Source: Marinoscillum pacificum (GTDB lineage: Bacteria; Bacteroidota; Bacteroidia; Cytophagales; Cyclobacteriaceae). From it: DNA of 64,000 nt. The translations under genes were made by a program, and so were the position numbers. The notes below the pieces were generated by a model, which was not told where the DNA came from, did no database searches, and saw only the letters and a list, made by a program, of their open reading frames with translations. Shown in pieces: positions 1 through 64,000 of the stretch. Positions within the stretch are counted from its first letter, which is position 1; the number at the start of each line of letters is the position of its first letter. The stretch lies in NCBI RefSeq assembly GCF_024714495.1, contig NZ_JAMZMJ010000001.1, positions 62,001 through 126,000 on the forward strand, given 5' to 3'.

Positions 1-1231
1 TGATGTGCTTTATCGCATTAAAAATAATAACGATAGCTACAATAGAGAATTTACGGTTCAGGCTGATTATGTGAACCCAATAGGAGAGAAACAGATAGTT
101 GAATTCGGTGCTAAGAATATTATGCGAGAAGTGACCAGTGATTTCACCTATTTTACAGCCCAAGGAACTGATGCATATCAAGCGGCCACTGGGGATAGAT
201 TGAGTAATGTGTTCGATTATAATCAGAATGTAACAGCAGGTTATGTAAGCTACACTGTAGAGTTCTTAAAAGGCTACAGCTTAAAGGCTGGTGGTCGATA
301 TGAATATACCACCATATCTGCCAATTTTGAAGATGAGGTTTCTCTAGAACTTCCTTCATATGGAGTATTGGTTCCTAGCGTTAATATTTCTAAGAAATTG
401 GGAATGGGTAACACGGTAAAAGCTGCATATAACAGAAGAATCCAGCGTCCATCACTGCGATTCTTAAACCCTAACGTGGATGCGTCTAACCCGAATAACA
501 TCTCTCAAGGTAATCCTAATTTGGATCCTGAGTATACGGATAATTTTGAGGTTTCTTACAGTACATTTAAGAAAGGGACGTCTTTAAATTTCTCTGCATT
601 CATGAGAAATACTCGCGGATCTATCCAACAGGTAAGAGAAGTAATAGGACAGGATACCATTAGTTCCACATATCAAAACATTGGAGAAGAAGATGCTTAT
701 GGTTTGAGTGTTTTTGCTAACATCAAAATTGGCAAAAAGTTCATGGTAAACGGAGGTGTTGATGGATATTACTCTGTAATGAATAACAACGTTGATGATC
801 CTCTTTACAATGCGAGCAATAGCGGGTTTGTATTAAGCGGTAGAATATTCGGTAGTTACAAATTGACAGATAATTGGGCATTCCAGTTCTTTAGTTTCTT
901 TAGAGGGAATCAAGTGCAACTTCAAGGAAATCAAACAGGATTCTACATCTATAGTTTAAGTTTGAACAGATCATTCAATGATGACAGAGGTAGTATAGGT
1001 ATCGGTGCTGAGAACTTCATTGGAGGAAAGATGAAGCGTACTTCTGAGATTTCATCAGCATACATCGACCAGTACAACACCAATGTGATGTATAACATGA
1101 ACTTTAAAATCAACTTCAGCTATCGCTTTGGTAAGTTGAGTGTTGGTCAACCACGTAAGCGAGGCAAGAATGTAGACAACAACGACTTAAAGGATGGTGG
1201 AGATTCCGGAGGGGGGATGATGAACAACTAA
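1..1231 (+). CDS. Outer-membrane beta-barrel protein of TonB-dependent receptor type, 3' part
   Basis: The reading frame is open from the first base, so the gene begins upstream of the window and only about 409 C-terminal residues are seen. The visible part is made of alternating beta strands rich in Tyr, Asn and Gly, with receptor-like passages such as YNRRIQRPS and NPNLDPEYTDNFEVSY that are typical of the C-terminal barrel of Bacteroidota TonB-dependent receptors (outer membrane protein beta-barrel family). The protein ends in a low-complexity tail rich in Asp, Gly and Asn after the last strand, which is unusual because most barrels end on an aromatic residue. A hairpin terminator follows. 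The substrate cannot be told from this fragment. The family call is fairly safe; the role is inferred. Confidence 0.85.
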   Translation, partial: DVLYRIKNNNDSYNREFTVQADYVNPIGEKQIVEFGAKNIMREVTSDFTYFTAQGTDAYQAATGDRLSNVFDYNQNVTAGYVSYTVEFLKGYSLKAGGRYEYTTISANFEDEVSLELPSYGVLVPSVNISKKLGMGNTVKAAYNRRIQRPSLRFLNPNVDASNPNNISQGNPNLDPEYTDNFEVSYSTFKKGTSLNFSAFMRNTRGSIQQVREVIGQDTISSTYQNIGEEDAYGLSVFANIKIGKKFMVNGGVDGYYSVMNNNVDDPLYNASNSGFVLSGRIFGSYKLTDNWAFQFFSFFRGNQVQLQGNQTGFYIYSLSLNRSFNDDRGSIGIGAENFIGGKMKRTSEISSAYIDQYNTNVMYNMNFKINFSYRFGKLSVGQPRKRGKNVDNNDLKDGGDSGGGMMNN

Positions 1232-1258
1232 AAAATTTAAGATTAGGACTGATAGTTT

Positions 1259-1290
1259 GGGCGGTGCCAGGAGTGGTGTCGCCCTTTTTT
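1259..1290 (+). terminator. Probable intrinsic terminator
   Basis: GGGCG at 1259-1263 pairs with CGCCC at 1280-1284 and is followed by six T. It lies 28 bp after the stop of the barrel gene. The inner part of the stem is imperfect. Confidence 0.6.
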
Positions 1291-1541
1291 GTGTTGCAAT
1301 TGGCGTTTGGGTGATAATTCCTTTTAAATTAAGATGTGAATCCGTTCTCATTGATATGTCGTTCTTTGGACATGACAAGCTACAAAAGTCAATGGTTTAA
1401 TATTTAAGTCTAGGGTTCTACAAGCAAGATAAATTAGCTTGTATTCACTGAAAGTCAATAGGCTTTTAAAAGTCGGATTCTGATACAAAGTCATTATTCA
1501 TTTTATCTTCCAATTCCATTAACCAGAATTAAGAAGTACAA
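1291..1541. other. Intergenic stretch without recognised features
   Basis: This is the rest of the 310-bp gap between the barrel gene terminator and the lipoprotein gene. It is AT-rich and must hold the promoter of the downstream gene, but I see no clear TAnnTTTG element and no convincing small gene. Confidence 0.5.
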
Positions 1542-2738
1542 ATGATAAAGACACATTCCCCATTATCAGCTTGGTATATTGTATTGCTTGTCAGTGTCTT
1601 AGTTATCGCTGGATGTCAATCAGGAAAAACTCAAGAAACAACAACAGAAACAGAAGAAATCTATTCTGCAATAGATAGTGGCATCACTCACTTAGATGGT
1701 GTGAAGTCACAAATGGTTCTTACGGATAGAATCAGTTCGCATGTTCTGACATACAGGGATGCGGGCATCCCTGTTGTTTTTTTACATGGCAATTTTTCCG
1801 CAGCCACTTATTGGGAAGAAATAATGACCACCTTGCCTGAAGGCTATCGAGCCATTGCTCCAGATCTTAGAGGATTTGGCTGGACCGAAGATAAACTCAT
1901 AGATGCTAACAGAGGAGCCCATGATTGGGCTGATGATCTAGATGCTTTGTTTGAAGCTATGAATATTGATCAGGCACATATTGTTGGGTGGTCGATGGGT
2001 GGTGGAGTTTGTTATGCATATTTAGTTGATCATCCTGATAAGGTTTTGTCTGTCACCTTTGTTTCGCCTGTCTCACCGTATGGATTTGGAGGTACTCACG
2101 GATTGGAAGGAATACCAAATAACCATGACTTTACAGGTTCTGGTGGTGGCACGGTCAATCCACAGTTTATTGCCGCCATATCTGCAGGTGACCGAACAGA
2201 TAGTACCCAGAATTCACCACGTAACATTATCAATACCTATTATTACAAAGCAGGATTCAAAGCTGCGAGAGAAGAAGATTTTTTAACTGCTTCTTTGATG
2301 GAAAAAACAGGCGAACAGAAATATCCAGGTGACTTTTCCACTTCCGACTTTTGGCCAAATGTTGGGCCGGGTAAATATGGTCCAATCAATGCTTTATCTC
2401 CTAAATATGTGATTTCAGATGTAGATAGTCTGATAAACCTCGATGTTAAGCCACCAGTACTTTGGGTTCATGGAAGTGAAGACATGATCGTAGGAGATGA
2501 ATCATTCTTTGATTTAGCAACATTAGGTAAACTCAATTACATACCTGGATGGCCGGGAGAGGATGCTGCAGCTCCACAGCCAATGGTCAGTCAGACAAGA
2601 GCAGTTTTAACTACATATGAAGAAAATGGAGGTGCCTACCAGGAAGTGGTGATTCAGGATGCTGGACATGCTTCGCATATTGAGAAACCACAGGAGTTTA
2701 ACAAAGCCTTTCATGGGCACATTTCAGCTATTCATTGA
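1542..2738 (+). CDS. Alpha/beta-hydrolase fold lipoprotein
   Basis: 398 residues. The N-terminus has a hydrophobic segment ending in a lipobox (VIAGC, Cys near residue 25), so the protein is expected to be exported and lipid-anchored. The hydrolase fold follows: oxyanion region VFLHGNF, nucleophile elbow GWSMGG with Ser151, acid motif VHGSEDMIVG and the late catalytic His in DAGHASH. A complete Ser-Asp-His triad therefore appears present. The insert between residues about 175 and 300 is long and would form a lid. Substrates in this superfamily are very diverse (esters, lactones, peptides, epoxides), so none is assigned. It stands alone with its own terminator. Confidence 0.88.
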   Translation: MIKTHSPLSAWYIVLLVSVLVIAGCQSGKTQETTTETEEIYSAIDSGITHLDGVKSQMVLTDRISSHVLTYRDAGIPVVFLHGNFSAATYWEEIMTTLPEGYRAIAPDLRGFGWTEDKLIDANRGAHDWADDLDALFEAMNIDQAHIVGWSMGGGVCYAYLVDHPDKVLSVTFVSPVSPYGFGGTHGLEGIPNNHDFTGSGGGTVNPQFIAAISAGDRTDSTQNSPRNIINTYYYKAGFKAAREEDFLTASLMEKTGEQKYPGDFSTSDFWPNVGPGKYGPINALSPKYVISDVDSLINLDVKPPVLWVHGSEDMIVGDESFFDLATLGKLNYIPGWPGEDAAAPQPMVSQTRAVLTTYEENGGAYQEVVIQDAGHASHIEKPQEFNKAFHGHISAIH

Positions 2739-2770
2739 CAAGGCGGCTAGCTGAGTGTTTTTAAGCGAAG

Positions 2771-2798
2771 AGCAACCTCATAAGGGTTGCTTTTTTTA
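2771..2798 (+). terminator. Intrinsic terminator
   Basis: AGCAACC at 2771-2777 pairs with GGTTGCT at 2785-2791 and runs into seven T. It follows the hydrolase gene. The stem resembles those at 3782 and 6550. Confidence 0.8.
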
Positions 2799-2987
2799 TT
2801 TGACATTGTTTTTCTCCCACTAATTCGATCCATCTTAATCTATCAAATATGTGGAAGGAAAGTGTGTCATAGAAATTTGGGACTTTTACAAATTATTAAT
2901 CAATGAGTAATTACTATTGCAAATAATTAACTAACGGTCACTTTTTGTGGGATCCATGAATCAAACGGCCGACACTAACTAAACATA

Positions 2988-3743
2988 ATGATTAACATGT
3001 TTTCGATTATCTCGACAAAGGGGAAAAGTATAATCATCCTTCCTGCTTTGTTGTTTTTCTTCTTTGGAGTACATGGTCAAGAAGGTAAGCCATTTTACGT
3101 TGGGCTGAATTCTGGAGAGACTGTTTATGGCAATAAGCTTGAATTCGTTGATAAACTGATAGGTAAAGACTATTTGCTTTTAGATGATTCTATGAAGTAT
3201 TTATTGTCGGATCTAAAGTTTTACCAAAGAGAGACTGGGTATTACCTTAAGAAGAATATCAGCATGAGAGGCGATGTTTGGTTTAAACGAAATATTGAAG
3301 GAAAAATAAGCACGTATTCAGCAACTGAATGGTCTTATTCGCCAGGAATGATGGGGCCAAATGGAATGTATACAGGAGGGTACAGCAGAGCAATAAAAAT
3401 GTCTTACTACGAGAAAGGCTATCAGTTTAAAGAAATGAATTACGATAACCTGAAGCGTGATTTAAAGAACCATGAGGCTAGCATGTTCCAGTTAGACAAA
3501 GTAAGAAAAATGAAAAATACCAACATAGGTATTTATGCGGGATCAGCAGCATTAATATTAGCAGGGATTGCCCATACAGCTTCATTAAATAAACAAGAGG
3601 GGCCTCCACCATACGATGCTGAGATTAAGTTTTCTCCCTTCCTTATTATCGGAGCGATTGGAATCGCAATACCTAGCCTTATTAATATGAGTAAAGAAGA
3701 AAAGCTTTTGCAGGCAATAAAAATCTATAACAAAGATAACTAG
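2988..3743 (+). CDS. Exported protein of unknown function with a C-terminal membrane segment
   Basis: 251 residues, not recognised. The N-terminus is a signal peptide (hydrophobic run around residues 14-28, cleavage near VHGQE). The mature part contains a mixed strand-rich region, then a glycine- and methionine-rich stretch (residues about 120-140), and two hydrophobic segments near residues 181-194 and 220-232 that could cross a membrane. It is monocistronic and faces the sugar dehydrogenase gene across a shared terminator. An envelope location is likely; no function can be assigned from sequence. Confidence 0.7.
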   Translation: MINMFSIISTKGKSIIILPALLFFFFGVHGQEGKPFYVGLNSGETVYGNKLEFVDKLIGKDYLLLDDSMKYLLSDLKFYQRETGYYLKKNISMRGDVWFKRNIEGKISTYSATEWSYSPGMMGPNGMYTGGYSRAIKMSYYEKGYQFKEMNYDNLKRDLKNHEASMFQLDKVRKMKNTNIGIYAGSAALILAGIAHTASLNKQEGPPPYDAEIKFSPFLIIGAIGIAIPSLINMSKEEKLLQAIKIYNKDN

Positions 3744-3773
3744 AGATATAGTAATTAGTTTTTTTTACTAAGT

Positions 3774-3806
3774 ACAAAAAAAAGCAACCCATTTCTGAGT
3801 TGCTTT
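3774..3806. terminator. Bidirectional terminator between convergent genes
   Basis: AAGCAAC at 3782-3788 pairs with GTTGCTT at 3799-3805. A run of A on the left gives the U-tract for minus-strand transcription of the sugar dehydrogenase gene; the right side is weaker. The hairpin core is identical to the one at 6550-6573. Confidence 0.75.
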
Positions 3807-3815
3807 AGTTAGTTG

Positions 3816-5384
3816 CTAATTATTTTCATTATAAACCCAGATGAGTTTGCCATTTTCTTCATCTGTTAATAGGTATAGTTGACCCTTAGGAGAAACTATA
3901 GCCTTTCTTATTCTAACAGGGTCCTCAATGAATAATTGTTCTGCGCTAATTATCTGATCGTTTTCTGTTTTCATTCGCCAAAGACTTCCCTTGCTTAAGC
4001 CGGGAACTATTAGATCGCCATTCCATTGTGGAAACTCATGACCTGCGTAAAAAGTAAGTCCAGTAGGAGCAACTGTTTGACTCCAGTAGTAGATAGGGGC
4101 AGTATAGGTTGCATTTGGAATTGATTTGGGCTTATAATCAGTTCTGTAAGTGCCTGTAGTCACATTAGGCCATCCATAATTGGCTCCAGCTTGAAGGATG
4201 TTTAGTTCGTCTCCTAGGTTGGTGCCATGCTCACTAAACCAAATGTCATGTGTCTCAGGATGAATCGTCAATCCTTGAGAAGCTCTGATTCCGATGGCGT
4301 AAAGTCCTTTTACCGCAGCTGATCCATAATCTGGATTGTCATGAGGGATACTGCCATCAGGATTGATGCGATAGACTTTGCCTCTTCTGTCCTTTACATC
4401 TTGAGCTACTGGCAACTCAGGGTTCATGTATTCAAAGAAATTACGTTCACCAACAGTAATGTAAAGTTTATTGTCCGGACCAAATATCATCCCACCTCCA
4501 TAGTGGAATAACCCGTGTGTATAAGGTTCAGCTACGAATAGCGTTTTTAGTTCGGTTAAGTGATTATTCTCTAGCTTTCCTCTAATCACCTTTGTGGTGC
4601 TCGCCCTTTCCTTATTTTCAGCAGCATAGGAGATGTATACGTATTTGTTGGCTTCAAAATCTGGATCTAATAATACTTGAAACCACCCAGCATTGAAACT
4701 AGCCGTTTTACCATGTAAACTGTAAGGGAATACTCCTTTTTCAAACTTCGAGGTATCTATCTTAATAGCTCTGGCTACATCTTTAGGTAATCCTTTGATG
4801 CTGATTCTTTCTTTGGTTTCTAGGTTGACTCGTAATACCGTTCCATCTTTTTCAGCAATGAGCACATCACGCTCATTGATAAATGCCATGCTCCAAGGAT
4901 GATTAAGTTCAGATATGACTACTTCTTTAACTGGCTTAGGGATTAATTTTTCTGGTTTCCGTGGTATGGGAGTGGCTGAAGTAGCTTTAGAAACAATCTT
5001 CCATTCACCTAAGATTTTTTTGAGTAGTAGCAGGTCATGATAGCGATTGCCAAAGTAAGGGATATCTACTTCGATCTTTGCATAGGCCACATCCTCATCT
5101 ATTTCGATATGAGTAATTTTAGAAGGTCTGTTATTTGGGATGCCATGCTTTCTTCTGCTGTAAAGTGCGGCATATTCCTCAGAGGTCATGTGAAAAGCTG
5201 AGTCGGTGCCATTATAGAGAAACATCCGAGTATCTGGATAGAAAGACAGTGCTATTGAATCAGGGTAGTTGTATTGGGTGCCAATTATAAATTGGTTCAA
5301 GGTATGTGTGACTAATTCATAATCTGTCTGAGCATGAATAATATGGCAGGTCAATAAAAAGAGTATTAAAAATCTGGTTTTCAT
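3816..5384 (-). CDS. PQQ-dependent sugar dehydrogenase-like protein with N-terminal NTF2-like domain
   Basis: 522 residues from the ATG at 5384. An upstream in-frame start at 5414 would put ten residues before an otherwise normal signal peptide (MKTRFLILFLL...HAQ), so 5384 is preferred. Residues about 20-140 look like an NTF2/SnoaL-type cone domain. Residues about 150-515 match the soluble aldose/sorbosone dehydrogenase six-bladed propeller: LNHPWSMAFI, the His-containing FHYGGGM that corresponds to the catalytic base region, RRGKVYRINPDG, and the signature EHGTNLGDELN...GANYGWP. Such enzymes oxidise sugars in the periplasm using PQQ and calcium. No PQQ synthesis gene is in the window. The two-domain architecture is less usual. 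Confidence 0.85.
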   Translation of the reverse strand: MKTRFLILFLLTCHIIHAQTDYELVTHTLNQFIIGTQYNYPDSIALSFYPDTRMFLYNGTDSAFHMTSEEYAALYSRRKHGIPNNRPSKITHIEIDEDVAYAKIEVDIPYFGNRYHDLLLLKKILGEWKIVSKATSATPIPRKPEKLIPKPVKEVVISELNHPWSMAFINERDVLIAEKDGTVLRVNLETKERISIKGLPKDVARAIKIDTSKFEKGVFPYSLHGKTASFNAGWFQVLLDPDFEANKYVYISYAAENKERASTTKVIRGKLENNHLTELKTLFVAEPYTHGLFHYGGGMIFGPDNKLYITVGERNFFEYMNPELPVAQDVKDRRGKVYRINPDGSIPHDNPDYGSAAVKGLYAIGIRASQGLTIHPETHDIWFSEHGTNLGDELNILQAGANYGWPNVTTGTYRTDYKPKSIPNATYTAPIYYWSQTVAPTGLTFYAGHEFPQWNGDLIVPGLSKGSLWRMKTENDQIISAEQLFIEDPVRIRKAIVSPKGQLYLLTDEENGKLIWVYNENN

Positions 5385-5474
5385 CAATATATTTTCTAGC
5401 AAGAGTAGACACACTGAATGATGAAAATGCCATATTAACAGGTTTAGAACTCCAAAATGATCATTCTGGAGTAA

Positions 5475-6497
5475 TTACAGGGCTATGGGCTCAAGAGTTT
5501 TGCGGTATTCGGAAGGAGTGGAGCCAGTTAAGGTTTTGAAGGCTTCAAAGAAAGACGACTTGGAACTGAAACCAGCTTCAAAACCGATGCCTTCTAGAGA
5601 CAGTTCAGGACGATTTTGAATAAGGTGTTTGGCTTCTTCAATTCTGTACGTTTTTACGTAGTGAGCAAACCCGTGCTTGTATTCTTGATTAAGTAATTTG
5701 GATAAGGTATGCTTATTCATGCCAGACAGCTCGGCCAGGTTTTCCATTTTCAGTTTTTGATTAAGGAATGGCTTTTCCTGTATCATAAACCGATTTAATT
5801 CCATCAGTTTCTCGGCAGCATCAGGGACGGTAAAGTTGGTAGTTTGTTGACTTGGTATTTTGGTCATAACCAGTAAGTTTCCTATCAAATAATAGATGCC
5901 CAATGAAAAGACAATTGCACCCCACAGATAAGTATACCAACCAAAAAGTGCCAATTGATAAGTTATATTAATGATCAAAATAGCTAGTGTGATGAATACT
6001 AGATGCTGTTGGGCCTTACTCCAGGTTGTAGGTCTGAATTTGGTTGATTTGAGAATTGAATACACATTAAACAACCCAAAGAGACAGAAGCCAGACCATA
6101 TGGTGTAAATGCCATAGACAATGTATTCATTCCAGATTTCAGGTCTACTTCTGTAAGGAAATATAACGCCTATTGTAATAACTAATAGAGCTATAGAACC
6201 TATTAAGATTAAATCTGGAGTACTGACTTTAGATGCTTTTCGCCAAATGGACTTGGTGTATAGAAAGTAGAAAGGCCCAATGAAGGCACAGGCAGAAAGT
6301 CCAAGTTGCAGTATAAGAAAATCAACTTGTTCGCTGAAAGAATAATATACGGTTTTGGCTATTCGCAAACTGAGTGCCAGAAGTAACCCTCCCAGGTATA
6401 AATTAGCAGCTTTATTGTTGTTCTTTAATAGGAGATAGAGCCCAATAAGCACTCCATTTACTGCTCCTAGACTTGATAGAAGGAATAGTATAGGCAT
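5475..6497 (-). CDS. AraC-family transcriptional regulator with N-terminal membrane domain
   Basis: 340 residues. Residues 1 to about 215 contain six or seven hydrophobic helices; the last about 100 residues are an AraC-type double helix-turn-helix (KMENLAELSGMNKHTLSKLLN, then the second helix pair ending FKTLTGSTPSEYRK). The protein should sit in the inner membrane with its DNA-binding part in the cytoplasm, sensing an unknown signal. It is upstream of the sugar dehydrogenase gene on the same strand (90-bp gap), so regulation of that gene is possible but not shown. Confidence 0.88.
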   Translation of the reverse strand: MPILFLLSSLGAVNGVLIGLYLLLKNNNKAANLYLGGLLLALSLRIAKTVYYSFSEQVDFLILQLGLSACAFIGPFYFLYTKSIWRKASKVSTPDLILIGSIALLVITIGVIFPYRSRPEIWNEYIVYGIYTIWSGFCLFGLFNVYSILKSTKFRPTTWSKAQQHLVFITLAILIINITYQLALFGWYTYLWGAIVFSLGIYYLIGNLLVMTKIPSQQTTNFTVPDAAEKLMELNRFMIQEKPFLNQKLKMENLAELSGMNKHTLSKLLNQEYKHGFAHYVKTYRIEEAKHLIQNRPELSLEGIGFEAGFSSKSSFFEAFKTLTGSTPSEYRKTLEPIAL

Positions 6498-6544
6498 TGT
6501 TATTTGCTAAATACGATCTAATTCGTGATAAGATTCGGTATCAA

Positions 6545-6580
6545 CAAAAAAGCAACCCATTTCTGAGTTGCTTTTCTTTT
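6545..6580 (-). terminator. Terminator of gltA
   Basis: AAGCAAC at 6550-6556 pairs with GTTGCTT at 6567-6573. A-run 6546-6551 gives the U-tract on the minus strand. The sequence is nearly the same as the terminator at 3774-3806. Confidence 0.8.
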
Positions 6581-6599
6581 ATCTATTGAAGAGAAAGGA

Positions 6600-7886
6600 T
6601 TATCTGTTGCCCATAGCAACGTAATCTCTCTCGTTTTCACCAATGTAAACCTGTCTTGGTCTTCCGATTGGCTCTTTATTCTCTCTCATTTCTTTCCACT
6701 GTGCAATCCAACCTGGTAGACGACCTAATGCGAACATTACGGTGAACATTTCAGCTGGAATACCCAATGCTCTGTAAATGATACCTGAGTAGAAGTCTAC
6801 GTTAGGGTAGAGGCTTCTTTCTACGAAGTACTGATCTTCTAGAGCTTCTTTCTCAAGCCCTTTCGCGATATCCAATACTGGATCGTTTACTCCTAATTTT
6901 TCTAGAACATCATCCGCAGCTTTCTTGATGATTTTAGCTCTTGGGTCGAAGTTCTTATACACTCTGTGACCAAAGCCCATCAAACGGAATGGATCGTTTT
7001 TGTCTTTTGCTTTCTGCATCCACTTGTGTGTATCACCACCATCAGCTTTGATCGCCTCAAGCATTTCGATAACAGCAGTGTTTGCTCCACCATGAAGTGG
7101 ACCCCACAATGCATTAATACCTGCAGAGATAGAAGCATACAAGCTAGCATGAGAACTTCCTACTATTCTTACTGTAGAAGCAGAACAGTTTTGTTCGTGA
7201 TCTGCATGAAGAATTAATAACTTATCCAAAGCTGCCGCAACAACTGGATCAATTTCATATTGCTCAGTTGGTAGACCGAACATCATTTTCAAGAAATTGC
7301 TACAGTAATCAAGGCTATTGTCAGGATAAGTCACAGGGTGACCCATTTGATTTTTGTAAGACCATGCTGCGAATGTTGGCATTTTAGCCAGAATTCTGAT
7401 AATGCTCAAATTAACATCATCAGCAGGTCTGTTTGGATCCAAACTCTGTGGATAGAATGCTGTCAATGAAGTAACTAGAGAAGATAACACGCCCATTGGG
7501 TGAGCAGTTGAAGGGAATCCGTCTAGAAGCTTCTTGATGTCCTCATGCACCAACGTGTGGTTCGTGATGTCAGACTTAAATTTCTCAAATGTCGCAGTGT
7601 CCGGCAATTCACCATAGATCAATAGATACGCAACTTCTAAGAAGGTTGACTTTTCGGCCAATTGTTCGATTGGGTACCCTCTGTATCTTAGGATACCTTG
7701 CTCTCCATCAAGGAAAGTAATCGCACTTTTAGTAGAACCTGTGTTTTTGAATCCTGGGTCTATGGTGATGACTCCTGACTCAGCTCTTAGTTTGCTTATA
7801 TCAATCGCTTTTTCTTGCTCTGAACCTTCAATCAGAGGCAGCTCGTAGCTCTTACCATCTACTTTAATCTCTGCTGTATTCGACAT
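6600..7886 (-). CDS. gltA: Citrate synthase
   Basis: 428 residues, the normal length of hexameric bacterial citrate synthases. It condenses oxaloacetate with acetyl-CoA in the first step of the TCA cycle, in the cytoplasm. Visible motifs are the substrate-binding GPLHGGANTAVIEML and the highly conserved MGFGHRVYKNFDPRA, with catalytic His in both and the Asp region near the C-terminal third (PNVDFYSG). The gene is followed by a strong hairpin terminator and preceded by a prohibitin gene on the same strand with a 96-bp gap, so it probably has its own promoter. Identification is secure. Confidence 0.97.
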   Translation of the reverse strand: MSNTAEIKVDGKSYELPLIEGSEQEKAIDISKLRAESGVITIDPGFKNTGSTKSAITFLDGEQGILRYRGYPIEQLAEKSTFLEVAYLLIYGELPDTATFEKFKSDITNHTLVHEDIKKLLDGFPSTAHPMGVLSSLVTSLTAFYPQSLDPNRPADDVNLSIIRILAKMPTFAAWSYKNQMGHPVTYPDNSLDYCSNFLKMMFGLPTEQYEIDPVVAAALDKLLILHADHEQNCSASTVRIVGSSHASLYASISAGINALWGPLHGGANTAVIEMLEAIKADGGDTHKWMQKAKDKNDPFRLMGFGHRVYKNFDPRAKIIKKAADDVLEKLGVNDPVLDIAKGLEKEALEDQYFVERSLYPNVDFYSGIIYRALGIPAEMFTVMFALGRLPGWIAQWKEMRENKEPIGRPRQVYIGENERDYVAMGNR

Positions 7887-7982
7887 CTGTTATTATACTT
7901 TTTATATTATGCTAGAATTGGGTTGTAAATTAACTATTTATGCTGATTTAACTATCGATTTTTAAAAGTGTTAGGGCTGACT

Positions 7983-8807
7983 TTAATTTCCACCTAAAAT
8001 TAATGGTAAACCGTCCTTTCCACTGCCTACTACAACGATTTTACTGTTTGGAGAGTTCGCCAATTCTTTAGTCGCTTCGATACCTCTCATTTTAAGTAAG
8101 TTATCTGTTAAACTGCTATTGATAATTTTGTTGGCTACAGCCTCACCATCCGCTGCGATTCTTTTTCTTTCTGCTTCGCTTTCCTCTTTGTCTAATCTAA
8201 ACTGATAAGCCAAAGCTTCTTGCTCTTGCTTTAATTTATTTTCGATAGCTAACCTAATTTGCTCTGGAAGCTTAATTGAACGGATCAATAACGCTCTCAT
8301 TTCAACATTGTTTCCTGGTGCTCCCAGTATCTGATCTGTTTCTAACTTGATAGCTCCTTCTACTTCAGGTCTTTTCGTTGAGTAGATTTCCTCTGCAGTA
8401 TACCTTCCCATTACTTGTCTTACAGTAGATCGTACTTCAGGTCTTACCAATCTATCTTGATAATCCATTCTGAATGTTTCGTAGATTTCACCTATGCTAT
8501 CATAAATAGGGTGGAAACGAACTGTTATATCTACATTAATATTTAGGCCGTTTTTGTCCAACACGTCCATTGTTTCCTCAATTTGGTTCTCTGTAACATC
8601 ATATATGTAAGCGTCACTCCATGGTGCTTTCACATGAAAACCAGGTCCTATCACGTTTTGCTTATCCAGTTCACCAGAAAGTGTGTTGAAAATGACAGCT
8701 CTTTCACCGGATTTCACCTTATAGATTAAGGAATTCCCAAGTGAAAGAATGACAATCAAAATGACCGCCGTAACAATGATAAGAGGTAAGTATTTTCGGT
8801 TATCCAT
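7983..8807 (-). CDS. Prohibitin-family SPFH/band 7 membrane protein
   Basis: 274 residues. One N-terminal membrane helix (residues about 8-28) is followed by the SPFH domain (KVKSGERAVIFN..., GPGFHVKAPWSD) and a charged helical region with alternating Glu/Arg (residues about 195-235) that would form the coiled coil of ring-shaped assemblies. Prohibitin-type SPFH proteins form large inner-membrane scaffolds, often linked with FtsH protease control. It is upstream of gltA and divergent from ppc. The family is clear; the cellular task here is not. Confidence 0.9.
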   Translation of the reverse strand: MDNRKYLPLIIVTAVILIVILSLGNSLIYKVKSGERAVIFNTLSGELDKQNVIGPGFHVKAPWSDAYIYDVTENQIEETMDVLDKNGLNINVDITVRFHPIYDSIGEIYETFRMDYQDRLVRPEVRSTVRQVMGRYTAEEIYSTKRPEVEGAIKLETDQILGAPGNNVEMRALLIRSIKLPEQIRLAIENKLKQEQEALAYQFRLDKEESEAERKRIAADGEAVANKIINSSLTDNLLKMRGIEATKELANSPNSKIVVVGSGKDGLPLILGGN

Positions 8808-8963
8808 AGTAGAATTATTGCATTTTAGCTGGTAAAGTTAATAATCAACAGGTGAAATAAATTATTATTCTATATTGATGATGCTATTTATTGATATTCC
8901 AAATAATTTTAGCTTTTATTGCAATATAACCAAATAAATGACCGGTTTATAAAGTAAATTTTG

Positions 8964-11729
8964 ATGAAATCTACGCTAAAATTATTACAAGAAACATTAG
9001 GTAAACCCTATGAGGATCTGGAGTTTCTGTTGGAAGCTTTAAAGGATATTCTCATTGAGAATGGTGAAGAAGAGATGGCCAATCAGATTCCGTGGATCAA
9101 GTTTATACCGGAATTGGAATCACAGCCGCTCACACAAAAACATATTCAGTTGTATTCATTGGTTTTCCAACTGGTAAATATGGTGGAAATCAATGGAGCG
9201 GTACAACACAGAAGATCTCAGGAAGACAAGGATCTGGCGTCTGTCAATGGCCTTTGGGCGAACAATTTCAAGAAACTTAAAGATCTTGGAATTGGTGAAA
9301 AGGATATTGCTGTAAGACTTAAGGATATTCGTATTGAACCCGTATTGACAGCTCACCCTACTGAGGCGAAACGAGCAACTGTATTGGAGCATCACAGAGA
9401 GTTGTATCTATTAATGGTACAGCGTGAAAACTCTATGTATACAGAAAAGGAAAAAGAAAACATTCGACATAATATTAAGCAAACGCTTTATCGTTTGTGG
9501 AAGACAGGAGAGATTTTCCTGGAGAAGCCTGATGTGCCGTCAGAGCTCCGAAACATTATGCATTATTTAATTAATGTGTTTCCACAGGTAATACCCGTTT
9601 TGGACAGACGAATGTTACAAGCCTGGGAAGATCAAGGCTTTGATTCACAGACTTTGTACGACTTGGATGCCTGGCCTAAGCTCTCTTTTGGAGATTGGGT
9701 AGGAGGTGACCGAGATGGTCATCCGTTGGTGACGGATCAAGTGACAGCCGAGACACTGACTGCACTTAGATTAAATGCCATAGTAGTTGTTCGCAGAACA
9801 CTAGTTGATTTAGTGAAGCATTTGAGTTTCACCGCAAGTTCTTCAACCGTAGATCCTGAGTTAAAAGATCGTCTTCATGAGTTAAAAACACAGCTGGGAG
9901 CACGTGGAGAGGAAGCCTATACAAGAAATAGAGGTGAAGCATTTCGTCAATTTATCAATCTCGTACTGACAAAACTGCCTGTTGATACGCGTAGAGGTCA
10001 CGCTACAGAGATTATGGAGTACCCGGGAAGTTATGTGAACTCTAAGGAGTTACTGGCAGACCTAAAGCTGCTACAGAAAGCTATGCTTAATTATGGAGCT
10101 AAGTCAATTGCAAGAGATGATATTCATACGGCTATCAGAGCAATTGAGACTTTCGGTTTTTACCTGGCGAAGGTGGATGTACGCCAGAATAGTGATTTTC
10201 ATGACAAGGCCATGCAGCAGTTACTAGAAGCTGCTGGTTTTGAGAAAACGGATTATCCAAACTGGAGTGAAGAGGAGCGTTTAGCTTTCTTAAATGAAGA
10301 ACTGAAATCAAATAGACCATTCACCCATCAAAACACGAAACTTGGACCAAATGCTGAGGCTGTTGTCAGTTGTTTCAAAGTTTTGGAAGCTCACATATCA
10401 AAGTATGATACAGCAGGAATTGGTTCTTTGATTGTGTCAATGACACGTTCGGTTTCTGATTTATTACTCGTTTATTTACTGGCAAGAGAGGCAGGTCTAA
10501 CTATTCAGACTAAGGAAGGATTGGTTTGTGTACTTCCTGTCGTGCCATTGTTAGAGACGATTGATGATTTGGCTAATGGTCCAGATATTTTGAAAGGTTT
10601 CTTGTCACATCCTTACACTGCTAGAAGTATTAAGTACATCCAGGAGAAGGAAGAAACGCCGATGCCAGTACAGCAAGTAATGGTGGGTTACTCTGATAGT
10701 AATAAAGATGGAGGTATCATGGCCAGCCAGTGGAATCTCTTCAAAGCTCAAAGTAGACTATATGAAACTGGAAAACAGTTTGAAGTGAAAATTCGCTTCT
10801 TCCATGGTAAAGGTGGCTCAATCAGTAGAGGTGCAGGACCAACGCATTACTTTATCAATTCATTGCCACACTCAAGTATCGCTGGAGACCTGCGTTTGAC
10901 AGAGCAGGGCGAGACGATTGCACAGAAGTATGCCAATAAAGTTAATGCTGAGTACAACATTGAATTATTAGTAGCGAGTACCGCTGCCAAGTCAATCAGT
11001 AGCCACTTTACAGAAAGAAAACCACATCCATTGGCTGATGTACTTCAAAAATTAGCGGACGATAGTAAGACTTACTATGAAAAGCTAATGCACGAAGAAG
11101 GGTTCATTCCTTTCTTCCGTCAGGCAACACCAATTGATGCTATAGAAACGAGTAAAATCGGTTCAAGACCAGCAAAAAGAACGGGAGCAAACTCATTGCA
11201 GGATTTGAGAGCGATTCCGTGGGTGTTCTCTTGGAGTCAATCCAGGTTCAATATGACAAGCTGGTATGGACTTGGGTCTGCTATCAATGACTTGAAGACT
11301 AATACTCCAGAGCTTTATGCTGAATTCAAGAAAGCATTGAAGCATGATGCATTCATTCGTTATGTATTGACCAATGTGGATACTAGTTTAGCTGCGACTG
11401 ATGAAGAGATCATCAAAATGTACGCTTCATTGGTGAAGGAAGAAGATATTAAGGATAAGTTCTTGAACATGTTCTTAAATGAGCTTTCACTGACTCGTCA
11501 AATGTTGATGGAATTGTTGGAGAGAGGTATAGAAGAGAGACGTAAAAATCACTTCTATTCTAACCAGTTAAGGGCATCATTAATGGCCACTCTTCATAAG
11601 CAACAAGTTGAATTACTTGACAAATGGAGAACTGAAAAGGCGAAGAATGATCCTGAAGCTGAAAAGACTCAGGTACAATTAATGCTAACAATTAATGGTA
11701 TTGCCTCAGCAATGAGGAATACCGGCTGA
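8964..11729 (+). CDS. ppc: Phosphoenolpyruvate carboxylase
   Basis: About 921 residues. The start is taken at ATG 8964, one codon after an in-frame TTG at 8961. The enzyme adds bicarbonate to PEP to make oxaloacetate, an anaplerotic supply for the citrate synthase encoded nearby. Motifs: catalytic His region VLTAHPTEAKR (near residue 131), GGDRDGHP, GYSDSNKDGG, and the glycine-rich active loop FHGKGGSISRGAGP; the C-terminus ends RNTG as in the family. Divergent from the prohibitin gene and followed by a bidirectional terminator. Identification is secure. Confidence 0.97.
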   Translation: MKSTLKLLQETLGKPYEDLEFLLEALKDILIENGEEEMANQIPWIKFIPELESQPLTQKHIQLYSLVFQLVNMVEINGAVQHRRSQEDKDLASVNGLWANNFKKLKDLGIGEKDIAVRLKDIRIEPVLTAHPTEAKRATVLEHHRELYLLMVQRENSMYTEKEKENIRHNIKQTLYRLWKTGEIFLEKPDVPSELRNIMHYLINVFPQVIPVLDRRMLQAWEDQGFDSQTLYDLDAWPKLSFGDWVGGDRDGHPLVTDQVTAETLTALRLNAIVVVRRTLVDLVKHLSFTASSSTVDPELKDRLHELKTQLGARGEEAYTRNRGEAFRQFINLVLTKLPVDTRRGHATEIMEYPGSYVNSKELLADLKLLQKAMLNYGAKSIARDDIHTAIRAIETFGFYLAKVDVRQNSDFHDKAMQQLLEAAGFEKTDYPNWSEEERLAFLNEELKSNRPFTHQNTKLGPNAEAVVSCFKVLEAHISKYDTAGIGSLIVSMTRSVSDLLLVYLLAREAGLTIQTKEGLVCVLPVVPLLETIDDLANGPDILKGFLSHPYTARSIKYIQEKEETPMPVQQVMVGYSDSNKDGGIMASQWNLFKAQSRLYETGKQFEVKIRFFHGKGGSISRGAGPTHYFINSLPHSSIAGDLRLTEQGETIAQKYANKVNAEYNIELLVASTAAKSISSHFTERKPHPLADVLQKLADDSKTYYEKLMHEEGFIPFFRQATPIDAIETSKIGSRPAKRTGANSLQDLRAIPWVFSWSQSRFNMTSWYGLGSAINDLKTNTPELYAEFKKALKHDAFIRYVLTNVDTSLAATDEEIIKMYASLVKEEDIKDKFLNMFLNELSLTRQMLMELLERGIEERRKNHFYSNQLRASLMATLHKQQVELLDKWRTEKAKNDPEAEKTQVQLMLTINGIASAMRNTG

Positions 11730-11755
11730 TAAGTATATTCGAAATAAGTTAGGTG

Positions 11756-11790
11756 AAAAAGGGACTTCTAGATGTAGACGTCCCTTTTTT
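11756..11790. terminator. Bidirectional terminator
   Basis: GGGAC at 11761-11765 pairs with GTCCC at 11780-11784, extended by TCTA/TAGA after one mismatch. Five A precede and six T follow, so it can serve both ppc and the convergent ABC operon. Confidence 0.85.
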
Positions 11791-11825
11791 ATGATACTCT
11801 CTTAGTCGAAGGTATATTTTGAAGA

Positions 11826-12824
11826 TTAAGTTCTGATTTCTCTACGCATGAACTTGTAATATGCAAGGGCAAAGCATACGAAAGTTGCTGCAATCAATCC
11901 ACTTACCTCTGACCATACAATCATCAAACTTTCCTTGAATGGAAGGTTGGTAGGTATGGCACCTGCCATTTGATCCATGGTGACAGGACCGAGGCTACGA
12001 ACTGACGGCATAAGTAAAGTTGTAGTTGCATCAGTGTATAATTGACTAGGAGCAAGTCTTAAAAAGTTGAAAGCTAGCTGATAAATCTCATATTGAGCCG
12101 AAGCTTGCAACGGATTATCCGGGATCATGGCCTTCACAGCTAAATTGATGATTACTTCATAAAATACGGTGAAGAATAACCAGATGGCAATGGCTGTTAG
12201 TGCCGAGGTAGCAGGTTGATGAAAAACCACAGAGAGCAATATGGCAATAGCCAGCCAAAGCCCTATGTAAAACACACTGATTAATGCGTGTGTCAAAATT
12301 CTCCACAACTCTTCCATCTCAATGATTATTCCTGTTAGTATAGTTCCAGTTCCAATCATCAGTAGGGTTAGTGTGAGCATCAGGGCACCTACAAGAATCC
12401 AAACACCCACAAACTTGGACAGCAGTAAATTGTCCCTGTAGACCGGCTGAGCGAGAATTCTATTGAGTGTGCCATTTTGCTTTTCGGAGTTTATGGCATC
12501 AAACCCCAGGCTGATTCCCAACAGAGGTCCTAAAAAGCTCATGAATACATGGAATGGTGGTAATGAGCCATTGGTATGTGTCAAAAGTTTAAGGTATATA
12601 AACAATGATTCAGGGTCTTTTATAGAAGATGTGATTGATCTAAGATCGCTCATAGATACCAGCAATGATCCCCAGTAAGTGAGTAGAATCAGAACCAGCA
12701 ATACGATGAATTTCCAACTTCTGATATGTCCTGAAATTTCCTTTCTGACCATTACCCAAACAGGGCTTGGGCACAAACGATGACGACTCGTGTATATGGA
12801 TAATGTATTGGTTGATTTTTCCAT
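11826..12824 (-). CDS. ABC-2 type transporter permease
   Basis: 332 residues with six or so hydrophobic helices: one near residues 39-55, then a cluster between about 105 and 230 and a last one near 305-322. A large loop lies between helix 1 and helix 2. A phrase near residues 118-133 (NSEKQNGTLNRILAQP) is typical of ABC-2 permeases of the NosY/Gld type. It begins 11 bp after the ATPase gene and is the last gene of the operon, so the two should form one exporter. A later ATG (12752) is possible, but the first fits operon spacing. Confidence 0.88.
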   Translation of the reverse strand: MEKSTNTLSIYTSRHRLCPSPVWVMVRKEISGHIRSWKFIVLLVLILLTYWGSLLVSMSDLRSITSSIKDPESLFIYLKLLTHTNGSLPPFHVFMSFLGPLLGISLGFDAINSEKQNGTLNRILAQPVYRDNLLLSKFVGVWILVGALMLTLTLLMIGTGTILTGIIIEMEELWRILTHALISVFYIGLWLAIAILLSVVFHQPATSALTAIAIWLFFTVFYEVIINLAVKAMIPDNPLQASAQYEIYQLAFNFLRLAPSQLYTDATTTLLMPSVRSLGPVTMDQMAGAIPTNLPFKESLMIVWSEVSGLIAATFVCFALAYYKFMRREIRT

Positions 12825-12835
12825 AGGTCCATTAA

Positions 12836-13783
12836 TTATGATGCTTTAAAATAGGATTGGTAGATATCTTCCAAATGGTATTCTTTCTTTTGAACACCGA
12901 TGATATCGTATCCTTTGTTCACAAATAAGCGTACAAGATCTGCCGTGATGTCCTCACTCGACGATATGCCAATAGTTGATCCATCTATTTTAATATTTCT
13001 GACTTGAGTCAATTTCTGGATGTCTTCCTGACCTTTCCAGGGGGTTGGGGGCTGCTCAGCCAGAGTAATGTTGACATGGTATGGGTTTTCATTGGTCAGA
13101 TTTTTAGAAAGTGTAGACAGGTCACCTTCGGCTAATAATTGTCCACCGATGAAAATCCCCATTCTATCACAGACCTGCTGTACCTGCTCCAGGTGATGAG
13201 AAGATAAGAGTACTGTAAGGTCTTTTTCACGATTGAGTTTAACTATCAGGTTTAGGAAATCCTTTACACCGATAGGGTCAATTCCCAGCGTTGGCTCATC
13301 CAGAATAATTACCTCAGGTTGTTTGATCAATACTTCAGCCAGACCGAGCCTTTGCTTCATTCCTCGAGAAAATGTCGAAGTTTTACGATGTATGACCTCT
13401 TGATCGAGACCTACTGTCTGTATGACCTCTGCACAGATTGCTTCAAGTTGATCTCTGGGAATGCCATTCAATTCTCCGGTATATAGCAAGTTTTGCCAGG
13501 CGGTCATGTCATCATAAAACCCAAGACTGTCCGGCATGTAGCCTACTTTTTTTCGTACCGAAATAGGATCAAATGTAGCATTGTGTCCACAAACGAAAGC
13601 AGTACCCTGATCAGGCTCGGAAAGGCCAAGCATCATCAGGATTGATGTGGTTTTCCCTGCCCCATTAGGTCCAAGTAATCCAAAGATTTCACCTTTTTTA
13701 ATGGATAGATTAAGTCGATCAACCGCTTTGAGGGAACCATAACTCTTACTCAAATTGGATAATTCAATAATTGCCTTTTCCAT
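12836..13783 (-). CDS. ABC transporter ATP-binding protein
   Basis: 315 residues. Walker A GPNGAGKTT (residues 38-46), Q-loop region, signature FSRGMKQRLGLAE and Walker B with DEPTLGID are all intact, followed by a switch His (SSHHLEQ). A C-terminal extension of about 80 residues (DUF4162-like) is common in ABC-2 exporters. It lies 8 bp after the NEW3 protein gene and 11 bp before the permease gene. The set NEW3 protein, ATPase, permease recurs as a unit in other bacteria (family knowledge); its substrate is unknown. Confidence 0.93.
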   Translation of the reverse strand: MEKAIIELSNLSKSYGSLKAVDRLNLSIKKGEIFGLLGPNGAGKTTSILMMLGLSEPDQGTAFVCGHNATFDPISVRKKVGYMPDSLGFYDDMTAWQNLLYTGELNGIPRDQLEAICAEVIQTVGLDQEVIHRKTSTFSRGMKQRLGLAEVLIKQPEVIILDEPTLGIDPIGVKDFLNLIVKLNREKDLTVLLSSHHLEQVQQVCDRMGIFIGGQLLAEGDLSTLSKNLTNENPYHVNITLAEQPPTPWKGQEDIQKLTQVRNIKIDGSTIGISSSEDITADLVRLFVNKGYDIIGVQKKEYHLEDIYQSYFKAS

Positions 13784-13791
13784 AACTCAGC

Positions 13792-14631
13792 TTATCTTCT
13801 TCCAAATTTTCGAATCAGGAAAAATACAATAGCCACTGAGGCCAATATAGTTAATACTCCAACCCACCCTGCTAGTGCGGAGGTTTTTACAGTTACACGG
13901 TAGTCCATGGTACTACTTGTTTCTGAGTTTTTGACGGTAATTTTGCTCAGATAATCACCTGGTAGCGATTTGTCCGGAACGCTGATAGTCGCAGTTACTT
14001 CTTTTGCTTTTCCTGCGTCTAATAGATCTATTGATGCTGGATCAAATGAGATTGTCCATTTGGAAGGATTTCGTGATGATAGCTCCAAATCTCGCAAAGG
14101 GAGGCTTCCTGTGTTTTTTACTTTAAGTGTAACGGTGAAATTTTCACCTTCCGTAACACGTCCACTGAGTAAACCTGATGGAGTTGTTAAATCCAGTTCA
14201 TATGATCCTTTGACTACCGCTTCCAATTGGAATTGAAGCGTGTCACTTTCAGAAATTGCTGTAATGGGTACTTGGTAACTGTCTGGTTGGCAATTGTATG
14301 CAGGTACGAGTTCAATGGTAATATTTTCCGTTTTGTTTGCATCCAAACCGATTGTTGTAATACCATTTCCTCGTGCTTTAAAAGTTGATCTCCAGCCCTC
14401 AGGAATAGTCGCACTCAGCGAGTACCTAATGGGTTGATTACCATTGTTTTTCAATGTGGCCTTGTACCTGAATGTTTCATTAGTGGTATTCTCGATGTTG
14501 TACAGATCGGGTATGAATGAATTGGAATTTTGGTTTTGTGAATGCCCAGCTGTAGGGGCTAATGAAAGTGCCATAAATAGGCAAAAAGCAATGCAATTAA
14601 GTTTTAAAAAAGTAGAATTAAACGCTAACAT
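13792..14631 (-). CDS. NEW3-domain exported membrane protein
   Basis: 279 residues. A signal peptide (residues 1-31, ending GHSQ) is followed by two immunoglobulin-like beta domains. Both carry NEW3-type features: NNGNQPIRYSLSATIPEGW in the first and VKNTGSLPLRDLELSSRNP in the second. A C-terminal membrane helix (residues about 254-273) and a short basic tail (RKFGRR) anchor it with the domains outside. It heads the ABC operon, so it is probably the extracytoplasmic partner of the exporter. Four phased TTAAC boxes lie upstream. Confidence 0.85.
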   Translation of the reverse strand: MLAFNSTFLKLNCIAFCLFMALSLAPTAGHSQNQNSNSFIPDLYNIENTTNETFRYKATLKNNGNQPIRYSLSATIPEGWRSTFKARGNGITTIGLDANKTENITIELVPAYNCQPDSYQVPITAISESDTLQFQLEAVVKGSYELDLTTPSGLLSGRVTEGENFTVTLKVKNTGSLPLRDLELSSRNPSKWTISFDPASIDLLDAGKAKEVTATISVPDKSLPGDYLSKITVKNSETSSTMDYRVTVKTSALAGWVGVLTILASVAIVFFLIRKFGRR

Positions 14632-14756
14632 AAATTACGAATTAAAAGGTTAATGACTAAAAAACATTTTTATCCGCCCTCACATGTCGGGGTTTAGTAA
14701 AACTGCTCGCAATTTAGTAGTGATTCAGAATGTCTGAAAAAGGGTGGAGGTAGGTC
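14632..14756 (-). other. Leader of the ABC operon
   Basis: Start-proximal part of the 333-bp gap between the NEW3 gene and the beta-propeller gene. It should hold the operon promoter. No unambiguous TAnnTTTG element is seen. Confidence 0.35.
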
Positions 14757-14791
14757 TTAACAAATGTTAACACGTATTAACTTCTATTAAC
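14757..14791. promoter_or_regulatory. Four TTAAC boxes with exact 10-bp spacing
   Basis: TTAAC occurs at 14757, 14767, 14777 and 14787, so each copy lies on the same face of the helix. On the minus strand, toward the ABC operon 126 bp away, it reads as GTTAA repeats. The layout suggests cooperative binding of a regulator. The GTT core with AT flanks recalls LytTR-type half-sites, but LytTR sites are usually spaced about two turns apart, so the protein is unknown. Confidence 0.5.
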
Positions 14792-14918
14792 AATTAGAGC
14801 CAAGCAGTTCTAGATTAGCTCTAATAGCAGAAAATACATTAACTGAAACAGATTTAATAATTTTTGAAAGACAAAATGAATTGTGCTGTTTGTTTGGTGT
14901 TAGCACTATAGTGAAGTT

Positions 14919-14958
14919 AAAAAAGAGGCCGCTTCAATGGATTTTGAACGACCTCTTT
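14919..14958 (-). terminator. Terminator of the beta-propeller gene
   Basis: AAAGAGG near 14922-14928 pairs with CCTCTTT at 14951-14957, extended by TTCAA/TTGAA. The A-run at 14919-14924 gives the U-tract on the minus strand. Confidence 0.8.
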
Positions 14959-14964
14959 GTTAGA

Positions 14965-17900
14965 CTAATCTTTGAAAGGACTCAAGTCTAGATTTTCCAT
15001 TTTCTCTTTGTATTTAGGCCATTCTTCACTCAGATAAGCATCTACTTTTTCATTGGCTTTGGTCATCTCGTCTGCAAACTTTTTCATTAATGCTTCTTCT
15101 GTGGCAGATGGTGCATGGGTAGCATTTCCCAGGTAGAAAGAAAGATTGCCCAGATAGTTATCAATGGTGTTTGGTTGATCAGCAGTGATACCTTGTCTAT
15201 CATCTTCTTTTCCGAAATAGATGTCCATAAAGGTGTTGAGTGTATCTTTTACCTCATTGCTGAGTTTGATTTGCTCTTCAAATTCTTTCTCATCTTTTTC
15301 CTTCATTCTACTGATGAGGGTTTCAGTGATTTTGATCTTTTCTTTCAACTGCTCTACATGTCCAACAGCCAATTCTTGCTTAGCTTCCATTTCTTTGATA
15401 GCGTCATATTTCGCTTGAAGTATGTTGGTAGGTATGGTTCTTCTTGGATCAGCTTTCACTTCAATAGTTGTTTCAGATGACTGATCGCCAAAGGTAAGTT
15501 TGAGCTTATACGTACCTGGTAACACTTCAGTACCGCCGGGCTCCCGATCAGTGTTGAGCTCTCTTCTAGTCAGCCTATTGACACCTTTTTCTTCCAGTCC
15601 CCAGAACATTCTGTTGACACCCTTATCTTCAGGTGCTTTTTGCTTCAGTGTTCTGATTAAGTCACCTTTACTGTTGTAAATTTGAAGTGTTAGAGAATCA
15701 TATTTGATTTTATCCTTAGTTTCTTCACCTTCTTCTTTTTTTTCATCCTCCTTCTTTTTTGGTGCATTCACCACGTAAGAAATCATAGCGCCACCTCGTC
15801 GATTTTCACCGTTAAACATTGCATCTGCTCCAAACCTAGAACCTGTTGGTTGCTGATACATGGCTTGATATGCCGTAGGAGGGGTGAATATATGAACTGT
15901 CTTGTCGAGCACCTTATTCGCGGAAGCTGCAATCTCTCTCAAAGGTCTGATATCATCTACAACCCAGGCAGCTCTTCCAAATGTGCCAATCACCAAATCA
16001 TGTTCTCTTGGGTGAATCACCAGGTCCATCGTGTTGACTGTTGGGTAATCGTTTTTCCATTTGGTCCAGCTAGCTGCTCCATCTATAGAAATGTAAAGTC
16101 CATCATCCGTACCCAGGTAGTAAAGCTTTGGCTCTACTGGGTCTTGCAGGATAGAAAGTGTGTAGCTCTCCACATCGTTACCATCTACGATTCGCTCCCA
16201 TGTTTTACCAAAATCGGTAGTTCGGTACGCGTATGGCGTGTAGTCAAAGTTTCTGTAGTTATTGGCAACAATCAGTGCTTCACCAGCATTCTTGTTGGAG
16301 ACTTTAATTTGCGGAATCCAAATGAAGGAAGGAAGTCCTTTGATGTTCTTGCTTACCTCTGTCCAGGTGTCGCCACCATCTTTAGTCAGTTGTACTTTGC
16401 CATCATCTGTGGTGGCCCAGATCACGCCTTTTTCTACCGGACTAGGACTAATGGCTATGACTGTACAGTAGTTCTCTGCACCTGTTGCATCCATGGTCAG
16501 TCCACCAGACTCGTCCTGTTTTTGTTTGCTTTTATCATTGGTCGTCAAGTCAGGAGAGATGATGTTCCAGGTCACGCCTTTATCGGTACTTTTGTGGACG
16601 AATTGGCTACCAAAGTAAATAGTATTGTTATCAAATGGATCTTGCGCAATAGCTGAGTTCCAGTTGAATCGTAGCTTTTCTTCCAGCTCTGGAGCAGTTG
16701 GTCTGATGTATTCGTTATAACCAGTTTCACGATCATAAATGGCCACAAAACCTTCCTGAGACATGCTATACCCGTAACGACTATCATCTGGATCAGGAAT
16801 CACATCAAACCCATCACCAAATGAGATCTCTTGCCAATAGCTGTTACGGATGCCTTGTGCTTTCCATATGTAGGCTGGTCCAGCCCAAGAGCCATTATCC
16901 TGCATTCCACCATAGACATTGTATGGATACTCATTATCTACTGCTATGTGGTAAAACTGTGCGACAGGGATGTTCTCGACAAATCGCCAGGTCTTACCTC
17001 GGTCTCTGGAGATGTTCAACCCTCCGTCATTACCTTCTATGATATAGTTTGGATCTTCTGGGTGTACCCAAAAAGCATGGTGATCGGGGTGCACACCGTT
17101 ACTTACACCGTAAGCTGGCATCAAAGATTCGAAGGATTTACCTCCATCATTACTGACATTCACATAAGTGAATACTGAATACAACCTGTTTTCATTGATC
17201 GGGTCAACAAAGATGTCGCTATAGTAGAATGGACGATTTCCAATCTCTGGTTTGTCGCTTACTTTCGACCATTTGAAGCCACCATCTTCACTTTTGTAAA
17301 GCGCGTTTTTCTTGGATTCAATAAGTGCATAGATGATGTCAGGGTTGCTAGGTGCAATAGCCAGACCTATTCTGCCTAGTTCTCCTTTCGGCAAACCATC
17401 TTCATCCGTTTTCTTTACCCAGTTTTCACCACCATCGTGAGTGATGTAGAGCCCTGATCCGTCTCCACCAGAAGTGAAGAACCATGGCTGTCTGTAATGC
17501 TCCCACATGGCAACCACTAGCTTATTTGGGTTAGATGGGTCCATCACCAGGTCAGCAGCACCTGTTTTGTCGTTTACGTAAAGTACTTTTTTCCAGGATT
17601 TACCACCATCCGTCGTTTTAAATACGCCACGTTCAGAATGAATACCCCAAGGTGAACCGATTGCTGCCACATAAACAGTGTTTGGGTTCATAGGGTCGAT
17701 GATGATTCTATGGATATGACGTGTTTTTTCTAGACCCATCTTGGTCCAGTTCTTACCGCCATCTAGTGATTTGTAGATACCATCACCACCATTGAGCGAG
17801 TTTCTTGGATTTCCTTCACCTGTTCCTACCCAGACAACAGATGGATTGGATTGCTGGATAGCAACTGCTCCGATGGAAGCGGTAGTATGCTTGTCAAAAA

Positions 17901-18132
17901 TAGGTTCCCAGCCTATTCCGCCACTTTCAGATTTCCAGAGGCCGCCTGAAGCTGTTCCTACGTAAATGACTTCAGGTCTGGAGTTGACTACATCTATAGA
18001 AGTAACTCGTCCCGCCATACCTGCTGGTCCGATACTCCTTGGTTTGATGCCTTTAACAAGGTCCATATCCAGTTTTTGCGCAAAGACAAAAACTGGAATT
18101 ATAAAGATTAATGTCAGTAAAGTTTTTCTCAT
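14965..18132 (-). CDS. Exported beta-propeller protein with Asp-box (BNR/VPS10-like) repeats
   Basis: 1055 residues. The signal peptide is residues 1-18 (ending VFAQ). Residues about 30-740 carry at least nine Asp-box repeats of the form S/T-x-D-x-G-x-x-W (SLDGGKNW, TTDGGKSW, THDGGENW, SRDRGKTW, TKDGGDTW, TTDFGKTW and others), as in sortilin/VPS10 and BNR propellers. Bacterial homologues are often named glycosyl hydrolase, but I see no glycosidase active site. Residues about 785-910 include a Lys/Glu-rich linker (KKKEDEKKEEGEE) and a beta domain like an FlgD-type Ig fold; the C-terminal 130 residues are helical. It probably works in the periplasm or at the cell surface. Confidence 0.85.
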   Translation of the reverse strand: MRKTLLTLIFIIPVFVFAQKLDMDLVKGIKPRSIGPAGMAGRVTSIDVVNSRPEVIYVGTASGGLWKSESGGIGWEPIFDKHTTASIGAVAIQQSNPSVVWVGTGEGNPRNSLNGGDGIYKSLDGGKNWTKMGLEKTRHIHRIIIDPMNPNTVYVAAIGSPWGIHSERGVFKTTDGGKSWKKVLYVNDKTGAADLVMDPSNPNKLVVAMWEHYRQPWFFTSGGDGSGLYITHDGGENWVKKTDEDGLPKGELGRIGLAIAPSNPDIIYALIESKKNALYKSEDGGFKWSKVSDKPEIGNRPFYYSDIFVDPINENRLYSVFTYVNVSNDGGKSFESLMPAYGVSNGVHPDHHAFWVHPEDPNYIIEGNDGGLNISRDRGKTWRFVENIPVAQFYHIAVDNEYPYNVYGGMQDNGSWAGPAYIWKAQGIRNSYWQEISFGDGFDVIPDPDDSRYGYSMSQEGFVAIYDRETGYNEYIRPTAPELEEKLRFNWNSAIAQDPFDNNTIYFGSQFVHKSTDKGVTWNIISPDLTTNDKSKQKQDESGGLTMDATGAENYCTVIAISPSPVEKGVIWATTDDGKVQLTKDGGDTWTEVSKNIKGLPSFIWIPQIKVSNKNAGEALIVANNYRNFDYTPYAYRTTDFGKTWERIVDGNDVESYTLSILQDPVEPKLYYLGTDDGLYISIDGAASWTKWKNDYPTVNTMDLVIHPREHDLVIGTFGRAAWVVDDIRPLREIAASANKVLDKTVHIFTPPTAYQAMYQQPTGSRFGADAMFNGENRRGGAMISYVVNAPKKKEDEKKEEGEETKDKIKYDSLTLQIYNSKGDLIRTLKQKAPEDKGVNRMFWGLEEKGVNRLTRRELNTDREPGGTEVLPGTYKLKLTFGDQSSETTIEVKADPRRTIPTNILQAKYDAIKEMEAKQELAVGHVEQLKEKIKITETLISRMKEKDEKEFEEQIKLSNEVKDTLNTFMDIYFGKEDDRQGITADQPNTIDNYLGNLSFYLGNATHAPSATEEALMKKFADEMTKANEKVDAYLSEEWPKYKEKMENLDLSPFKD

Positions 18133-18228
18133 AATACTTTCTAGGTTATGACTAAACTTACTGAATTATGATCAATGTGGACCCGCTATTTACATGATCG
18201 GATAAATAGTCTTTTGATAATAAGAATC

Positions 18229-18870
18229 CTATAAAGCTTCTACTGCCTTATCAATAGGTGTAGATCCTGAAAGCAACTCGAGCGAGTGATTCATCGCCTT
18301 TTGGTTGGCTATTACTTTTTCTAGCACAGTGGCCACATCGGTTCTTGGGATGGAGTCACTTTCTTTGGTGATTTCCGCACCAAGAGTGATATTGTTGGTT
18401 CCCGGGTCATTGGTAAGCCTGCCAGGCTTTACTATGGTAAAATTGAGGCCTGACTGCATCAAGTGTTTGTCGGCATCTGCTTTGGCTTCATAGTAGTGTT
18501 TCATGCTGTCTGGCCATTCTGACGGATTGTAATCTGCTCCTAATGCACTGACTATGGTGAAGTGTTTTACTTTCTTTTTTACAGCCAGGTCAATAGCTTT
18601 CTTTGCTCCAAGTCGATCTACCAGATGGGTTTTGTCTGGTCCGGTGTGTCCACCAGAGCCAGCAGCAAATACCACTGCATTGATCCCATCATATGCGTAT
18701 TCAAAATCTTCTTCTAAGTCTGCCACTACAGTTTCTATGTCCTTAGACTTAAATTGATCAACTTGTTCGGCTTTTCGCACCATAGCTACAGGGTGGAGAT
18801 TGCTTTTCTTGAGTTTGTGAGCAAGTATTTGGCCTATTTGACCGTTTGCTCCTATTATTAATACTTTCAT
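18229..18870 (-). CDS. NAD(P)-binding atypical short-chain dehydrogenase
   Basis: 213 residues. The N-terminal nucleotide-binding motif is GANGQIGQI (residues 7-15). The later pattern (VVFAAGSGGHTGPDKTHLVDRLGAKKAID..., HFTIVSALGAD, FTIVKPGRLTNDPG) matches the NAD(P)H-binding family related to YwnB and HSCARG/NmrA-like proteins. These are cytoplasmic and may be reductases or redox sensors. The classical YxxxK catalytic pair is absent or altered (YYEAK is present). It stands alone, 96 bp from the propeller gene. Confidence 0.87.
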   Translation of the reverse strand: MKVLIIGANGQIGQILAHKLKKSNLHPVAMVRKAEQVDQFKSKDIETVVADLEEDFEYAYDGINAVVFAAGSGGHTGPDKTHLVDRLGAKKAIDLAVKKKVKHFTIVSALGADYNPSEWPDSMKHYYEAKADADKHLMQSGLNFTIVKPGRLTNDPGTNNITLGAEITKESDSIPRTDVATVLEKVIANQKAMNHSLELLSGSTPIDKAVEAL

Positions 18871-19011
18871 AGTGTTTCATTATTTGATCTCTATATACTA
18901 CTAATAAGAACCCAAATCGTTTGTCGTGAAGTGGACGAATGAAGTAGAATGAGGACAGAGTTTTTAGCTTTCAGAGGTTTTTAACCGTATTTAGTAGAAA
19001 TTCATACTGCT

Positions 19012-19938
19012 ATGACCAAACGATTTAATTTGTCCTGGCTTCTTGTAGGCCTTTTCGGTTGTATCGGGACCGATTATTTGGATGATCCAAAAGACCCGGC
19101 TATTCTAACCAATATCAACGCTGCGAGTATTGAAATTGGAGAGACCATTGAATTAGAAGCTACCTATTACTACAATATGTGGGTAGAAGAAGATGCAGAT
19201 TTGGTTTGGACCAGTTCCCAACCTACTGTGGCTTCCGTAGATGGTAATGGACTGGTGACAGCTTTGACTAAAGGACAAACAGATATTCAAATAAATAATC
19301 CTGGGGAAGCTAAGACAACTGTTTCAATTACGGTGGTAGCTGATCCCAATGATGTGTCTGAGGTGTTGTTGAGTGTCACGAATAGCAGTATTGATGTAGG
19401 TGAGTCCATCGATATAGAAATTGAGGTTAATCGACTTGATGGTGAACCATATGAAGGAGTAGAAGATACTGTTTGGACACTGCATGACTCACAAATAGCA
19501 TCGATAAATCAAAATGGAGTTTTAACAGGTTTAGGAGATGGAATTGTTCAGGTGACAGCTGCTGTGGCAAATGTGAGTAGTCAACCTTTGCCGATTATGG
19601 TTGGAGTACAAGGTCGAACTGGCTCTTTTGTTAGCGTAGGGAGTTATAAAGCTACGGGTATTGCATCCTTGCAACACAACGGCAATGATTTGTTTCTCTA
19701 TTTAAGTGAAGATTTTGAAACAAGTTTTGCTCTTGGAACTTTCATTTATCTCGCAAATTCCACCGATGGCACAGCTGTAAGAGCGCAAGGAGTGGAGATT
19801 GCGGAAATCAAGGACAATGGAGCCAAAGAGTTTAATGTTTCACAGATAGACCCATCCATTCAGCTTGATGACTTTCGGTATGTTATCATTTTGTGTAAAC
19901 CTGCCAGTATCACTTTTGGCTATGCTGATCTAAACTAA
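19012..19938 (+). CDS. Lipoprotein with bacterial Ig-like (Big2) domains
   Basis: 308 residues. The N-terminus has a short hydrophobic stretch and lipobox-like LFGC (Cys17). Residues about 30-110 and 118-195 are two Big2-type domains, each with the characteristic pattern of W-x-S/D-...-A-S-V/I-...-G-x-V/L-T-A/G (VASVDGNGLVTAL; IASINQNGVLTGL). The remaining 110 residues form another beta-rich region. Surface or periplasmic adhesion or scaffolding is the usual setting of such domains. It is 7 bp upstream of an outer-membrane protein gene and is probably co-transcribed with it. Confidence 0.8.
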   Translation: MTKRFNLSWLLVGLFGCIGTDYLDDPKDPAILTNINAASIEIGETIELEATYYYNMWVEEDADLVWTSSQPTVASVDGNGLVTALTKGQTDIQINNPGEAKTTVSITVVADPNDVSEVLLSVTNSSIDVGESIDIEIEVNRLDGEPYEGVEDTVWTLHDSQIASINQNGVLTGLGDGIVQVTAAVANVSSQPLPIMVGVQGRTGSFVSVGSYKATGIASLQHNGNDLFLYLSEDFETSFALGTFIYLANSTDGTAVRAQGVEIAEIKDNGAKEFNVSQIDPSIQLDDFRYVIILCKPASITFGYADLN

Positions 19939-19945
19939 CGCAACC

Positions 19946-20797
19946 ATGAAAAGACTTCTATTAATTACATTCATAGTTATTTCCACTTTTAGTCAGTCTT
20001 ATGCAGGAGGTGCATGGGTTTATGGTAAGAATGAAGGGTACTTCAAGTTAGCAGAGAATATGATCCGATCTCCATACTTCTTTGATGGAGATGGTAATGT
20101 GGTGGATATACCAACGATCAGTTTATATACCACTAGTTTATATGCAGAATATGGATTGGGTAAGAATTTCAATGTGATAGCCTATGTGCCATTTTTTGTA
20201 AGGTCTACATTGAATAAAGTGGTATTCAATCAAAGTGGTGACACGATTGAAGGCGAAGAGTTGAATGCGTTTGGTGATTCACAATTAGCTTTCAAATATG
20301 GTTGGAATCAGGATAAGCCAATTGTATTCTCTGTTTCGTTGGTGTTAGGGCTTCCTTTGGGTTCGTCAGAAGTGTCATCAGAAAAGATTCTACAGACTGG
20401 AGATGGAGAGTTCAACCAAATGATTCGTTTGGATGCGAGTCATTCCTTCTACCCAGCGCCTTTTTATGTATCAGCTTATACAGCTTTCAATAACCGAACA
20501 AAGGACTTTTCAGATGATTTCAGAATAGGAGGAGAGTTTGGCTATGCAGGATCTAAATTGATCGCTATTCTAAAAATCCAATCAGTACAGTCACTTTATA
20601 ACGGTGTTCCTAATGGCCAGTCCAATTCTGAAGGTTCTATGTTTGGTAACAATATTGAATACGTATCGATTACTCCAGAATTGAACTATTTGGTGTCTGA
20701 TACATTTGGAATCAGTGCCTCTGCAGGATTTGCACCGGCAGCAAAAAACCAATTAGCTGCTCCCAACTTTAGCTTTGGGTTGTTTTATCAACTTTAG
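19946..20797 (+). CDS. Outer-membrane beta-barrel protein of unknown function
   Basis: 283 residues. A signal peptide (residues 1-20, ending SYAG) precedes a run of amphipathic beta strands with aromatic girdle residues, ending FSFGLFYQL with a hydrophobic last residue, as for a barrel inserted by BAM. Glycine-rich repeats (FNVIAYVPFFVR, VFSVSLVLGLPLG) recall the MetA-pathway/transporter-like barrels. It follows the Big-domain lipoprotein gene by 7 bp, so the two may form a surface complex. It overlaps the convergent gene by 4 bp at its 3' end. Confidence 0.75.
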   Translation: MKRLLLITFIVISTFSQSYAGGAWVYGKNEGYFKLAENMIRSPYFFDGDGNVVDIPTISLYTTSLYAEYGLGKNFNVIAYVPFFVRSTLNKVVFNQSGDTIEGEELNAFGDSQLAFKYGWNQDKPIVFSVSLVLGLPLGSSEVSSEKILQTGDGEFNQMIRLDASHSFYPAPFYVSAYTAFNNRTKDFSDDFRIGGEFGYAGSKLIAILKIQSVQSLYNGVPNGQSNSEGSMFGNNIEYVSITPELNYLVSDTFGISASAGFAPAAKNQLAAPNFSFGLFYQL

Positions 20798-22647
20798 AAA
20801 GCGATGCTCAATCCAAAATAAGGTGAAATGTACTTCTCAGATTGATATCCTCCATCTGCTGTAGGAGTGAATGCCCAATAGTAGTCGACACCCGCCGCCA
20901 GGAACTTGTTCAGATGGTAGATGAACCGAACTTTCGCCAGAGAACGCTCATCAAAAGTGAAAGCGTCTTGCAATGTGCTTAGATTTCCTTTGATATAGCT
21001 GGCATGCATGGATACTTTGTCACCAAGACGATCAATGTCTGCATTGACTCTTACGGTGGCAGGAGCATCTTCACCAATATTGTCTGGGAGTAAGAGACTT
21101 CCTCCCAATTGGACTTTTTGCAATATTTGACCTGTCAAACTACCGTAGATACCACTCATGGCCACAGCATCACCTAAGGCAAATAATCTTGCGTCTTTAT
21201 TGATCTCATAGGTAGCATCGAAGAATTGTGGAAGGAAATGTTCTGTATAGCTCAATCGCTCTATTCTCAGGTCTGTGCTCATGATATCGGCTATGAAGTT
21301 GAAGCGGAAGTTTAGTCCCACACTTTGACCAGAACCATCAGAATATCCATCTTCTAAAGGGGTGTCTGTTACATCACTTACCATGGCATATTGTTGAAAA
21401 GCCAATTTCAAGCTGTCTGAAGCTTTTAGTTTGGAGTATGTTCCGAATAAGTCAATTTGAATGAATGGAATTCTCAATACGGTGATTCCCATATCGATGC
21501 CAAAACCACCAACTCCACCATCTGTGAACTGATAGGTTGCAGTTTCACCATCCGTAATAGAAAGATTGGTTTGGTCTTTGTCTCTGACGACTGTGGATCC
21601 AATCTCCAGGGTGTTCACTACTGGAATACTTAGCATTCCAAGTGGTCTAATATATGGACGTACTGCAAACAAGTTAAATGACTGAGGGTTGAAGTCACTG
21701 TACATGCTTTCAATGCCAACCAAATACCTCCAATTCAAATCAGTATGCAAACCTACTTTTCGTTTTTCAAAACTAGTCGTGTTCGTGTAGTTGTTAATTA
21801 GCCCACCATAGCCAATCATTGTGTTGTCTAATTGTCCAACTTTTACATATACATGATCCTTCTTTTGTACGCCATAGCGGATGTAGGTGATCAAACGTGC
21901 AACTCCGACACCATCTTCAAAGATCTCCGTTCGTATTTTCTTGGTTTCCAATCCATAAAGTATAGGAATGTTCAACCCAACACCTACTTTCCCAATTGAG
22001 AAATCTGGATTTAAAGTCAGCCCAACAAAGTTCTGATCACCAATGCGGGTGTAGTTAAAACCTCCATTGAATGTTCCTCCCGATGACTTACCAGATCCAA
22101 AGCCTCCTCTGAAATCCTGGATTGGTTTGCCTTCCAGTCGTTTCTTTTCCTTTTCCTGTTTGTCTAAATCATCCAGATCAAAACCTTCTTCTGGTTGATT
22201 CTTTTCAGGATCTTCATCTAGATTGGGTTTTGGTTCAGGAATGGTATCTCGTGGAATTACTTTTTCCGGAGTAGGAGGAATGGAGTCAGCCTGGGTTACT
22301 GATTCATTCGGTTCATTGACTACTGAACTATCTCGAACTAAAGTTGAACTTATGGTGCTGTCAGTATTTATAGTAATACTATCAGCAGGTATAGAATCCA
22401 ATGCAATAGAATTGCTTGCGGCAGTTTTAGTGGTATCAGTTAGAAGCCCCTTCTTGCGAAGCTTTTCCAGCTCCTTTTGGCGTTTAAGCTCTGCTTTTGC
22501 TTTTTGCTTCGCTTCTTTTTCTTTAGCCTTAGAGTCTTCCCAGAGATATGAATAGTCTGAGAAGTCATCATTAGACTCTTGAGCATATGATGCTGTGAGC
22601 CCTACAATAAAGAATAGGAATAGAAGGGGTAGTCTATACTGACACAT
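20794..22647 (-). CDS. Outer-membrane protein with Lys-rich coiled coil and disordered linker
   Basis: 617 residues, not recognised. Signal peptide 1-22 (ending SYAQE). Residues about 35-68 are a highly charged helix (KEKEAKQKAKAELKRQKELEK) likely to form a coiled coil. Residues about 70-175 are a Ser/Thr/Asp/Pro-rich disordered linker. The remaining about 430 residues are beta-strand rich, contain repeated Gly/Tyr-type strands, and end ISPYFGLSIAF, like an outer-membrane barrel. The arrangement, a barrel with a long periplasmic arm, suggests contact with peptidoglycan or inner-membrane partners. No function is assigned. Confidence 0.7.
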   Translation of the reverse strand: MCQYRLPLLFLFFIVGLTASYAQESNDDFSDYSYLWEDSKAKEKEAKQKAKAELKRQKELEKLRKKGLLTDTTKTAASNSIALDSIPADSITINTDSTISSTLVRDSSVVNEPNESVTQADSIPPTPEKVIPRDTIPEPKPNLDEDPEKNQPEEGFDLDDLDKQEKEKKRLEGKPIQDFRGGFGSGKSSGGTFNGGFNYTRIGDQNFVGLTLNPDFSIGKVGVGLNIPILYGLETKKIRTEIFEDGVGVARLITYIRYGVQKKDHVYVKVGQLDNTMIGYGGLINNYTNTTSFEKRKVGLHTDLNWRYLVGIESMYSDFNPQSFNLFAVRPYIRPLGMLSIPVVNTLEIGSTVVRDKDQTNLSITDGETATYQFTDGGVGGFGIDMGITVLRIPFIQIDLFGTYSKLKASDSLKLAFQQYAMVSDVTDTPLEDGYSDGSGQSVGLNFRFNFIADIMSTDLRIERLSYTEHFLPQFFDATYEINKDARLFALGDAVAMSGIYGSLTGQILQKVQLGGSLLLPDNIGEDAPATVRVNADIDRLGDKVSMHASYIKGNLSTLQDAFTFDERSLAKVRFIYHLNKFLAAGVDYYWAFTPTADGGYQSEKYISPYFGLSIAF

Positions 22648-22671
22648 TGTTTAAAACTTAGCTGGATTTAA

Positions 22672-22696
22672 TTAATTGTAAAAATAATACAATTAA
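22672..22696 (-). terminator. Possible weak terminator after tyrS
   Basis: TTAATTGTA at 22672-22680 pairs with TACAATTAA at 22688-22696. The stem is all A/T except one pair, so terminator function is uncertain. Confidence 0.3.
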
Positions 22697-22702
22697 CTAT
22701 TC

Positions 22703-24001
22703 TTAAACCACTGAAATCAGGTAGTAGTTCTTTTTACCCTTCTGAGCCAGCAAGTACTTGCCTTGAAGAAGTTCTACTTCAACTGCATCATTCGGATCAC
22801 CAACTTTAATTTTATTGATGCTAACACCTCCACCTTTGATCATTTTGCGAGCTTCACCTTTTGAAGGGAAAATAGTTCCTCCTGTTAGTTCACTCAACAA
22901 ATCTGTCACGTTAGCTACTTCCGCTAATTGTGTTTTAGTGATTTCTGATTGTGGTACACCTTCAAAAACCTGAAGTAAAGTACGCTCATCCAATTCAGCT
23001 AAATCTTCAGTTGTAGACTTTCCAAATAGAATTTCAGAAGCCTTTTGAGCTTTGATTAATTCTTCTTTGGAGTGAACCATAGTTGTGATTTCTTCAGCCA
23101 ATCTACTTTGAAGAGCTCTCTGGTGAGGAGCTTCACGGTGTTGAGCGATCAACTCTTCTATTTCTTCCTTGCCAAGGAAAGTGAATATTTTGATGTACTT
23201 CTCAGCGTCAACATCTGAAGTATTTAACCAGTATTGGTAGAATTGGTAAGGAGACGTTCTTTCGGCATCTAGCCAGATGTTTCCACCTTCTGTCTTACCA
23301 AACTTGGTTCCATCGGCTTTGGTGATCAACGGACATGTCAATGCATACGCTTTTCCTCCGCCAATTCTTCTGATCAATTCTGTGCCGGTGGTGATGTTTC
23401 CCCACTGATCGCTTCCACCCATTTGAAGCGTACATTTAGCTTCTTTGTATAGGTGTAAAAAGTCATACCCCTGAACCAATTGGTAGGTGAACTCGGTAAA
23501 GCTCATGCCATCAGAAGATTCACCTGATAGCCTCTTCTTTACAGAATCTTTGGCCATCATATAGTTCACAGTGATGTGTTTTCCTACGTCTCTAATGAAT
23601 CCAAGGAATGAAAATTCTTTCATCCAGTCATAGTTATTGACAAGTTTGGCTGCATTAGGTGTGTCAGAATCAAAATCTAAGAAGCGTGAAAGTTGATCTT
23701 TGATCGCATTTTGGTTGTGACGTAATGTAGCTTCGTCTAGAAGATTTCTCTCAGCTGACTTACCTGAAGGATCACCAATCATTCCAGTAGCACCTCCGAT
23801 TAAAGCATAAGGCTTGTGGCCACACACTTGAAAATGCTTCAACATCATAACACTTACCAGGTGACCGATATGTAAGGAATCTGCAGTAGGGTCTATTCCT
23901 ACATAAGCAGCTCTCATTTCTTCCATCAAGTGTGCATCAGTCTCTGGCATGATGTCTTGAATCATACCCCTCCATGTCAGTTCAGCAACGAAATCTTTCA
24001 T
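22703..24001 (-). CDS. tyrS: Tyrosyl-tRNA synthetase
   Basis: 432 residues, the normal size of bacterial TyrRS. It charges tRNA-Tyr in the cytoplasm. Class I signatures are visible: HIGH (residues 44-47, in DSLHIGHLV) and the KMSKS equivalent KFGKT in [13 protein letters not shown]. The Tyr-binding [12 protein letters not shown] and GGSDQWGN are conserved. The C-terminal about 70 residues form the S4-like RNA-binding domain ([19 protein letters not shown]). It has a promoter-like TATTTTTG element 34 bp upstream of the start. Confidence 0.98.
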
Positions 24002-24034
24002 TGGTTCAAAGAATTAGTTTTTATCTTACCGCCG

Positions 24035-24042
24035 CAAAAATA
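24035..24042 (-). promoter_or_regulatory. Putative -7 promoter element of tyrS
   Basis: The minus strand reads TATTTTTG, an exact TAnnTTTG match, followed by CGGCGG. It is 34 bp upstream of the tyrS ATG. A clear -33 TTTG is not seen. Confidence 0.4.
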
Positions 24043-24088
24043 GACGGCCTTTTCAATAATGCCAGAATTCTAAAAAGTTTAGCTGAGT

Positions 24089-25507
24089 TTGCTTCGAATT
24101 TTAATCCACATATTTCTCTCTATTCTCTTACTGAATCCATTAATGGCTCAGTTTATTGATCGTCCTGCGAATTTGACTCCAAGATATAGTGGCGATGATA
24201 CTGAGCTTGTTGATCAGATTTTTCACAATGCCGAGCGAGAAATTGCAAAACTAGATCAGCAAACCTTATTTTATAAGTCTTTCATTTTAGACACACGAGA
24301 TTATATTCTAGATAATGTAGAGAATGGCTTTTATCTTAAACATGATTCTTTAAGCCTATTGGTTAATGAGCTAGCTGCTGGAATTCTTGATGCCAATCAA
24401 CTTCATCTTGATGATCCAATATTCTTTATCAAATCTTCAGCTTTCGTAAATGCCGGATCATTGATGATCAATGTGTTTGAAATTGATGTTGCTCTTTTTG
24501 CAACCTTAGACTCAAAAGATGAACTGGCTTTTGTTCTGGCACATGAATTGGCGCATCAGTTGAAATATCACGTTGCTGAGCGCATTGTGCTTAATATGGA
24601 ATATGATCCAGAAGGAAAGTTACGATCAGAAATGCAGCGTGTTGTTAAGGGTGTTACATCCAATGAGCGGCTTTCTGAAGCTCAAGAAGCTATGTATGAA
24701 TACCGAAATAGTATGCGAAGAATGGAATTGCAAGCAGATTCATTAGCCACTATTTACATGAGAAAGGCAGGTTATGATCCAGCTGAAGGCATGCAAGTGT
24801 TAAACAAACTTGGATATAGTGCATGTACATCTGAAGTGGCTATGGAAAGACTGTTTCTTCGCCTATTTACATCACGTTTCAAACCAAAGCCTCAGTGGTT
24901 TGTAAAGAGTTTACCCATGCAGAGTAAGCAACAAAGTCAATTCCTGATTTACAAGACGGATTCATTGGAGAGTCATCCCCATCTAGAAGCACGGGTAAAG
25001 GCTTTGGAATTGATCGTTCAGGATAGTGTTTCTACAAATGAGTTGAAGGTGAACGATGTTTGGCGTGAAGTTATCTGGTCTGGCTACGAGCAAAGACAGT
25101 TTGATTTGACCCTGTTTTATTTGTTAATTTATATTGATCAAACGGGACATGATTCATTCTCAGGAACCATGGTTGGTCTATTGCTCAATGATTTGTACTG
25201 GGCACGGTATGATGACAATCCTGAAAACAATATCTATCAATATGTGAGTTACAGGACTCCGGGATACACAGAAGAGCTGAGGTTTGTTAACAATGTCCTT
25301 CATCATATGACCAAAGAAGATTATTTGATGACAGGATTTATGCTATTGAGTAATAGGGAAGTGTTTGATCGAACCAACGAAGAGCATTATTACTTACTGT
25401 ATCATTTCGCATCTTTGCTTCAAGAAAACGCTATCGCCGATCAATTGAAGATAATGTATTTCAAACAGTTTGAACAAACCAAATACAAAACCCGAGATTT
25501 CAAGTAG
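24089..25507 (+). CDS. Exported M48-family zinc metalloprotease
   Basis: 472 residues from a TTG start at 24089. This start is preferred because it gives a complete signal peptide (hydrophobic residues 3-17, ending LMAQ); the next ATG would remove it. The zinc site is HELAH (residues 152-156), in a context (AFVLAHELAHQLKYH) typical of M48 proteases. The third ligand Glu would be in the conserved ELQADSLA motif near residue 212. The C-terminal 230 residues are helical. It may degrade or control envelope proteins. It converges with the dehydrogenase gene of the Anbu operon, overlapping by 8 bp. Confidence 0.88.
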   Translation: MLRILIHIFLSILLLNPLMAQFIDRPANLTPRYSGDDTELVDQIFHNAEREIAKLDQQTLFYKSFILDTRDYILDNVENGFYLKHDSLSLLVNELAAGILDANQLHLDDPIFFIKSSAFVNAGSLMINVFEIDVALFATLDSKDELAFVLAHELAHQLKYHVAERIVLNMEYDPEGKLRSEMQRVVKGVTSNERLSEAQEAMYEYRNSMRRMELQADSLATIYMRKAGYDPAEGMQVLNKLGYSACTSEVAMERLFLRLFTSRFKPKPQWFVKSLPMQSKQQSQFLIYKTDSLESHPHLEARVKALELIVQDSVSTNELKVNDVWREVIWSGYEQRQFDLTLFYLLIYIDQTGHDSFSGTMVGLLLNDLYWARYDDNPENNIYQYVSYRTPGYTEELRFVNNVLHHMTKEDYLMTGFMLLSNREVFDRTNEEHYYLLYHFASLLQENAIADQLKIMYFKQFEQTKYKTRDFK

Positions 25508-26417
25508 GAAAGAAGTTTATCTCCATCAATTTTTCAGTAAGATTCCACAAACGACGCGCTTTCTGTTCATTTCTTGAGTTTCGATCTGATCCCACTTTTA
25601 CGGCTGGTCCTTTGTATTGACGAAATCCTCCAGGGCCAAAGTACTCACCACTTTTGGCCTTAGGATCAAGAGCAGCTCTTAAGATTGGCCATGCACCTTC
25701 ATTAGGCTTTTGAAAAACAAAAGGAGAGACTATATGACCTAATCTCACTAAAAGCGGATGAAGGTTTCTTCCAATTTCTGTGATGGTCACTCCTGGATGA
25801 GCCGCTAATGATGATACTTGATAATTCTTCGCTTTCAATTGTCGTGACAGTTCATAAGCAAACATCAGACAAGCTAATTTGCTTTGACCGTAGACTTTTC
25901 GAGCATTGTAATTCTTAGCTGAATTGATGTCTTCAAAATCAATGTCACCCCAGGCATGAGCTAGACTACTTAACGCGACAATTCTTGATTCTGGAGTAGA
26001 TTCTAATGTAGGTAGTAGGAGACTTGTCAATAGAAAATGTCCAAAGTAATTGGCCGCCATCTGGCTTTCTAACCCGTCTTCTGTTTGCTGATAGGGTGGC
26101 ATCATGACGCCAGCATTGTTAATTAATAAGTCAAGTGACTTATATTTTGAATTATAAGCTGATGCAAATGATCGTATGGACTGATTACTACACAGATCTA
26201 ACGCCAGCGCATCTAATTTTGCGGCAGGATATGACTTCTTGATTCTTTCAATCGCCTTATTGGCTTTGTCCAGATTTCGACAAGCTAGAACTACGGTTAA
26301 ATCTTTAGATGCTAATGCCTTCGCTGTTTCGTAACCAAGTCCAACGTTAGCGCCAGTTACAACTGCAGTACGGTCAGATTGAGATTCTAGAGATTGAAAG
26401 GAGTAAGTCATAGTCAC
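25500..26417 (-). CDS. Short-chain dehydrogenase/reductase, last gene of the Anbu operon
   Basis: 305 residues. Classical SDR motifs are present: TGANVGLGYE for NAD(P) binding (residues about 21-30), NNAG, and YGQSK as the catalytic YxxxK. The N-terminal region resembles retinol dehydrogenase/WW-domain oxidoreductase-type SDRs. It begins 15 bp after the transglutaminase-like gene on the same strand, so it may be transcribed with the Anbu operon. An SDR is not a usual member of that gene set, so a functional tie is inferred from spacing only. Substrate unknown. Confidence 0.9.
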   Translation of the reverse strand: MTMTYSFQSLESQSDRTAVVTGANVGLGYETAKALASKDLTVVLACRNLDKANKAIERIKKSYPAAKLDALALDLCSNQSIRSFASAYNSKYKSLDLLINNAGVMMPPYQQTEDGLESQMAANYFGHFLLTSLLLPTLESTPESRIVALSSLAHAWGDIDFEDINSAKNYNARKVYGQSKLACLMFAYELSRQLKAKNYQVSSLAAHPGVTITEIGRNLHPLLVRLGHIVSPFVFQKPNEGAWPILRAALDPKAKSGEYFGPGGFRQYKGPAVKVGSDRNSRNEQKARRLWNLTEKLMEINFFPT

Positions 26418-26432
26418 ATGACTAAGATACTT

Positions 26433-27248
26433 CTATAATTGTTCTAAAGTGACTTCAAATTTCAATTCAGATGAAGCATCACCAAAGTAGCTTCCCTGGA
26501 TAGGGAAGGTGTTGCGTGGGAGATAGCTGGCAGCTACAGGTATATAGCGATCTGTCGCTAACAAACCAGAATTTGGATCTACTCCAATCCATCCGGCACC
26601 TGGCAACAAAACCTCGACCCAGGCATGTAATTCATGACCTTCACCGAGATTAGGATTGTATCCATACCCACTTACGAACCTTGCTGGAATATTGATGCTG
26701 CGAAGCATCTGAATCATCATCCAACTCAGATCTCTACACGACCCTTTTTTACTCGAAAAACATTCATCAGGAGGCATGATGGTTGGCTCATAGCGAATTG
26801 TATGTTCCCAATTTTCATGAATTTCACTAGCCAAAAAGGTCAATAAGGTCACCATGTTGTTGCCGGCAGGTGAAACCACATCATTCAACCAATCACTCAA
26901 ATTGGAAGATAGTGATTGTTGTTGCAGGTAAGGAGTTTGAATGGGTGTTGGATCACCAACAGGTTCCTCTACAATAAAATCAAAAGGATTGATTGGCTGA
27001 GTTTCCACTATAAACTCAGCTACGACAGTTAGTTCCTTGATTGGATCATTGAACCAGCACTGATGAAAAGCATTGCTTTCAATATCCGTTCGAAAGGATA
27101 GTCCTGAAGCATGAGGATTTACTTGAATATCGAAGGATTCAAGGTTTAGATAATTTCTATGGGAAGGACAAAAGTAAAGATGGTGAGGCTGCAGAACAAC
27201 CTCTTTGCTGTATATGTATTGTGTAAGGTGTTTTACTTTTATTCTCAC
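26433..27248 (-). CDS. Transglutaminase-like protein of the Anbu operon
   Basis: 271 residues. N-terminal beta domain (residues 1-90, Bact_transglu_N type: HLTQYIYSKEVVLQPHHLYF) and C-terminal transglutaminase-like core with Cys171 (KKGSCRDLSW), His208 (HELHAWVEV) and Asp224 (VDPNSG). The triad is complete. Such proteins can act as peptidases, amidases or amide-forming enzymes. The gene overlaps the Anbu gene by 4 bp (ATGA), so the two are translationally coupled. In other bacteria this family is found with Anbu, alpha-E and ATP-grasp genes. Confidence 0.9.
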   Translation of the reverse strand: MRIKVKHLTQYIYSKEVVLQPHHLYFCPSHRNYLNLESFDIQVNPHASGLSFRTDIESNAFHQCWFNDPIKELTVVAEFIVETQPINPFDFIVEEPVGDPTPIQTPYLQQQSLSSNLSDWLNDVVSPAGNNMVTLLTFLASEIHENWEHTIRYEPTIMPPDECFSSKKGSCRDLSWMMIQMLRSINIPARFVSGYGYNPNLGEGHELHAWVEVLLPGAGWIGVDPNSGLLATDRYIPVAASYLPRNTFPIQGSYFGDASSELKFEVTLEQL

Positions 27249-27988
27249 TCAATTAGTGTCATTTGTTCATTAGGAGCAAAAGCTCTGGACAATGCTACAG
27301 CTGGTAACTTTTCAATCCCTGCTTTTAATCTTGAATTCCAAAACTCTGAAATATGGCCGAGCTCTTTTTCTTCGAAACGATGTTCGATCAGGTTGTATTC
27401 ATTCTTTCTTAAAACAACCGTATCAATAGGATAATCCACGTCATTGGCAGAAATCCTTGTTGCATCAAAAGAAAGGAATCCACTTTTGAGTCCAAACTCC
27501 AAAGTCGAATCATAAGTTAATGATCTTTTTAGAATTGGATTCCCAAAGCCTGTATTTCCGATGATTACGTAAGGTGTTCCAGGTCCAATCTCTATCCAGT
27601 TACCTTGTGGATAGAGTAGATACATTTTAGGCTCTTTGTCTTCTTCTAATTGACCACCTACAATGGAGAATAAGTTGAAGTAAAGACCAGCTTCTTCAAG
27701 ACTTCTTTTGTCTTCCAATGCCACTCTTTTTACCTGTTCACCAAATTGGTTAACGGCTTTGTAAAGTTTAGTGAATTTCTCGTCTTGCGCTTCGATTACC
27801 TCTCCAAAATACGTAATGGCCTTATCTCTCACAGATCTAAGGCCAGAAGTCATGATGAAAAATGAGTGTTTCTCGCGTTGAACAGTGTAAATTTTCTTTG
27901 CTGTGGTAGTGTCGTTACCAGAAGTAATACGAGTATCAGCAAGTCCAGCGACGCCCTCTTTACTCAAAATTCCTAAACAATATGTCAT
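27245..27988 (-). CDS. Anbu, proteasome-like Ntn peptidase
   Basis: 247 residues. After removal of the initiator Met the protein begins TYCLGI with Thr1 as presumptive nucleophile, Asp17 (LADTR) and a Lys (position 31 of the mature form) in the places of the proteasome/HslV catalytic triad. Length and N-terminus match Anbu (COG3484), the ancestral beta-subunit family that forms helical or lock-washer assemblies and lacks a known unfoldase. It is flanked by the alpha-E gene (3-bp gap) and the transglutaminase gene (4-bp overlap). The partner set strongly supports the call. Natural substrates are not known. Confidence 0.9.
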   Translation of the reverse strand: MTYCLGILSKEGVAGLADTRITSGNDTTTAKKIYTVQREKHSFFIMTSGLRSVRDKAITYFGEVIEAQDEKFTKLYKAVNQFGEQVKRVALEDKRSLEEAGLYFNLFSIVGGQLEEDKEPKMYLLYPQGNWIEIGPGTPYVIIGNTGFGNPILKRSLTYDSTLEFGLKSGFLSFDATRISANDVDYPIDTVVLRKNEYNLIEHRFEEKELGHISEFWNSRLKAGIEKLPAVALSRAFAPNEQMTLIE

Positions 27989-27991
27989 CTA

Positions 27992-28963
27992 TTATTGATC
28001 CTGTGCCTGAGTAGCGAAATTAGGTTGAATCTTGAAATATTGTTCATATACAGCCGTCGAAATATCATTTATTCTTCGCTGCAGTTGGTCGAGATATTCA
28101 TGCAAACCGTATTTGAATACGTCGTTGATATCAGCATATTCCAGCTCCGACCTCAAAGTACCGATGGCCTTCTCCGCCGGATTGGAATATCCTCTTTTGG
28201 CATCAGAAATTTCGTGTAAACACTTCTCAGCTTCTGTCAAGCAATAAAAGATGGATCTGGGGAAGTATACGTTCAGAACCAGATACTCCACAATGTTGGA
28301 TGGTTCTATTTTCCCATACAATTTTTTATAGGCGTTGAATCCACTAACTGATTTTAGCAAAGCACTCCAGTGAAGGAAATCCAATGGTGATCCGACTTCT
28401 TCAACTGATGGGAGCAATACATGGTATTTGACGTCTAATATTCTGGACGTTTTGTCAGCACGCTCCAGAAACTGGCCCAGTTTATTAAAGTACCATCCTT
28501 GAGTTCTTGGAGAAGTATCATATCCAATTCCTTGCAATAGCTGAAGCTTATACTTAATCTGTTTGAACTGATCAGGGTCCAGAGACTTCCATGCAGAACG
28601 CTTTACCGCATTGTTCATAAAGTGATAGAGATCATTTAATACCTCCCAAATTTCTTTAGATACGCTTTCACGGATCTGTCTGGCATTTTCACGAGCCTTT
28701 GTTACCGATACCAATATGGAGTTGTCATTTTCCTTATCAAAAGCCAAAAACTTAATGGCATTTTCTCTGGAATACCCATCATAAAGTTCCAGGAAGCGTT
28801 TTTCATCTCCTGTTGCAGCAATCAATGGTTGCCATTGCTCTGCCATGCCTGGAGGTAAGTCCATTGAAAGATTGAAATTCACATCGATGAATCTGGAATA
28901 ATTTTCGGCTCTTTCAGTATATCTACCGAGCCAAAACAATGAATCTGCTACTCTACTTAACAT
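27992..28963 (-). CDS. Alpha-E domain protein
   Basis: 323 residues, almost wholly helical. The N-terminus MLSRVADSLFWLGRYTERAENYSRFIDV is the hallmark of the alpha-E family (COG2307; key residues Ser-Leu-Phe-Trp-x-x-Arg-Tyr-x-Glu-Arg-Ala-Glu-Asn). Its biochemical role is unknown; it is nearly always linked to circularly permuted ATP-grasp and transglutaminase-like genes, and has been proposed to help an amide-ligase system. Here it lies 17 bp after the ATP-grasp gene and 3 bp before Anbu. Confidence 0.92.
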   Translation of the reverse strand: MLSRVADSLFWLGRYTERAENYSRFIDVNFNLSMDLPPGMAEQWQPLIAATGDEKRFLELYDGYSRENAIKFLAFDKENDNSILVSVTKARENARQIRESVSKEIWEVLNDLYHFMNNAVKRSAWKSLDPDQFKQIKYKLQLLQGIGYDTSPRTQGWYFNKLGQFLERADKTSRILDVKYHVLLPSVEEVGSPLDFLHWSALLKSVSGFNAYKKLYGKIEPSNIVEYLVLNVYFPRSIFYCLTEAEKCLHEISDAKRGYSNPAEKAIGTLRSELEYADINDVFKYGLHEYLDQLQRRINDISTAVYEQYFKIQPNFATQAQDQ

Positions 28964-28980
28964 CCTCTCTACGTCATTAA

Positions 28981-30405
28981 TTAATCAAACAAAACCCATG
29001 TGTCTTTACTTCCTCCACCTTGAGAGGAATTAACAACTAGTGACCCTTCCACCAGAGCTACTCTGGTTAGTGCTCCTGGCAAAACCTTGATTTCTTTTCC
29101 ATACAGTATGTATGGTCTTAAATCTACATGTCTTGGTGCTATTCCTGCTTCTGTAATGGTAGGAACTGTTGAAAGAGAAAGGGTTGGTTGTGCTATGTAT
29201 TTTCTAGGTTCAGCAGCTACGAGTTTTCTAAATTTCGCATGCTCTTCTTTGGATGCTTTTGGTCCTATCATCATCCCGTAACCTCCAGCTGCGTTTGTTT
29301 CCTTTACTACGAGTTCTTCGATGTTCTCCAGCACATACTCCAAATCTTCTTTTTCAGAGCATAAGTAAGTAGGTACATTTTCAAGAATTGGTTCTTCACC
29401 TAAATAAAATTTGATGATTCTAGGAACATAAGCGTAGATGGCTTTATCATCTGCTACTCCTGTGCCAGGTGCATTGGCTAAGGCAACGTTTCCAGCTTTG
29501 TAAGCCTCAAATATTCCAGGTACTCCTAGCATAGACTTAGGATTGAAAGTGTTTGGATCCAGGAATGTGTCATCGATTCGTCTGTAGATTACATCCACTT
29601 GCTTGAGACCTTTAGTAGTCTGCATATAGACACGATTATCTTGTGTAATCAAGTCTTGACCGGTTACCAGCTCTACACCCATTTGCTGCGCGAGGTATGA
29701 ATGCTCAAAATAGGCCGAATTATAAATTCCAGGAGTTAAGACCACAACAGTCGGATTTGGCTTATCTGATAAGTTCTGCAACATAGCTAGTAGCATGTTT
29801 GAATAATCAGATACTGGTCTTACACCTATATTAGAGAAAAGTTGTGGAAACGCCTGTTTGATGATTTCTCTGTTCTCTAATAAATAAGATACACCAGATG
29901 GACATCTAAGATTGTCCTCAAGTACATAAAACTTACCTGATTTGTCTCGAACGATATCACTTCCCGTAATATGGCACCAGATTCCTTTTGGAGGATTAAG
30001 TCCGACGCATGGCTTCAAGAAGTCTTGACTGGTCAAGACAAGTTCTTCAGGTATTATTCCTTCTTTTAAAATTCTTTGTTCATGGTATAAGTCTCCGATG
30101 AACATGTTTAATGCTGTGATTCGTTGGATCAGGCCTTTCTCAATTATCTCCCATTCCTTTCCTGAAATGATTCTGGGAATAAGATCTAAATGAAGAATCT
30201 TCTCTATTCCTTGATTGTCATGATAGACATTAAAGGTCATCCCCATAGACATCTGCGCTTTATCTGCAGAGTCCTGTAGTTGAAACAGTTTCTTCTTAGA
30301 GAATTTCTGTAAGTGATCTTTAAATTCCGAATATGGGCCTCGGCAATCCTGTTGTTCGAACATCTCATCGAAATGCTCGGACGGTTTATATTGATCAAAA
30401 AGCAC
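28981..30405 (-). CDS. Circularly permuted type 2 ATP-grasp protein, first gene of the Anbu operon
   Basis: 474 residues from a GTG start at 30405; no upstream in-frame ATG exists before a stop. The sequence matches COG2308: GLIQRITALNMFIGDLYHEQRILKEGIIP, EDNLRCPSGVSYLLENR, VVVLTPGIYNSAYFEHSYLAQQMG, TNAAGGYGMMIGP and the C-terminal ILYGKEIKVLPGALTRVAL...SSQGGGSKDTWVL. ATP-grasp enzymes form acyl-phosphates and ligate amines, so this one may make a peptide or amide bond. It starts an operon with alpha-E, Anbu, transglutaminase and SDR genes. The molecule made is unknown. Confidence 0.92.
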   Translation of the reverse strand: MLFDQYKPSEHFDEMFEQQDCRGPYSEFKDHLQKFSKKKLFQLQDSADKAQMSMGMTFNVYHDNQGIEKILHLDLIPRIISGKEWEIIEKGLIQRITALNMFIGDLYHEQRILKEGIIPEELVLTSQDFLKPCVGLNPPKGIWCHITGSDIVRDKSGKFYVLEDNLRCPSGVSYLLENREIIKQAFPQLFSNIGVRPVSDYSNMLLAMLQNLSDKPNPTVVVLTPGIYNSAYFEHSYLAQQMGVELVTGQDLITQDNRVYMQTTKGLKQVDVIYRRIDDTFLDPNTFNPKSMLGVPGIFEAYKAGNVALANAPGTGVADDKAIYAYVPRIIKFYLGEEPILENVPTYLCSEKEDLEYVLENIEELVVKETNAAGGYGMMIGPKASKEEHAKFRKLVAAEPRKYIAQPTLSLSTVPTITEAGIAPRHVDLRPYILYGKEIKVLPGALTRVALVEGSLVVNSSQGGGSKDTWVLFD

Positions 30406-30643
30406 GATTGAACAGTTGATGTTTTTATTAAATCCATCAATAAATTATTGATTTCTTATTGAAATCGAAATATGATTATGAAAAAATCAATTATTACAGG
30501 ATAAAATAATCTCTAATTCAATTTGTGTGATGGTAAGCAGAGGTGAATTAATGAATTTTCAGAGAGCAGTGGAATGGTTGAACAATTTTGAAAAACTCAT
30601 AGCAACTACTTTCTCATCTGGTAAGACAGTTTAACTTTACCGC

Positions 30644-31663
30644 ATGGCTGAATATGTAGAGATTGTAAAAGATCTTCAGAACGGTAAATATGCACCGGTT
30701 TATTTCCTACAAGGGGATGAGCCGTTTTTTATTGACAATATTCTATCACACATCGAGAAAAATGCATTGGATGAAACTCAGAAGAGTTTTAACCAATATG
30801 TGCTTTATGGTAAGGATGTGAGTTTTACCGATATACTCAATGTAGCTCGTAAATACCCCATGATGGGTGAGCGACAGGTAGTATTAATTAAAGAAGCACA
30901 AGACATCAAGGATTGGAAAAAGGAAGACGCCCAGACAATGCTTTGTGCTTATCTGGAAAATCCTTTACCGTCTACCATACTGGTTTTTGGCCATAAGTAT
31001 AAGAGTCTGGATAAGCGGACTAAGGTGGCTAAGGTGCTGACCAAAAATGCTGTATTTCTTGATTCTAAAAAGATCTATGATGACAAAGTGCCAGGTTGGG
31101 TGAGTTCCTATGCGAAAGCTTCAGGAGCAAACATCTCTGACAAGGCTATTATGATCCTAACCGAGAACATTGGGAATAATCTACAGCGTTTGGCCAATGA
31201 GTTGGATAAGCTAAAACTGAATGTTCCTGACGGTCAGCAAATCGATGATAAGGCGGTTGAAAAATATGTAGGGATTAGCAAAGACTACAATGCTTTCGAG
31301 TTGCAAAAAGCGATCTCTCTCCGAGATGAAGTGAAAGCTGTTAAGATTATCAATTACTTTGCGGCAAATCCTTCGAGTAATCCTCTGATTTTGATCATTG
31401 CCAATTTGTATGCTTATTTTTCCAAACTTTTGGTGCTGCATCATCAGAATGCTTATGAGAAAGGAGCTGCTGCCAGAGCGATAGGGGTCAATCCATTTTT
31501 TGCTGGTGAATACATTATGGCTGCTAAAAACTATCCAATTCATGTGGTAGTTCGTAACATAGAGATGATTCATCACGCAGATTTACAGTCCAAAGGAATT
31601 GGCTATGGCCCGATGAAAGAAGGAGATATTTTGCGTGAGCTGATATTTAAACTGATGCACTAA
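30644..31663 (+). CDS. holA: DNA polymerase III, delta subunit
   Basis: 339 residues, the usual length. Delta opens the beta sliding clamp as part of the clamp loader in the cytoplasm. Conserved pattern: YFLQGDEPFFIDNI near the N-terminus, an AAA+-like fold, LTENIGNNLQRLANELDKL, and the C-terminal collar (FFAGEYIMAAKNY...HHADLQSKGIG). The start at 30644 follows a TAACTTTA sequence that resembles a -7 element very close to the ATG. A short gap separates it from the TPR gene. Identification is good. Confidence 0.92.
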   Translation: MAEYVEIVKDLQNGKYAPVYFLQGDEPFFIDNILSHIEKNALDETQKSFNQYVLYGKDVSFTDILNVARKYPMMGERQVVLIKEAQDIKDWKKEDAQTMLCAYLENPLPSTILVFGHKYKSLDKRTKVAKVLTKNAVFLDSKKIYDDKVPGWVSSYAKASGANISDKAIMILTENIGNNLQRLANELDKLKLNVPDGQQIDDKAVEKYVGISKDYNAFELQKAISLRDEVKAVKIINYFAANPSSNPLILIIANLYAYFSKLLVLHHQNAYEKGAAARAIGVNPFFAGEYIMAAKNYPIHVVVRNIEMIHHADLQSKGIGYGPMKEGDILRELIFKLMH

Positions 31664-31713
31664 TACAATTGGACTGATTCTTGCGTTCTATCCACAAATC
31701 AAAAACTTACTAC

Positions 31714-34700
31714 ATGCGAAGAATATTGTTATTCTTTTTTGGTTTATCTGTATTCTCTCTAAATGCTCAGCAGTCCATTGCTGATGAAGGATCTGAAAGC
31801 TTGTATCAGCAAGCCATGGAGTCCTACAGACAAGAAAGCTATCAATCGGCGGCCACTTTATTCCAACAGTATCTTAATCGTACGGAATCACCAAGTGTTG
31901 AGGCACGCTATTATGCTGCTCTTTCTAAATTGAAAAGTAGCGATCAGTCTGGTCTCACAGATATTAAACGATTCATAGCAGATGAACCTCAGCATCCGTT
32001 GGCAGGAGGAGCTAATTTCTTGATTGGTAATCACTTTTTTGCCAAAGGAGATTATGAACAAGCTATTGCTTATTATGAGTTAGTCTCAAGAAGTCAACTC
32101 AATATCAAAGATCAGGAGGAAATGCTCTTTAAGTCTGGATATGCCTATCTGGAAACGGAAGATGTCGAGCGTGCAAAAACCAATTTTGGGCAAGCGATTG
32201 ATTTTAGAGGAGCATATATGGAAGATGCTTCTTATTACCTCGGAGTTATTTACTATCGTCAAAAGAATTATAATGAAGCTTTAGCTGTGTTAGAGCCTAT
32301 TGATAAAGAAGGTTCGGAATATAGTGGTCAGGTTTCCATGCTTATTGCAAGTTGTTATTTTGAGACGCGTTCGTATACGAGGTTGTATGCATATGCAGAG
32401 CCGAAGCTGAAGAAAGTAACTGGAGAGGGTAAAAAGGAGCTAAACCGCTTGTTAGGTGAAGCTTACTATGAGCAAAAGAAATTTGAAAACGCTGCGCCAT
32501 ACTTGCAGCGATATATAGACCTGAACAGAAGAACTACTGCATCTACCTACTACAAACTAGGAATGTGTTACTTCAAGTTAGATCAGAATAAGAATGCCAT
32601 TGAGTATTTCAAGTTGTCTGGTTTGGATAAGGGAGAATTAGGCCAGTTAAGTAGTTTCTACCTTGGTCAGCTTTACATGAAAGAAAACAATCTGAACTAT
32701 GCTTATTCAGCTTTCAAGAAAGTGACAGAAGGTACTACCAATCCTGAAATGGTTGAAGAGTCTTATGTAACGCTTGCCAAGATTAATTATCAAAGAAACC
32801 AGTTTGCGGATGCTGTATCAGATTTCAATACGTTTTTAAGCAAATATCCAAATAGTAGATATAAGCTGGAGTCCAATGAATTATTGGCTCAATCTTACTT
32901 AAAGAGCTCTAATTACGACCAGGCCCTGGCTCATTTGGAATCCATTCCAAACAAGTCAACTCCATTGAAAAGAGCCTATCAAAAAGTAGCCTTTCAGAAA
33001 GGTCAATTGTTGTTCAATGATAGTAAGTTTCAAAGGGCAACAGAGTATTTCGATAAAGCTGCGATTTACGCAATGGATAAAGAGATTACTGCTCAGGCTT
33101 ATTATCTGAAAGGAGAGTGTCTTTCTGTTCTTAATCAATATGATCAGGCGCAAGCTGCATATAAGAAATGCATGGATCAGCGAATTGATGATTGGACAAA
33201 TAAATCTCGATATGGTCTGGGCTATATCAGTTACAATGAAAAGGACTACAAGAGTGCTGAGAAGTATTTTCAGGACTTTATTATGAATAGCTTCAAGCGT
33301 GATGAATTGACAGTAGATGCCCGTCTGCGTTTGGCGGATTGTTTCTATGTGCAGAAAGATTATGACAGAGCCATCAAACAGTATGGTGAAGTAACCCAAC
33401 CAGAATACGCTTCTTATATCAGCTATCAATTGGGACTTGCGTACCAATTGAAAGGAGAGACTACTAAAGCCATACAATCTTTCGATAAGACCATCGCGGA
33501 CAATCGTTCAGCTTTTGCGGATAATGCATATTTCCAAAAAGGTAAAATCTATGTGGCTTCAGGAGATTTTAAAAGCGCTGTGCCAGTTTACAAAAGCATG
33601 TTGAGTGCTTTTCCGGAAAGTAATCTCATTCCTTATGCAAAGACAGATTTAGCACTTTGCTATTTGAATTTAAATGACCTGTCCAATGCCAAACAATACT
33701 ATACCGATGTTTTGGATAATCATATGAACCATGAAGTGGCGAATGATGCCTTATTAGGATTACAAGAAGTGATTAAGAAAGGAGAGAAGGTCAAAGATTT
33801 CGAGCAATACATGGATAAGTTCCAGGCAGCCAATCCGGATGACGGTAGTTTAGAGGTAGTTGCTTTTGAAAATGCTAAGGCAAGCTACTACAATCAGGAA
33901 TATTCTGAAGCCATTAGGAAACTTACTCAGTTTAATAACAAGTATCCAAATAGTGGATTTGCGATTGATGCGCTTTACTTCCAGGCTGACTCTTATTTGC
34001 GAATGGAAGATTGGAAGAATGCTGTTGCACAATTTAAAAAAGTGATTGATCAGGGCAGTTCTTCTTATTTGATGCGCTCATTGGACAAGCGAGGCAAAGC
34101 GTATCTGGAAATGAAAGATTACTCAGGCGCTATCAACAACTATCAATTGCTTAAGGTCAAAGCTTCAAATAGAAAGGAATTGTATCAATCTCAAGAAGGT
34201 TTGATGACTGCCTATTTCCAGCGAAATGATCTGGACAGTGCGTTGTATTATGCCGATGAGATCTTAGCTGGTGATTGGAAGCCTGGAAATATAGAAACCG
34301 ATACCTGGTTGATCAAAGGTAGAATCTACTATCGTCAGAAGAGCTACAGTTTGGCAATGGATGAATTCATTAAAGTAGCCAACGAAGCTCAAAATGAAAA
34401 CGGCGCAGAAGCTAAATATATGATAGGTAAGGTCTATCATGATCAGTTGCAGTTCAAACGCTCATTAGAGGTCTTGTTTGATATGAACAAGAACTATGGA
34501 TCCTATCCATACTGGATTGGGAAATCTTTCTTGTTAATAGCTGATGATTATTTAGAGATGGGAGAGCTGCTTCAGGCGGAAGCAACCACTAAATCGATTA
34601 TTGAAAACGCGACGATTCCGGAGATAGTGAAGGAGGCTCGTGAAAAGATGGAAAAAATTAAAAGGAAAACGGAGGAAGTAATCGTTTCAGAGGCTAAGGG

Positions 34701-34716
34701 GGACTCGATCAAATAA
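31714..34716 (+). CDS. Large periplasmic TPR-repeat protein
   Basis: About 1000 residues from ATG 31714, which begins a signal peptide (MRRILLFFFGLSVF...NAQQ); an upstream in-frame TTG at 31681 would spoil it. The mature protein is an almost continuous array of about 20-25 tetratricopeptide repeats, each near 34-38 residues with the A-L-x-Y-Y-x-G pattern (QAIAYYELVSRSQ; DRAIKQYGEVTQPEY; NAIEYFKLSGLDKG). Such solenoids hold protein complexes together. The stop codon overlaps the start of a barrel protein gene (TAATG), so the two are translationally coupled and are likely to act together in the envelope. Confidence 0.88.
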   Translation: MRRILLFFFGLSVFSLNAQQSIADEGSESLYQQAMESYRQESYQSAATLFQQYLNRTESPSVEARYYAALSKLKSSDQSGLTDIKRFIADEPQHPLAGGANFLIGNHFFAKGDYEQAIAYYELVSRSQLNIKDQEEMLFKSGYAYLETEDVERAKTNFGQAIDFRGAYMEDASYYLGVIYYRQKNYNEALAVLEPIDKEGSEYSGQVSMLIASCYFETRSYTRLYAYAEPKLKKVTGEGKKELNRLLGEAYYEQKKFENAAPYLQRYIDLNRRTTASTYYKLGMCYFKLDQNKNAIEYFKLSGLDKGELGQLSSFYLGQLYMKENNLNYAYSAFKKVTEGTTNPEMVEESYVTLAKINYQRNQFADAVSDFNTFLSKYPNSRYKLESNELLAQSYLKSSNYDQALAHLESIPNKSTPLKRAYQKVAFQKGQLLFNDSKFQRATEYFDKAAIYAMDKEITAQAYYLKGECLSVLNQYDQAQAAYKKCMDQRIDDWTNKSRYGLGYISYNEKDYKSAEKYFQDFIMNSFKRDELTVDARLRLADCFYVQKDYDRAIKQYGEVTQPEYASYISYQLGLAYQLKGETTKAIQSFDKTIADNRSAFADNAYFQKGKIYVASGDFKSAVPVYKSMLSAFPESNLIPYAKTDLALCYLNLNDLSNAKQYYTDVLDNHMNHEVANDALLGLQEVIKKGEKVKDFEQYMDKFQAANPDDGSLEVVAFENAKASYYNQEYSEAIRKLTQFNNKYPNSGFAIDALYFQADSYLRMEDWKNAVAQFKKVIDQGSSSYLMRSLDKRGKAYLEMKDYSGAINNYQLLKVKASNRKELYQSQEGLMTAYFQRNDLDSALYYADEILAGDWKPGNIETDTWLIKGRIYYRQKSYSLAMDEFIKVANEAQNENGAEAKYMIGKVYHDQLQFKRSLEVLFDMNKNYGSYPYWIGKSFLLIADDYLEMGELLQAEATTKSIIENATIPEIVKEAREKMEKIKRKTEEVIVSEAKGDSIK

Positions 34717-36356
34717 TGATGAAATACGCACTATATTTAATTTGTCTGATTGGATCATACGTGGTTTTTGCTCAAGAAGAACCGCCTTCTGGTGAAATAG
34801 AAGACGCACAGATCATTATTGAGAAAGATAAACCACTCACATTGCCAAAAGCCAATAGAGTGTACCTGAAGTCATCTCTACGTCCATTGACGGAAGATAC
34901 GGTTTCTTTAAAATATCAATTGTCAGAACCTCAAATTAGCCTGGAAACATTGCCATTTACTCCATCGATTAGAGGTTATGAAACAAAGTATGCTGAGATC
35001 AGCCAAAACAATTACGTGAAGCTAGGTTTTGGTAATTATCTGTCGCCATTGTTGCAAGCATATGTTGGTACAGAACTCACCGATGGTAATTCAGTAGGCG
35101 CTTATGTGTTTCATGAGTCGTTTGCTACTGGTCCGGTTAGAGATGAGAAAAGCGCTTATGGTGATACCAAAGTGGATGTAATGGGTAAGTTGACGAATGA
35201 GTCGCTGACATTCTATCCGTTGATTGAGTTTGAACGAGAAGCATTCTTCTATTATGGTTATGCCGATGATGTTGAGCCTGAGATTACTGATAAAGTAGGA
35301 TTGAATCAATTTGCGTTAGCAGCTCCAGTGTCATTTGTGCAATCTGATGAAGTGAGCGTAGTATTTACACCGACATTTCAAACAGTTACAATGGGTTATG
35401 ATGGGAAAGCTTTCAATCAGGACAATGGAGTAACCCTTGATTTGAATGGTCAGTATCAATTGAGTGATGAGCTAGCTGCATACGGAGGCATTTCATTTGA
35501 AACCTGGAAGTATACTAGCGGTTATTCATCAACTAGAAATATTTTTGGATTAAATCCTGGTGTGATCTTCAGCAAAGATGCACTAACTATTAAAGCCGGA
35601 GCATTGGTTGCTATCGGTAAAGATGATAGCACCTCTGGAGTTAATATATATCCAGATGTAGCCATTGATTTCTCCGTTTCAGATCAGCTTGGAATTTTTA
35701 TTGATGCTACTGGTGGTTTGTATACAACCAATCTGAATGATTTAAGAATGCAGAATCGTTACTTAGATGATTCGCTGACTCTTTTAAATGAAAACAACAA
35801 GATCCGAATCAAAGGAGGAATTAATTATGCCTTACGACCTGATCTCACATTAGAGCCGTTTGTGGAGTATACCTATTCTACATATCAACCATTGTTTTAT
35901 CATTCTGTTGCAGACTCGGCACGCTTTGCTGTTGGGTATGATGTAGAAGGCTTGGGTACTACTAATTTCGGAGCAACTGTTCGTTTAATTAATAAAAAGT
36001 CAAGTTTGATAGGGCAGATGATTATCTCAGCTTATCAACCAACAACTGTAGAAGAAGCATGGTATTTGCCTACAACACAACTCAAAGTCAATTACACTCA
36101 GGAAATAACACCTAAATTCCAGTTATCAGCAGGAGCTAAGGTGTTGCAGGGGATCAAAGCGCCATCACCAGTGGATGGAGAAGCTATTGATTTGTCTACT
36201 GTATTTGACATGTCTTTAGGTGGAAAGTATCGAATTGATCATAGTTGGTCTGCATTTGTACAGATCAATAATCTTCTGGGAACGAACTATGAGCGGTATT
36301 TGAATTACCCGGTAAGAGGTTTTACTGGAAAGATCGGTGTGATTTGGAGGTTTTAA
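34716..36356 (+). CDS. Outer-membrane barrel resembling the barrel part of a TonB-dependent receptor
   Basis: 546 residues (an ATG at 34719 is equally possible). Signal peptide 1-19, a short acidic N-terminal segment (about 60 residues), then a strand-rich barrel with a C-terminus typical of TonB-dependent receptors (QINNLLGTNYERYLNYPVRGFTGKIGVIWRF: key residues NLLGxxYE and final Phe). There is no visible plug domain and no TonB-box-like N-terminus, so it may be an open or gated porin rather than a transporter. It is coupled by a 1-bp overlap to the upstream TPR gene. Confidence 0.75.
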   Translation: MMKYALYLICLIGSYVVFAQEEPPSGEIEDAQIIIEKDKPLTLPKANRVYLKSSLRPLTEDTVSLKYQLSEPQISLETLPFTPSIRGYETKYAEISQNNYVKLGFGNYLSPLLQAYVGTELTDGNSVGAYVFHESFATGPVRDEKSAYGDTKVDVMGKLTNESLTFYPLIEFEREAFFYYGYADDVEPEITDKVGLNQFALAAPVSFVQSDEVSVVFTPTFQTVTMGYDGKAFNQDNGVTLDLNGQYQLSDELAAYGGISFETWKYTSGYSSTRNIFGLNPGVIFSKDALTIKAGALVAIGKDDSTSGVNIYPDVAIDFSVSDQLGIFIDATGGLYTTNLNDLRMQNRYLDDSLTLLNENNKIRIKGGINYALRPDLTLEPFVEYTYSTYQPLFYHSVADSARFAVGYDVEGLGTTNFGATVRLINKKSSLIGQMIISAYQPTTVEEAWYLPTTQLKVNYTQEITPKFQLSAGAKVLQGIKAPSPVDGEAIDLSTVFDMSLGGKYRIDHSWSAFVQINNLLGTNYERYLNYPVRGFTGKIGVIWRF

Positions 36357-36521
36357 GAAAAGATCATCTAAGTGAATGAATAGGTAGATCGCCTAGAAAA
36401 TTGCACTGTAACGAATCAAAAAGTTTTCTCAGGTTAAAATTAAGTTATATTTTAGCTGAATTAAGTGATAAATAGTAAACACCGACCTGACTCGCCTTTA
36501 TCAATCACCTGTTTTTCATGC

Positions 36522-36556
36522 GTTATTGAGGTTTTTTGGGGGTTATTAAGGTTTTT
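36522..36556 (+). repeat. 15-bp direct repeat with 20-bp period upstream of the SPOR gene
   Basis: GTTATTGAGGTTTTT at 36522 and GTTATTAAGGTTTTT at 36542 differ at one base and start exactly 20 bp apart, two helical turns. They lie 31-65 bp upstream of the ATG at 36587, so they could be an operator or overlap the promoter. Confidence 0.4.
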
Positions 36557-36586
36557 ACTAACTTGTTTTTGACTAAATCAAATCTA

Positions 36587-37684
36587 ATGGCTGACGACAA
36601 AAATCTAAACGAAGATCCAGAAGAGAATCATTTTGATGATGATGAGGATTTTGGTTTACCTGATCTAGAATACGATGAGCTTGATGACGATGGTGATGAA
36701 CCAATGGATGATGAGCCATTTGATGACGAACTAGAAGAGGAAGTTGTTGAAGAAGAAGTTCCGGTAATAGAAGATACTCCTGAGCCTGTAGGTGAGGAGA
36801 TGCTAGAAGAGGAAATCACAGAAGATGACCTTGGTAGTTTTGATGATTCTGAACCTGAGGATTGGGAGAAGGAATTGGAAAAAGAACTAGAAGAAGAACT
36901 TCTGGCTGAAGGAGATACTGGTGGGTTCTATGAAGAAGAGTCTTTCGAAGACTTTGATTCTGATGAAATCGGTATGGAGAGTGATGACAATGAAGTCGCT
37001 GCTTCCGTATTCGGATCAGATGATGATTCTGATGACATTGATGCCGGAATAGAATATACAGAACCTGCAGCTAGCGCAGGTGGTACAGTTCCTCCAGCAG
37101 GAGGTTCTTATCAAACAGAGCCGAGTGGTGGACGTGGTAAGTTTGTGCGCTATGTAGTATTTGGAGTTCTTGGAATCGCTTTAGTTGCTTTTGTATTGTT
37201 GTTAATCGACAGGAACTCTGAAGAGACACCTAAGAAAGTTGCTGCTAAGAAGGAGGTTCCTGCTAAGAAGGCTCCGGAGAAAAAAGTAGAGCCAAAGCAA
37301 GAAGAGGAAACTAAACCTGCCGAAACGAAGCCTGCTGAAACTACTCCAGTAGCCAAGAAGGAAGAGCCAAAGAAAACTGTTAAGAAAGAAGAGCCAAAAC
37401 CTCAGCCGGCAGTGCAAAAGCCAGCTGGTGAGATTACTTCATTAACAGAGAAAACTGGTAAAACTTATATCATTGTGAGTAGTTTCTTTGATGATGACTT
37501 AGCTCAGGATTTTGCAAGTAAATTGTCTAAGGACGGCAGAAGCCCAATTGTGATTCCTCCTTTTGGAGAGTCGAGATTCTACAGAGTGGCAATTGCTGAA
37601 TACAATTCATTTGCTGATGCTAAAGCTGGTTTAGAAGGTTTTAAAGCAGAATTTGGACAAGATATTTGGCCTCTAAGATATTAA
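36587..37684 (+). CDS. Acidic single-span membrane protein with C-terminal SPOR domain
   Basis: 365 residues from ATG 36587 (MADDKN...); a 17-residue upstream extension from TTG is possible but less likely. Residues 1 to about 165 are extremely acidic (long runs of Asp/Glu) and should be cytoplasmic. A membrane helix follows (about 188-206), then a Lys/Pro/Glu-rich linker (KKVAAKKEVPAKK..., EEPKKTVKKEEPK) and a SPOR domain (about 290-365; GKTYIIVSSFFDD...RFYRVAIAEY). SPOR domains bind denuded peptidoglycan, often at division sites. A strong terminator follows. Confidence 0.88.
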   Translation: MADDKNLNEDPEENHFDDDEDFGLPDLEYDELDDDGDEPMDDEPFDDELEEEVVEEEVPVIEDTPEPVGEEMLEEEITEDDLGSFDDSEPEDWEKELEKELEEELLAEGDTGGFYEEESFEDFDSDEIGMESDDNEVAASVFGSDDDSDDIDAGIEYTEPAASAGGTVPPAGGSYQTEPSGGRGKFVRYVVFGVLGIALVAFVLLLIDRNSEETPKKVAAKKEVPAKKAPEKKVEPKQEEETKPAETKPAETTPVAKKEEPKKTVKKEEPKPQPAVQKPAGEITSLTEKTGKTYIIVSSFFDDDLAQDFASKLSKDGRSPIVIPPFGESRFYRVAIAEYNSFADAKAGLEGFKAEFGQDIWPLRY

Positions 37685-37704
37685 TCAAACCTAGTTAACA
37701 ATCT

Positions 37705-37749
37705 ATCGTTTAATCTCGCGTTTAGTGTGCGAGATTAAACGATTTTTTT
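37705..37749 (+). terminator. Strong intrinsic terminator
   Basis: A perfect 15-bp stem (37705-37719 with 37729-37743; left arm starts ATCGTTTAATC) with a 9-nt loop and a run of seven T. It separates the SPOR gene from the ExbB operon. Confidence 0.93.
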
Positions 37750-37771
37750 GTTTATACACTTTTAGAAATAA

Positions 37772-38431
37772 ATGATATTACTACAAATAGAACCTGAGCA
37801 AGGTGCAGAGACAATTTCAGTATTGGAGTTGTTATTGAATGGTGGCTATATGATGATCCCAATCATCCTTTTGTGGGTTGGAGCCATTTATATTTTCGTA
37901 GAGCGATTGTTGGTGATTAACAATTCGTATAAAACCCCGGAAGGATTTAAAGATCAAATCCGAAATATGGTCTTAGATGGCAATGTGGATGGAGCAAGAA
38001 TGTTGTGTGCTCAGACAGATACTCCAGTTGCCAGAATGATCGAAAAGGGAATCTCTCGAATTGGTAGTCCGTTAAAGAATATTGAAGCCAGTATCGAGAA
38101 TACAGGTAAGATTGAAGTGTATCGTTTGGAAAAGAACATGAGCATGTTGGCTACTATTAGTGGTGCTGCTCCAATGATCGGTTTCCTAGGAACAGTGACA
38201 GGTATGATTCAGGCCTTCATTGCTATCGCTCAGGAAGAAGGAGCTGTTAGCCCTAAGTTGCTGTCTAGTGGTATTTATGAAGCGATGATCACCACTGCTG
38301 CAGGGTTGTTTGTAGGTATTTTGGCTTATCTGGGTTACAACTACCTGGTTTCAAGAGTGCAGAAACTAGTTCATAAAATGGAATATAGTTCTATTGATTT
38401 CGTTGATCTATTACAAGAGCCGCAGAAATGA
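37772..38431 (+). CDS. exbB: MotA/TolQ/ExbB proton channel protein
   Basis: 219 residues with three membrane helices (about 26-46, 125-150 and 170-192) and the cytoplasmic loop LEKNMSMLATISGAAPMIGFLGTVTGMIQAF, a signature of the family. With ExbD it conducts protons across the inner membrane to drive TonB or Tol-like action. The gene begins a tight cluster: it overlaps exbD by 4 bp (ATGA). TolQ and ExbB cannot be told apart by sequence alone; the TonB-like gene two positions on supports ExbB. Confidence 0.9.
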   Translation: MILLQIEPEQGAETISVLELLLNGGYMMIPIILLWVGAIYIFVERLLVINNSYKTPEGFKDQIRNMVLDGNVDGARMLCAQTDTPVARMIEKGISRIGSPLKNIEASIENTGKIEVYRLEKNMSMLATISGAAPMIGFLGTVTGMIQAFIAIAQEEGAVSPKLLSSGIYEAMITTAAGLFVGILAYLGYNYLVSRVQKLVHKMEYSSIDFVDLLQEPQK

Positions 38432-38817
38432 ATTTAAATTCGAAACATAAGATAGAGGCATCATTTAGCATGTCATCCATGACGGATGTGATATTTCTGT
38501 TGTTGATCTTCTTTATGTTGACTTCATCATTCATTACGCCATCTGGCTTGCCTGTAAACCTTCCATCCAGTAAGAGTTCAGAGATCGTGATGCAAAAAGT
38601 AAGTGTTACTATCACTGATGACTTGCAGTATTTCGTAGATGATAAGAAAGTATCATTGAATCAACTGGAAGGAGTCCTTAGAAGTGCATTAGCTGGAAAG
38701 CAAGGTGTAGTGGTGTTGCACTGCGACAAGACTGTTCCTGTGGAGAAAGTGGTGAGCGTTGCGGGTATAGCAACAGCTTTAGAGGCTAGAGTATCTATTG
38801 CGACCAAGCCGAACTAA
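38428..38817 (+). CDS. exbD: ExbD/TolR biopolymer transport protein
   Basis: 129 residues. Short cytoplasmic N-terminus, a membrane helix (residues about 12-34, SMTDVIFLLLIFFMLTSSF with the functional Asp of the family), and a periplasmic domain with the usual TITDDLQYFVDDKKVSL pattern and DKTVPVEKVV. It is the stator partner of ExbB in the proton channel. Its stop is directly followed (1 bp) by the start of the TonB-like gene, so all three are expected to be made together. Confidence 0.92.
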   Translation: MNLNSKHKIEASFSMSSMTDVIFLLLIFFMLTSSFITPSGLPVNLPSSKSSEIVMQKVSVTITDDLQYFVDDKKVSLNQLEGVLRSALAGKQGVVVLHCDKTVPVEKVVSVAGIATALEARVSIATKPN

Positions 38818-38818
38818 T

Positions 38819-39709
38819 ATGGCTGAGGAGAAAGAAAAGAAATATCGTCGGATAAGTTGGATTGCCTCTATTAGTGTGCAGCTAGTCTTGCTACTGCTGT
38901 TCTACTTTTTGATTGCATGGAGGGAGCCGGATCCGCCCATTCCATCTTACGGGATTGAATTAGCATTCGGGCTTGAAAATGTCGGTTCTGGTCCAAAACC
39001 CGTAACAACTCCTGATCCAGCAGAAGAAATAACACAGGAAGAAGAAGCCTCTGAAGAGTCCGCTGAAGAAACAGCAGAGGAAAACAGTGTTGAGGAACCT
39101 GTAGAAACTGAATCCATTGAGGAACCTGTGGATGAGGTGGATCCGGTGCAGGAAACTCCAGTGACAGATCAGCCAAGTCCTCAGGTGGTTGAAGAGGTGA
39201 AAAAACCTGTTGAACAACCGAAAAAGGAAGTGGTGAAAGAGGAAGTCAAGAAAACAACTCCAAAGCCAGAAGTAGAGGAACCTAAGAAGTCAGAAGTCCA
39301 AAAAGAGGCGTTAATGCCAAAAGCTGATCAAGGTGAAACCAACAATAGCAGCGGAGAGACTGCCAAAGATGGTCGTGAAGGCAAAAAGGAAGGAACTATT
39401 GATGGTAGAGCATTAATGGGTGATCAAGGATCTGCAAATGGTGCAAGCCTTCAGATGTCTGGTTGGGTTTGGGATCAACAACCTGACCCTAAGGATAATT
39501 CATCAGAGGAAGGCAAAATAGAGTATAAAATCAAAGTGGATCAGGAAGGATACATCATTGGAATTGAATTGATTTCATCCACGGTTTCTCCAAGTGTAGA
39601 ACGACTCTACCGTCAATCGATTGAACGTTTGACATTCTCGAAAACAAACATATACATGCCTGCAAGGTCCTCATCAGGCACCATAACTTTTATTATTAAG
39701 GCCAAGTAA
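38819..39709 (+). CDS. TonB-like energy transducer
   Basis: 296 residues from ATG 38819, one base after exbD. One membrane helix near the N-terminus (about 13-33, with basic residues before it), then a long Glu/Pro/Lys-rich segment (residues about 58-185; many EEP and VEEPKK runs) that could cross the periplasm, and a C-terminal about 75-residue domain (KIEYKIKVDQEGYIIGIEL...RLTFSKT) like the TonB C-terminal region of Bacteroidota. The receptor partners are not known. The stop overlaps the folC start (TAATG). Confidence 0.85.
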   Translation: MAEEKEKKYRRISWIASISVQLVLLLLFYFLIAWREPDPPIPSYGIELAFGLENVGSGPKPVTTPDPAEEITQEEEASEESAEETAEENSVEEPVETESIEEPVDEVDPVQETPVTDQPSPQVVEEVKKPVEQPKKEVVKEEVKKTTPKPEVEEPKKSEVQKEALMPKADQGETNNSSGETAKDGREGKKEGTIDGRALMGDQGSANGASLQMSGWVWDQQPDPKDNSSEEGKIEYKIKVDQEGYIIGIELISSTVSPSVERLYRQSIERLTFSKTNIYMPARSSSGTITFIIKAK

Positions 39710-40995
39710 TGAATTACGAGCAGGTATTGACTTACCTCTACGATCGGTTGCCGATGTTTCAACGTGTCGGCAAAGTTGCTTTTAAAAAGGATTTGACCAA
39801 CACAATAGCACTTCTGGAAGCTCTTGGGAATCCTCAAAATGAATTCAAAAGTGTGCATATAGCTGGTACCAACGGAAAAGGTTCTTCTGCACATGCACTA
39901 GCTTCTATTCTGCAAAGTGCAGGTTATAAAACGGGCCTATATACTTCTCCTCATTTGAAGTCTTTTACAGAAAGAGTTCGGTTGAATGGTGAGGAGATCC
40001 CAGAAGAATATGTTGCTCAGTTCGCAACTGATAATCAACAACATATTGAACGAATTAATCCTTCGTTTTTTGAAGTAACGGTTGCCCTGGCTTTCAAGTA
40101 TTTTGCTGATCAACAGGTAGATATTGCCATCATAGAGACGGGTCTGGGTGGTCGATTGGATAGTACCAATGTGATTACACCACTTGTTTCGTTGATTACC
40201 ATGATTGGTTTTGATCATGCAGATATGTTGGGTGATACGTTGGAAAAAATAGCAGGAGAAAAAGCTGGTATTATCAAGTCAGGTATTCCCGTGGTGATAG
40301 GAGCCAATCAGCTTGAAATCGCACATGTTTTTGAAGCTAAAGCTCAAGAAGGCGAAAGCCCTATTCATTTCGCTGAGACTTACTGTGAATCAATTTCTGA
40401 AAGCTTGACAGGTCAGTATTTTGATCTAAAAGTGGCGAATGAAATATTGCTTGACAATGTGTTTACGGATATTACAGCAAATTATTTCCTTAAAAATATT
40501 CCTGGAATCTACCAGAGTGTTCAAGTATTAAACCAATCAGGCTTTACAATAGGTGAAGAAGCAATTCGAGCAGGCCTTTCAGCTATCAAGAGCAAAACAG
40601 GCTTGAAAGGAAGGTGGCAAATCTTAAAAAGTGAACCATTGACCATAGCGGATGTAAGTCATAACGAACCTGGTTTGTCCATTTTAATTGACCAAATTAA
40701 CCATCACGGTGAAGGAAAGCTTCATTTGATCATAGGAATGGTGAAGGATAAAGAAGTGAATAAGGTACTTAAAATGCTGCCTGAGCAAGCTCAATTCTAT
40801 TTTATCCAATCATCTGTTCCACGATCCATGGCAGCCACGGAACTTCAATCCAGAGCACTTGAGGCAGGAATATCAGGTGAAGCATTTGAAAATGTGAACG
40901 ATGCCTTAACTGTAGCTACAAAGAATGCTCAAACTACTGATCTCATTTTAGTTTGTGGTAGTACTTTTGTGGTCGCAGAAATTGAAGGATTGTGA
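39709..40995 (+). CDS. folC: Bifunctional folylpolyglutamate/dihydrofolate synthase
   Basis: 428 residues. Adds glutamate to (dihydro)folate using ATP, in the cytoplasm. The Mur-ligase type ATP site is HIAGTNGKGSSAH (residues about 49-61); other conserved parts are TSPHLKSFTERVRLNG, AIIETGLGGRLDSTN, GFDHADMLGDTLEKIAGEKAGIIK and the C-terminal domain. It is translationally coupled to the TonB gene by a 1-bp overlap and to trmB by 4 bp, an odd gene neighbourhood for a housekeeping enzyme. Confidence 0.95.
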   Translation: MNYEQVLTYLYDRLPMFQRVGKVAFKKDLTNTIALLEALGNPQNEFKSVHIAGTNGKGSSAHALASILQSAGYKTGLYTSPHLKSFTERVRLNGEEIPEEYVAQFATDNQQHIERINPSFFEVTVALAFKYFADQQVDIAIIETGLGGRLDSTNVITPLVSLITMIGFDHADMLGDTLEKIAGEKAGIIKSGIPVVIGANQLEIAHVFEAKAQEGESPIHFAETYCESISESLTGQYFDLKVANEILLDNVFTDITANYFLKNIPGIYQSVQVLNQSGFTIGEEAIRAGLSAIKSKTGLKGRWQILKSEPLTIADVSHNEPGLSILIDQINHHGEGKLHLIIGMVKDKEVNKVLKMLPEQAQFYFIQSSVPRSMAATELQSRALEAGISGEAFENVNDALTVATKNAQTTDLILVCGSTFVVAEIEGL

Positions 40996-41651
40996 GAAAG
41001 AAACTATTTCGATTCGCAGAGAATGCGAAGAGAGAAAACATCATTGAGCCAGGTAAACCACTTTTTGAAAAAATAAAAGATAACTGGCACCAACTATATT
41101 TTAAGAATGAGCGTCCTATAACCGTTGAGTTGGGATGTGGAGATGGAGAGTATAGTGTAGGGCTGGCAGAAGTAGATCGAGATAGAAGTTACATCGGTGT
41201 GGATATCAAGGGAGATCGATTGTATCAAGGTAGCACGTATGCATTGGAAAACGATCTAGACAATGTGGCTTTTCTTCGAACTAAAATTCATGAATTGGAT
41301 AAATTTTTCGGGGAAGGAGAAGTAGATGAGTTCTGGTTAACATTTCCAGATCCAAGACCGAGAGATAGGGATGTTAGGCGTCGGTTGACCAATCCAAGAT
41401 TTTTAAACGTCTATCAGAAACTTTGTAAGCCAAATGGTTGGTTTAAGTTTAAAACTGATAGTACCTCGCTGTTTGATTACACTTTGGAAGTTTTGGAGAA
41501 CGAGTTTCATGTTGATGATCTCGTTTACACCAAAGATTTATATAATGAGGAAGAGTTGCTAAAAGATCACCATGGCATTAAAACAAAATATGAGGGGATC
41601 TGGACTGCAAAAGGAGAAAAAATTAAATATTTGAAATTTAGGTTTAAATAG
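40992..41651 (+). CDS. trmB: tRNA (guanine-N7-)-methyltransferase
   Basis: 219 residues from a GTG start that overlaps the folC stop (GTGA). It methylates G46 of many tRNAs using S-adenosylmethionine. Motif I is ELGCGDGEYSVGL (residues about 46-58); the family hallmark FPDPRPRDRDVRRRLTNPRFL is present, as in other Bacteroidota where the DPW of enterobacterial TrmB is DPR. It is the end of the exbB-exbD-tonB-folC-trmB series and is followed after 1 bp by the FKBP lipoprotein gene. Confidence 0.95.
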   Translation: MRKKLFRFAENAKRENIIEPGKPLFEKIKDNWHQLYFKNERPITVELGCGDGEYSVGLAEVDRDRSYIGVDIKGDRLYQGSTYALENDLDNVAFLRTKIHELDKFFGEGEVDEFWLTFPDPRPRDRDVRRRLTNPRFLNVYQKLCKPNGWFKFKTDSTSLFDYTLEVLENEFHVDDLVYTKDLYNEEELLKDHHGIKTKYEGIWTAKGEKIKYLKFRFK

Positions 41652-41652
41652 A

Positions 41653-42528
41653 ATGAAGGTTCAAATGATGAATAGGTTGTTTTTAAGTTTCGGCATTTTA
41701 ACTATGTTGTCGCTTACATCTTGTTTAAATGATGATGATGTTGTCAATCCGATAGACCAGTTTAATAAAGAAACTGAAGCAATTGATCAATATCTTGATC
41801 AAAATGGCCTGACCGCACAGATCGATACGGGAGGATATGATCTAAGATATATCATCCATGATCAGGGTACTGGTGCAAAACCTGCTGCCGATGATATTAC
41901 GATAGTTGAAATTACTGGTACTATTTTAGGAGGATCTCAATTTTTGGATGAGGATAGTGTAGCCATAGGGTTTAGTAGCTGGATTCCTGCATATCAGATA
42001 TTGTTGCCATATATTAAAGAAGGTGGGTCTATGACGATGTTTGTACCTTCTTATTACGGTTATGGACAAAACACAGCGTTTGATGGAAAAGTAGCAGCAA
42101 ATAGTACATTGATTTTGAATGTCAAGCTGAAGGAAACCTTGTCTATGTTCGATTATGAGCAACTATTAATTGATCAATATATTGAAGAAAATGAATTAAC
42201 CGCGGAAGTGGATAGCGTATATGGTTTGCGTTACATCATTACAGAAGCAGGTGATGGAGAGACTTATCCAACATCTTCTGATGTTGTGAATGTGGATTAT
42301 TCTGGAAGACTATTGTCAACAGATAAACAGTTTGATTCGAACGTGGCGGTAGATTTTAATTTACAAAACTTGATTCAAGGCTGGAGAATCTTGATGCCAT
42401 ATGTAAGTGAGGGTGGTGAAATTACTATGTTTATACCATCTAAGTACGGATACGGTACTACAGGAAGTGGAACAATTCCTGGAAATGCAACTTTGATTTT
42501 TGAAGTTCGCTTGAACTCAGTTAAGTAA
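41653..42528 (+). CDS. Lipoprotein with two FKBP-type peptidyl-prolyl isomerase domains
   Basis: 291 residues. The signal peptide ends in a lipobox (SLTSC, Cys near residue 24). Two FKBP-like domains follow, residues about 70-160 and 190-290, each ending in the FKBP pattern of GG-x-x-T-M/F-P-S-x-Y-G-Y-G and a final ATLIFEVRL (second domain) or NSTLILNVKL (first). The first domain is more degenerate. It should fold or chaperone exported proteins at the inner face of the outer membrane. It is in line with trmB. Confidence 0.88.
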   Translation: MKVQMMNRLFLSFGILTMLSLTSCLNDDDVVNPIDQFNKETEAIDQYLDQNGLTAQIDTGGYDLRYIIHDQGTGAKPAADDITIVEITGTILGGSQFLDEDSVAIGFSSWIPAYQILLPYIKEGGSMTMFVPSYYGYGQNTAFDGKVAANSTLILNVKLKETLSMFDYEQLLIDQYIEENELTAEVDSVYGLRYIITEAGDGETYPTSSDVVNVDYSGRLLSTDKQFDSNVAVDFNLQNLIQGWRILMPYVSEGGEITMFIPSKYGYGTTGSGTIPGNATLIFEVRLNSVK

Positions 42529-42529
42529 G

Positions 42530-42985
42530 CTACTGAATAGGTAGTTCTGAAGATTTTTTTACTTCAGTCATCACAAAAGAGCTGGTGACATTAGCAATAT
42601 TTTCCATGGAGGCCAACTGGTTGATTACTACAGACTGGTAGGCCTTCATGTCTTTTATCACAATCTTAAGCATGTAATCGTATTGTCCCGCGATATGATA
42701 GCATTCTACTACAGAATCGATTTTGGTAATCTCCTGTTCAAATTTCTTGATGTAATTTTTTGAATGCTCTTTAAGGGAAACATTCGTAAAAGACACCAAT
42801 GATAGGTTCAGTTGCTCCTGATCGAGCATAGCCACATATCGCTGTATTGTGCCATCTTTTTCTAAACGCTTAATTCGTTCATAGACGGGTGTAATTGTTA
42901 AACCGATCTTGTCGGCTATTTCTTTGTGCGTGTACTGTGCATTCCTTTGCAACAGTTTGAGGATTTTTATATCAGTTGAATCCAT
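42530..42985 (-). CDS. Lrp/AsnC-family transcriptional regulator
   Basis: 151 residues, the usual size. N-terminal winged helix-turn-helix (MDSTDIKILKLLQRNAQYTHKEIADKIGLT, then PVYERIKRLEKDG) and C-terminal RAM domain (residues about 65-145; VVECYHIAGQYDYMLKIVIKD) that binds an amino acid effector. It is divergent from the PLP trans-sulfuration gene, which is the common layout for a regulator of a neighbouring amino-acid enzyme. A near-symmetric sequence at 43027-43038 may be its site. Confidence 0.93.
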   Translation of the reverse strand: MDSTDIKILKLLQRNAQYTHKEIADKIGLTITPVYERIKRLEKDGTIQRYVAMLDQEQLNLSLVSFTNVSLKEHSKNYIKKFEQEITKIDSVVECYHIAGQYDYMLKIVIKDMKAYQSVVINQLASMENIANVTSSFVMTEVKKSSELPIQ

Positions 42986-43026
42986 AGTTTTATTTTCTGA
43001 TTGAATGGATTTTAATTGAGCTGATT

Positions 43027-43038
43027 GGAAATATTTTC
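43027..43038. promoter_or_regulatory. Possible Lrp-type operator
   Basis: GGAAATATTTTC is symmetric at 10 of 12 positions and sits in the 148-bp divergent gap, as expected for a dimeric Lrp site. Such AT-rich dyads arise by chance. Confidence 0.25.
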
Positions 43039-43108
43039 TGTAAATATAGATTTTGTAGATTTAATTTCTAATACATAATCATAATTCGGAAATAGTTTAG
43101 GGTATCTC

Positions 43109-43116
43109 TAATTTTG
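43109..43116 (+). promoter_or_regulatory. Putative -7 promoter element
   Basis: TAATTTTG is an exact TAnnTTTG match, 17 bp before the ATG of the PLP enzyme gene. No good -33 TTTG is seen. Confidence 0.4.
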
Positions 43117-43133
43117 AAACAAACCCAGAGAAT

Positions 43134-44360
43134 ATGAGACCCGAAAGTTTAATGATGTCCTATGGCTATAAACCTGAATTATCAGAAGGAGCCATAAAAT
43201 GTCCAATTTTTCAAACCAGCACTTTTGTTTTCAAGAATGCTGAGGAAGGTAAGGCCTTCTTTGAAGTGGCTTATGGTCTCAGAGAAAAGGAAGAAAATGA
43301 GGAATTAGGTCTCATCTACAGTCGACTGAATAACCCAGATTTAGAGATTCTTGAAAACCGTTTGTCGCTTTGGGACAAAGCAGGAGATTGTGCCGTTTTC
43401 GAAAGTGGAATGTCGGCGATCACTTCCACATTGTTTGAGTTTTTGAAACCAGGTGATCTTTTATTGCATAGTGCTCCAGTTTATGGTGGTACGGATCACT
43501 TTATCCGCAAGATTTTAACTCAGTATGGAATCAAAACGGCTGAATTTAGGCCTCATCATACGAAAGAAGAAATAGCAGAGATCATCAAAAAAGCTGAGGG
43601 AACTCTGAAAATGATCTATCTGGAGACTCCTGCAAACCCAACCAATGCACTCATTGATATTGAGATGTGCAAGCAATTGGCTGATGAACATTCAACGAAT
43701 GATCAAGTGTTGGTTGCCGTGGATAACACCTACATGGGGCCTTTATGGTCGCATCCGTTGGATCATGGTGCGGACCTGGTGTTGTATTCAGCTACCAAAT
43801 ACATTGGTGGTCATAGTGATGTTGTTGCAGGAGCATGTCTTGGAAGTAAAGAATTGATTGCTAGAGTAAAGGGTTTCAGAACGTTTGTTGGCAATATGGC
43901 AGGCCCGTGGACTTCCTGGTTGCTAATGAGGAGTTTGGAGACCCTGAAAGTTCGCATGGACCAGCAAGCAGGTAATGCTGAAATCATTGCTCACCGATTA
44001 GTAGACCATCCTAAAGTAGAAAGAGTTCATTATCTGGGTCTACTTAAAGAGGATAGTGCGGATTACCAAATTTATAAACGTCAGTACAGTTCACCTGGAG
44101 CCATGTTGTCATTTGACGTATGTGGTGGCGAGAAGGAAGCCTTTAAGGTGCTGAACAATATGAAATTGATCAAGCTGGCCGTATCTCTGGGAAGTACGGA
44201 AAGTTTGGCTCAGCATCCTTATACCATGACTCATGCTGATGTCGATTGTGAAATCAAAAACGAATTAGGCCTAACAGAGAAAATGGTTCGTTTGTCAGTA
44301 GGAGTAGAGAATGTAGAAGATATCTGGAATGATATCAAAGGAGCACTCGATACAATTTAA
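43134..44360 (+). CDS. Cystathionine gamma-synthase/methionine gamma-lyase family PLP enzyme
   Basis: 408 residues. Trans-sulfuration (Cys/Met metabolism) PLP enzyme: substrate region YSRLNNPDLEILENRL, ESGMSAITSTLFEFLKPGD, LETPANPTN with DNTYMGPL, and the PLP lysine Lys222 in YSATKYIGGHSD. The last region SLGSTESLAQHPYTMTH is conserved. The family includes cystathionine gamma-synthase, cystathionine lyases and methionine gamma-lyase; the exact reaction is not settled by sequence here. The adjacent Lrp-type regulator favours an amino-acid degradation or balance role. Cytoplasmic. Confidence 0.92.
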   Translation: MRPESLMMSYGYKPELSEGAIKCPIFQTSTFVFKNAEEGKAFFEVAYGLREKEENEELGLIYSRLNNPDLEILENRLSLWDKAGDCAVFESGMSAITSTLFEFLKPGDLLLHSAPVYGGTDHFIRKILTQYGIKTAEFRPHHTKEEIAEIIKKAEGTLKMIYLETPANPTNALIDIEMCKQLADEHSTNDQVLVAVDNTYMGPLWSHPLDHGADLVLYSATKYIGGHSDVVAGACLGSKELIARVKGFRTFVGNMAGPWTSWLLMRSLETLKVRMDQQAGNAEIIAHRLVDHPKVERVHYLGLLKEDSADYQIYKRQYSSPGAMLSFDVCGGEKEAFKVLNNMKLIKLAVSLGSTESLAQHPYTMTHADVDCEIKNELGLTEKMVRLSVGVENVEDIWNDIKGALDTI

Positions 44361-44409
44361 TTACCCCAATAAACCAGATTAATTAAACAACAATTACCCT
44401 AATCAAATC

Positions 44410-44442
44410 GAAAAGGCACGACCAAATGGTTGTGCCTTTATT
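44410..44442. terminator. Bidirectional terminator
   Basis: AAAGGCACGACC at 44412-44423 pairs with GGTTGTGCCTTT at 44428-44439 (one G-U pair), loop AAAT. It lies between the convergent PLP enzyme and TrpF-like genes. Confidence 0.88.
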
Positions 44443-44445
44443 TCT

Positions 44446-45066
44446 TTAGTCTTCTTCTAGTTCTTCCAGTATGTCCATTACAATCCCGTAATCTTTAAAA
44501 CCAGGACGATCTTCAGGACTTCCTTCTACTTCGATACCACTAAATACATTGCTGTCAGCCGCTTCACAGGCACTTACTTCATTGATATCAAATCCTCTCA
44601 AAATCGATAGATCAGTATCGATAGTTGCGAGTTTGGCAACAATTGCATCCGAAAGTTCTGGATGTAGTGACGTAATGATGACATGTTCTACCAAACCGCT
44701 TGCCAGTTCCAATTGACTATTGAGCTTCTCCAGATCGTCAGTAGAGTTAAGGGTGATTTTCAGAATCAGTTTAGTGTCTAAATCTGAAAGTTCTTCCAGT
44801 AAATCAACATTCTGAACTTCTATATAGTCAATCTTATATTGAATAGTGGCTAGTTTAACCTCTGCTGGCTGAGCATTGGTAAATTCTCCACAAAAAGAAA
44901 CACCAGCTACCCATTCGGAGATTTCTGAAAAGTTCTCTGGTGACACATATCCTTCAGTGCCTTCTTCGAGGTTAAAACCTAATATATCAACCATCATTCC
45001 TGCACAATAACGCGCGTCTGATAGATTGTCAATTTTTCCGATCTTCACAAAAGTCTTTAAGCTCAT
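44446..45066 (-). CDS. TrpF-like TIM-barrel protein lacking catalytic residues
   Basis: 206 residues, the size of phosphoribosylanthranilate isomerase (TrpF). The N-terminus (VKIGKIDNLSDARYCAGMMVDILGFNLEEG, key parts) and the C-terminal phosphate-binding region (VFSGIEVEGSPEDRPGFKDYGIV) line up with TrpF by eye. The catalytic Cys of the VKICG motif is Gly here, and the catalytic Asp position (usually LLDT) reads IITS. No other trp gene is near. It is divergent from thioredoxin. It may be a non-catalytic homologue or act on another substrate. Confidence 0.65.
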   Translation of the reverse strand: MSLKTFVKIGKIDNLSDARYCAGMMVDILGFNLEEGTEGYVSPENFSEISEWVAGVSFCGEFTNAQPAEVKLATIQYKIDYIEVQNVDLLEELSDLDTKLILKITLNSTDDLEKLNSQLELASGLVEHVIITSLHPELSDAIVAKLATIDTDLSILRGFDINEVSACEAADSNVFSGIEVEGSPEDRPGFKDYGIVMDILEELEED

Positions 45067-45073
45067 CCTTGTT

Positions 45074-45081
45074 TATTTTTG
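45074..45081 (+). promoter_or_regulatory. Putative -7 element for thioredoxin
   Basis: TATTTTTG, an exact TAnnTTTG match followed by CCGC, 64 bp before the thioredoxin ATG. The same kind of sequence stands before tyrS. Confidence 0.35.
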
Positions 45082-45087
45082 CCGCAA

Positions 45088-45094
45088 CAAAGTA
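45088..45094 (-). promoter_or_regulatory. Putative -7 element for the TrpF-like gene
   Basis: The minus strand reads TACTTTG, an exact TAnnTTTG match when the n's are CT without an extra base (7 bp), 21 bp before the start at 45066. Confidence 0.3.
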
Positions 45095-45144
45095 ACCCAA
45101 AACTGAGTTTTTAATTTGTCTAATTCTTAAAAAATCAGAAATCA

Positions 45145-45462
45145 ATGGCAGTAGAAATAGTAACTGATGCTGAGTTTGGAAACAAACTGAGTGAAAATGA
45201 TAAAGTGGTCGTGAAGTATTATGCAGATTGGTGTGGTAACTGTAGACTGTTCTCTCCAAAATATAAGCGACTCTCTAATGATGACCGATTTACAGGGGTG
45301 TCTTTTCTAGATGTGAATGCAGAACAAAACCCGGAAGCGCGTAAGGCAGGGGGAGTAACTAACCTTCCATATTTCGCTATTTTCAAGGGTGGGGCATTTG
45401 TAGAAGGTTTTGCTGGAAGCAAAGAAGATGCTGTAGTAGATCTAATCTCCAAATTGAATTAA
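45145..45462 (+). CDS. Thioredoxin-family protein
   Basis: 105 residues with the thioredoxin fold and active site WCGNC (residues about 31-35) in the usual context VVKYYADWCGNCRLFSPKYKRL. The cis-Pro is in VTNLPYFAIFKGG. No signal peptide, so it should be cytoplasmic and reduce disulfides. The active-site pair CGNC is not the classical CGPC, which suggests altered redox potential or a specialised substrate. It faces away from the TrpF-like gene. Confidence 0.93.
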   Translation: MAVEIVTDAEFGNKLSENDKVVVKYYADWCGNCRLFSPKYKRLSNDDRFTGVSFLDVNAEQNPEARKAGGVTNLPYFAIFKGGAFVEGFAGSKEDAVVDLISKLN

Positions 45463-45481
45463 GCACATTTTTTGAGTGTCG

Positions 45482-45543
45482 GCTAGCATACAGTGCTAGC
45501 ATAGCGCAATAGGATGTAGTAAAAATTAGCTTAGCTTACATCC
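45482..45543. other. Two hairpins after thioredoxin
   Basis: GCTAGCA (45482-45488) pairs with TGCTAGC (45494-45500), and GGATGTA (45512-45518) with TACATCC (45537-45543). There is no T-run after either, so they may be 3'-end structures or leader elements of the DUF2064 gene rather than a terminator. Confidence 0.35.
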
Positions 45544-45589
45544 AAAACAATCTCGAGTTACGTAGGTTGTTCATGTTATTGCCCCTAAA

Positions 45590-46264
45590 ATGATAGTCGA
45601 CACTCAACATACCGCCATTTTGCTCTTTACTCGGACTTCCGAGAAAGAAGCATCGTTGAAGCGACTTCAACAACTACAGGTTAATAACCTATCACTCCAT
45701 AGATCCCTCCAAGATTTAGTCTTAAACACGGCAAGAAGTTCAGGACTTCCTGTTGTTTGCATTACTGAAGACCAACAGAGAGGCTATTCTTTCGGAGAAC
45801 GTATCGCTAATGCTTTCAGAGAACTTTTCTATCAAGGTTATTACAACGTTATAGGTATTGGCGCTGATTGCCCTGACTTAAATTCCGAAGACATTGAGCA
45901 TGCTCATGAGGCGTTGCAGCATGGTAATGCAGTAATCGGACCGGATAAGCGCGGTGGAGCATACCTGATTGCTATGAACAGAGGTATGTTCAAATCAGAG
46001 GTGTTTGAACGTCTCCTTTGGCAAACCAATAACCTGTGTTCAGATCTTGAATTGTATTTTGGATCCATTGAAGCTAAATGTGAGTTACTGATCTCCAAAT
46101 CTGATCTTAATTTTTCTGAAGATATTCAAATTTATGCCTCCTCATCAAGAATAAAGGCTTTGTTGAATGCGCTGAATACCAAGAATACTCAAGTTCCAAA
46201 GTCGAAAATTATTCCACAGCCTTTTGTTGGAATACATTCACATAGAGGACCTCCCAATAGTTAG
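45590..46264 (+). CDS. DUF2064/TIGR04282-type transferase
   Basis: 224 residues. The conserved nucleotide-sugar-transferase-like core is visible: ILLFTRTS at the N-terminus, VIGIGADCPDLNSEDIEHA (residues about 84-102) and GPDKRGGAYLIAMNRGMF (residues about 116-133), as in the family called TIGR04282/rSAM-associated transferase 1. Biochemical role in this family is mostly unproven. It is 48 bp upstream of the SusC gene and may be in the same transcript. The C-terminal 50 residues (after residue 175) are less conserved. Confidence 0.75.
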   Translation: MIVDTQHTAILLFTRTSEKEASLKRLQQLQVNNLSLHRSLQDLVLNTARSSGLPVVCITEDQQRGYSFGERIANAFRELFYQGYYNVIGIGADCPDLNSEDIEHAHEALQHGNAVIGPDKRGGAYLIAMNRGMFKSEVFERLLWQTNNLCSDLELYFGSIEAKCELLISKSDLNFSEDIQIYASSSRIKALLNALNTKNTQVPKSKIIPQPFVGIHSHRGPPNS

Positions 46265-46312
46265 TACCTGACCGTCAACCACCCAGACAACAACTAACTT
46301 AATCAACTAAAC

Positions 46313-49300
46313 ATGAAGAAAATCTATCTACTGCTATTGCTGCAGTTAGGTGGGCTTATTGTGTTCGCACAATCGTCTATCAGCGGAAAAATCACGGATC
46401 AGACTGGAGAATCTATTCCAGGAGCATCCATTTTGATCAAAGGTTCCTCTAACGGGACTATTTCGGATTACAATGGTGAATTCAAATTGGATGCATCAAC
46501 AGATGAGGTATTAATAATATCCTTTTTAGGATATGAAACACTGGAAGTTACTGTCAGTTCAAATGACCCATTAACCATTGCGCTTACCGAAAAAGCAAGT
46601 CAGTTGGATGAGGTGGTCGTGACTGCTTTAGGTCTTGAGAGACAAACACGAGATTTGGGATATCCCGTTCAGCGACTCAATCCAGATGATTTAATTGAAG
46701 CTAAAACCCCAAATTTCATTGATAACCTCTCTGGTAAACTAGCTGGGGTGACCATAAGTCAAGGAGCAACGGGTGTCGGATCTACCTCTAAAATTGTCAT
46801 TCGCGGAGAAGCTTCCTTTACTAATAATAACCCATTGTTCGTAGTGGATGGCACTCCAATCAACAATAACACCAATTTGAACTTTACCAATGCAGCGGCA
46901 GCAGGGTTTCAAGAAGTTGATTTTGGAAATGGTGGAATGGAACTCAATGCAGATGATATCGCCTCTTTATCGGTATTAAAAGGACCAGGAGCAGCAGCAT
47001 TGTATGGAACAAGGGCATCTAATGGAGTGATTATCATCACCACCAAGGATGGCTCCAAAGCCAAAGGTTTAGGTATCAGTTTTAATTCCTCTGTGTATCT
47101 AGAGCAAGCCTTTCAGTTACCTCAATTTCAAAACGAATACGGACAGGGGAATTCAGGTCAATTTGAATTTGTAGATGGAAACGGCGGTGGAACGAATGAT
47201 TTGCTTTCCTACAGTTGGGGACCAAAGTTTAATGAAGCAGGATTGATTCCACAGTTTAATAGTCCGGTTACATTACCTGATGGATCGGTGGTACGAGGCG
47301 CTGATTTAGCCTTGTATGATGGACAAAGCATTACTCCAACGGAATTTAAGGCATATCCAGACAATTTGAAGAACTTCTATGAAACTGGTGTAACGACCAT
47401 TAACAACTTGTCAATAGGTTCAGGTTTCCGAAATGGTTCATATCGATTCTCGATTACCGATTTGCAGAGTAAGTCGATTATTCCCGGAGTAAATCTGGAT
47501 CGAAAAAACGTTACTGCACGATTGAATTTTAGACCTACAGAGGCACTTCAGGTTTCAACAAGTATCAACTATGTCAATTCTAATAGCGACAACCGTCCAT
47601 CGAATGGTTATGGGTCAGAAAATGTCAATTATTCTTTAGTTGCCTGGGGGCCACGTTCATTGGATATTGCTGCTCTGAAAGAATATTGGCAACCAAGATT
47701 GGAGAATCGTGAACAATTCTCATTCAACTATGCTTATTTCGATAATCCATATTTTATTCTAAAGGAAAACCGCAATTCGTTTGATCGGGATCGCGTGTTT
47801 GGAAATGTTCGAGCAGAATACAATTTCACAGACAATTTGAGTTTAGCAGTTAGAACTGGAATGGATTATTCCAATGAAGATCGACAGTTTAGACGGCATT
47901 TCAGTACAAACCGATTCAAGCAAGGAGCCTATGCCGAGCAAGGAGTTGAGTATCGAGAAACCAACTCAGATATTCTCCTAAATTATAATGAATCTTTTGG
48001 GAATTTCTCTTTAGACGTGAGTTTGGGAGGGAATCGAATGGATCAATCGTTCTCGAGTATTCAGTCACAAGTGTTGACACTTGCGGTACCTGCAGTATTT
48101 AACCTTTCCAATGGAGCTTCGCCTATTGAGATCTTCCAAAACACCTATCAAAAGAGAATCAATAGTGCCTATGGGCTGGCCAAGTTTGGATTTAGAGATT
48201 ATGTGTTTGTAGAAGTGACCGGAAGAAACGATTGGTCAAGTTCATTGCCTAATCCAAGTTTCTTCTATCCATCAGTTGCAGCGACTTATGTTCTATCTAA
48301 TGCATTTACGTTGCCGAGACAAGTCTCTTTTGCCAAACTAAGAGCTAGTTGGGCACAGGTTGGTAATGATACTAGTCCTTACCAGACAGCAAGTACTTTC
48401 ACACCATCCACACCTGTCAATTCATTGCCAACTTTTACAGATGCGAGCACCATTGCAAATGCCAATTTGCTTCCTGAACAAACAACTGCTATCGAGTTGG
48501 GAGCTGATGTCCGTTTCTTTGATGATCGATTGAGTTTGGATGTGACTTATTACAATGCGTTAACCGAGAATCAGATTATTTCATTACCGATCTCCATAAC
48601 ATCCGGATATGAAGAAGAAGTGATCAATGGAGGAGAAGTACGATCACAGGGAGTAGAAGCGATCGTATCAGCAGTTCCGGTTTATAGAAACAATTTTACG
48701 TGGCGTACTCAAGCGAACTTTAGCAGAAATGTAACAACGGTGGAATCACTTCCAGACAATGCGGGTCGCATAACTCTGGCTTACTCAAGTGTTTATGACA
48801 ACCCAAATCAAGCGGTTTATTATCAGGTAGAAGAAGGGGGCCGAATTGGAGATATGTACGGTACAGGTTATCTGAAAAATGGGAATAATGATTTCATCAT
48901 CAATAGCAATGGACAGTACATCGTCAACAATGACTTGATGTTGTTGGGTAATTACAATCCGGATTTCATCATTGGATGGAATAATGAATTGAATTACAAG
49001 AATTGGAATTCGAACTTCTTGTTTGACTGGCGTCATGGAGGAATATTGGTCTCCAGAACACAAGCTTTAGCTGGAGTTGCAGGCCAGCTAGAGGAAACGG
49101 GTTATCGTCCTGAAAGCGGCATTGTTGCCGATGGAGTAGTGAATGTAGGAACGGAAGAAAACCCTGTTTGGGAAAAGAATACGACCGCCATTAATCCAGA
49201 GACATATTACCGTCAATACTATGATCGTAACCATGAAGAGAACAATACCTATGACGCTAGTTACATCAAATTGAGACAGCTAGCCATTGGTTATACCTTC

Positions 49301-49504
49301 AATAACCTAAAAGGAAGTTTCTTATCAGATGATGTGAAGTTATCAGTTTCATTGATTGGTCGTAACCTGTTTGCGATCAGCGAGATACCGCATTTTGATC
49401 CAGAACAACTTGCAGTGCAGGGAAATCAATTTGTAAGTGGAGTCGAAGACATGTCTTATGCTACCACACGCAGTTATGGAATCAAAATCAGCTTAAACTT
49501 TTAA
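46313..49504 (+). CDS. SusC/RagA-type TonB-linked outer-membrane transporter
   Basis: 1063 residues. Signal peptide 1-20 (ending VFAQ), a carboxypeptidase-D-like regulatory domain (SGKITDQTGESIPGASILIKGS..., residues about 22-100), the TonB-dependent plug (LDEVVVTALGLERQTRDLGY; plug region to about 250) and a large barrel with a TonB-receptor C-terminus (SYGIKISLNF). It works with the SusD-like lipoprotein that follows 12 bp on. Together they bind and import a nutrient over the outer membrane; it need not be a glycan. The substrate is unknown. Confidence 0.95.
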   Translation: MKKIYLLLLLQLGGLIVFAQSSISGKITDQTGESIPGASILIKGSSNGTISDYNGEFKLDASTDEVLIISFLGYETLEVTVSSNDPLTIALTEKASQLDEVVVTALGLERQTRDLGYPVQRLNPDDLIEAKTPNFIDNLSGKLAGVTISQGATGVGSTSKIVIRGEASFTNNNPLFVVDGTPINNNTNLNFTNAAAAGFQEVDFGNGGMELNADDIASLSVLKGPGAAALYGTRASNGVIIITTKDGSKAKGLGISFNSSVYLEQAFQLPQFQNEYGQGNSGQFEFVDGNGGGTNDLLSYSWGPKFNEAGLIPQFNSPVTLPDGSVVRGADLALYDGQSITPTEFKAYPDNLKNFYETGVTTINNLSIGSGFRNGSYRFSITDLQSKSIIPGVNLDRKNVTARLNFRPTEALQVSTSINYVNSNSDNRPSNGYGSENVNYSLVAWGPRSLDIAALKEYWQPRLENREQFSFNYAYFDNPYFILKENRNSFDRDRVFGNVRAEYNFTDNLSLAVRTGMDYSNEDRQFRRHFSTNRFKQGAYAEQGVEYRETNSDILLNYNESFGNFSLDVSLGGNRMDQSFSSIQSQVLTLAVPAVFNLSNGASPIEIFQNTYQKRINSAYGLAKFGFRDYVFVEVTGRNDWSSSLPNPSFFYPSVAATYVLSNAFTLPRQVSFAKLRASWAQVGNDTSPYQTASTFTPSTPVNSLPTFTDASTIANANLLPEQTTAIELGADVRFFDDRLSLDVTYYNALTENQIISLPISITSGYEEEVINGGEVRSQGVEAIVSAVPVYRNNFTWRTQANFSRNVTTVESLPDNAGRITLAYSSVYDNPNQAVYYQVEEGGRIGDMYGTGYLKNGNNDFIINSNGQYIVNNDLMLLGNYNPDFIIGWNNELNYKNWNSNFLFDWRHGGILVSRTQALAGVAGQLEETGYRPESGIVADGVVNVGTEENPVWEKNTTAINPETYYRQYYDRNHEENNTYDASYIKLRQLAIGYTFNNLKGSFLSDDVKLSVSLIGRNLFAISEIPHFDPEQLAVQGNQFVSGVEDMSYATTRSYGIKISLNF

Positions 49505-49516
49505 ATCAACAACATC

Positions 49517-50965
49517 ATGAAACAAATAAGAAACATTAGTTTATTAAGTCTGGTGGTGTTGTTCGCTGCCTGTACTGAAGACTTTCAAGAAATCAATACC
49601 AACCCCAATGCACCAACGGAGGTGCCTGCTTCTACGCTATTACGTAAAGTGATCTTTGATTATGGTGAGCAGATGTCTTACGAAGGCTTTACAGCTGGTA
49701 GCTTCTTAGGGCAATACTTTACCGGTACGGACTTCAACTTATTTGATCGTGGAGATTTATATTCTCCTCAGTTGGGGGGCAATCCTTGGCCAATCTTTTA
49801 CTCCAATTTGCGTGACAATGAGATCTTACTCAATCTGTCTCGTGAAAATGAAGTGTATGCCGTGTATGAAGGACCTGCTTTGATTCTGAAAGCATATATG
49901 ACCGCCGCTTTGACGGATTTTTATGGAGATGTACCGTATAGTGAAGCATTCAAAGGAAAAACGGACGGAATTACTTCACCTGTTTATGATACTCAAGAGG
50001 AAATCTATACAGGTTCTAATGGTATTCTGGATAATCTGGAACAAGCAATAACCATCATTGAAAACTATCAAGGTGTACAACCATTGGATGGAGATGATTT
50101 GTTAGGTGGAGATCTGAATAATTGGAAGAGGTTTGCTAATTCGCTGCGCATCAAATATTTGATTCGGATTTCTGGAAAAGTGGATGTGAGGACTGAGCTT
50201 CAAAGCATTGTAGCTGCTGATGAGTATATTCAGTCCAATGACCAAAATGCAGCATTTGATTTCACTGCAAGCAGGCCAAATAACTTTAGAATGGCTAACC
50301 TACGGGATGGTGATTTTAATTCATTTGTGATGTCTGAAACCATTGAAGAAGTGCTAAAGGATTATAATGATCCTAGAATCAGCGTGTTTTTCCGGCCAAC
50401 TGACAGTGCGTTTGTGGACTCCAGATATCGAGGATTGCTTAATGGTCAGGATGTGTCCACTAATCCTGTGACGTTGAAAAATTACAGTCTGCCCGGAGTA
50501 ATGTTCAGAGAGCAAACAGACTTGCTTGATGCCAATTTTATGACCGCCTGGGAGACCAACTTCTTATTAGCGGAAGCTGTTGAAAGGAGCTTGATCACTA
50601 TCGGAGATGCTAAGAGTTATTATGATCTAGGAGTGGAGCAAGCGTTTGCCTATTGGAATACTGAACTGCCAGCAGATTATCTAACTACTGGAAATGCAGC
50701 CTATGGCGTGTCTGATCGGATGGAGCAGATCATCACGCAGAAATGGCTGGGAAACCTGATCAATGGCTATGAGGGTTGGATTGAGTACCGAAGAACAGGT
50801 TATCCGCAGTTCAAGTCTGTGTCCGCTAGCTTAAATAATGGGATGATTCCTGTTAGAATGCCATACCCAACAAGTGAAGAAGCACTTAATAAGACGAATT
50901 ATACTGACGCTTCAGGCAAAACAGAGGGTAATAGCATAAACTATTCGGTTTGGTGGGATGAGTGA
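49517..50965 (+). CDS. SusD/RagB-like nutrient-binding lipoprotein
   Basis: 482 residues. Lipobox near residue 19 (LFAAC), then the SusD_2 type start (FQEINTNPNAPTEVPASTLL: key NPNAPTEVP) and TPR-like helices (LKAYMTAALTDFYGDVPYSEAF, conserved YGDVPYSEAF). The later region NFLLAEAV...YDLGVEQAF is also SusD-like. It caps the SusC barrel and binds ligand at the cell surface. The stop codon lies inside a long hairpin (50965-51008). SusD_2-type members often serve peptides or small molecules as well as glycans. Confidence 0.93.
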   Translation: MKQIRNISLLSLVVLFAACTEDFQEINTNPNAPTEVPASTLLRKVIFDYGEQMSYEGFTAGSFLGQYFTGTDFNLFDRGDLYSPQLGGNPWPIFYSNLRDNEILLNLSRENEVYAVYEGPALILKAYMTAALTDFYGDVPYSEAFKGKTDGITSPVYDTQEEIYTGSNGILDNLEQAITIIENYQGVQPLDGDDLLGGDLNNWKRFANSLRIKYLIRISGKVDVRTELQSIVAADEYIQSNDQNAAFDFTASRPNNFRMANLRDGDFNSFVMSETIEEVLKDYNDPRISVFFRPTDSAFVDSRYRGLLNGQDVSTNPVTLKNYSLPGVMFREQTDLLDANFMTAWETNFLLAEAVERSLITIGDAKSYYDLGVEQAFAYWNTELPADYLTTGNAAYGVSDRMEQIITQKWLGNLINGYEGWIEYRRTGYPQFKSVSASLNNGMIPVRMPYPTSEEALNKTNYTDASGKTEGNSINYSVWWDE

Positions 50966-51008
50966 TTTCACCATTTTGCCCTTTTATTCCCTAAAGGGAT
51001 GGTGAAAT
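50965..51008. other. Long hairpin at the SusD 3' end
   Basis: ATTTCACCAT (50965-50974) pairs with ATGGTGAAAT (50999-51008), and inside it CCCTTT (50979-50984) pairs with AAAGGG (50993-50998). No T-run follows, so it is probably not a classical terminator; it could protect the SusCD mRNA end. Confidence 0.55.
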
Positions 51009-51015
51009 TGAAAGA

Positions 51016-51162
51016 ATTGTCATTTCGGCGATAGGAGAAATCCAAATTGATGAATCGTGAAATAAAAAAGAAAGATATCTCCGCTTTGCTGCGATATGAC
51101 AAAATGGGTAAGATGAAGGTGGGAGTACTTTTTATTGTCATTTCGACGATAGGAGAAATCCA
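51016..51162. repeat. Inverted-repeat element with duplicated arm
   Basis: A 29-bp sequence (starting ATTGTCATTTCGGCGA) occurs at 51016-51044 and, with one change, at 51134-51162. A related inverted arm (ending GCGATATGACAAA) lies at 51073-51103. This kind of GTCATTTCG...GAGAAATC arm is found dispersed in Bacteroidota genomes. No transposase is present; it looks like a small non-autonomous or REP-like element. Confidence 0.6.
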
Positions 51163-51260
51163 TTTTAAACAGATGGAATGATTTATAATAGAATTGTCAC
51201 GCTGAGATACTCCTATGTGGGGAATGAATTATTTGATGAAAAGATAATGAAAATAGAAGG

Positions 51261-51300
51261 TCAGTTTTGCACCCTTTAGGGAAGGGGCAATCAAAACTGA
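51261..51300. other. Long hairpin before the symporter gene
   Basis: TCAGTTTTG (51261-51269) pairs perfectly with CAAAACTGA (51292-51300); inside, CCCTTT-type and AAGGGG-type sequences can extend the stem. It ends 19 bp before the GTG start of the symporter gene, where it could affect translation or stop upstream transcripts. Confidence 0.5.
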
Positions 51301-51319
51301 TCAAAGAATAAAGCTTTAA

Positions 51320-52666
51320 GTGAATACATCAACAATACAGTGGCTGCTACTAGGAGTGTTCATGATCCTGATGATTGTGTTATCACCAGTGGCAAGCAAT
51401 TGGAAAACTTTCTTTCAGGCGAGATCTAAGACTGGTCAGGTTCCGGGCAAGTGGTTGCTGGTTAGCAGCCTGGTGATCTCGTGGATCTTTGCCAAATCGA
51501 TCACCAATGCAGCCAATCTTGGGTTGGCATATGGTATTGTTGGCGGTGTAGCTTATGCCACTTATTATCTGTCGTTTTTGTTTGCTGGAGTGATTATCTA
51601 TCAACTGCGAACGAAAGGAGGTTATTCGAGTATTCATGATTTCCTGACTTCTAAATACGGACGATCTGCGGTGATCGTCTTTTCTATTTTAATTGGTTTC
51701 CGACTATTCAATGAAGTATGGTCTAATACCATGGTCATTGGCTCATATTTTGGTGATGCAGGCTCTGTCTCGTATTACCTGGCAATCATTGCGTTCACCG
51801 GACTAACGCTGTTTTACAGCCTCAGAGGTGGTTTGCAGAGCTCCATGTTCACCGATGCAGTGCAGATGATCTTCTTTGGCGTATTGTTGCTGTTGATTCT
51901 TGGAATGATCCTGCCCCAAACAGAAGGAGTAAGCAATGTGCTGACTTCAGGTACCTGGACATTGGAAGGTGGAGTTGACTTGTTGTTGGTGGCATTGATT
52001 CAGGTGTTCAGTTATCCGTTCCACGATCCGGTGATGACCGATAGAGGTTTTCTTACAGATCCCAAGACCACATTAAGAGCTTTTGCCATTGCCGTACCAA
52101 TTGGATTTGCCGCAATTGTCCTGTTTAGTTTGGTAGGAGTGTACGCTGCTCAGCAAGGCATGTCTGGACAAGCAGCGGTGGAAGTGAGTCGATCGCTTGG
52201 GACAGTAGCGATGTTACTAGTGAATTTCATCATGATTACTTCTGCAGCTTCCACCTTGGACTCAGCCTTTGCCTCGTTCTCTAAACTCATCGTGATGGAT
52301 CTGGGCATCTTAAAAACGGAAGTTTCCACTGGACGTTTGGTGATGGCTATCATGGCAGTGGTGGGAACCATTCCGGTCTTCCTGAATCCAACGATCTTGT
52401 CTGCCACGACTGTCTCAGGAACGATGGTGATTGGTCTTGCACCAATCTTTTTGTTTTGGAAATACCGTGCTCAAGGCCCGGTATTCGTTTTAACTATTGT
52501 TACGGGTGTACTGTTTGGAATCGCTTATGCCACAGGGATTTATCCAGAACCTCTGATCTTCTGGAATACCACCTATGGAGCATTGTTGTCTGTGAATCTA
52601 GTCGGAACTGTTGCTTGTTTTGTTGTGTTTTTTGTGTCATCATTGATCTATGGAAGGAAGCGTTAA
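51320..52666 (+). CDS. Sodium:solute symporter family protein
   Basis: 448 residues from a GTG start. About 12-13 hydrophobic helices and the SSS-family signature region (SLRGGLQSSMFTDAVQMIFFGVLLL; key GGLxxSxxTDxxQ) are present; a later conserved segment is FIMITSAASTLDSAFASFSKL. It would import a solute with Na+ across the inner membrane. The gene lies downstream of susC-susD and overlaps the phosphoesterase-like gene by 17 bp, so it likely handles the nutrient brought in by SusCD. Substrate not known. Confidence 0.9.
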   Translation: MNTSTIQWLLLGVFMILMIVLSPVASNWKTFFQARSKTGQVPGKWLLVSSLVISWIFAKSITNAANLGLAYGIVGGVAYATYYLSFLFAGVIIYQLRTKGGYSSIHDFLTSKYGRSAVIVFSILIGFRLFNEVWSNTMVIGSYFGDAGSVSYYLAIIAFTGLTLFYSLRGGLQSSMFTDAVQMIFFGVLLLLILGMILPQTEGVSNVLTSGTWTLEGGVDLLLVALIQVFSYPFHDPVMTDRGFLTDPKTTLRAFAIAVPIGFAAIVLFSLVGVYAAQQGMSGQAAVEVSRSLGTVAMLLVNFIMITSAASTLDSAFASFSKLIVMDLGILKTEVSTGRLVMAIMAVVGTIPVFLNPTILSATTVSGTMVIGLAPIFLFWKYRAQGPVFVLTIVTGVLFGIAYATGIYPEPLIFWNTTYGALLSVNLVGTVACFVVFFVSSLIYGRKR

Positions 52667-53489
52667 GGATATCGGTCAGCTCACAGGAAAGGTGCTCATC
52701 TTTGGTGGAGCCTATAGCAATTTGCAAGCCTTGCGGGAGCTCAAGTCTATTGCAGAGGAGTTTGGTATTCCTTCCAGAAATGTGGTCAATACAGGTGATG
52801 CTGTAGGCTATTGTGCACAACCTCAAGAATGTCTAGACTTGATCAAAGAGTGGGGGATTCACTCCATTGCGGGGAATGTAGAAATGCAAATCAGAAACGG
52901 AGAAGAGGACTGTGGCTGCAACTTCAACGAAGAATCTCGCTGTGATGTCTTTTCCAGACAGTGGTATCCATACGCTTTCTCAAATGTGAGCGAAGAGAGT
53001 AAGAATTGGCTACATGAATGGCCGGACTTTATCCGCTTCCACTATGCAGGGAAGTCTGTGTTTGTACTACATGGCAGCTACTTCAATACTTCCGAGTTTA
53101 TCTTCCGATCTACTCCATGGGAAGTGAAGGAAATGAACTTTTATACCACTAGAGCAGATGTAATCTTATCTGGCCATTGTGGGCTTCCTTTTCACGATGT
53201 GCAGGCTGAAAAGTACTGGCTCAATGCTGGAGTAATTGGCATGCCTGCCAATGATGGTACCACCAGAGTATGGTATATGATCCTTGGCGATGCCAAAGGA
53301 TTTCAGTTTAGCCATGAGTCCTTTGAATATGATCACTATACAGCTGCTCAACTCATGAAGGAGAATAATCTTCCAGCATCTTATGCCAAAACCTTAACCA
53401 CAGGTCTTTGGGACAACTGTGAGATCTTACCTGAAGTGGAGACTGGTGAGATGGGGAAGAGGATAGATTCTATTCTTCAGTTCGGATGA
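52650..53489 (+). CDS. Metallophosphoesterase-like protein with altered metal site
   Basis: 279 residues. The overall pattern is the calcineurin-like family: NVVNTGDAVGYCAQPQECLDLIKE, LHGS, then GHCGLPF and NAGVIGMPANDG. The usual metal ligands are changed: the N-terminal DxHGN reads GAYSN, GNHE/D reads GNVE, and GHTH reads GHCG. The GD and HGS motifs are kept. It could therefore bind metals poorly or act on something else. It overlaps the symporter gene and may be the last gene of the SusCD locus. No signal peptide is seen. Confidence 0.75.
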   Translation: MEGSVKDIGQLTGKVLIFGGAYSNLQALRELKSIAEEFGIPSRNVVNTGDAVGYCAQPQECLDLIKEWGIHSIAGNVEMQIRNGEEDCGCNFNEESRCDVFSRQWYPYAFSNVSEESKNWLHEWPDFIRFHYAGKSVFVLHGSYFNTSEFIFRSTPWEVKEMNFYTTRADVILSGHCGLPFHDVQAEKYWLNAGVIGMPANDGTTRVWYMILGDAKGFQFSHESFEYDHYTAAQLMKENNLPASYAKTLTTGLWDNCEILPEVETGEMGKRIDSILQFG

Positions 53490-54108
53490 TAATATCAATT
53501 CTTTTGGGGGAGTTATTGAGAATTCCAGTGAATTCAATAACTCTAGGGTCTTTTTTAATCAAGAAATCAAGTCTTCTTGGATTGTTCTCTTGATTCATTG
53601 TTTCCAGTTTTGATAGGGTATAGATGATCTCTTCGAAAAGCTCAGTAGTTACAATACACAAAGCAAATTCTCCTTCATCATAATCATATAACAAGAAAAC
53701 TTTTTTGTCAGATTTAGAACGGACAAGACAATCATTAATCAGTTGAAGATATTGGCAATCAGGTTTGTCATAATGTCGGAAAAACTGTTTCGTAGTTGAA
53801 AATTTGTATTGTGATTTTCCTAAGGATAGTTCTCCTTTCTTAAATTTTAAATTAGTAAGTTCATTAAGATCATCATCAAGTTTTGCAAGACTTTTGGAGA
53901 TGTTAATTATTTGTGATCCATCATAATCTTCGTGTATTAATTCTTCGTTTCCAAGGTTAAGAAGAATTGCACCTTCCATTTTAAATGCTTCCTGGGCTGT
54001 GTGGGTCTTTAGTAATTCTCTTAAATGGTCTGGATCATAAGTTCCTCCCAATGATGTGGTAGAATTGAAATTTAAAAAGGTTGCTAGAATGATTATATAA
54101 TTATTCAC
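53470..54108 (-). CDS. Protein of unknown function
   Basis: 212 residues, not recognised. The first about 20 residues (MNNYIIILATFLNFNS) are moderately hydrophobic and may be a weak signal or anchor. The rest is a mixed alpha/beta soluble protein with many Lys, Asp and Glu and a Asp/Tyr-rich segment (LLYDYDEGEFAL). It converges with the phosphoesterase-like gene, overlapping by 20 bp. It marks the start of a region of low gene density with repeats. Confidence 0.55.
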   Translation of the reverse strand: MNNYIIILATFLNFNSTTSLGGTYDPDHLRELLKTHTAQEAFKMEGAILLNLGNEELIHEDYDGSQIINISKSLAKLDDDLNELTNLKFKKGELSLGKSQYKFSTTKQFFRHYDKPDCQYLQLINDCLVRSKSDKKVFLLYDYDEGEFALCIVTTELFEEIIYTLSKLETMNQENNPRRLDFLIKKDPRVIEFTGILNNSPKRIDIIIRTEE

Positions 54109-54151
54109 AAATCATTATCATTTAGTAATTAAAACTACCCTCTTTCACCTT

Positions 54152-54302
54152 CCTTTACAAATACCTCATTAAATCTCTCGAGAAATCAATCCATCCATTC
54201 TTAAGGGGCGCACGGCTAGTGGCGCATGGCCAGTGAGGGACTAGAACAAAATGAACTTTACTACCAATTAAACTCAGGGAGAGATGGGGAAGAGGATAGA
54301 CC
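54152..54302. repeat. Dispersed intergenic repeat, degenerate copy
   Basis: Shares with the other copies the head (CTTTACAAATACCTC), CCATTCTTAAGGGG, and ACCAATTAAACTCAGGGAG followed by a GGGGAAGAGGATAGA tail. Its middle is diverged. Fills most of the 215-bp gap between two unknown genes. Confidence 0.5.
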
Positions 54303-54323
54303 CTTTATGAATTTCATTTTTTA

Positions 54324-55841
54324 CTAATACATATATTCATTTTCTTCTGTTTTAAGTTCATATGGAAGTGTCAATAGGTTAACTTTTGTAGTTGATAAAA
54401 CTGAATCCTGATAGCCTTCGTTAGTCCAATTTCTTTCTACTCTATCCAATGCTAAGGTAGAATCGTTAATGAAATAGTGATTAATAGCTTCCATATAATC
54501 AGTATTTCCTTCAAAGTTGGATTGAAATATCACTTTTAAGTGATTGGGTTTAGTTAATTCGGCTATCCAAAATGCACCCCAAGTATCTCCTGCGTCTCCA
54601 CCTGCTTTATCCCCAATTAGTAGTATTCTTCCTGTTGAAGTTGTAATCATTGTGTCCAGATTGACTCCACCAATACCTATGCTTATTGTCTTATCTAAAA
54701 TAGTTACCAGCTCAAGACTATCCCCTTGGTCTTCCCATATACTAAATAAATGTTGAATGTTTTCAAATCCATAAAGATGACTCATTATCCCTATTACCTT
54801 GTTATCAAAAGTATGAAAGGAATTGTTTCTTATCATGAACGGGTTAGAACCTATGGGTTCTTTAAAGCGTTCGAATTCCTTCATTCCCTCGATTTTTTCA
54901 AAATACTTATTCAAAATATTTCCGTCCTTGTCAAATCGCACAATAGCTATTAGATTTTCATTTAATTCCTTCGGTATTACCTGTGGTTTTGACACTAGAC
55001 TGTTGCTTCTAAAAATCATATTGTATGATTGAAATAAATTGATCACTGAATCCAGCTGATAAAAGGATGCTAGATCTGTTAAAGTAGTGTCATGCTTAAA
55101 GTCATAGTTAGTATCAACGTGCTGAGATGTTAGCTCTAATGCCTTATTCATGTTGTCCAATAGATCCTGGTATTTTTTATGATGATTTACAGCATTAGCT
55201 GTATCTCCTTGCCCTATAAAATACTGGTAGCTTCTCTTGGATTCATATATTGGCATAATAAGAGGTTTTATATATTTGGAATACGGCTCCATTGCATTTG
55301 GTGTCATAAGGTTGTCGAACCGATAACGGTTGCCTCTTATTTGATAGATGAAAGAGGCAAACCTGCTGGAGTCTTTTTCTATTCGTAAGCTTATACTATG
55401 CAAATAAGGAGGGGTGCCAGAGGCATTACTATTGTTTGTGGACTCATCAATGAAATATATAGCACGTGCTCTTGTTTCAAACCGTACATTGATTGAAGTG
55501 TATGATCTGGGTTTTGATTGGGCGTAACCGGTATACTTTTCTACTAGTTCACCATTTGGATCGTATTGTTCGAAAGAATACATCAGTTTATGTGCATCAA
55601 CCCCTTTAACATTAAGAATGATCGTGTTGCGCTTGGCACTGCGACTAATGAAGTTTGTCCATTTTTGATTAGAAATGTTGGTTTCTGATACATAGATGAG
55701 GCTATCGGTATTTTGTCTGTTTGGATTGTGTTCTATAGTGTCAGTAACTGTTGTAGTAGTGTTTTTATTCTTTATGGAGTCGCAGGAAATGAAAAGAATA
55801 ATTAGGATTAAGATTGCAATAGAAGTGTGATAGTTAATCAT
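54324..55841 (-). CDS. Lipoprotein of unknown function
   Basis: 505 residues, not recognised. The N-terminus is hydrophobic and ends in a lipobox (FISC, Cys20), so it should be lipid-anchored in the periplasm or at the outer membrane. The next residues are Thr/Asn-rich, a normal linker. The body is mixed; residues about 270-500 have beta-rich segments (AIVRFDKDGNILNKYF, GRILLIGDKAGGDAGDTWGAFWIAEL) that might form a propeller-like fold. Repeat copies flank the gene on both sides. Confidence 0.65.
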   Translation of the reverse strand: MINYHTSIAILILIILFISCDSIKNKNTTTTVTDTIEHNPNRQNTDSLIYVSETNISNQKWTNFISRSAKRNTIILNVKGVDAHKLMYSFEQYDPNGELVEKYTGYAQSKPRSYTSINVRFETRARAIYFIDESTNNSNASGTPPYLHSISLRIEKDSSRFASFIYQIRGNRYRFDNLMTPNAMEPYSKYIKPLIMPIYESKRSYQYFIGQGDTANAVNHHKKYQDLLDNMNKALELTSQHVDTNYDFKHDTTLTDLASFYQLDSVINLFQSYNMIFRSNSLVSKPQVIPKELNENLIAIVRFDKDGNILNKYFEKIEGMKEFERFKEPIGSNPFMIRNNSFHTFDNKVIGIMSHLYGFENIQHLFSIWEDQGDSLELVTILDKTISIGIGGVNLDTMITTSTGRILLIGDKAGGDAGDTWGAFWIAELTKPNHLKVIFQSNFEGNTDYMEAINHYFINDSTLALDRVERNWTNEGYQDSVLSTTKVNLLTLPYELKTEENEYMY

Positions 55842-55945
55842 TAAAATATAGACTGGTACTTTGAAATATTATCTAATTATAAATCTTTTTAATGGAATAG
55901 ATTGAGAAATGATAAATATGATTGCCTTCAACGTCATATATTTTT
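55842..55945. other. Intergenic sequence before repeat copy B
   Basis: Part of the 369-bp gap upstream of the unknown lipoprotein gene. AT-rich; I see no gene in it. It should hold the promoter of the minus-strand lipoprotein gene. Confidence 0.3.
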
Positions 55946-56115
55946 CAAACACCTCATTCCAAATTTAGAAAAATCAATTTCTCCCTCCATTTTAAAGGGA
56001 GGGACAGGATTGAATCAAGCAGATATACCAATTAAACTTAGGGAGGGTTGGACAAGTAGTCGAGGAAGAGGATGGAAATCTAAATAACAAGGTTTTGATA
56101 TCATCCTTCGATTAC
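55946..56115. repeat. Dispersed intergenic repeat, copy B
   Basis: The 135 bp at 55981-56115 line up without length change with 57931-58065. Core: CTCCCTCC...GGGAGGGAC dyad, ACCAATTAAACTTAGGGAGGGTTGG, GAGGAAGAGGATGGAAATCTAA and TTTGATATCATCCTTCGATTAC. A 61-codon open frame here (55902-56087) is just the repeat read through. Confidence 0.75.
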
Positions 56116-56210
56116 GTGTCTCAGATTAGATAATTTTAGTTGGTCATAAAATAAAGTATATCTTTATTGATACTGATTTAAAACTAACGGGTATTAACAA
56201 AGATCTATTA

Positions 56211-56936
56211 ATGTATTCTGAGTACTACACATTGCGCTTTTCGAATGATCCAAAAGAAATCGGTATTAACGACGGAGGTGTTCAGGTATACTTGGATGAA
56301 GAGAAATATAAGAATATTGAAGAATACAACCGATATTGCCTATTTAATTTTCCAAAAGGTAGTTTTCCAGAATTTGCCAAAAGTTATTATGCCTTTCCAA
56401 AGAAAGATTTTGTTTTTGAATACTTGAGATTGGATAAAAAGGCAAAGATTACGGATTTTTTATCCTACTCGGAGGCTCTGTATTGGGGAGGGAAATTTCT
56501 ACTGAGTCCAAAAGCCATTGAAGTCCTAAATAAATTTAAACTATCTCAATTTCGACTTTACAAAGCCAACTTGTATCAAAATGGAGTTGAAATAAAGGGA
56601 TACAAGGTATTACATTGTCCTATGATCACAACGGATTTTATAGATTTTGGTAGATGCATATTTGTTGGAGGGTCTGAAATTGAACCTAAATATCAATATG
56701 AAATACCAATTAGTAACATCGAAGATTGGCTTGCATATAAAAAGAAGGACCCTCTTATTTATACGAAGAAGTTGTGTTTAAATAAAGATTTTGATAGAGA
56801 ATTAGATCTTTTTAATACCCACCTATCACCTGATACTTTTGTATCACAAAGATTGAAGATTGAAATAGAAAATAAAGGATTGACGGGAGCAGAGATTAGA
56901 CCATCTAATGTTATGGATGTATCGTTCATTAACTAA
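56211..56936 (+). CDS. Imm43/DUF1629-like protein
   Basis: 241 residues, no signal peptide. The N-terminal region (YYTLRFSNDPKE...) and the middle (FLSYSEALYWGGKFLLSPKAIEVLNKFKLSQFRLYKANL) recall the DUF1629/immunity protein 43 family, whose members have a LVSEKxKxxLE-F-x-x-x-Q-F/F-x-P pattern. That family includes immunity proteins of polymorphic toxins, but no toxin gene is adjacent in the window. It could be an orphan immunity gene. The similarity was judged by eye only. Confidence 0.5.
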   Translation: MYSEYYTLRFSNDPKEIGINDGGVQVYLDEEKYKNIEEYNRYCLFNFPKGSFPEFAKSYYAFPKKDFVFEYLRLDKKAKITDFLSYSEALYWGGKFLLSPKAIEVLNKFKLSQFRLYKANLYQNGVEIKGYKVLHCPMITTDFIDFGRCIFVGGSEIEPKYQYEIPISNIEDWLAYKKKDPLIYTKKLCLNKDFDRELDLFNTHLSPDTFVSQRLKIEIENKGLTGAEIRPSNVMDVSFIN

Positions 56937-57238
56937 GCTATTGATGATAATTGTTGCTGCACTTTTATTTCTGTACTATTTTCAGAATTAGTTTGATCTG
57001 TACTCAGACTGGATCAGAATCATCCAAAATTGGATCTATTGCCAGAAAATAAATGAATTTACCATAGATGGTCTGACAGTTTACTTTATGCGTTTTCACT
57101 ACAGAAGATGGTTCAGACTTTTCCAAAATCGCAGATAACAAAAGCATGTTTCAGCAGTGGACACTGGAGGACACTTGAGTAAGCTTATAAAACCAAGTTG
57201 AAATAGATCCAGCTGCTAAAGTCTGCTAAATCTCGAAC
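56937..57238. other. Intergenic stretch without recognised features
   Basis: 302 bp between the Imm43-like gene and the convergent unknown gene. I found no open frame of note, repeat copy or hairpin with a T-run. Confidence 0.4.
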
Positions 57239-57697
57239 TTAAGTGTAATACTCACCATCCCATGGGGCATAAAATGCGATTGTTGAACTCGGCTGCAAGG
57301 AGATGGACTCATCATCATCGTTCGGTATAAGTCCAAATTGGATTCCGTCTACTTCAGTGCTGAAAGGTACTACTGCAATATCTTGAAATGTAACTTCTTC
57401 TAACTCATTGATCATTTCGTGAAGTTTATGAGCCAGTTCTTCAGGGTTTATCTGATCCGTAGTGCCTGCAAACCAATGCTCGGTTTTGATGTGATTTCCT
57501 TGATCATCAAACAGGTGAAGAATAACATATTCTTTTCTTGATTTTTTCCAATCAGATCCAGGAAAACCATCAGGGAATACAAAGGTTTGATAACCAAAGA
57601 ATTGCGTTTTGTTTTTAGTTGTACTAATATAATGAGTGTGATAATCTTCTTCTCGCATAATTGGAAGAATTTTAGGAATCCATGTTTGATTAGTCAT
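57239..57697 (-). CDS. Small soluble protein of unknown function
   Basis: 152 residues, not recognised. No signal peptide or membrane helix. The sequence is rich in aromatic and acidic residues (YVILHLFDDQGNH, NPEELAHKLHEMINELEE) and looks like a compact alpha/beta cytoplasmic protein. It lies among repeat copies, next to the Imm43-like gene but on the opposite strand. It has a size and acidity common for immunity proteins, which is only a suggestion. The coding call rests on length and protein-like composition. Confidence 0.6.
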   Translation of the reverse strand: MTNQTWIPKILPIMREEDYHTHYISTTKNKTQFFGYQTFVFPDGFPGSDWKKSRKEYVILHLFDDQGNHIKTEHWFAGTTDQINPEELAHKLHEMINELEEVTFQDIAVVPFSTEVDGIQFGLIPNDDDESISLQPSSTIAFYAPWDGEYYT

Positions 57698-57751
57698 TAT
57701 GAAGCAGGAATAAATAGAATATAGTTGATTTAATTAAAACTATTAGATTTA

Positions 57752-57830
57752 ATCCTCCTTTACAAATACCTCTCTCTAACTCTAGAAGAATTAATCAATC
57801 CCTGACTTAAGAACTGGAGCACAACAGTGG
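57752..57830. repeat. Dispersed repeat, head fragment
   Basis: TCCTTTACAAATACCTC and the following AATCAATCC match the head of the copy at 54152. It lacks the GGGAGGG parts and is directly joined to the 69-bp duplication. Confidence 0.5.
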
Positions 57831-57831
57831 T

Positions 57832-57900
57832 GCAACATTATTAAACACCAACAACAGCATAGTTGCTTGTTCCTTATAACTTGTCAAAGTCAGGTATGGG
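57832..57900. repeat. 69-bp direct repeat, relic of a DUF6090 gene end
   Basis: Matches 58232-58300 at 66 of 69 positions, exactly 400 bp apart. On the minus strand it encodes the last eight codons of the DUF6090 gene (PIPDFDKL and stop) plus its 3' flank; a TAG lies just upstream in frame. It looks like what remains of a tandem paralogue. Confidence 0.7.
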
Positions 57901-57930
57901 CTAGATTTTAATTGTATTCGAACCCACCCT

Positions 57931-58065
57931 CATTCCCTCCCTTAGCAAGGGAGGGACGTCTCTAAATAATATTATGACAACCAATTAACTTAGGGAGGGT
58001 TGGAGAAGTAGACGAGGAAGAAAATGAAAATCTAAGTAGCAGGTTTGATATCATCCTTCGATTAC
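57931..58065. repeat. Dispersed intergenic repeat, copy C
   Basis: Same length and layout as copy B (135 bp). It begins with a CCCTCCC...GGGAGGG dyad and ends GATATCATCCTTCGATTAC; a further small hairpin (CGACCC...GGGTGTCG) follows at about 58067-58085. Confidence 0.75.
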
Positions 58066-58137
58066 CCCGACCCTGTAGGGTGTCGAAGGGTCAAAAGTTT
58101 ATTGATTGCATTGGTCGCATGAATTTTGAAGAAATAT

Positions 58138-58225
58138 TCTCTCCCTCCATTCTTAAGGGAGGGACAAAACCTAAATAAACTTTTCAACCAATTAAACTCA
58201 GGGAGGGTTGTAGGAGTAGATGATA
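58138..58225. repeat. Dispersed intergenic repeat, short copy D
   Basis: CTCCCTCCATTCTTAAGGGA (dyad) and AATTAAACTCAGGGAGGGTT are present; the copy lacks the long tail and runs directly into the second copy of the 69-bp repeat. Confidence 0.7.
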
Positions 58226-58231
58226 TATGGC

Positions 58232-58300
58232 GCAACATTATTAAACACCTACAACAGCATAGTTGCTTGTTCCTTATAACTTGTCAAAGTCCGGTAAGGG
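58232..58300. repeat. 69-bp direct repeat, copy at the DUF6090 gene end
   Basis: Second copy of the repeat at 57832-57900, spanning the 3' flank and last codons of the intact DUF6090 gene. Contains CAAC/GTTG pairing around GCATA that may be a weak terminator. Confidence 0.7.
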
Positions 58301-59059
58301 GTCCAAGTTGTCCATTGACTTGGATAGTTCGTTGTGGATGTCCACTACCAGAGATTCCCAGACCTCTTTATAGGATATTAGGAAAGACAGCTGTGTGTCT
58401 AAATCATTTTCCATCTCGATGATTAGCTGCTTCGTTTGTGACAGATTGAGAAAGGCTACCATTTCCTTTTTCATTTCCACTTCATCTACCGGATCGAAAC
58501 CCTTTATTGGATCATAATTGAAATTCACCGTTAGGTTGTCTTTTAGGTAAGCACGCCTTTTAGCTTGTCGGTCCAGATAGAATGATATTCTCCTATTGTA
58601 GGTCATCACGGATAGGTTAAAGTATAAGTTGATTTTGTTGTTCAACTCCTCGTTTTTGGAGAGACGCGTTATGCCCTGACTTTTGATTTTTTCATACGTA
58701 TTGTTGGGTGCCTGAATGTCAATATTGGCTTCAGCAAAGAAATTGAAAAGACTATCGGTAGGTAGGCTGCGCAAGTCCTCGATACCATACATGGTTTCCA
58801 GAACTGAACTTGCTTCCTGGTTATTTTGGATAGCCCAATTGAGTATGGAGATGTTTTTGTTGATTTCCACTACCAACTCTTGCATCAGCTCCTGACCGTA
58901 TGCCAGTTGCTTGCGCTCTTCATTGAGGTTGTCTATCTGTATGGCTATGAGTATGCCCATCACCACTAGGGCAATTTCTCCAAAAGCATATTTGAGGTAT
59001 TGGCCTATCTTGCCATTGGAGAGCAATTCTTTTCTGATTTTTCGAAAGAGTTTGAGCAT
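58274..59059 (-). CDS. DUF6090-family membrane protein
   Basis: 261 residues. The start matches the DUF6090 family: MLKLFRKIRKELLSNGKIGQYLKYAFGEIALVVMGILIAIQIDNLNEE (key elements FRKIRxxLL, KYAFGEIxLVVxGILIAxQI-NxxNE). There is one membrane helix (about residues 29-45) and a helical, probably periplasmic C-terminal part of about 210 residues. These proteins are common in Bacteroidota and often occur in tandem; their function is unknown. The 3' end is part of a duplication whose other copy is 400 bp away. Confidence 0.85.
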   Translation of the reverse strand: MLKLFRKIRKELLSNGKIGQYLKYAFGEIALVVMGILIAIQIDNLNEERKQLAYGQELMQELVVEINKNISILNWAIQNNQEASSVLETMYGIEDLRSLPTDSLFNFFAEANIDIQAPNNTYEKIKSQGITRLSKNEELNNKINLYFNLSVMTYNRRISFYLDRQAKRRAYLKDNLTVNFNYDPIKGFDPVDEVEMKKEMVAFLNLSQTKQLIIEMENDLDTQLSFLISYKEVWESLVVDIHNELSKSMDNLDPLPDFDKL

Positions 59060-59413
59060 GGATTAGCGGTTTGTACAGTGGATGCTCTTGTAAAATAGCC
59101 AAGTCTTCATCCTTAGCCAAAAAGGTTGCCTGAGATGTTTATACCGGTTTGTGGATAACAAGAAAGGTAAGGCACAATGAGCCTAACCTGTAATCCTATT
59201 TTGAAACAATTATAATTTAGTCTTTAATACAAGCGAGATGTGGGTGTTAGCTGGTGATGGAGAACAGCTATTTAATAATGAAAAAGAAAAGAGTATAGAT
59301 GGTAAATGATGAATTTGTATTTTTTTAAGTTGCCTACTTTGGAGTTTTTAAGTTCAGACGTGGACTTCCTCAGGTTCAGTCAGGAGTTTGCCCAATGATC
59401 AGCAGATTGTTTC
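59060..59413. other. Intergenic stretch upstream of the DUF6090 gene
   Basis: First half of a 713-bp gap. I see no convincing gene. It should contain the DUF6090 promoter on the minus strand. Confidence 0.35.
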
Positions 59414-59500
59414 TAAAGCCCGCTCAGACTTTCTCTTAAACCCGCGCAGACTTTTGCCAAAACCTGCGCAGGTTTTAGGTCAAATCACGGCGGGTTTTAA
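59414..59500. repeat. Short tandem CCCGCGCAG-type repeats with an 18-bp palindrome
   Basis: Four imperfect units of about 22 bp: AAGCCCGCTCAGACTTT, AAACCCGCGCAGACTTTT, AAAACCTGCGCAGGTTTT (a perfect 18-bp palindrome, 59459-59476) and AAATCACGGCGGGTTTT. They are far more GC-rich than the surroundings. An 88-codon frame crosses them but looks accidental. Confidence 0.6.
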
Positions 59501-59772
59501 AAAGGCTCTTTTTGGCTCGTGTAGGATGTTCTTGGACATTTTCGGCTTTCGTACCAGAAAGTTCGTGCTGTTCCTTGAAATTAAAACAAGAATGAATGGT
59601 GCACATTGTATTTTACGAAGATGTAATAAGGCTATTGAGTTGCAGAAGTTGTAAATAATACATAAAGACTTTCACTCCCTTTAGCCTCGAAAGTTGGTAC
59701 TCCAGCAATCACGAACACCCCACATGCAACCATCACCTCACTAACCGCATCTTACCTCCAAACGATACTCCC
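59501..59772. other. Intergenic stretch without recognised features
   Basis: Rest of the 713-bp gap before the small exported protein gene. No gene or terminator seen. Confidence 0.35.
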
Positions 59773-60186
59773 ATGATTAGATACTGCTACTTATTCGCCT
59801 TTCTTTTGGTACATTATACCTTACAAGCTCAGAACATTGCTAAAGAGGAACAAAACGTCTTACAGCTCGTGGCTTCTGACAGTACCGTTCAGGAATACCT
59901 TGCTACTTACGTTGATTTTGATGAGGTCACCATTGGTCCACAGCAAGAGTTCATGTTTTACAAAGATGATATTACAGTGGTGCCAGTTGATGCCATTAAG
60001 ATCAAGAAAGTGAACCAAAAAGTGGATGGCCTGTACAAAGTGAAGATAACCATCAACAATGAAGTGGCCATTACCACCAAAATTGTTTACTTGTCTGAAC
60101 GCAATCATTGGCGGAAAAGCATCTTTGCACGTGATAAAAACTGGCTATTTGGAGACGGGGAAATGTATTATGTGTTTGATAATTAG
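59773..60186 (+). CDS. Small exported protein of unknown function
   Basis: 137 residues. Clear signal peptide (MIRYCYLFAFLLVHYTLQAQ, residues 1-20). The mature 117 residues are a soluble alpha/beta domain with aromatic strands (EFMFYKDDITVVPVD; MYYVFDN at the end). Not recognised. It probably is periplasmic. Convergent with the LptA-like gene, with 80 bp between them. Confidence 0.7.
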   Translation: MIRYCYLFAFLLVHYTLQAQNIAKEEQNVLQLVASDSTVQEYLATYVDFDEVTIGPQQEFMFYKDDITVVPVDAIKIKKVNQKVDGLYKVKITINNEVAITTKIVYLSERNHWRKSIFARDKNWLFGDGEMYYVFDN

Positions 60187-60266
60187 TGCTTAGCTCATCC
60201 CAGATGTAGGCTAAGGGAGATCCTTTTTGGTCTTGCGTTAGATAATTTGCTGAGTTATTTTAAGTA

Positions 60267-60614
60267 TCAATCAAGGTATGCCACCTGCTCACCGACTTTG
60301 TAACTAAGACGTTTGTTTTTTGGCTTTTTTGCCATTTCAATGGTTCCACTAAAAGTGAATTCATTCAATCCAGTTGCGGTAATTTCCCTTGTTCGTTTAT
60401 TGTAAACGACCTTTTCAGCGTGCTTCAGTTCGATGTTTTCCATCTTAAAGCTGACATCTCCTGTTAACATCAGTTCCTGTGTTTCAGGATTGAAAACTAA
60501 TTTCTCACAAGTGTAGCTGGAGTCTTTTGAGGTATCAGCAGGACTTTCGGCTGCAGCCTGTGCGATGGATGACAGGCTGAAACATAATAGGGAAGAGAAG
60601 ATTAGTGTTTTCAT
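60267..60614 (-). CDS. Small exported LptA/OstA-like protein
   Basis: 115 residues. Signal peptide 1-19 (ending SIAQA). The mature part shows repeated short strands of the beta-jellyroll type found in LptA/OstA: ETQELMLTGDVSFKMENIELKHAEKVVYNKRTREITATG (key LTGDV, KVVYNK, ITATG), which fits one turn or so of the fold. LptA bridges the periplasm in lipopolysaccharide transport, but this is much shorter, so only a structural likeness is claimed. It lies upstream of the STN receptor region on the same strand after 86 bp. Confidence 0.6.
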   Translation of the reverse strand: MKTLIFSSLLCFSLSSIAQAAAESPADTSKDSSYTCEKLVFNPETQELMLTGDVSFKMENIELKHAEKVVYNKRTREITATGLNEFTFSGTIEMAKKPKNKRLSYKVGEQVAYLD

Positions 60615-60699
60615 ATGTTATGGTTTTTGGTTCATTAACGGTTGCAATGCTTGATTATTATCGGTAGGTACTTGATCTCTAATAACGAGGGTTAACCTA

Positions 60700-63234
60700 T
60701 CAAAAATAAAACTGCAACTGCAGGCTTACATTAGGAGTGAAGCCCAGCGCTAGTTGATCAATGGCAATAGGTGTATTGGCAATGCGCTCGTAGTAGGTGC
60801 GAAGCGGATTGTCTCGGTTCATGATGTTCCAGATGGACAACCCTATTAATGAATAATGCCCATTGGGGAAGTTCCATCGGTACGTACCAGAGAAATCTAG
60901 TCGGAGATAATCTGGAAGTTTGCCGTGGTTAGGAGATTGATAGTTGATTAGTCCATTGAGAACGGGATCAATGTTGTCTGGACGTGTCACAGGTACTCCT
61001 GAGTGGTAATTGGCTCCGAGAGACCAGTCAAATTGCCCAGTTTTGAGTGAGTTGCCGAGGTATATGTTGTGTCGAATGTCCAGATTGCTAGGGAAGGTTG
61101 GTTGATCTAGCTCTAATTGATCAAAAGTATAATTAGTATGTGCCCACCCATAGCTTAGCCATGAGTTTAGCTTCCCAAAACGTCTTTTGATCATAAAATC
61201 GAGTCCATAGCTATCATAACTTCCGGGTACTTGGATAAATTCTAGTTGATTTTGAAAGGCCTGACTTGTGGAGATGATGTTTTTGACTTGTTTTACATAC
61301 AATTCTCCACTAGCAAAGAAGTTATTCAGTTCGTAGTGTAATCCAAGGGAGGCTTGCTTGCTTCGGATAATAGGAAAATTACTGCCATCCGCTAACGCCC
61401 ATCGTCTCTTTTCTATACCGAGGAAATCGGTTTGCAAGTCAATGATTTGTGTGATTGTCTGACTCTTCATTTCTCCCAAAAACTCCAACATCAATTCATC
61501 TGTCAGGTATTGATGCGCGCTCAGGCGCGGCTCCAGTATGAATTGAGGATCTGCCTGTTGGAAGTAGTTGAGTCGTAATCCTCCTGAGACAAATGTTCCT
61601 GTAGCTTCTTGCGACCAGTTGGCTTGACCATAAACAATGTGTGAATTGAGAACCCTCTGAATATCACTGGTTAGTGAAGGTCTGTTGAGATTGACTTTAT
61701 CTGTTACAGCCGTCATGTCTGCAGTATAGCCCCATTGCCAATCCAGTTGCGAGTTAATCAGATGGCTTAGGGTTATCGAAACTTGTCTGTTAGTGACCTT
61801 ATTTGACTGTGTTAATGTCTGATCAGCTACTAGATACTGATTCGTAGCATCTAGTAGGTATTCAGATTGGTAGAGGTTGATTTTGCTTTTCAGTTTTGGC
61901 GTCCAGAAACGGGTGTAGCCCAGTCTGATTCCTTTACTGGTTTGATTCAGCTGGCTTTCTTTAGAGGTATTAGCATTATCAAATGTCGTTTCCTCTGCGA
62001 AGCTTAGTTCATCGGCAATGTTAAAAACGGTGAAACTCAGTTTGTTTTGCGTGTCGGGTTGGTAATTGACTTTGGCCAGCCAGTCGTAGTAGAGGAATCG
62101 ATGGTCCTGACGAATCAGGCTATCGTTGTTCTGGGCTCGGTTCAGAGCCGTGTTTTGAAAGGCTCGATCAAAATAGGAGTCATAGGTAGGGCTTTGCCAT
62201 AGATCAGTCAGAGAACGTCTGGCTGCAAGTTCTAATGAGATGTTTTTGGTAATTGGCACGCCGGCTTGAAAATTGGCATGTAGAAGGTTAACTCCTCCAC
62301 TTACTTCGCTTTTTGTTCGTACTGTTTCTTTGAGCTTCATGTCAAGTGTTCCCGATACGCCTTGTCCCAGATCACTAGTTGTTCCATTTTTTACGACAGT
62401 GGCACTTTCGGTGATGTAAGGGTTAAAAGCTGAGATCAACCCAAAGAAATGACCGGTCTGAAACATACGGATTCCGTCCCATAATACCAGGTTTTGATCA
62501 TTGGTACCACCACGAATATTGATATTAGAGACTGATTCATTGGCGCTGTATATGCCAGGGAAGGTTTGTAAGGAAAATAGGAGGTCTGGTTCTGTTAAAC
62601 CAGGAAGAATTTGTTGCTCATTAGGTGTAAATCGAAAACCACCACCTTGCACATGACTAATGCCAGGAACAAAGTAATTGTCAATGATCACTTCGGATAA
62701 GGCTTCGTATTTAGGTCGAAGAGAGATGGTTAGTTCTCCAGGATTATCAAAAGAGTTTAGGTTCTTCTCCAGAGTAAAATAACTGATTTGGCCGATGATA
62801 ATGTTAGTGGAATCAACTACCAATACATTCTCCAGCTGAAATTGACCATTTACATCTGATGTGGTTATTTGAGATCCTACCTGAATCGTTGCAAAAGGGA
62901 TCATTTCATTGGATTGAATGTCCTTGATATAGCCTTTAAGAGTGATGAGGCTATTCTTCTTTGGGCTAATCGCAATAATATCCCATTGAATAGCTTCGAA
63001 CTGTAGGCCCGTTTGTAATCTCAATTGTTGCAAGACATCCTCTAGGTTTTCAGCTTGAATAGGAGAGGTGTTTACTTCTTGTATGACGTCATCTGCAAAT
63101 GTGAATCGGATATGATAATCCTGTTCAACTTTCTGCAGGAGCTCTTTAAGAGGGACTCTACCTGTTTGAGCTAGAAGTTGAGAGGATAAGGTGACAATGT
63201 AGAATAGTATAAATACTACTAAGTTTTTACACAC
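60700..63234 (-). CDS. TonB-dependent receptor with N-terminal STN domain
   Basis: 844 residues from a GTG start at 63234 that overlaps the FecR stop by 1 bp (TAGTG). Order of domains: signal peptide (1-22), STN secretin/TonB short N-terminal domain (about 25-90; VPLKELLQKVEQDYHIRFTFADD), carboxypeptidase-like regulatory domain (about 95-175), plug (about 195-310; FSLQTFPGIYSANESVSNINIRGG) and barrel ending PNVSLQLQFYF. The STN domain usually contacts a FecR-type anti-sigma protein, and the gene for one precedes it, so this should be a signalling receptor for an unknown ligand. Confidence 0.93.
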   Translation of the reverse strand: MCKNLVVFILFYIVTLSSQLLAQTGRVPLKELLQKVEQDYHIRFTFADDVIQEVNTSPIQAENLEDVLQQLRLQTGLQFEAIQWDIIAISPKKNSLITLKGYIKDIQSNEMIPFATIQVGSQITTSDVNGQFQLENVLVVDSTNIIIGQISYFTLEKNLNSFDNPGELTISLRPKYEALSEVIIDNYFVPGISHVQGGGFRFTPNEQQILPGLTEPDLLFSLQTFPGIYSANESVSNINIRGGTNDQNLVLWDGIRMFQTGHFFGLISAFNPYITESATVVKNGTTSDLGQGVSGTLDMKLKETVRTKSEVSGGVNLLHANFQAGVPITKNISLELAARRSLTDLWQSPTYDSYFDRAFQNTALNRAQNNDSLIRQDHRFLYYDWLAKVNYQPDTQNKLSFTVFNIADELSFAEETTFDNANTSKESQLNQTSKGIRLGYTRFWTPKLKSKINLYQSEYLLDATNQYLVADQTLTQSNKVTNRQVSITLSHLINSQLDWQWGYTADMTAVTDKVNLNRPSLTSDIQRVLNSHIVYGQANWSQEATGTFVSGGLRLNYFQQADPQFILEPRLSAHQYLTDELMLEFLGEMKSQTITQIIDLQTDFLGIEKRRWALADGSNFPIIRSKQASLGLHYELNNFFASGELYVKQVKNIISTSQAFQNQLEFIQVPGSYDSYGLDFMIKRRFGKLNSWLSYGWAHTNYTFDQLELDQPTFPSNLDIRHNIYLGNSLKTGQFDWSLGANYHSGVPVTRPDNIDPVLNGLINYQSPNHGKLPDYLRLDFSGTYRWNFPNGHYSLIGLSIWNIMNRDNPLRTYYERIANTPIAIDQLALGFTPNVSLQLQFYF

Positions 63235-64000
63235 TATTTACTAAGCGTAACAGAGTTTCCTTTGGTTTGAAACTCTAAACTTAGTGGAATTGTGATAGCT
63301 TTCAATGCAGAATTAAAATCTTCGTTGTGGAAGGACCCTGTAAACAGCCTTTCTGCTTCTGATTCAGGGTATTCGACTGTTACGTCGTATTGTCTTTCAA
63401 ACTCTTTGATAACAAAGTAAAAAGGGACTTCTTCAAAGTCAGAGAACCCTGATTCCCAGGATGGATGTACAGCTCTGACTGTATTGCGCTGCACACGGTC
63501 ATTTACCCACCGAACTTGTTCTCCTTTCGCCAAGATCGTTTTGGTGTCTTTGTTTTTTGGATCTGTAGTGGTAACGGCAACTGTGCCTTCATAACACGTT
63601 ACTTCATAATAATTTTCTCTAGAATTGACCGTAAAGCGAGTGCCCAATACGGTAACGATCCCAGAGGTGGTTGTTACGGTAAATTGACTTCCTTTTTCCA
63701 CTTCGAAATAGGCTTCTCCGGTCAATTGGAGATTTCTGGATTTCTCCCATTCTTCTTCTGAGTAGGAGAGTTCGGAGTGTTTGTTAAGGACTACCTTTGA
63801 AGCATCAGGCAGGATCCATTCTGTTTGTTGCTCATGACTAGCAACAAATTGTTCCGTGGATGATTTTGGATATAAAAACCATAGAGCGGCTGCTACTATA
63901 ACAATAGAAGCAGCAACCTTCCATGCATTGTTCCATAGAGAGAACTCGACAGCTTTGGCTTGTTTGCTTTGTCGATTTTTCAGCGTGGTTAGGGCCTCTT
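63234..64000 (-). CDS. FecR-type anti-sigma factor, 5' end outside the window
   Basis: The frame stays open from the stop at 63236-63234 to the window end, so about 255 residues are visible and the start lies beyond 64000. There is a membrane helix near 63855-63920 (VKVASIVIVAAALWFLYP) and then the FecR periplasmic domain (DASKVVLNKHSELSY, LTGEAYFEVEKGSQFTVTT, VTCYEGTVAVTT) and a C-terminal STN-contact region (FEEVPFYFVIKEFERQYDVTVEYP). It should carry signals from the STN receptor to an ECF sigma factor, which is expected further upstream. Confidence 0.93.
   Translation of the reverse strand, partial: EALTTLKNRQSKQAKAVEFSLWNNAWKVAASIVIVAAALWFLYPKSSTEQFVASHEQQTEWILPDASKVVLNKHSELSYSEEEWEKSRNLQLTGEAYFEVEKGSQFTVTTTSGIVTVLGTRFTVNSRENYYEVTCYEGTVAVTTTDPKNKDTKTILAKGEQVRWVNDRVQRNTVRAVHPSWESGFSDFEEVPFYFVIKEFERQYDVTVEYPESEAERLFTGSFHNEDFNSALKAITIPLSLEFQTKGNSVTLSK

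Follow-up and report, generated by a model that had tools for sequence, protein, structure and literature searches.

A complete Anbu operon of known kind in Marinoscillum pacificum is followed by a lineage-specific, probably unrelated reductase gene

The locus described here is a known Anbu (ancestral beta subunit) operon with a lineage-specific neighbour, a gene encoding a short-chain dehydrogenase (SDR). It lies within a window of 64,000 nucleotides, the whole stretch of the M. pacificum contig NZ_JAMZMJ010000001.1 that was analysed. Genes 1 to 4, encoding an ATP-grasp ligase, an alpha-E protein, Anbu and a transglutaminase-like protein, constitute a complete Anbu operon of the Bacteroidota type, and the SDR gene follows directly behind them (Table 1). 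In the genomes searched, the SDR gene was found beside this set in a single small group of sister species. It is thus most likely an ordinary gene that ended up in this position, and we regard it as probably a passenger of this lineage with its own, separate reductase function rather than as a new step of the Anbu system.

Table 1. Features of the Anbu locus (positions in the window)
Feature	Position	Strand	Properties
ATP-grasp ligase, circularly permuted type 2 (gene 1)	28981..30405	-	474 aa; Pfam CP_ATPgrasp_2, 567 bits
Alpha-E domain protein	27992..28963	-	323 aa; Pfam Alpha-E, 330 bits
Anbu (ancestral beta subunit), proteasome-like Ntn-hydrolase	27245..27988	-	247 aa; phmmer matches to solved Anbu structures
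Transglutaminase-like protein	26433..27248	-	271 aa; Pfam Bact_transglu_N and Transglut_core
SDR, PRK06197 subfamily, likely passenger	25500..26417 (alternative start ATG 26411)	-	305 aa; Pfam adh_short, 106 bits
Gap between transglutaminase and SDR genes, 15 bp	26418..26432	-	Without terminator-like site; promoter-like matches nearby at chance rate

The layout of the five genes given in the first-pass annotation agrees exactly with the ORF coordinates on the minus strand, with successive intergenic gaps of 17, 3, -4 and 15 bp, the Anbu and transglutaminase genes overlapping by 4 bp. All five proteins were identified by searches of Pfam and of solved structures, and their folds are clear from sequence. 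Anbu scores barely above the cut-off of the Pfam Proteasome family (22.6 versus 22.4 bits), and its identity is secured by phmmer matches to the solved Anbu structures 5loy, 5nyj, 5nyf, 5lox and 5nyw (E 1e-29 to 4e-21). The active-site residues that had been annotated are all present: Thr1, Asp17 and two adjacent lysines of Anbu (T2, D18, K31 and K32 when numbered from Met) are invariant in 15 aligned Anbu proteins, and Cys171, His208 and Asp224 of the transglutaminase-like protein in 10 aligned proteins, the window's own being included in both alignments. The ATP-grasp protein is 92%, 87% and 84% identical to its counterparts in the same-genus genomes G003, G004 and G005, respectively. The same genome also encodes another protein of the proteasome family, of 195 aa and probably HslV, as well as a further ATP-grasp homologue, of 848 aa, which forms a second set together with a large transglutaminase-like protein.

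The Anbu operons of Yersinia bercovieri and Paracoccus consist of the same four gene families, also packed in one direction, and the active site of the window's Anbu has the same residues as the Thr1, Asp17 and Lys32/33 given in the excerpts of PMC6376114. Assigned by phylum only, it would be an Anbu-2 as that class is described in the excerpts of PMC5666114. In the window, Anbu precedes the transglutaminase gene, whereas in two of the three plasmid records viewed (from 25 matching records), those of Paracoccus and Limimaricola, both of which have the full set, it comes after it; in the third, from Azospirillum, Anbu is present without the other three genes listed nearby. In 59 relatives, G000 (the window's genome) included, all 18 genomes with Anbu also have the ATP-grasp gene, while 12 of the 30 genomes with the ATP-grasp gene are without Anbu, so that Anbu looks like an optional module or step of the system.

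To establish what lies behind the set elsewhere, 140 Anbu loci were fetched, 20 from relatives, 80 named (the best 80 of at least 565 confirmed candidates) and 40 from searches of family and phylum groups; many of the relatives surveyed are drafts or MAGs. Five loci in which no full-length Anbu ORF was present (L031 and L032, the halves of the G004 locus, L127, also from G004, L200 and L295) were excluded, leaving 135, and exclusion of 15 duplicates left 120 different Anbu sequences. In 91 of these 120 unique loci the order is ATP-grasp, alpha-E, Anbu, transglutaminase, which bears out the annotation of the first four genes as a known conserved set. The slot behind the transglutaminase gene is occupied by different, unrelated genes in different lineages. 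The next gene lies on the opposite strand in 42 of the 91 loci and encodes a metallophosphoesterase in 33, while 11 have some other gene of the same strand at a distance above 60 bp; the rest have an inositol-phosphate synthase gene (2), a contig edge (2) or an SDR of the window's type (1, in G003). A NIF3-family gene lies 12 bp after the set in L256, where the ATP-grasp end is off the contig. The metallophosphoesterase was considered as a true fifth gene but is simply noted here, as 25 of its 33 gaps exceed 60 bp and the loci concerned belong to related genera.

Among the 140 fetched loci the set has this SDR behind it in just two genomes, both from the same genus, and in one of these it is divided between two contigs. 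If the window is added, adjacency of SDR and set in the genomes searched is restricted to a single clade of three species. The SDR references used recovered 22 of 30 SDR proteins of the window's genome (30 of the genome's 48 Pfam SDR matches had loci), and all 140 loci were therefore rescanned with these 30 proteins. The 1981 ORFs rescanned contain no further SDR of the window's type. Apart from L029 and L032, nine loci encode SDR-like proteins, corresponding to six distinct cases when identical sequences are merged. None of these proteins has the window's SDR as its best match, and all are encoded too far from the set for operon spacing. The closest, in one Balneolaceae MAG (L204; L280 has the same sequence), is encoded 187 bp downstream of the transglutaminase gene, and its best Pfam match is adh_short_C2, Enoyl-(ACP) reductase. 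Absence of the SDR from the set in relatives, named in the first-pass annotation as evidence against a fifth member, is what the survey shows outside the three-species clade. Recurrence of the SDR beside the set in independent lineages was found neither in the 140 loci nor in the sampled family genomes.

The SDR itself is a conventional member of its subfamily. It scores 348.6 bits against NCBIfam NF004846 (PRK06197), for which the curated cut-off is 268, a cut-off also passed by both sister-species copies and by two stand-alone relatives, and has the motifs TGANVGLG (cofactor), NNAG, SS and YGQSK (catalytic). An Arg after the second strand is suggestive of NADP(H). Of the solved structures, 3rd5, a protein designated by a code only, matches best, followed by protochlorophyllide oxidoreductases. 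The gene is under purifying selection (pN 0.114 versus pS 0.74, G000 compared with G003, with synonymous sites near or at saturation between the species compared), and at its stop codon there is an 8-bp overlap with a convergent M48 peptidase gene. Relatives of the SDR in the same bacterial family, in the genomes searched, do not adjoin Anbu sets but stand alone.

The reciprocal search, from the SDR side, gave the same picture. The searches of family and phylum groups sampled 390, 395 and 390 genomes; SDR homologues were accepted at E 1e-65 with up to six candidates scored per genome, so that the counts are lower bounds. Of 390 sampled family genomes, 121 have Anbu, at least 49 have an SDR homologue and at least 21 have both, at least 18 of these in addition to the three genomes in which the SDR homologue lies beside Anbu. 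In 15 of these 18, the two genes are on different contigs, which in draft genomes does not alone prove distance; in the other three (G062, G071 and G208) they share a contig at a distance of more than 100 kb. The genes adjoining the set were inspected in six of the 18 (G009, G011, G036, G068, G128 and G410) and are not SDRs of the window's type. Co-occurrence of SDR and Anbu in the 390 genomes is not significant (Fisher p 0.07, odds ratio 1.8, uncorrected for relatedness), nor is it with the three linked genomes left out (18 with both, p 0.23). In the SDR tree, the root of which is unsure because of very long outgroup branches, the operon-side SDRs form one clade (100/99). The SDRs of G036 and G128, genomes in which Anbu is present and the SDR is on another contig, adjoin this clade weakly (83/50) within a supported group of six rows (98/92). 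The named survey, the unnamed survey and this reciprocal search led us to reject a conserved association of Anbu with the SDR.

Within the genus, G000, G003 and G004 have both Anbu and the SDR, and G001, G002 and G005 have neither (thresholds E 0.001 for Anbu and E 1e-60 for the SDR). G003 has the full row of five genes, again with 15 bp before the SDR. The set is broken within Anbu across two contigs in G004, the second of which carries the transglutaminase gene, a 21-bp gap and the SDR gene. In G005, where no Anbu was detected at E 0.001 and no SDR of the PRK06197 kind at E 1e-60, the ATP-grasp, alpha-E and transglutaminase genes adjoin holA, the gap between the latter two being 22 bp, and the next gene after the set is a weak putAbiC match. 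Gene order flanking the operon is collinear on both sides in the three species with the SDR, in the contigs compared and with some genes missing. As the whole neighbourhood is collinear, the SDR has kept its adjacency no better than its neighbours have kept theirs. In G005 roughly 80 kb separate holA from tyrS; the two genes do not share a contig in G001 and have about 10 other ORFs between them in G002, so that the operon and the SDR gene lie at a join particular to the three-species clade.

The SDR may start at ATG 26411 rather than GTG 26417 and, counted from the ATG, lies 21 bp from the transglutaminase gene in all three species. This constant spacing and the purifying selection on the gene make its co-transcription with the Anbu operon likely, as judged from sequence, and retention of so short a distance despite near-saturated synonymous sites suits a single message. 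The first-pass annotation had placed the SDR on the operon transcript, which is thus probably correct, and had named a terminator or promoter ahead of it as evidence to the contrary. A scan of 24000-31000 revealed no terminator-like site between the two genes; of the two sites in the region (mean of 4.5 in shuffled sequence), one falls within the ATP-grasp gene, in its 3′-part (minus strand, 29055-29037). Promoter-like matches are present at chance rate only. Alternatively, the SDR may not be co-transcribed and may be driven from a separate promoter inside the transglutaminase gene, at its 3′-end, an arrangement that is compatible with a passenger gene and that we consider unlikely. At 26486-26456 there is a Bacteroidota-type match that departs from the motif at one position, and at 26465-26438 a weak sigma-70-like match (9/12), both just before the SDR start, but the former, by eye, departs at two positions in each sister species, and both kinds of match occur as often as expected by chance. 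There are 17 sigma-70-like matches in the region versus 21.0 expected, with a second 9/12 match, at 26411-26384, on the other side of the SDR start, and the window has 0.47 Bacteroidota-type matches per kb per strand, with the sole exact match at 520.

The features that suggest co-transcription also count against the SDR being a passenger, and would fit its recruitment, in this clade, as a functional fifth enzyme that would carry out a reduction or oxidation at an aldehyde or ketone, on either the substrate or the product of the ATP-grasp and transglutaminase proteins. The SDR gene has the direction of the operon and the short, constant ATG spacing in three species, it is under purifying selection, and the odds ratio exceeds one. 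SDR and Anbu also go together within the genus, both being present in three genomes and both absent from three, with G005 keeping the other three genes and having neither, but this is a pattern that one event could explain. Against recruitment, the arrangement is confined to one clade with no further case in the 140 loci fetched, the relatives of the SDR are unlinked to Anbu with no significant co-occurrence in 390 genomes, and the neighbourhood as a whole is equally collinear. Recruitment seems improbable. The suggestion in the first-pass annotation of the SDR as a part of the system that could contribute a redox step is not supported, given relatives that are not found beside Anbu sets and a slot that varies by lineage. 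The literature searched has no joint mention of Anbu, proteasome and short-chain dehydrogenase, and the word 'dehydrogenase' is absent from the excerpts of the Anbu literature examined.

In the ancestor of one Marinoscillum clade, an ordinary PRK06197-type reductase gene of this bacterial family would have come to lie directly behind the Anbu operon, the landing point being the clade-particular junction of the holA and tyrS flanks, and it would since have been transcribed, probably by read-through, while doing a separate job. For the operon itself, the excerpts of PMC5666114 and PMC6376114 contain the proposal that the ATP-grasp protein synthesizes an amide and that the transglutaminase-like protein and Anbu act on the product. 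Experimentally, they show only that the ATP-grasp protein of Y. bercovieri releases phosphate from ATP; Anbu gave no amidase activity on any substrate tried, and a stable complex of operon proteins was not found. Following these proposals, the ATP-grasp enzyme, assisted by the alpha-E protein, would activate a carboxylate as an acyl phosphate and make an amide, which the transglutaminase-like cysteine enzyme would transfer or cleave, and Anbu, as an Ntn-hydrolase, would trim or remove the product.

A true extra enzyme would hint at the substrate of the Anbu operon, and the survey gives little ground for using the SDR in this way. The same-genus genome G005, in which no Anbu was found and the ATP-grasp, alpha-E and transglutaminase genes are kept, is the more useful natural experiment.

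In the window, the SDR gene overlaps an M48-family peptidase gene by 8 bp. The homologue of this peptidase gene in G003, a genome of the same genus with the Anbu set and SDR, is present as two ORFs, and in G004, a second such genome, it is missing from the SDR-tyrS interval. A different SDR gene lies 187 bp beyond the transglutaminase gene in a Balneolaceae MAG (L204; L280 has the same sequence). Directly after the transglutaminase gene, 33 of the 91 canonical loci have a metallophosphoesterase gene (~418 aa), at distances of 38 to 447 bp.

Features at and around Anbu-type loci
Feature	Location	Orientation	Remark
M48-family peptidase gene	window 24089-25507	+	convergent with SDR
Different SDR, Balneolaceae MAG	L204:9792-10628	same direction as transglutaminase	best Pfam hit adh_short_C2
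Metallophosphoesterase	L034, L036-L039, many of L134-L198	same direction as transglutaminase	
Order ATP-grasp, alpha-E, transglutaminase, Anbu	L264, L265, L267, L268, L286, L287, L288, L292		
G005 three-gene set	L111 (G005:C1:738000-754000), 6685-9937		ATP-grasp, alpha-E, transglutaminase

Eight loci have another gene order, with transglutaminase before Anbu, and in five of these a second transglutaminase-like gene follows Anbu. At four loci (L041, L045, L283 and L293) Anbu is followed by a transglutaminase-like gene, with ATP-grasp and alpha-E absent from the three genes preceding Anbu; the transglutaminases of L041 and L045 have Bact_transglu_N_2 as their N-terminal domain.

In G005, which belongs to the same genus, the same holA site is occupied by the three-gene set, in which 22 bp separate alpha-E from transglutaminase. 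A search of the G005 genome (E 0.001) found no Anbu. Alignment shows the Cys, His and Asp retained in the G005 transglutaminase, and G005 is likely a case of natural Anbu loss.
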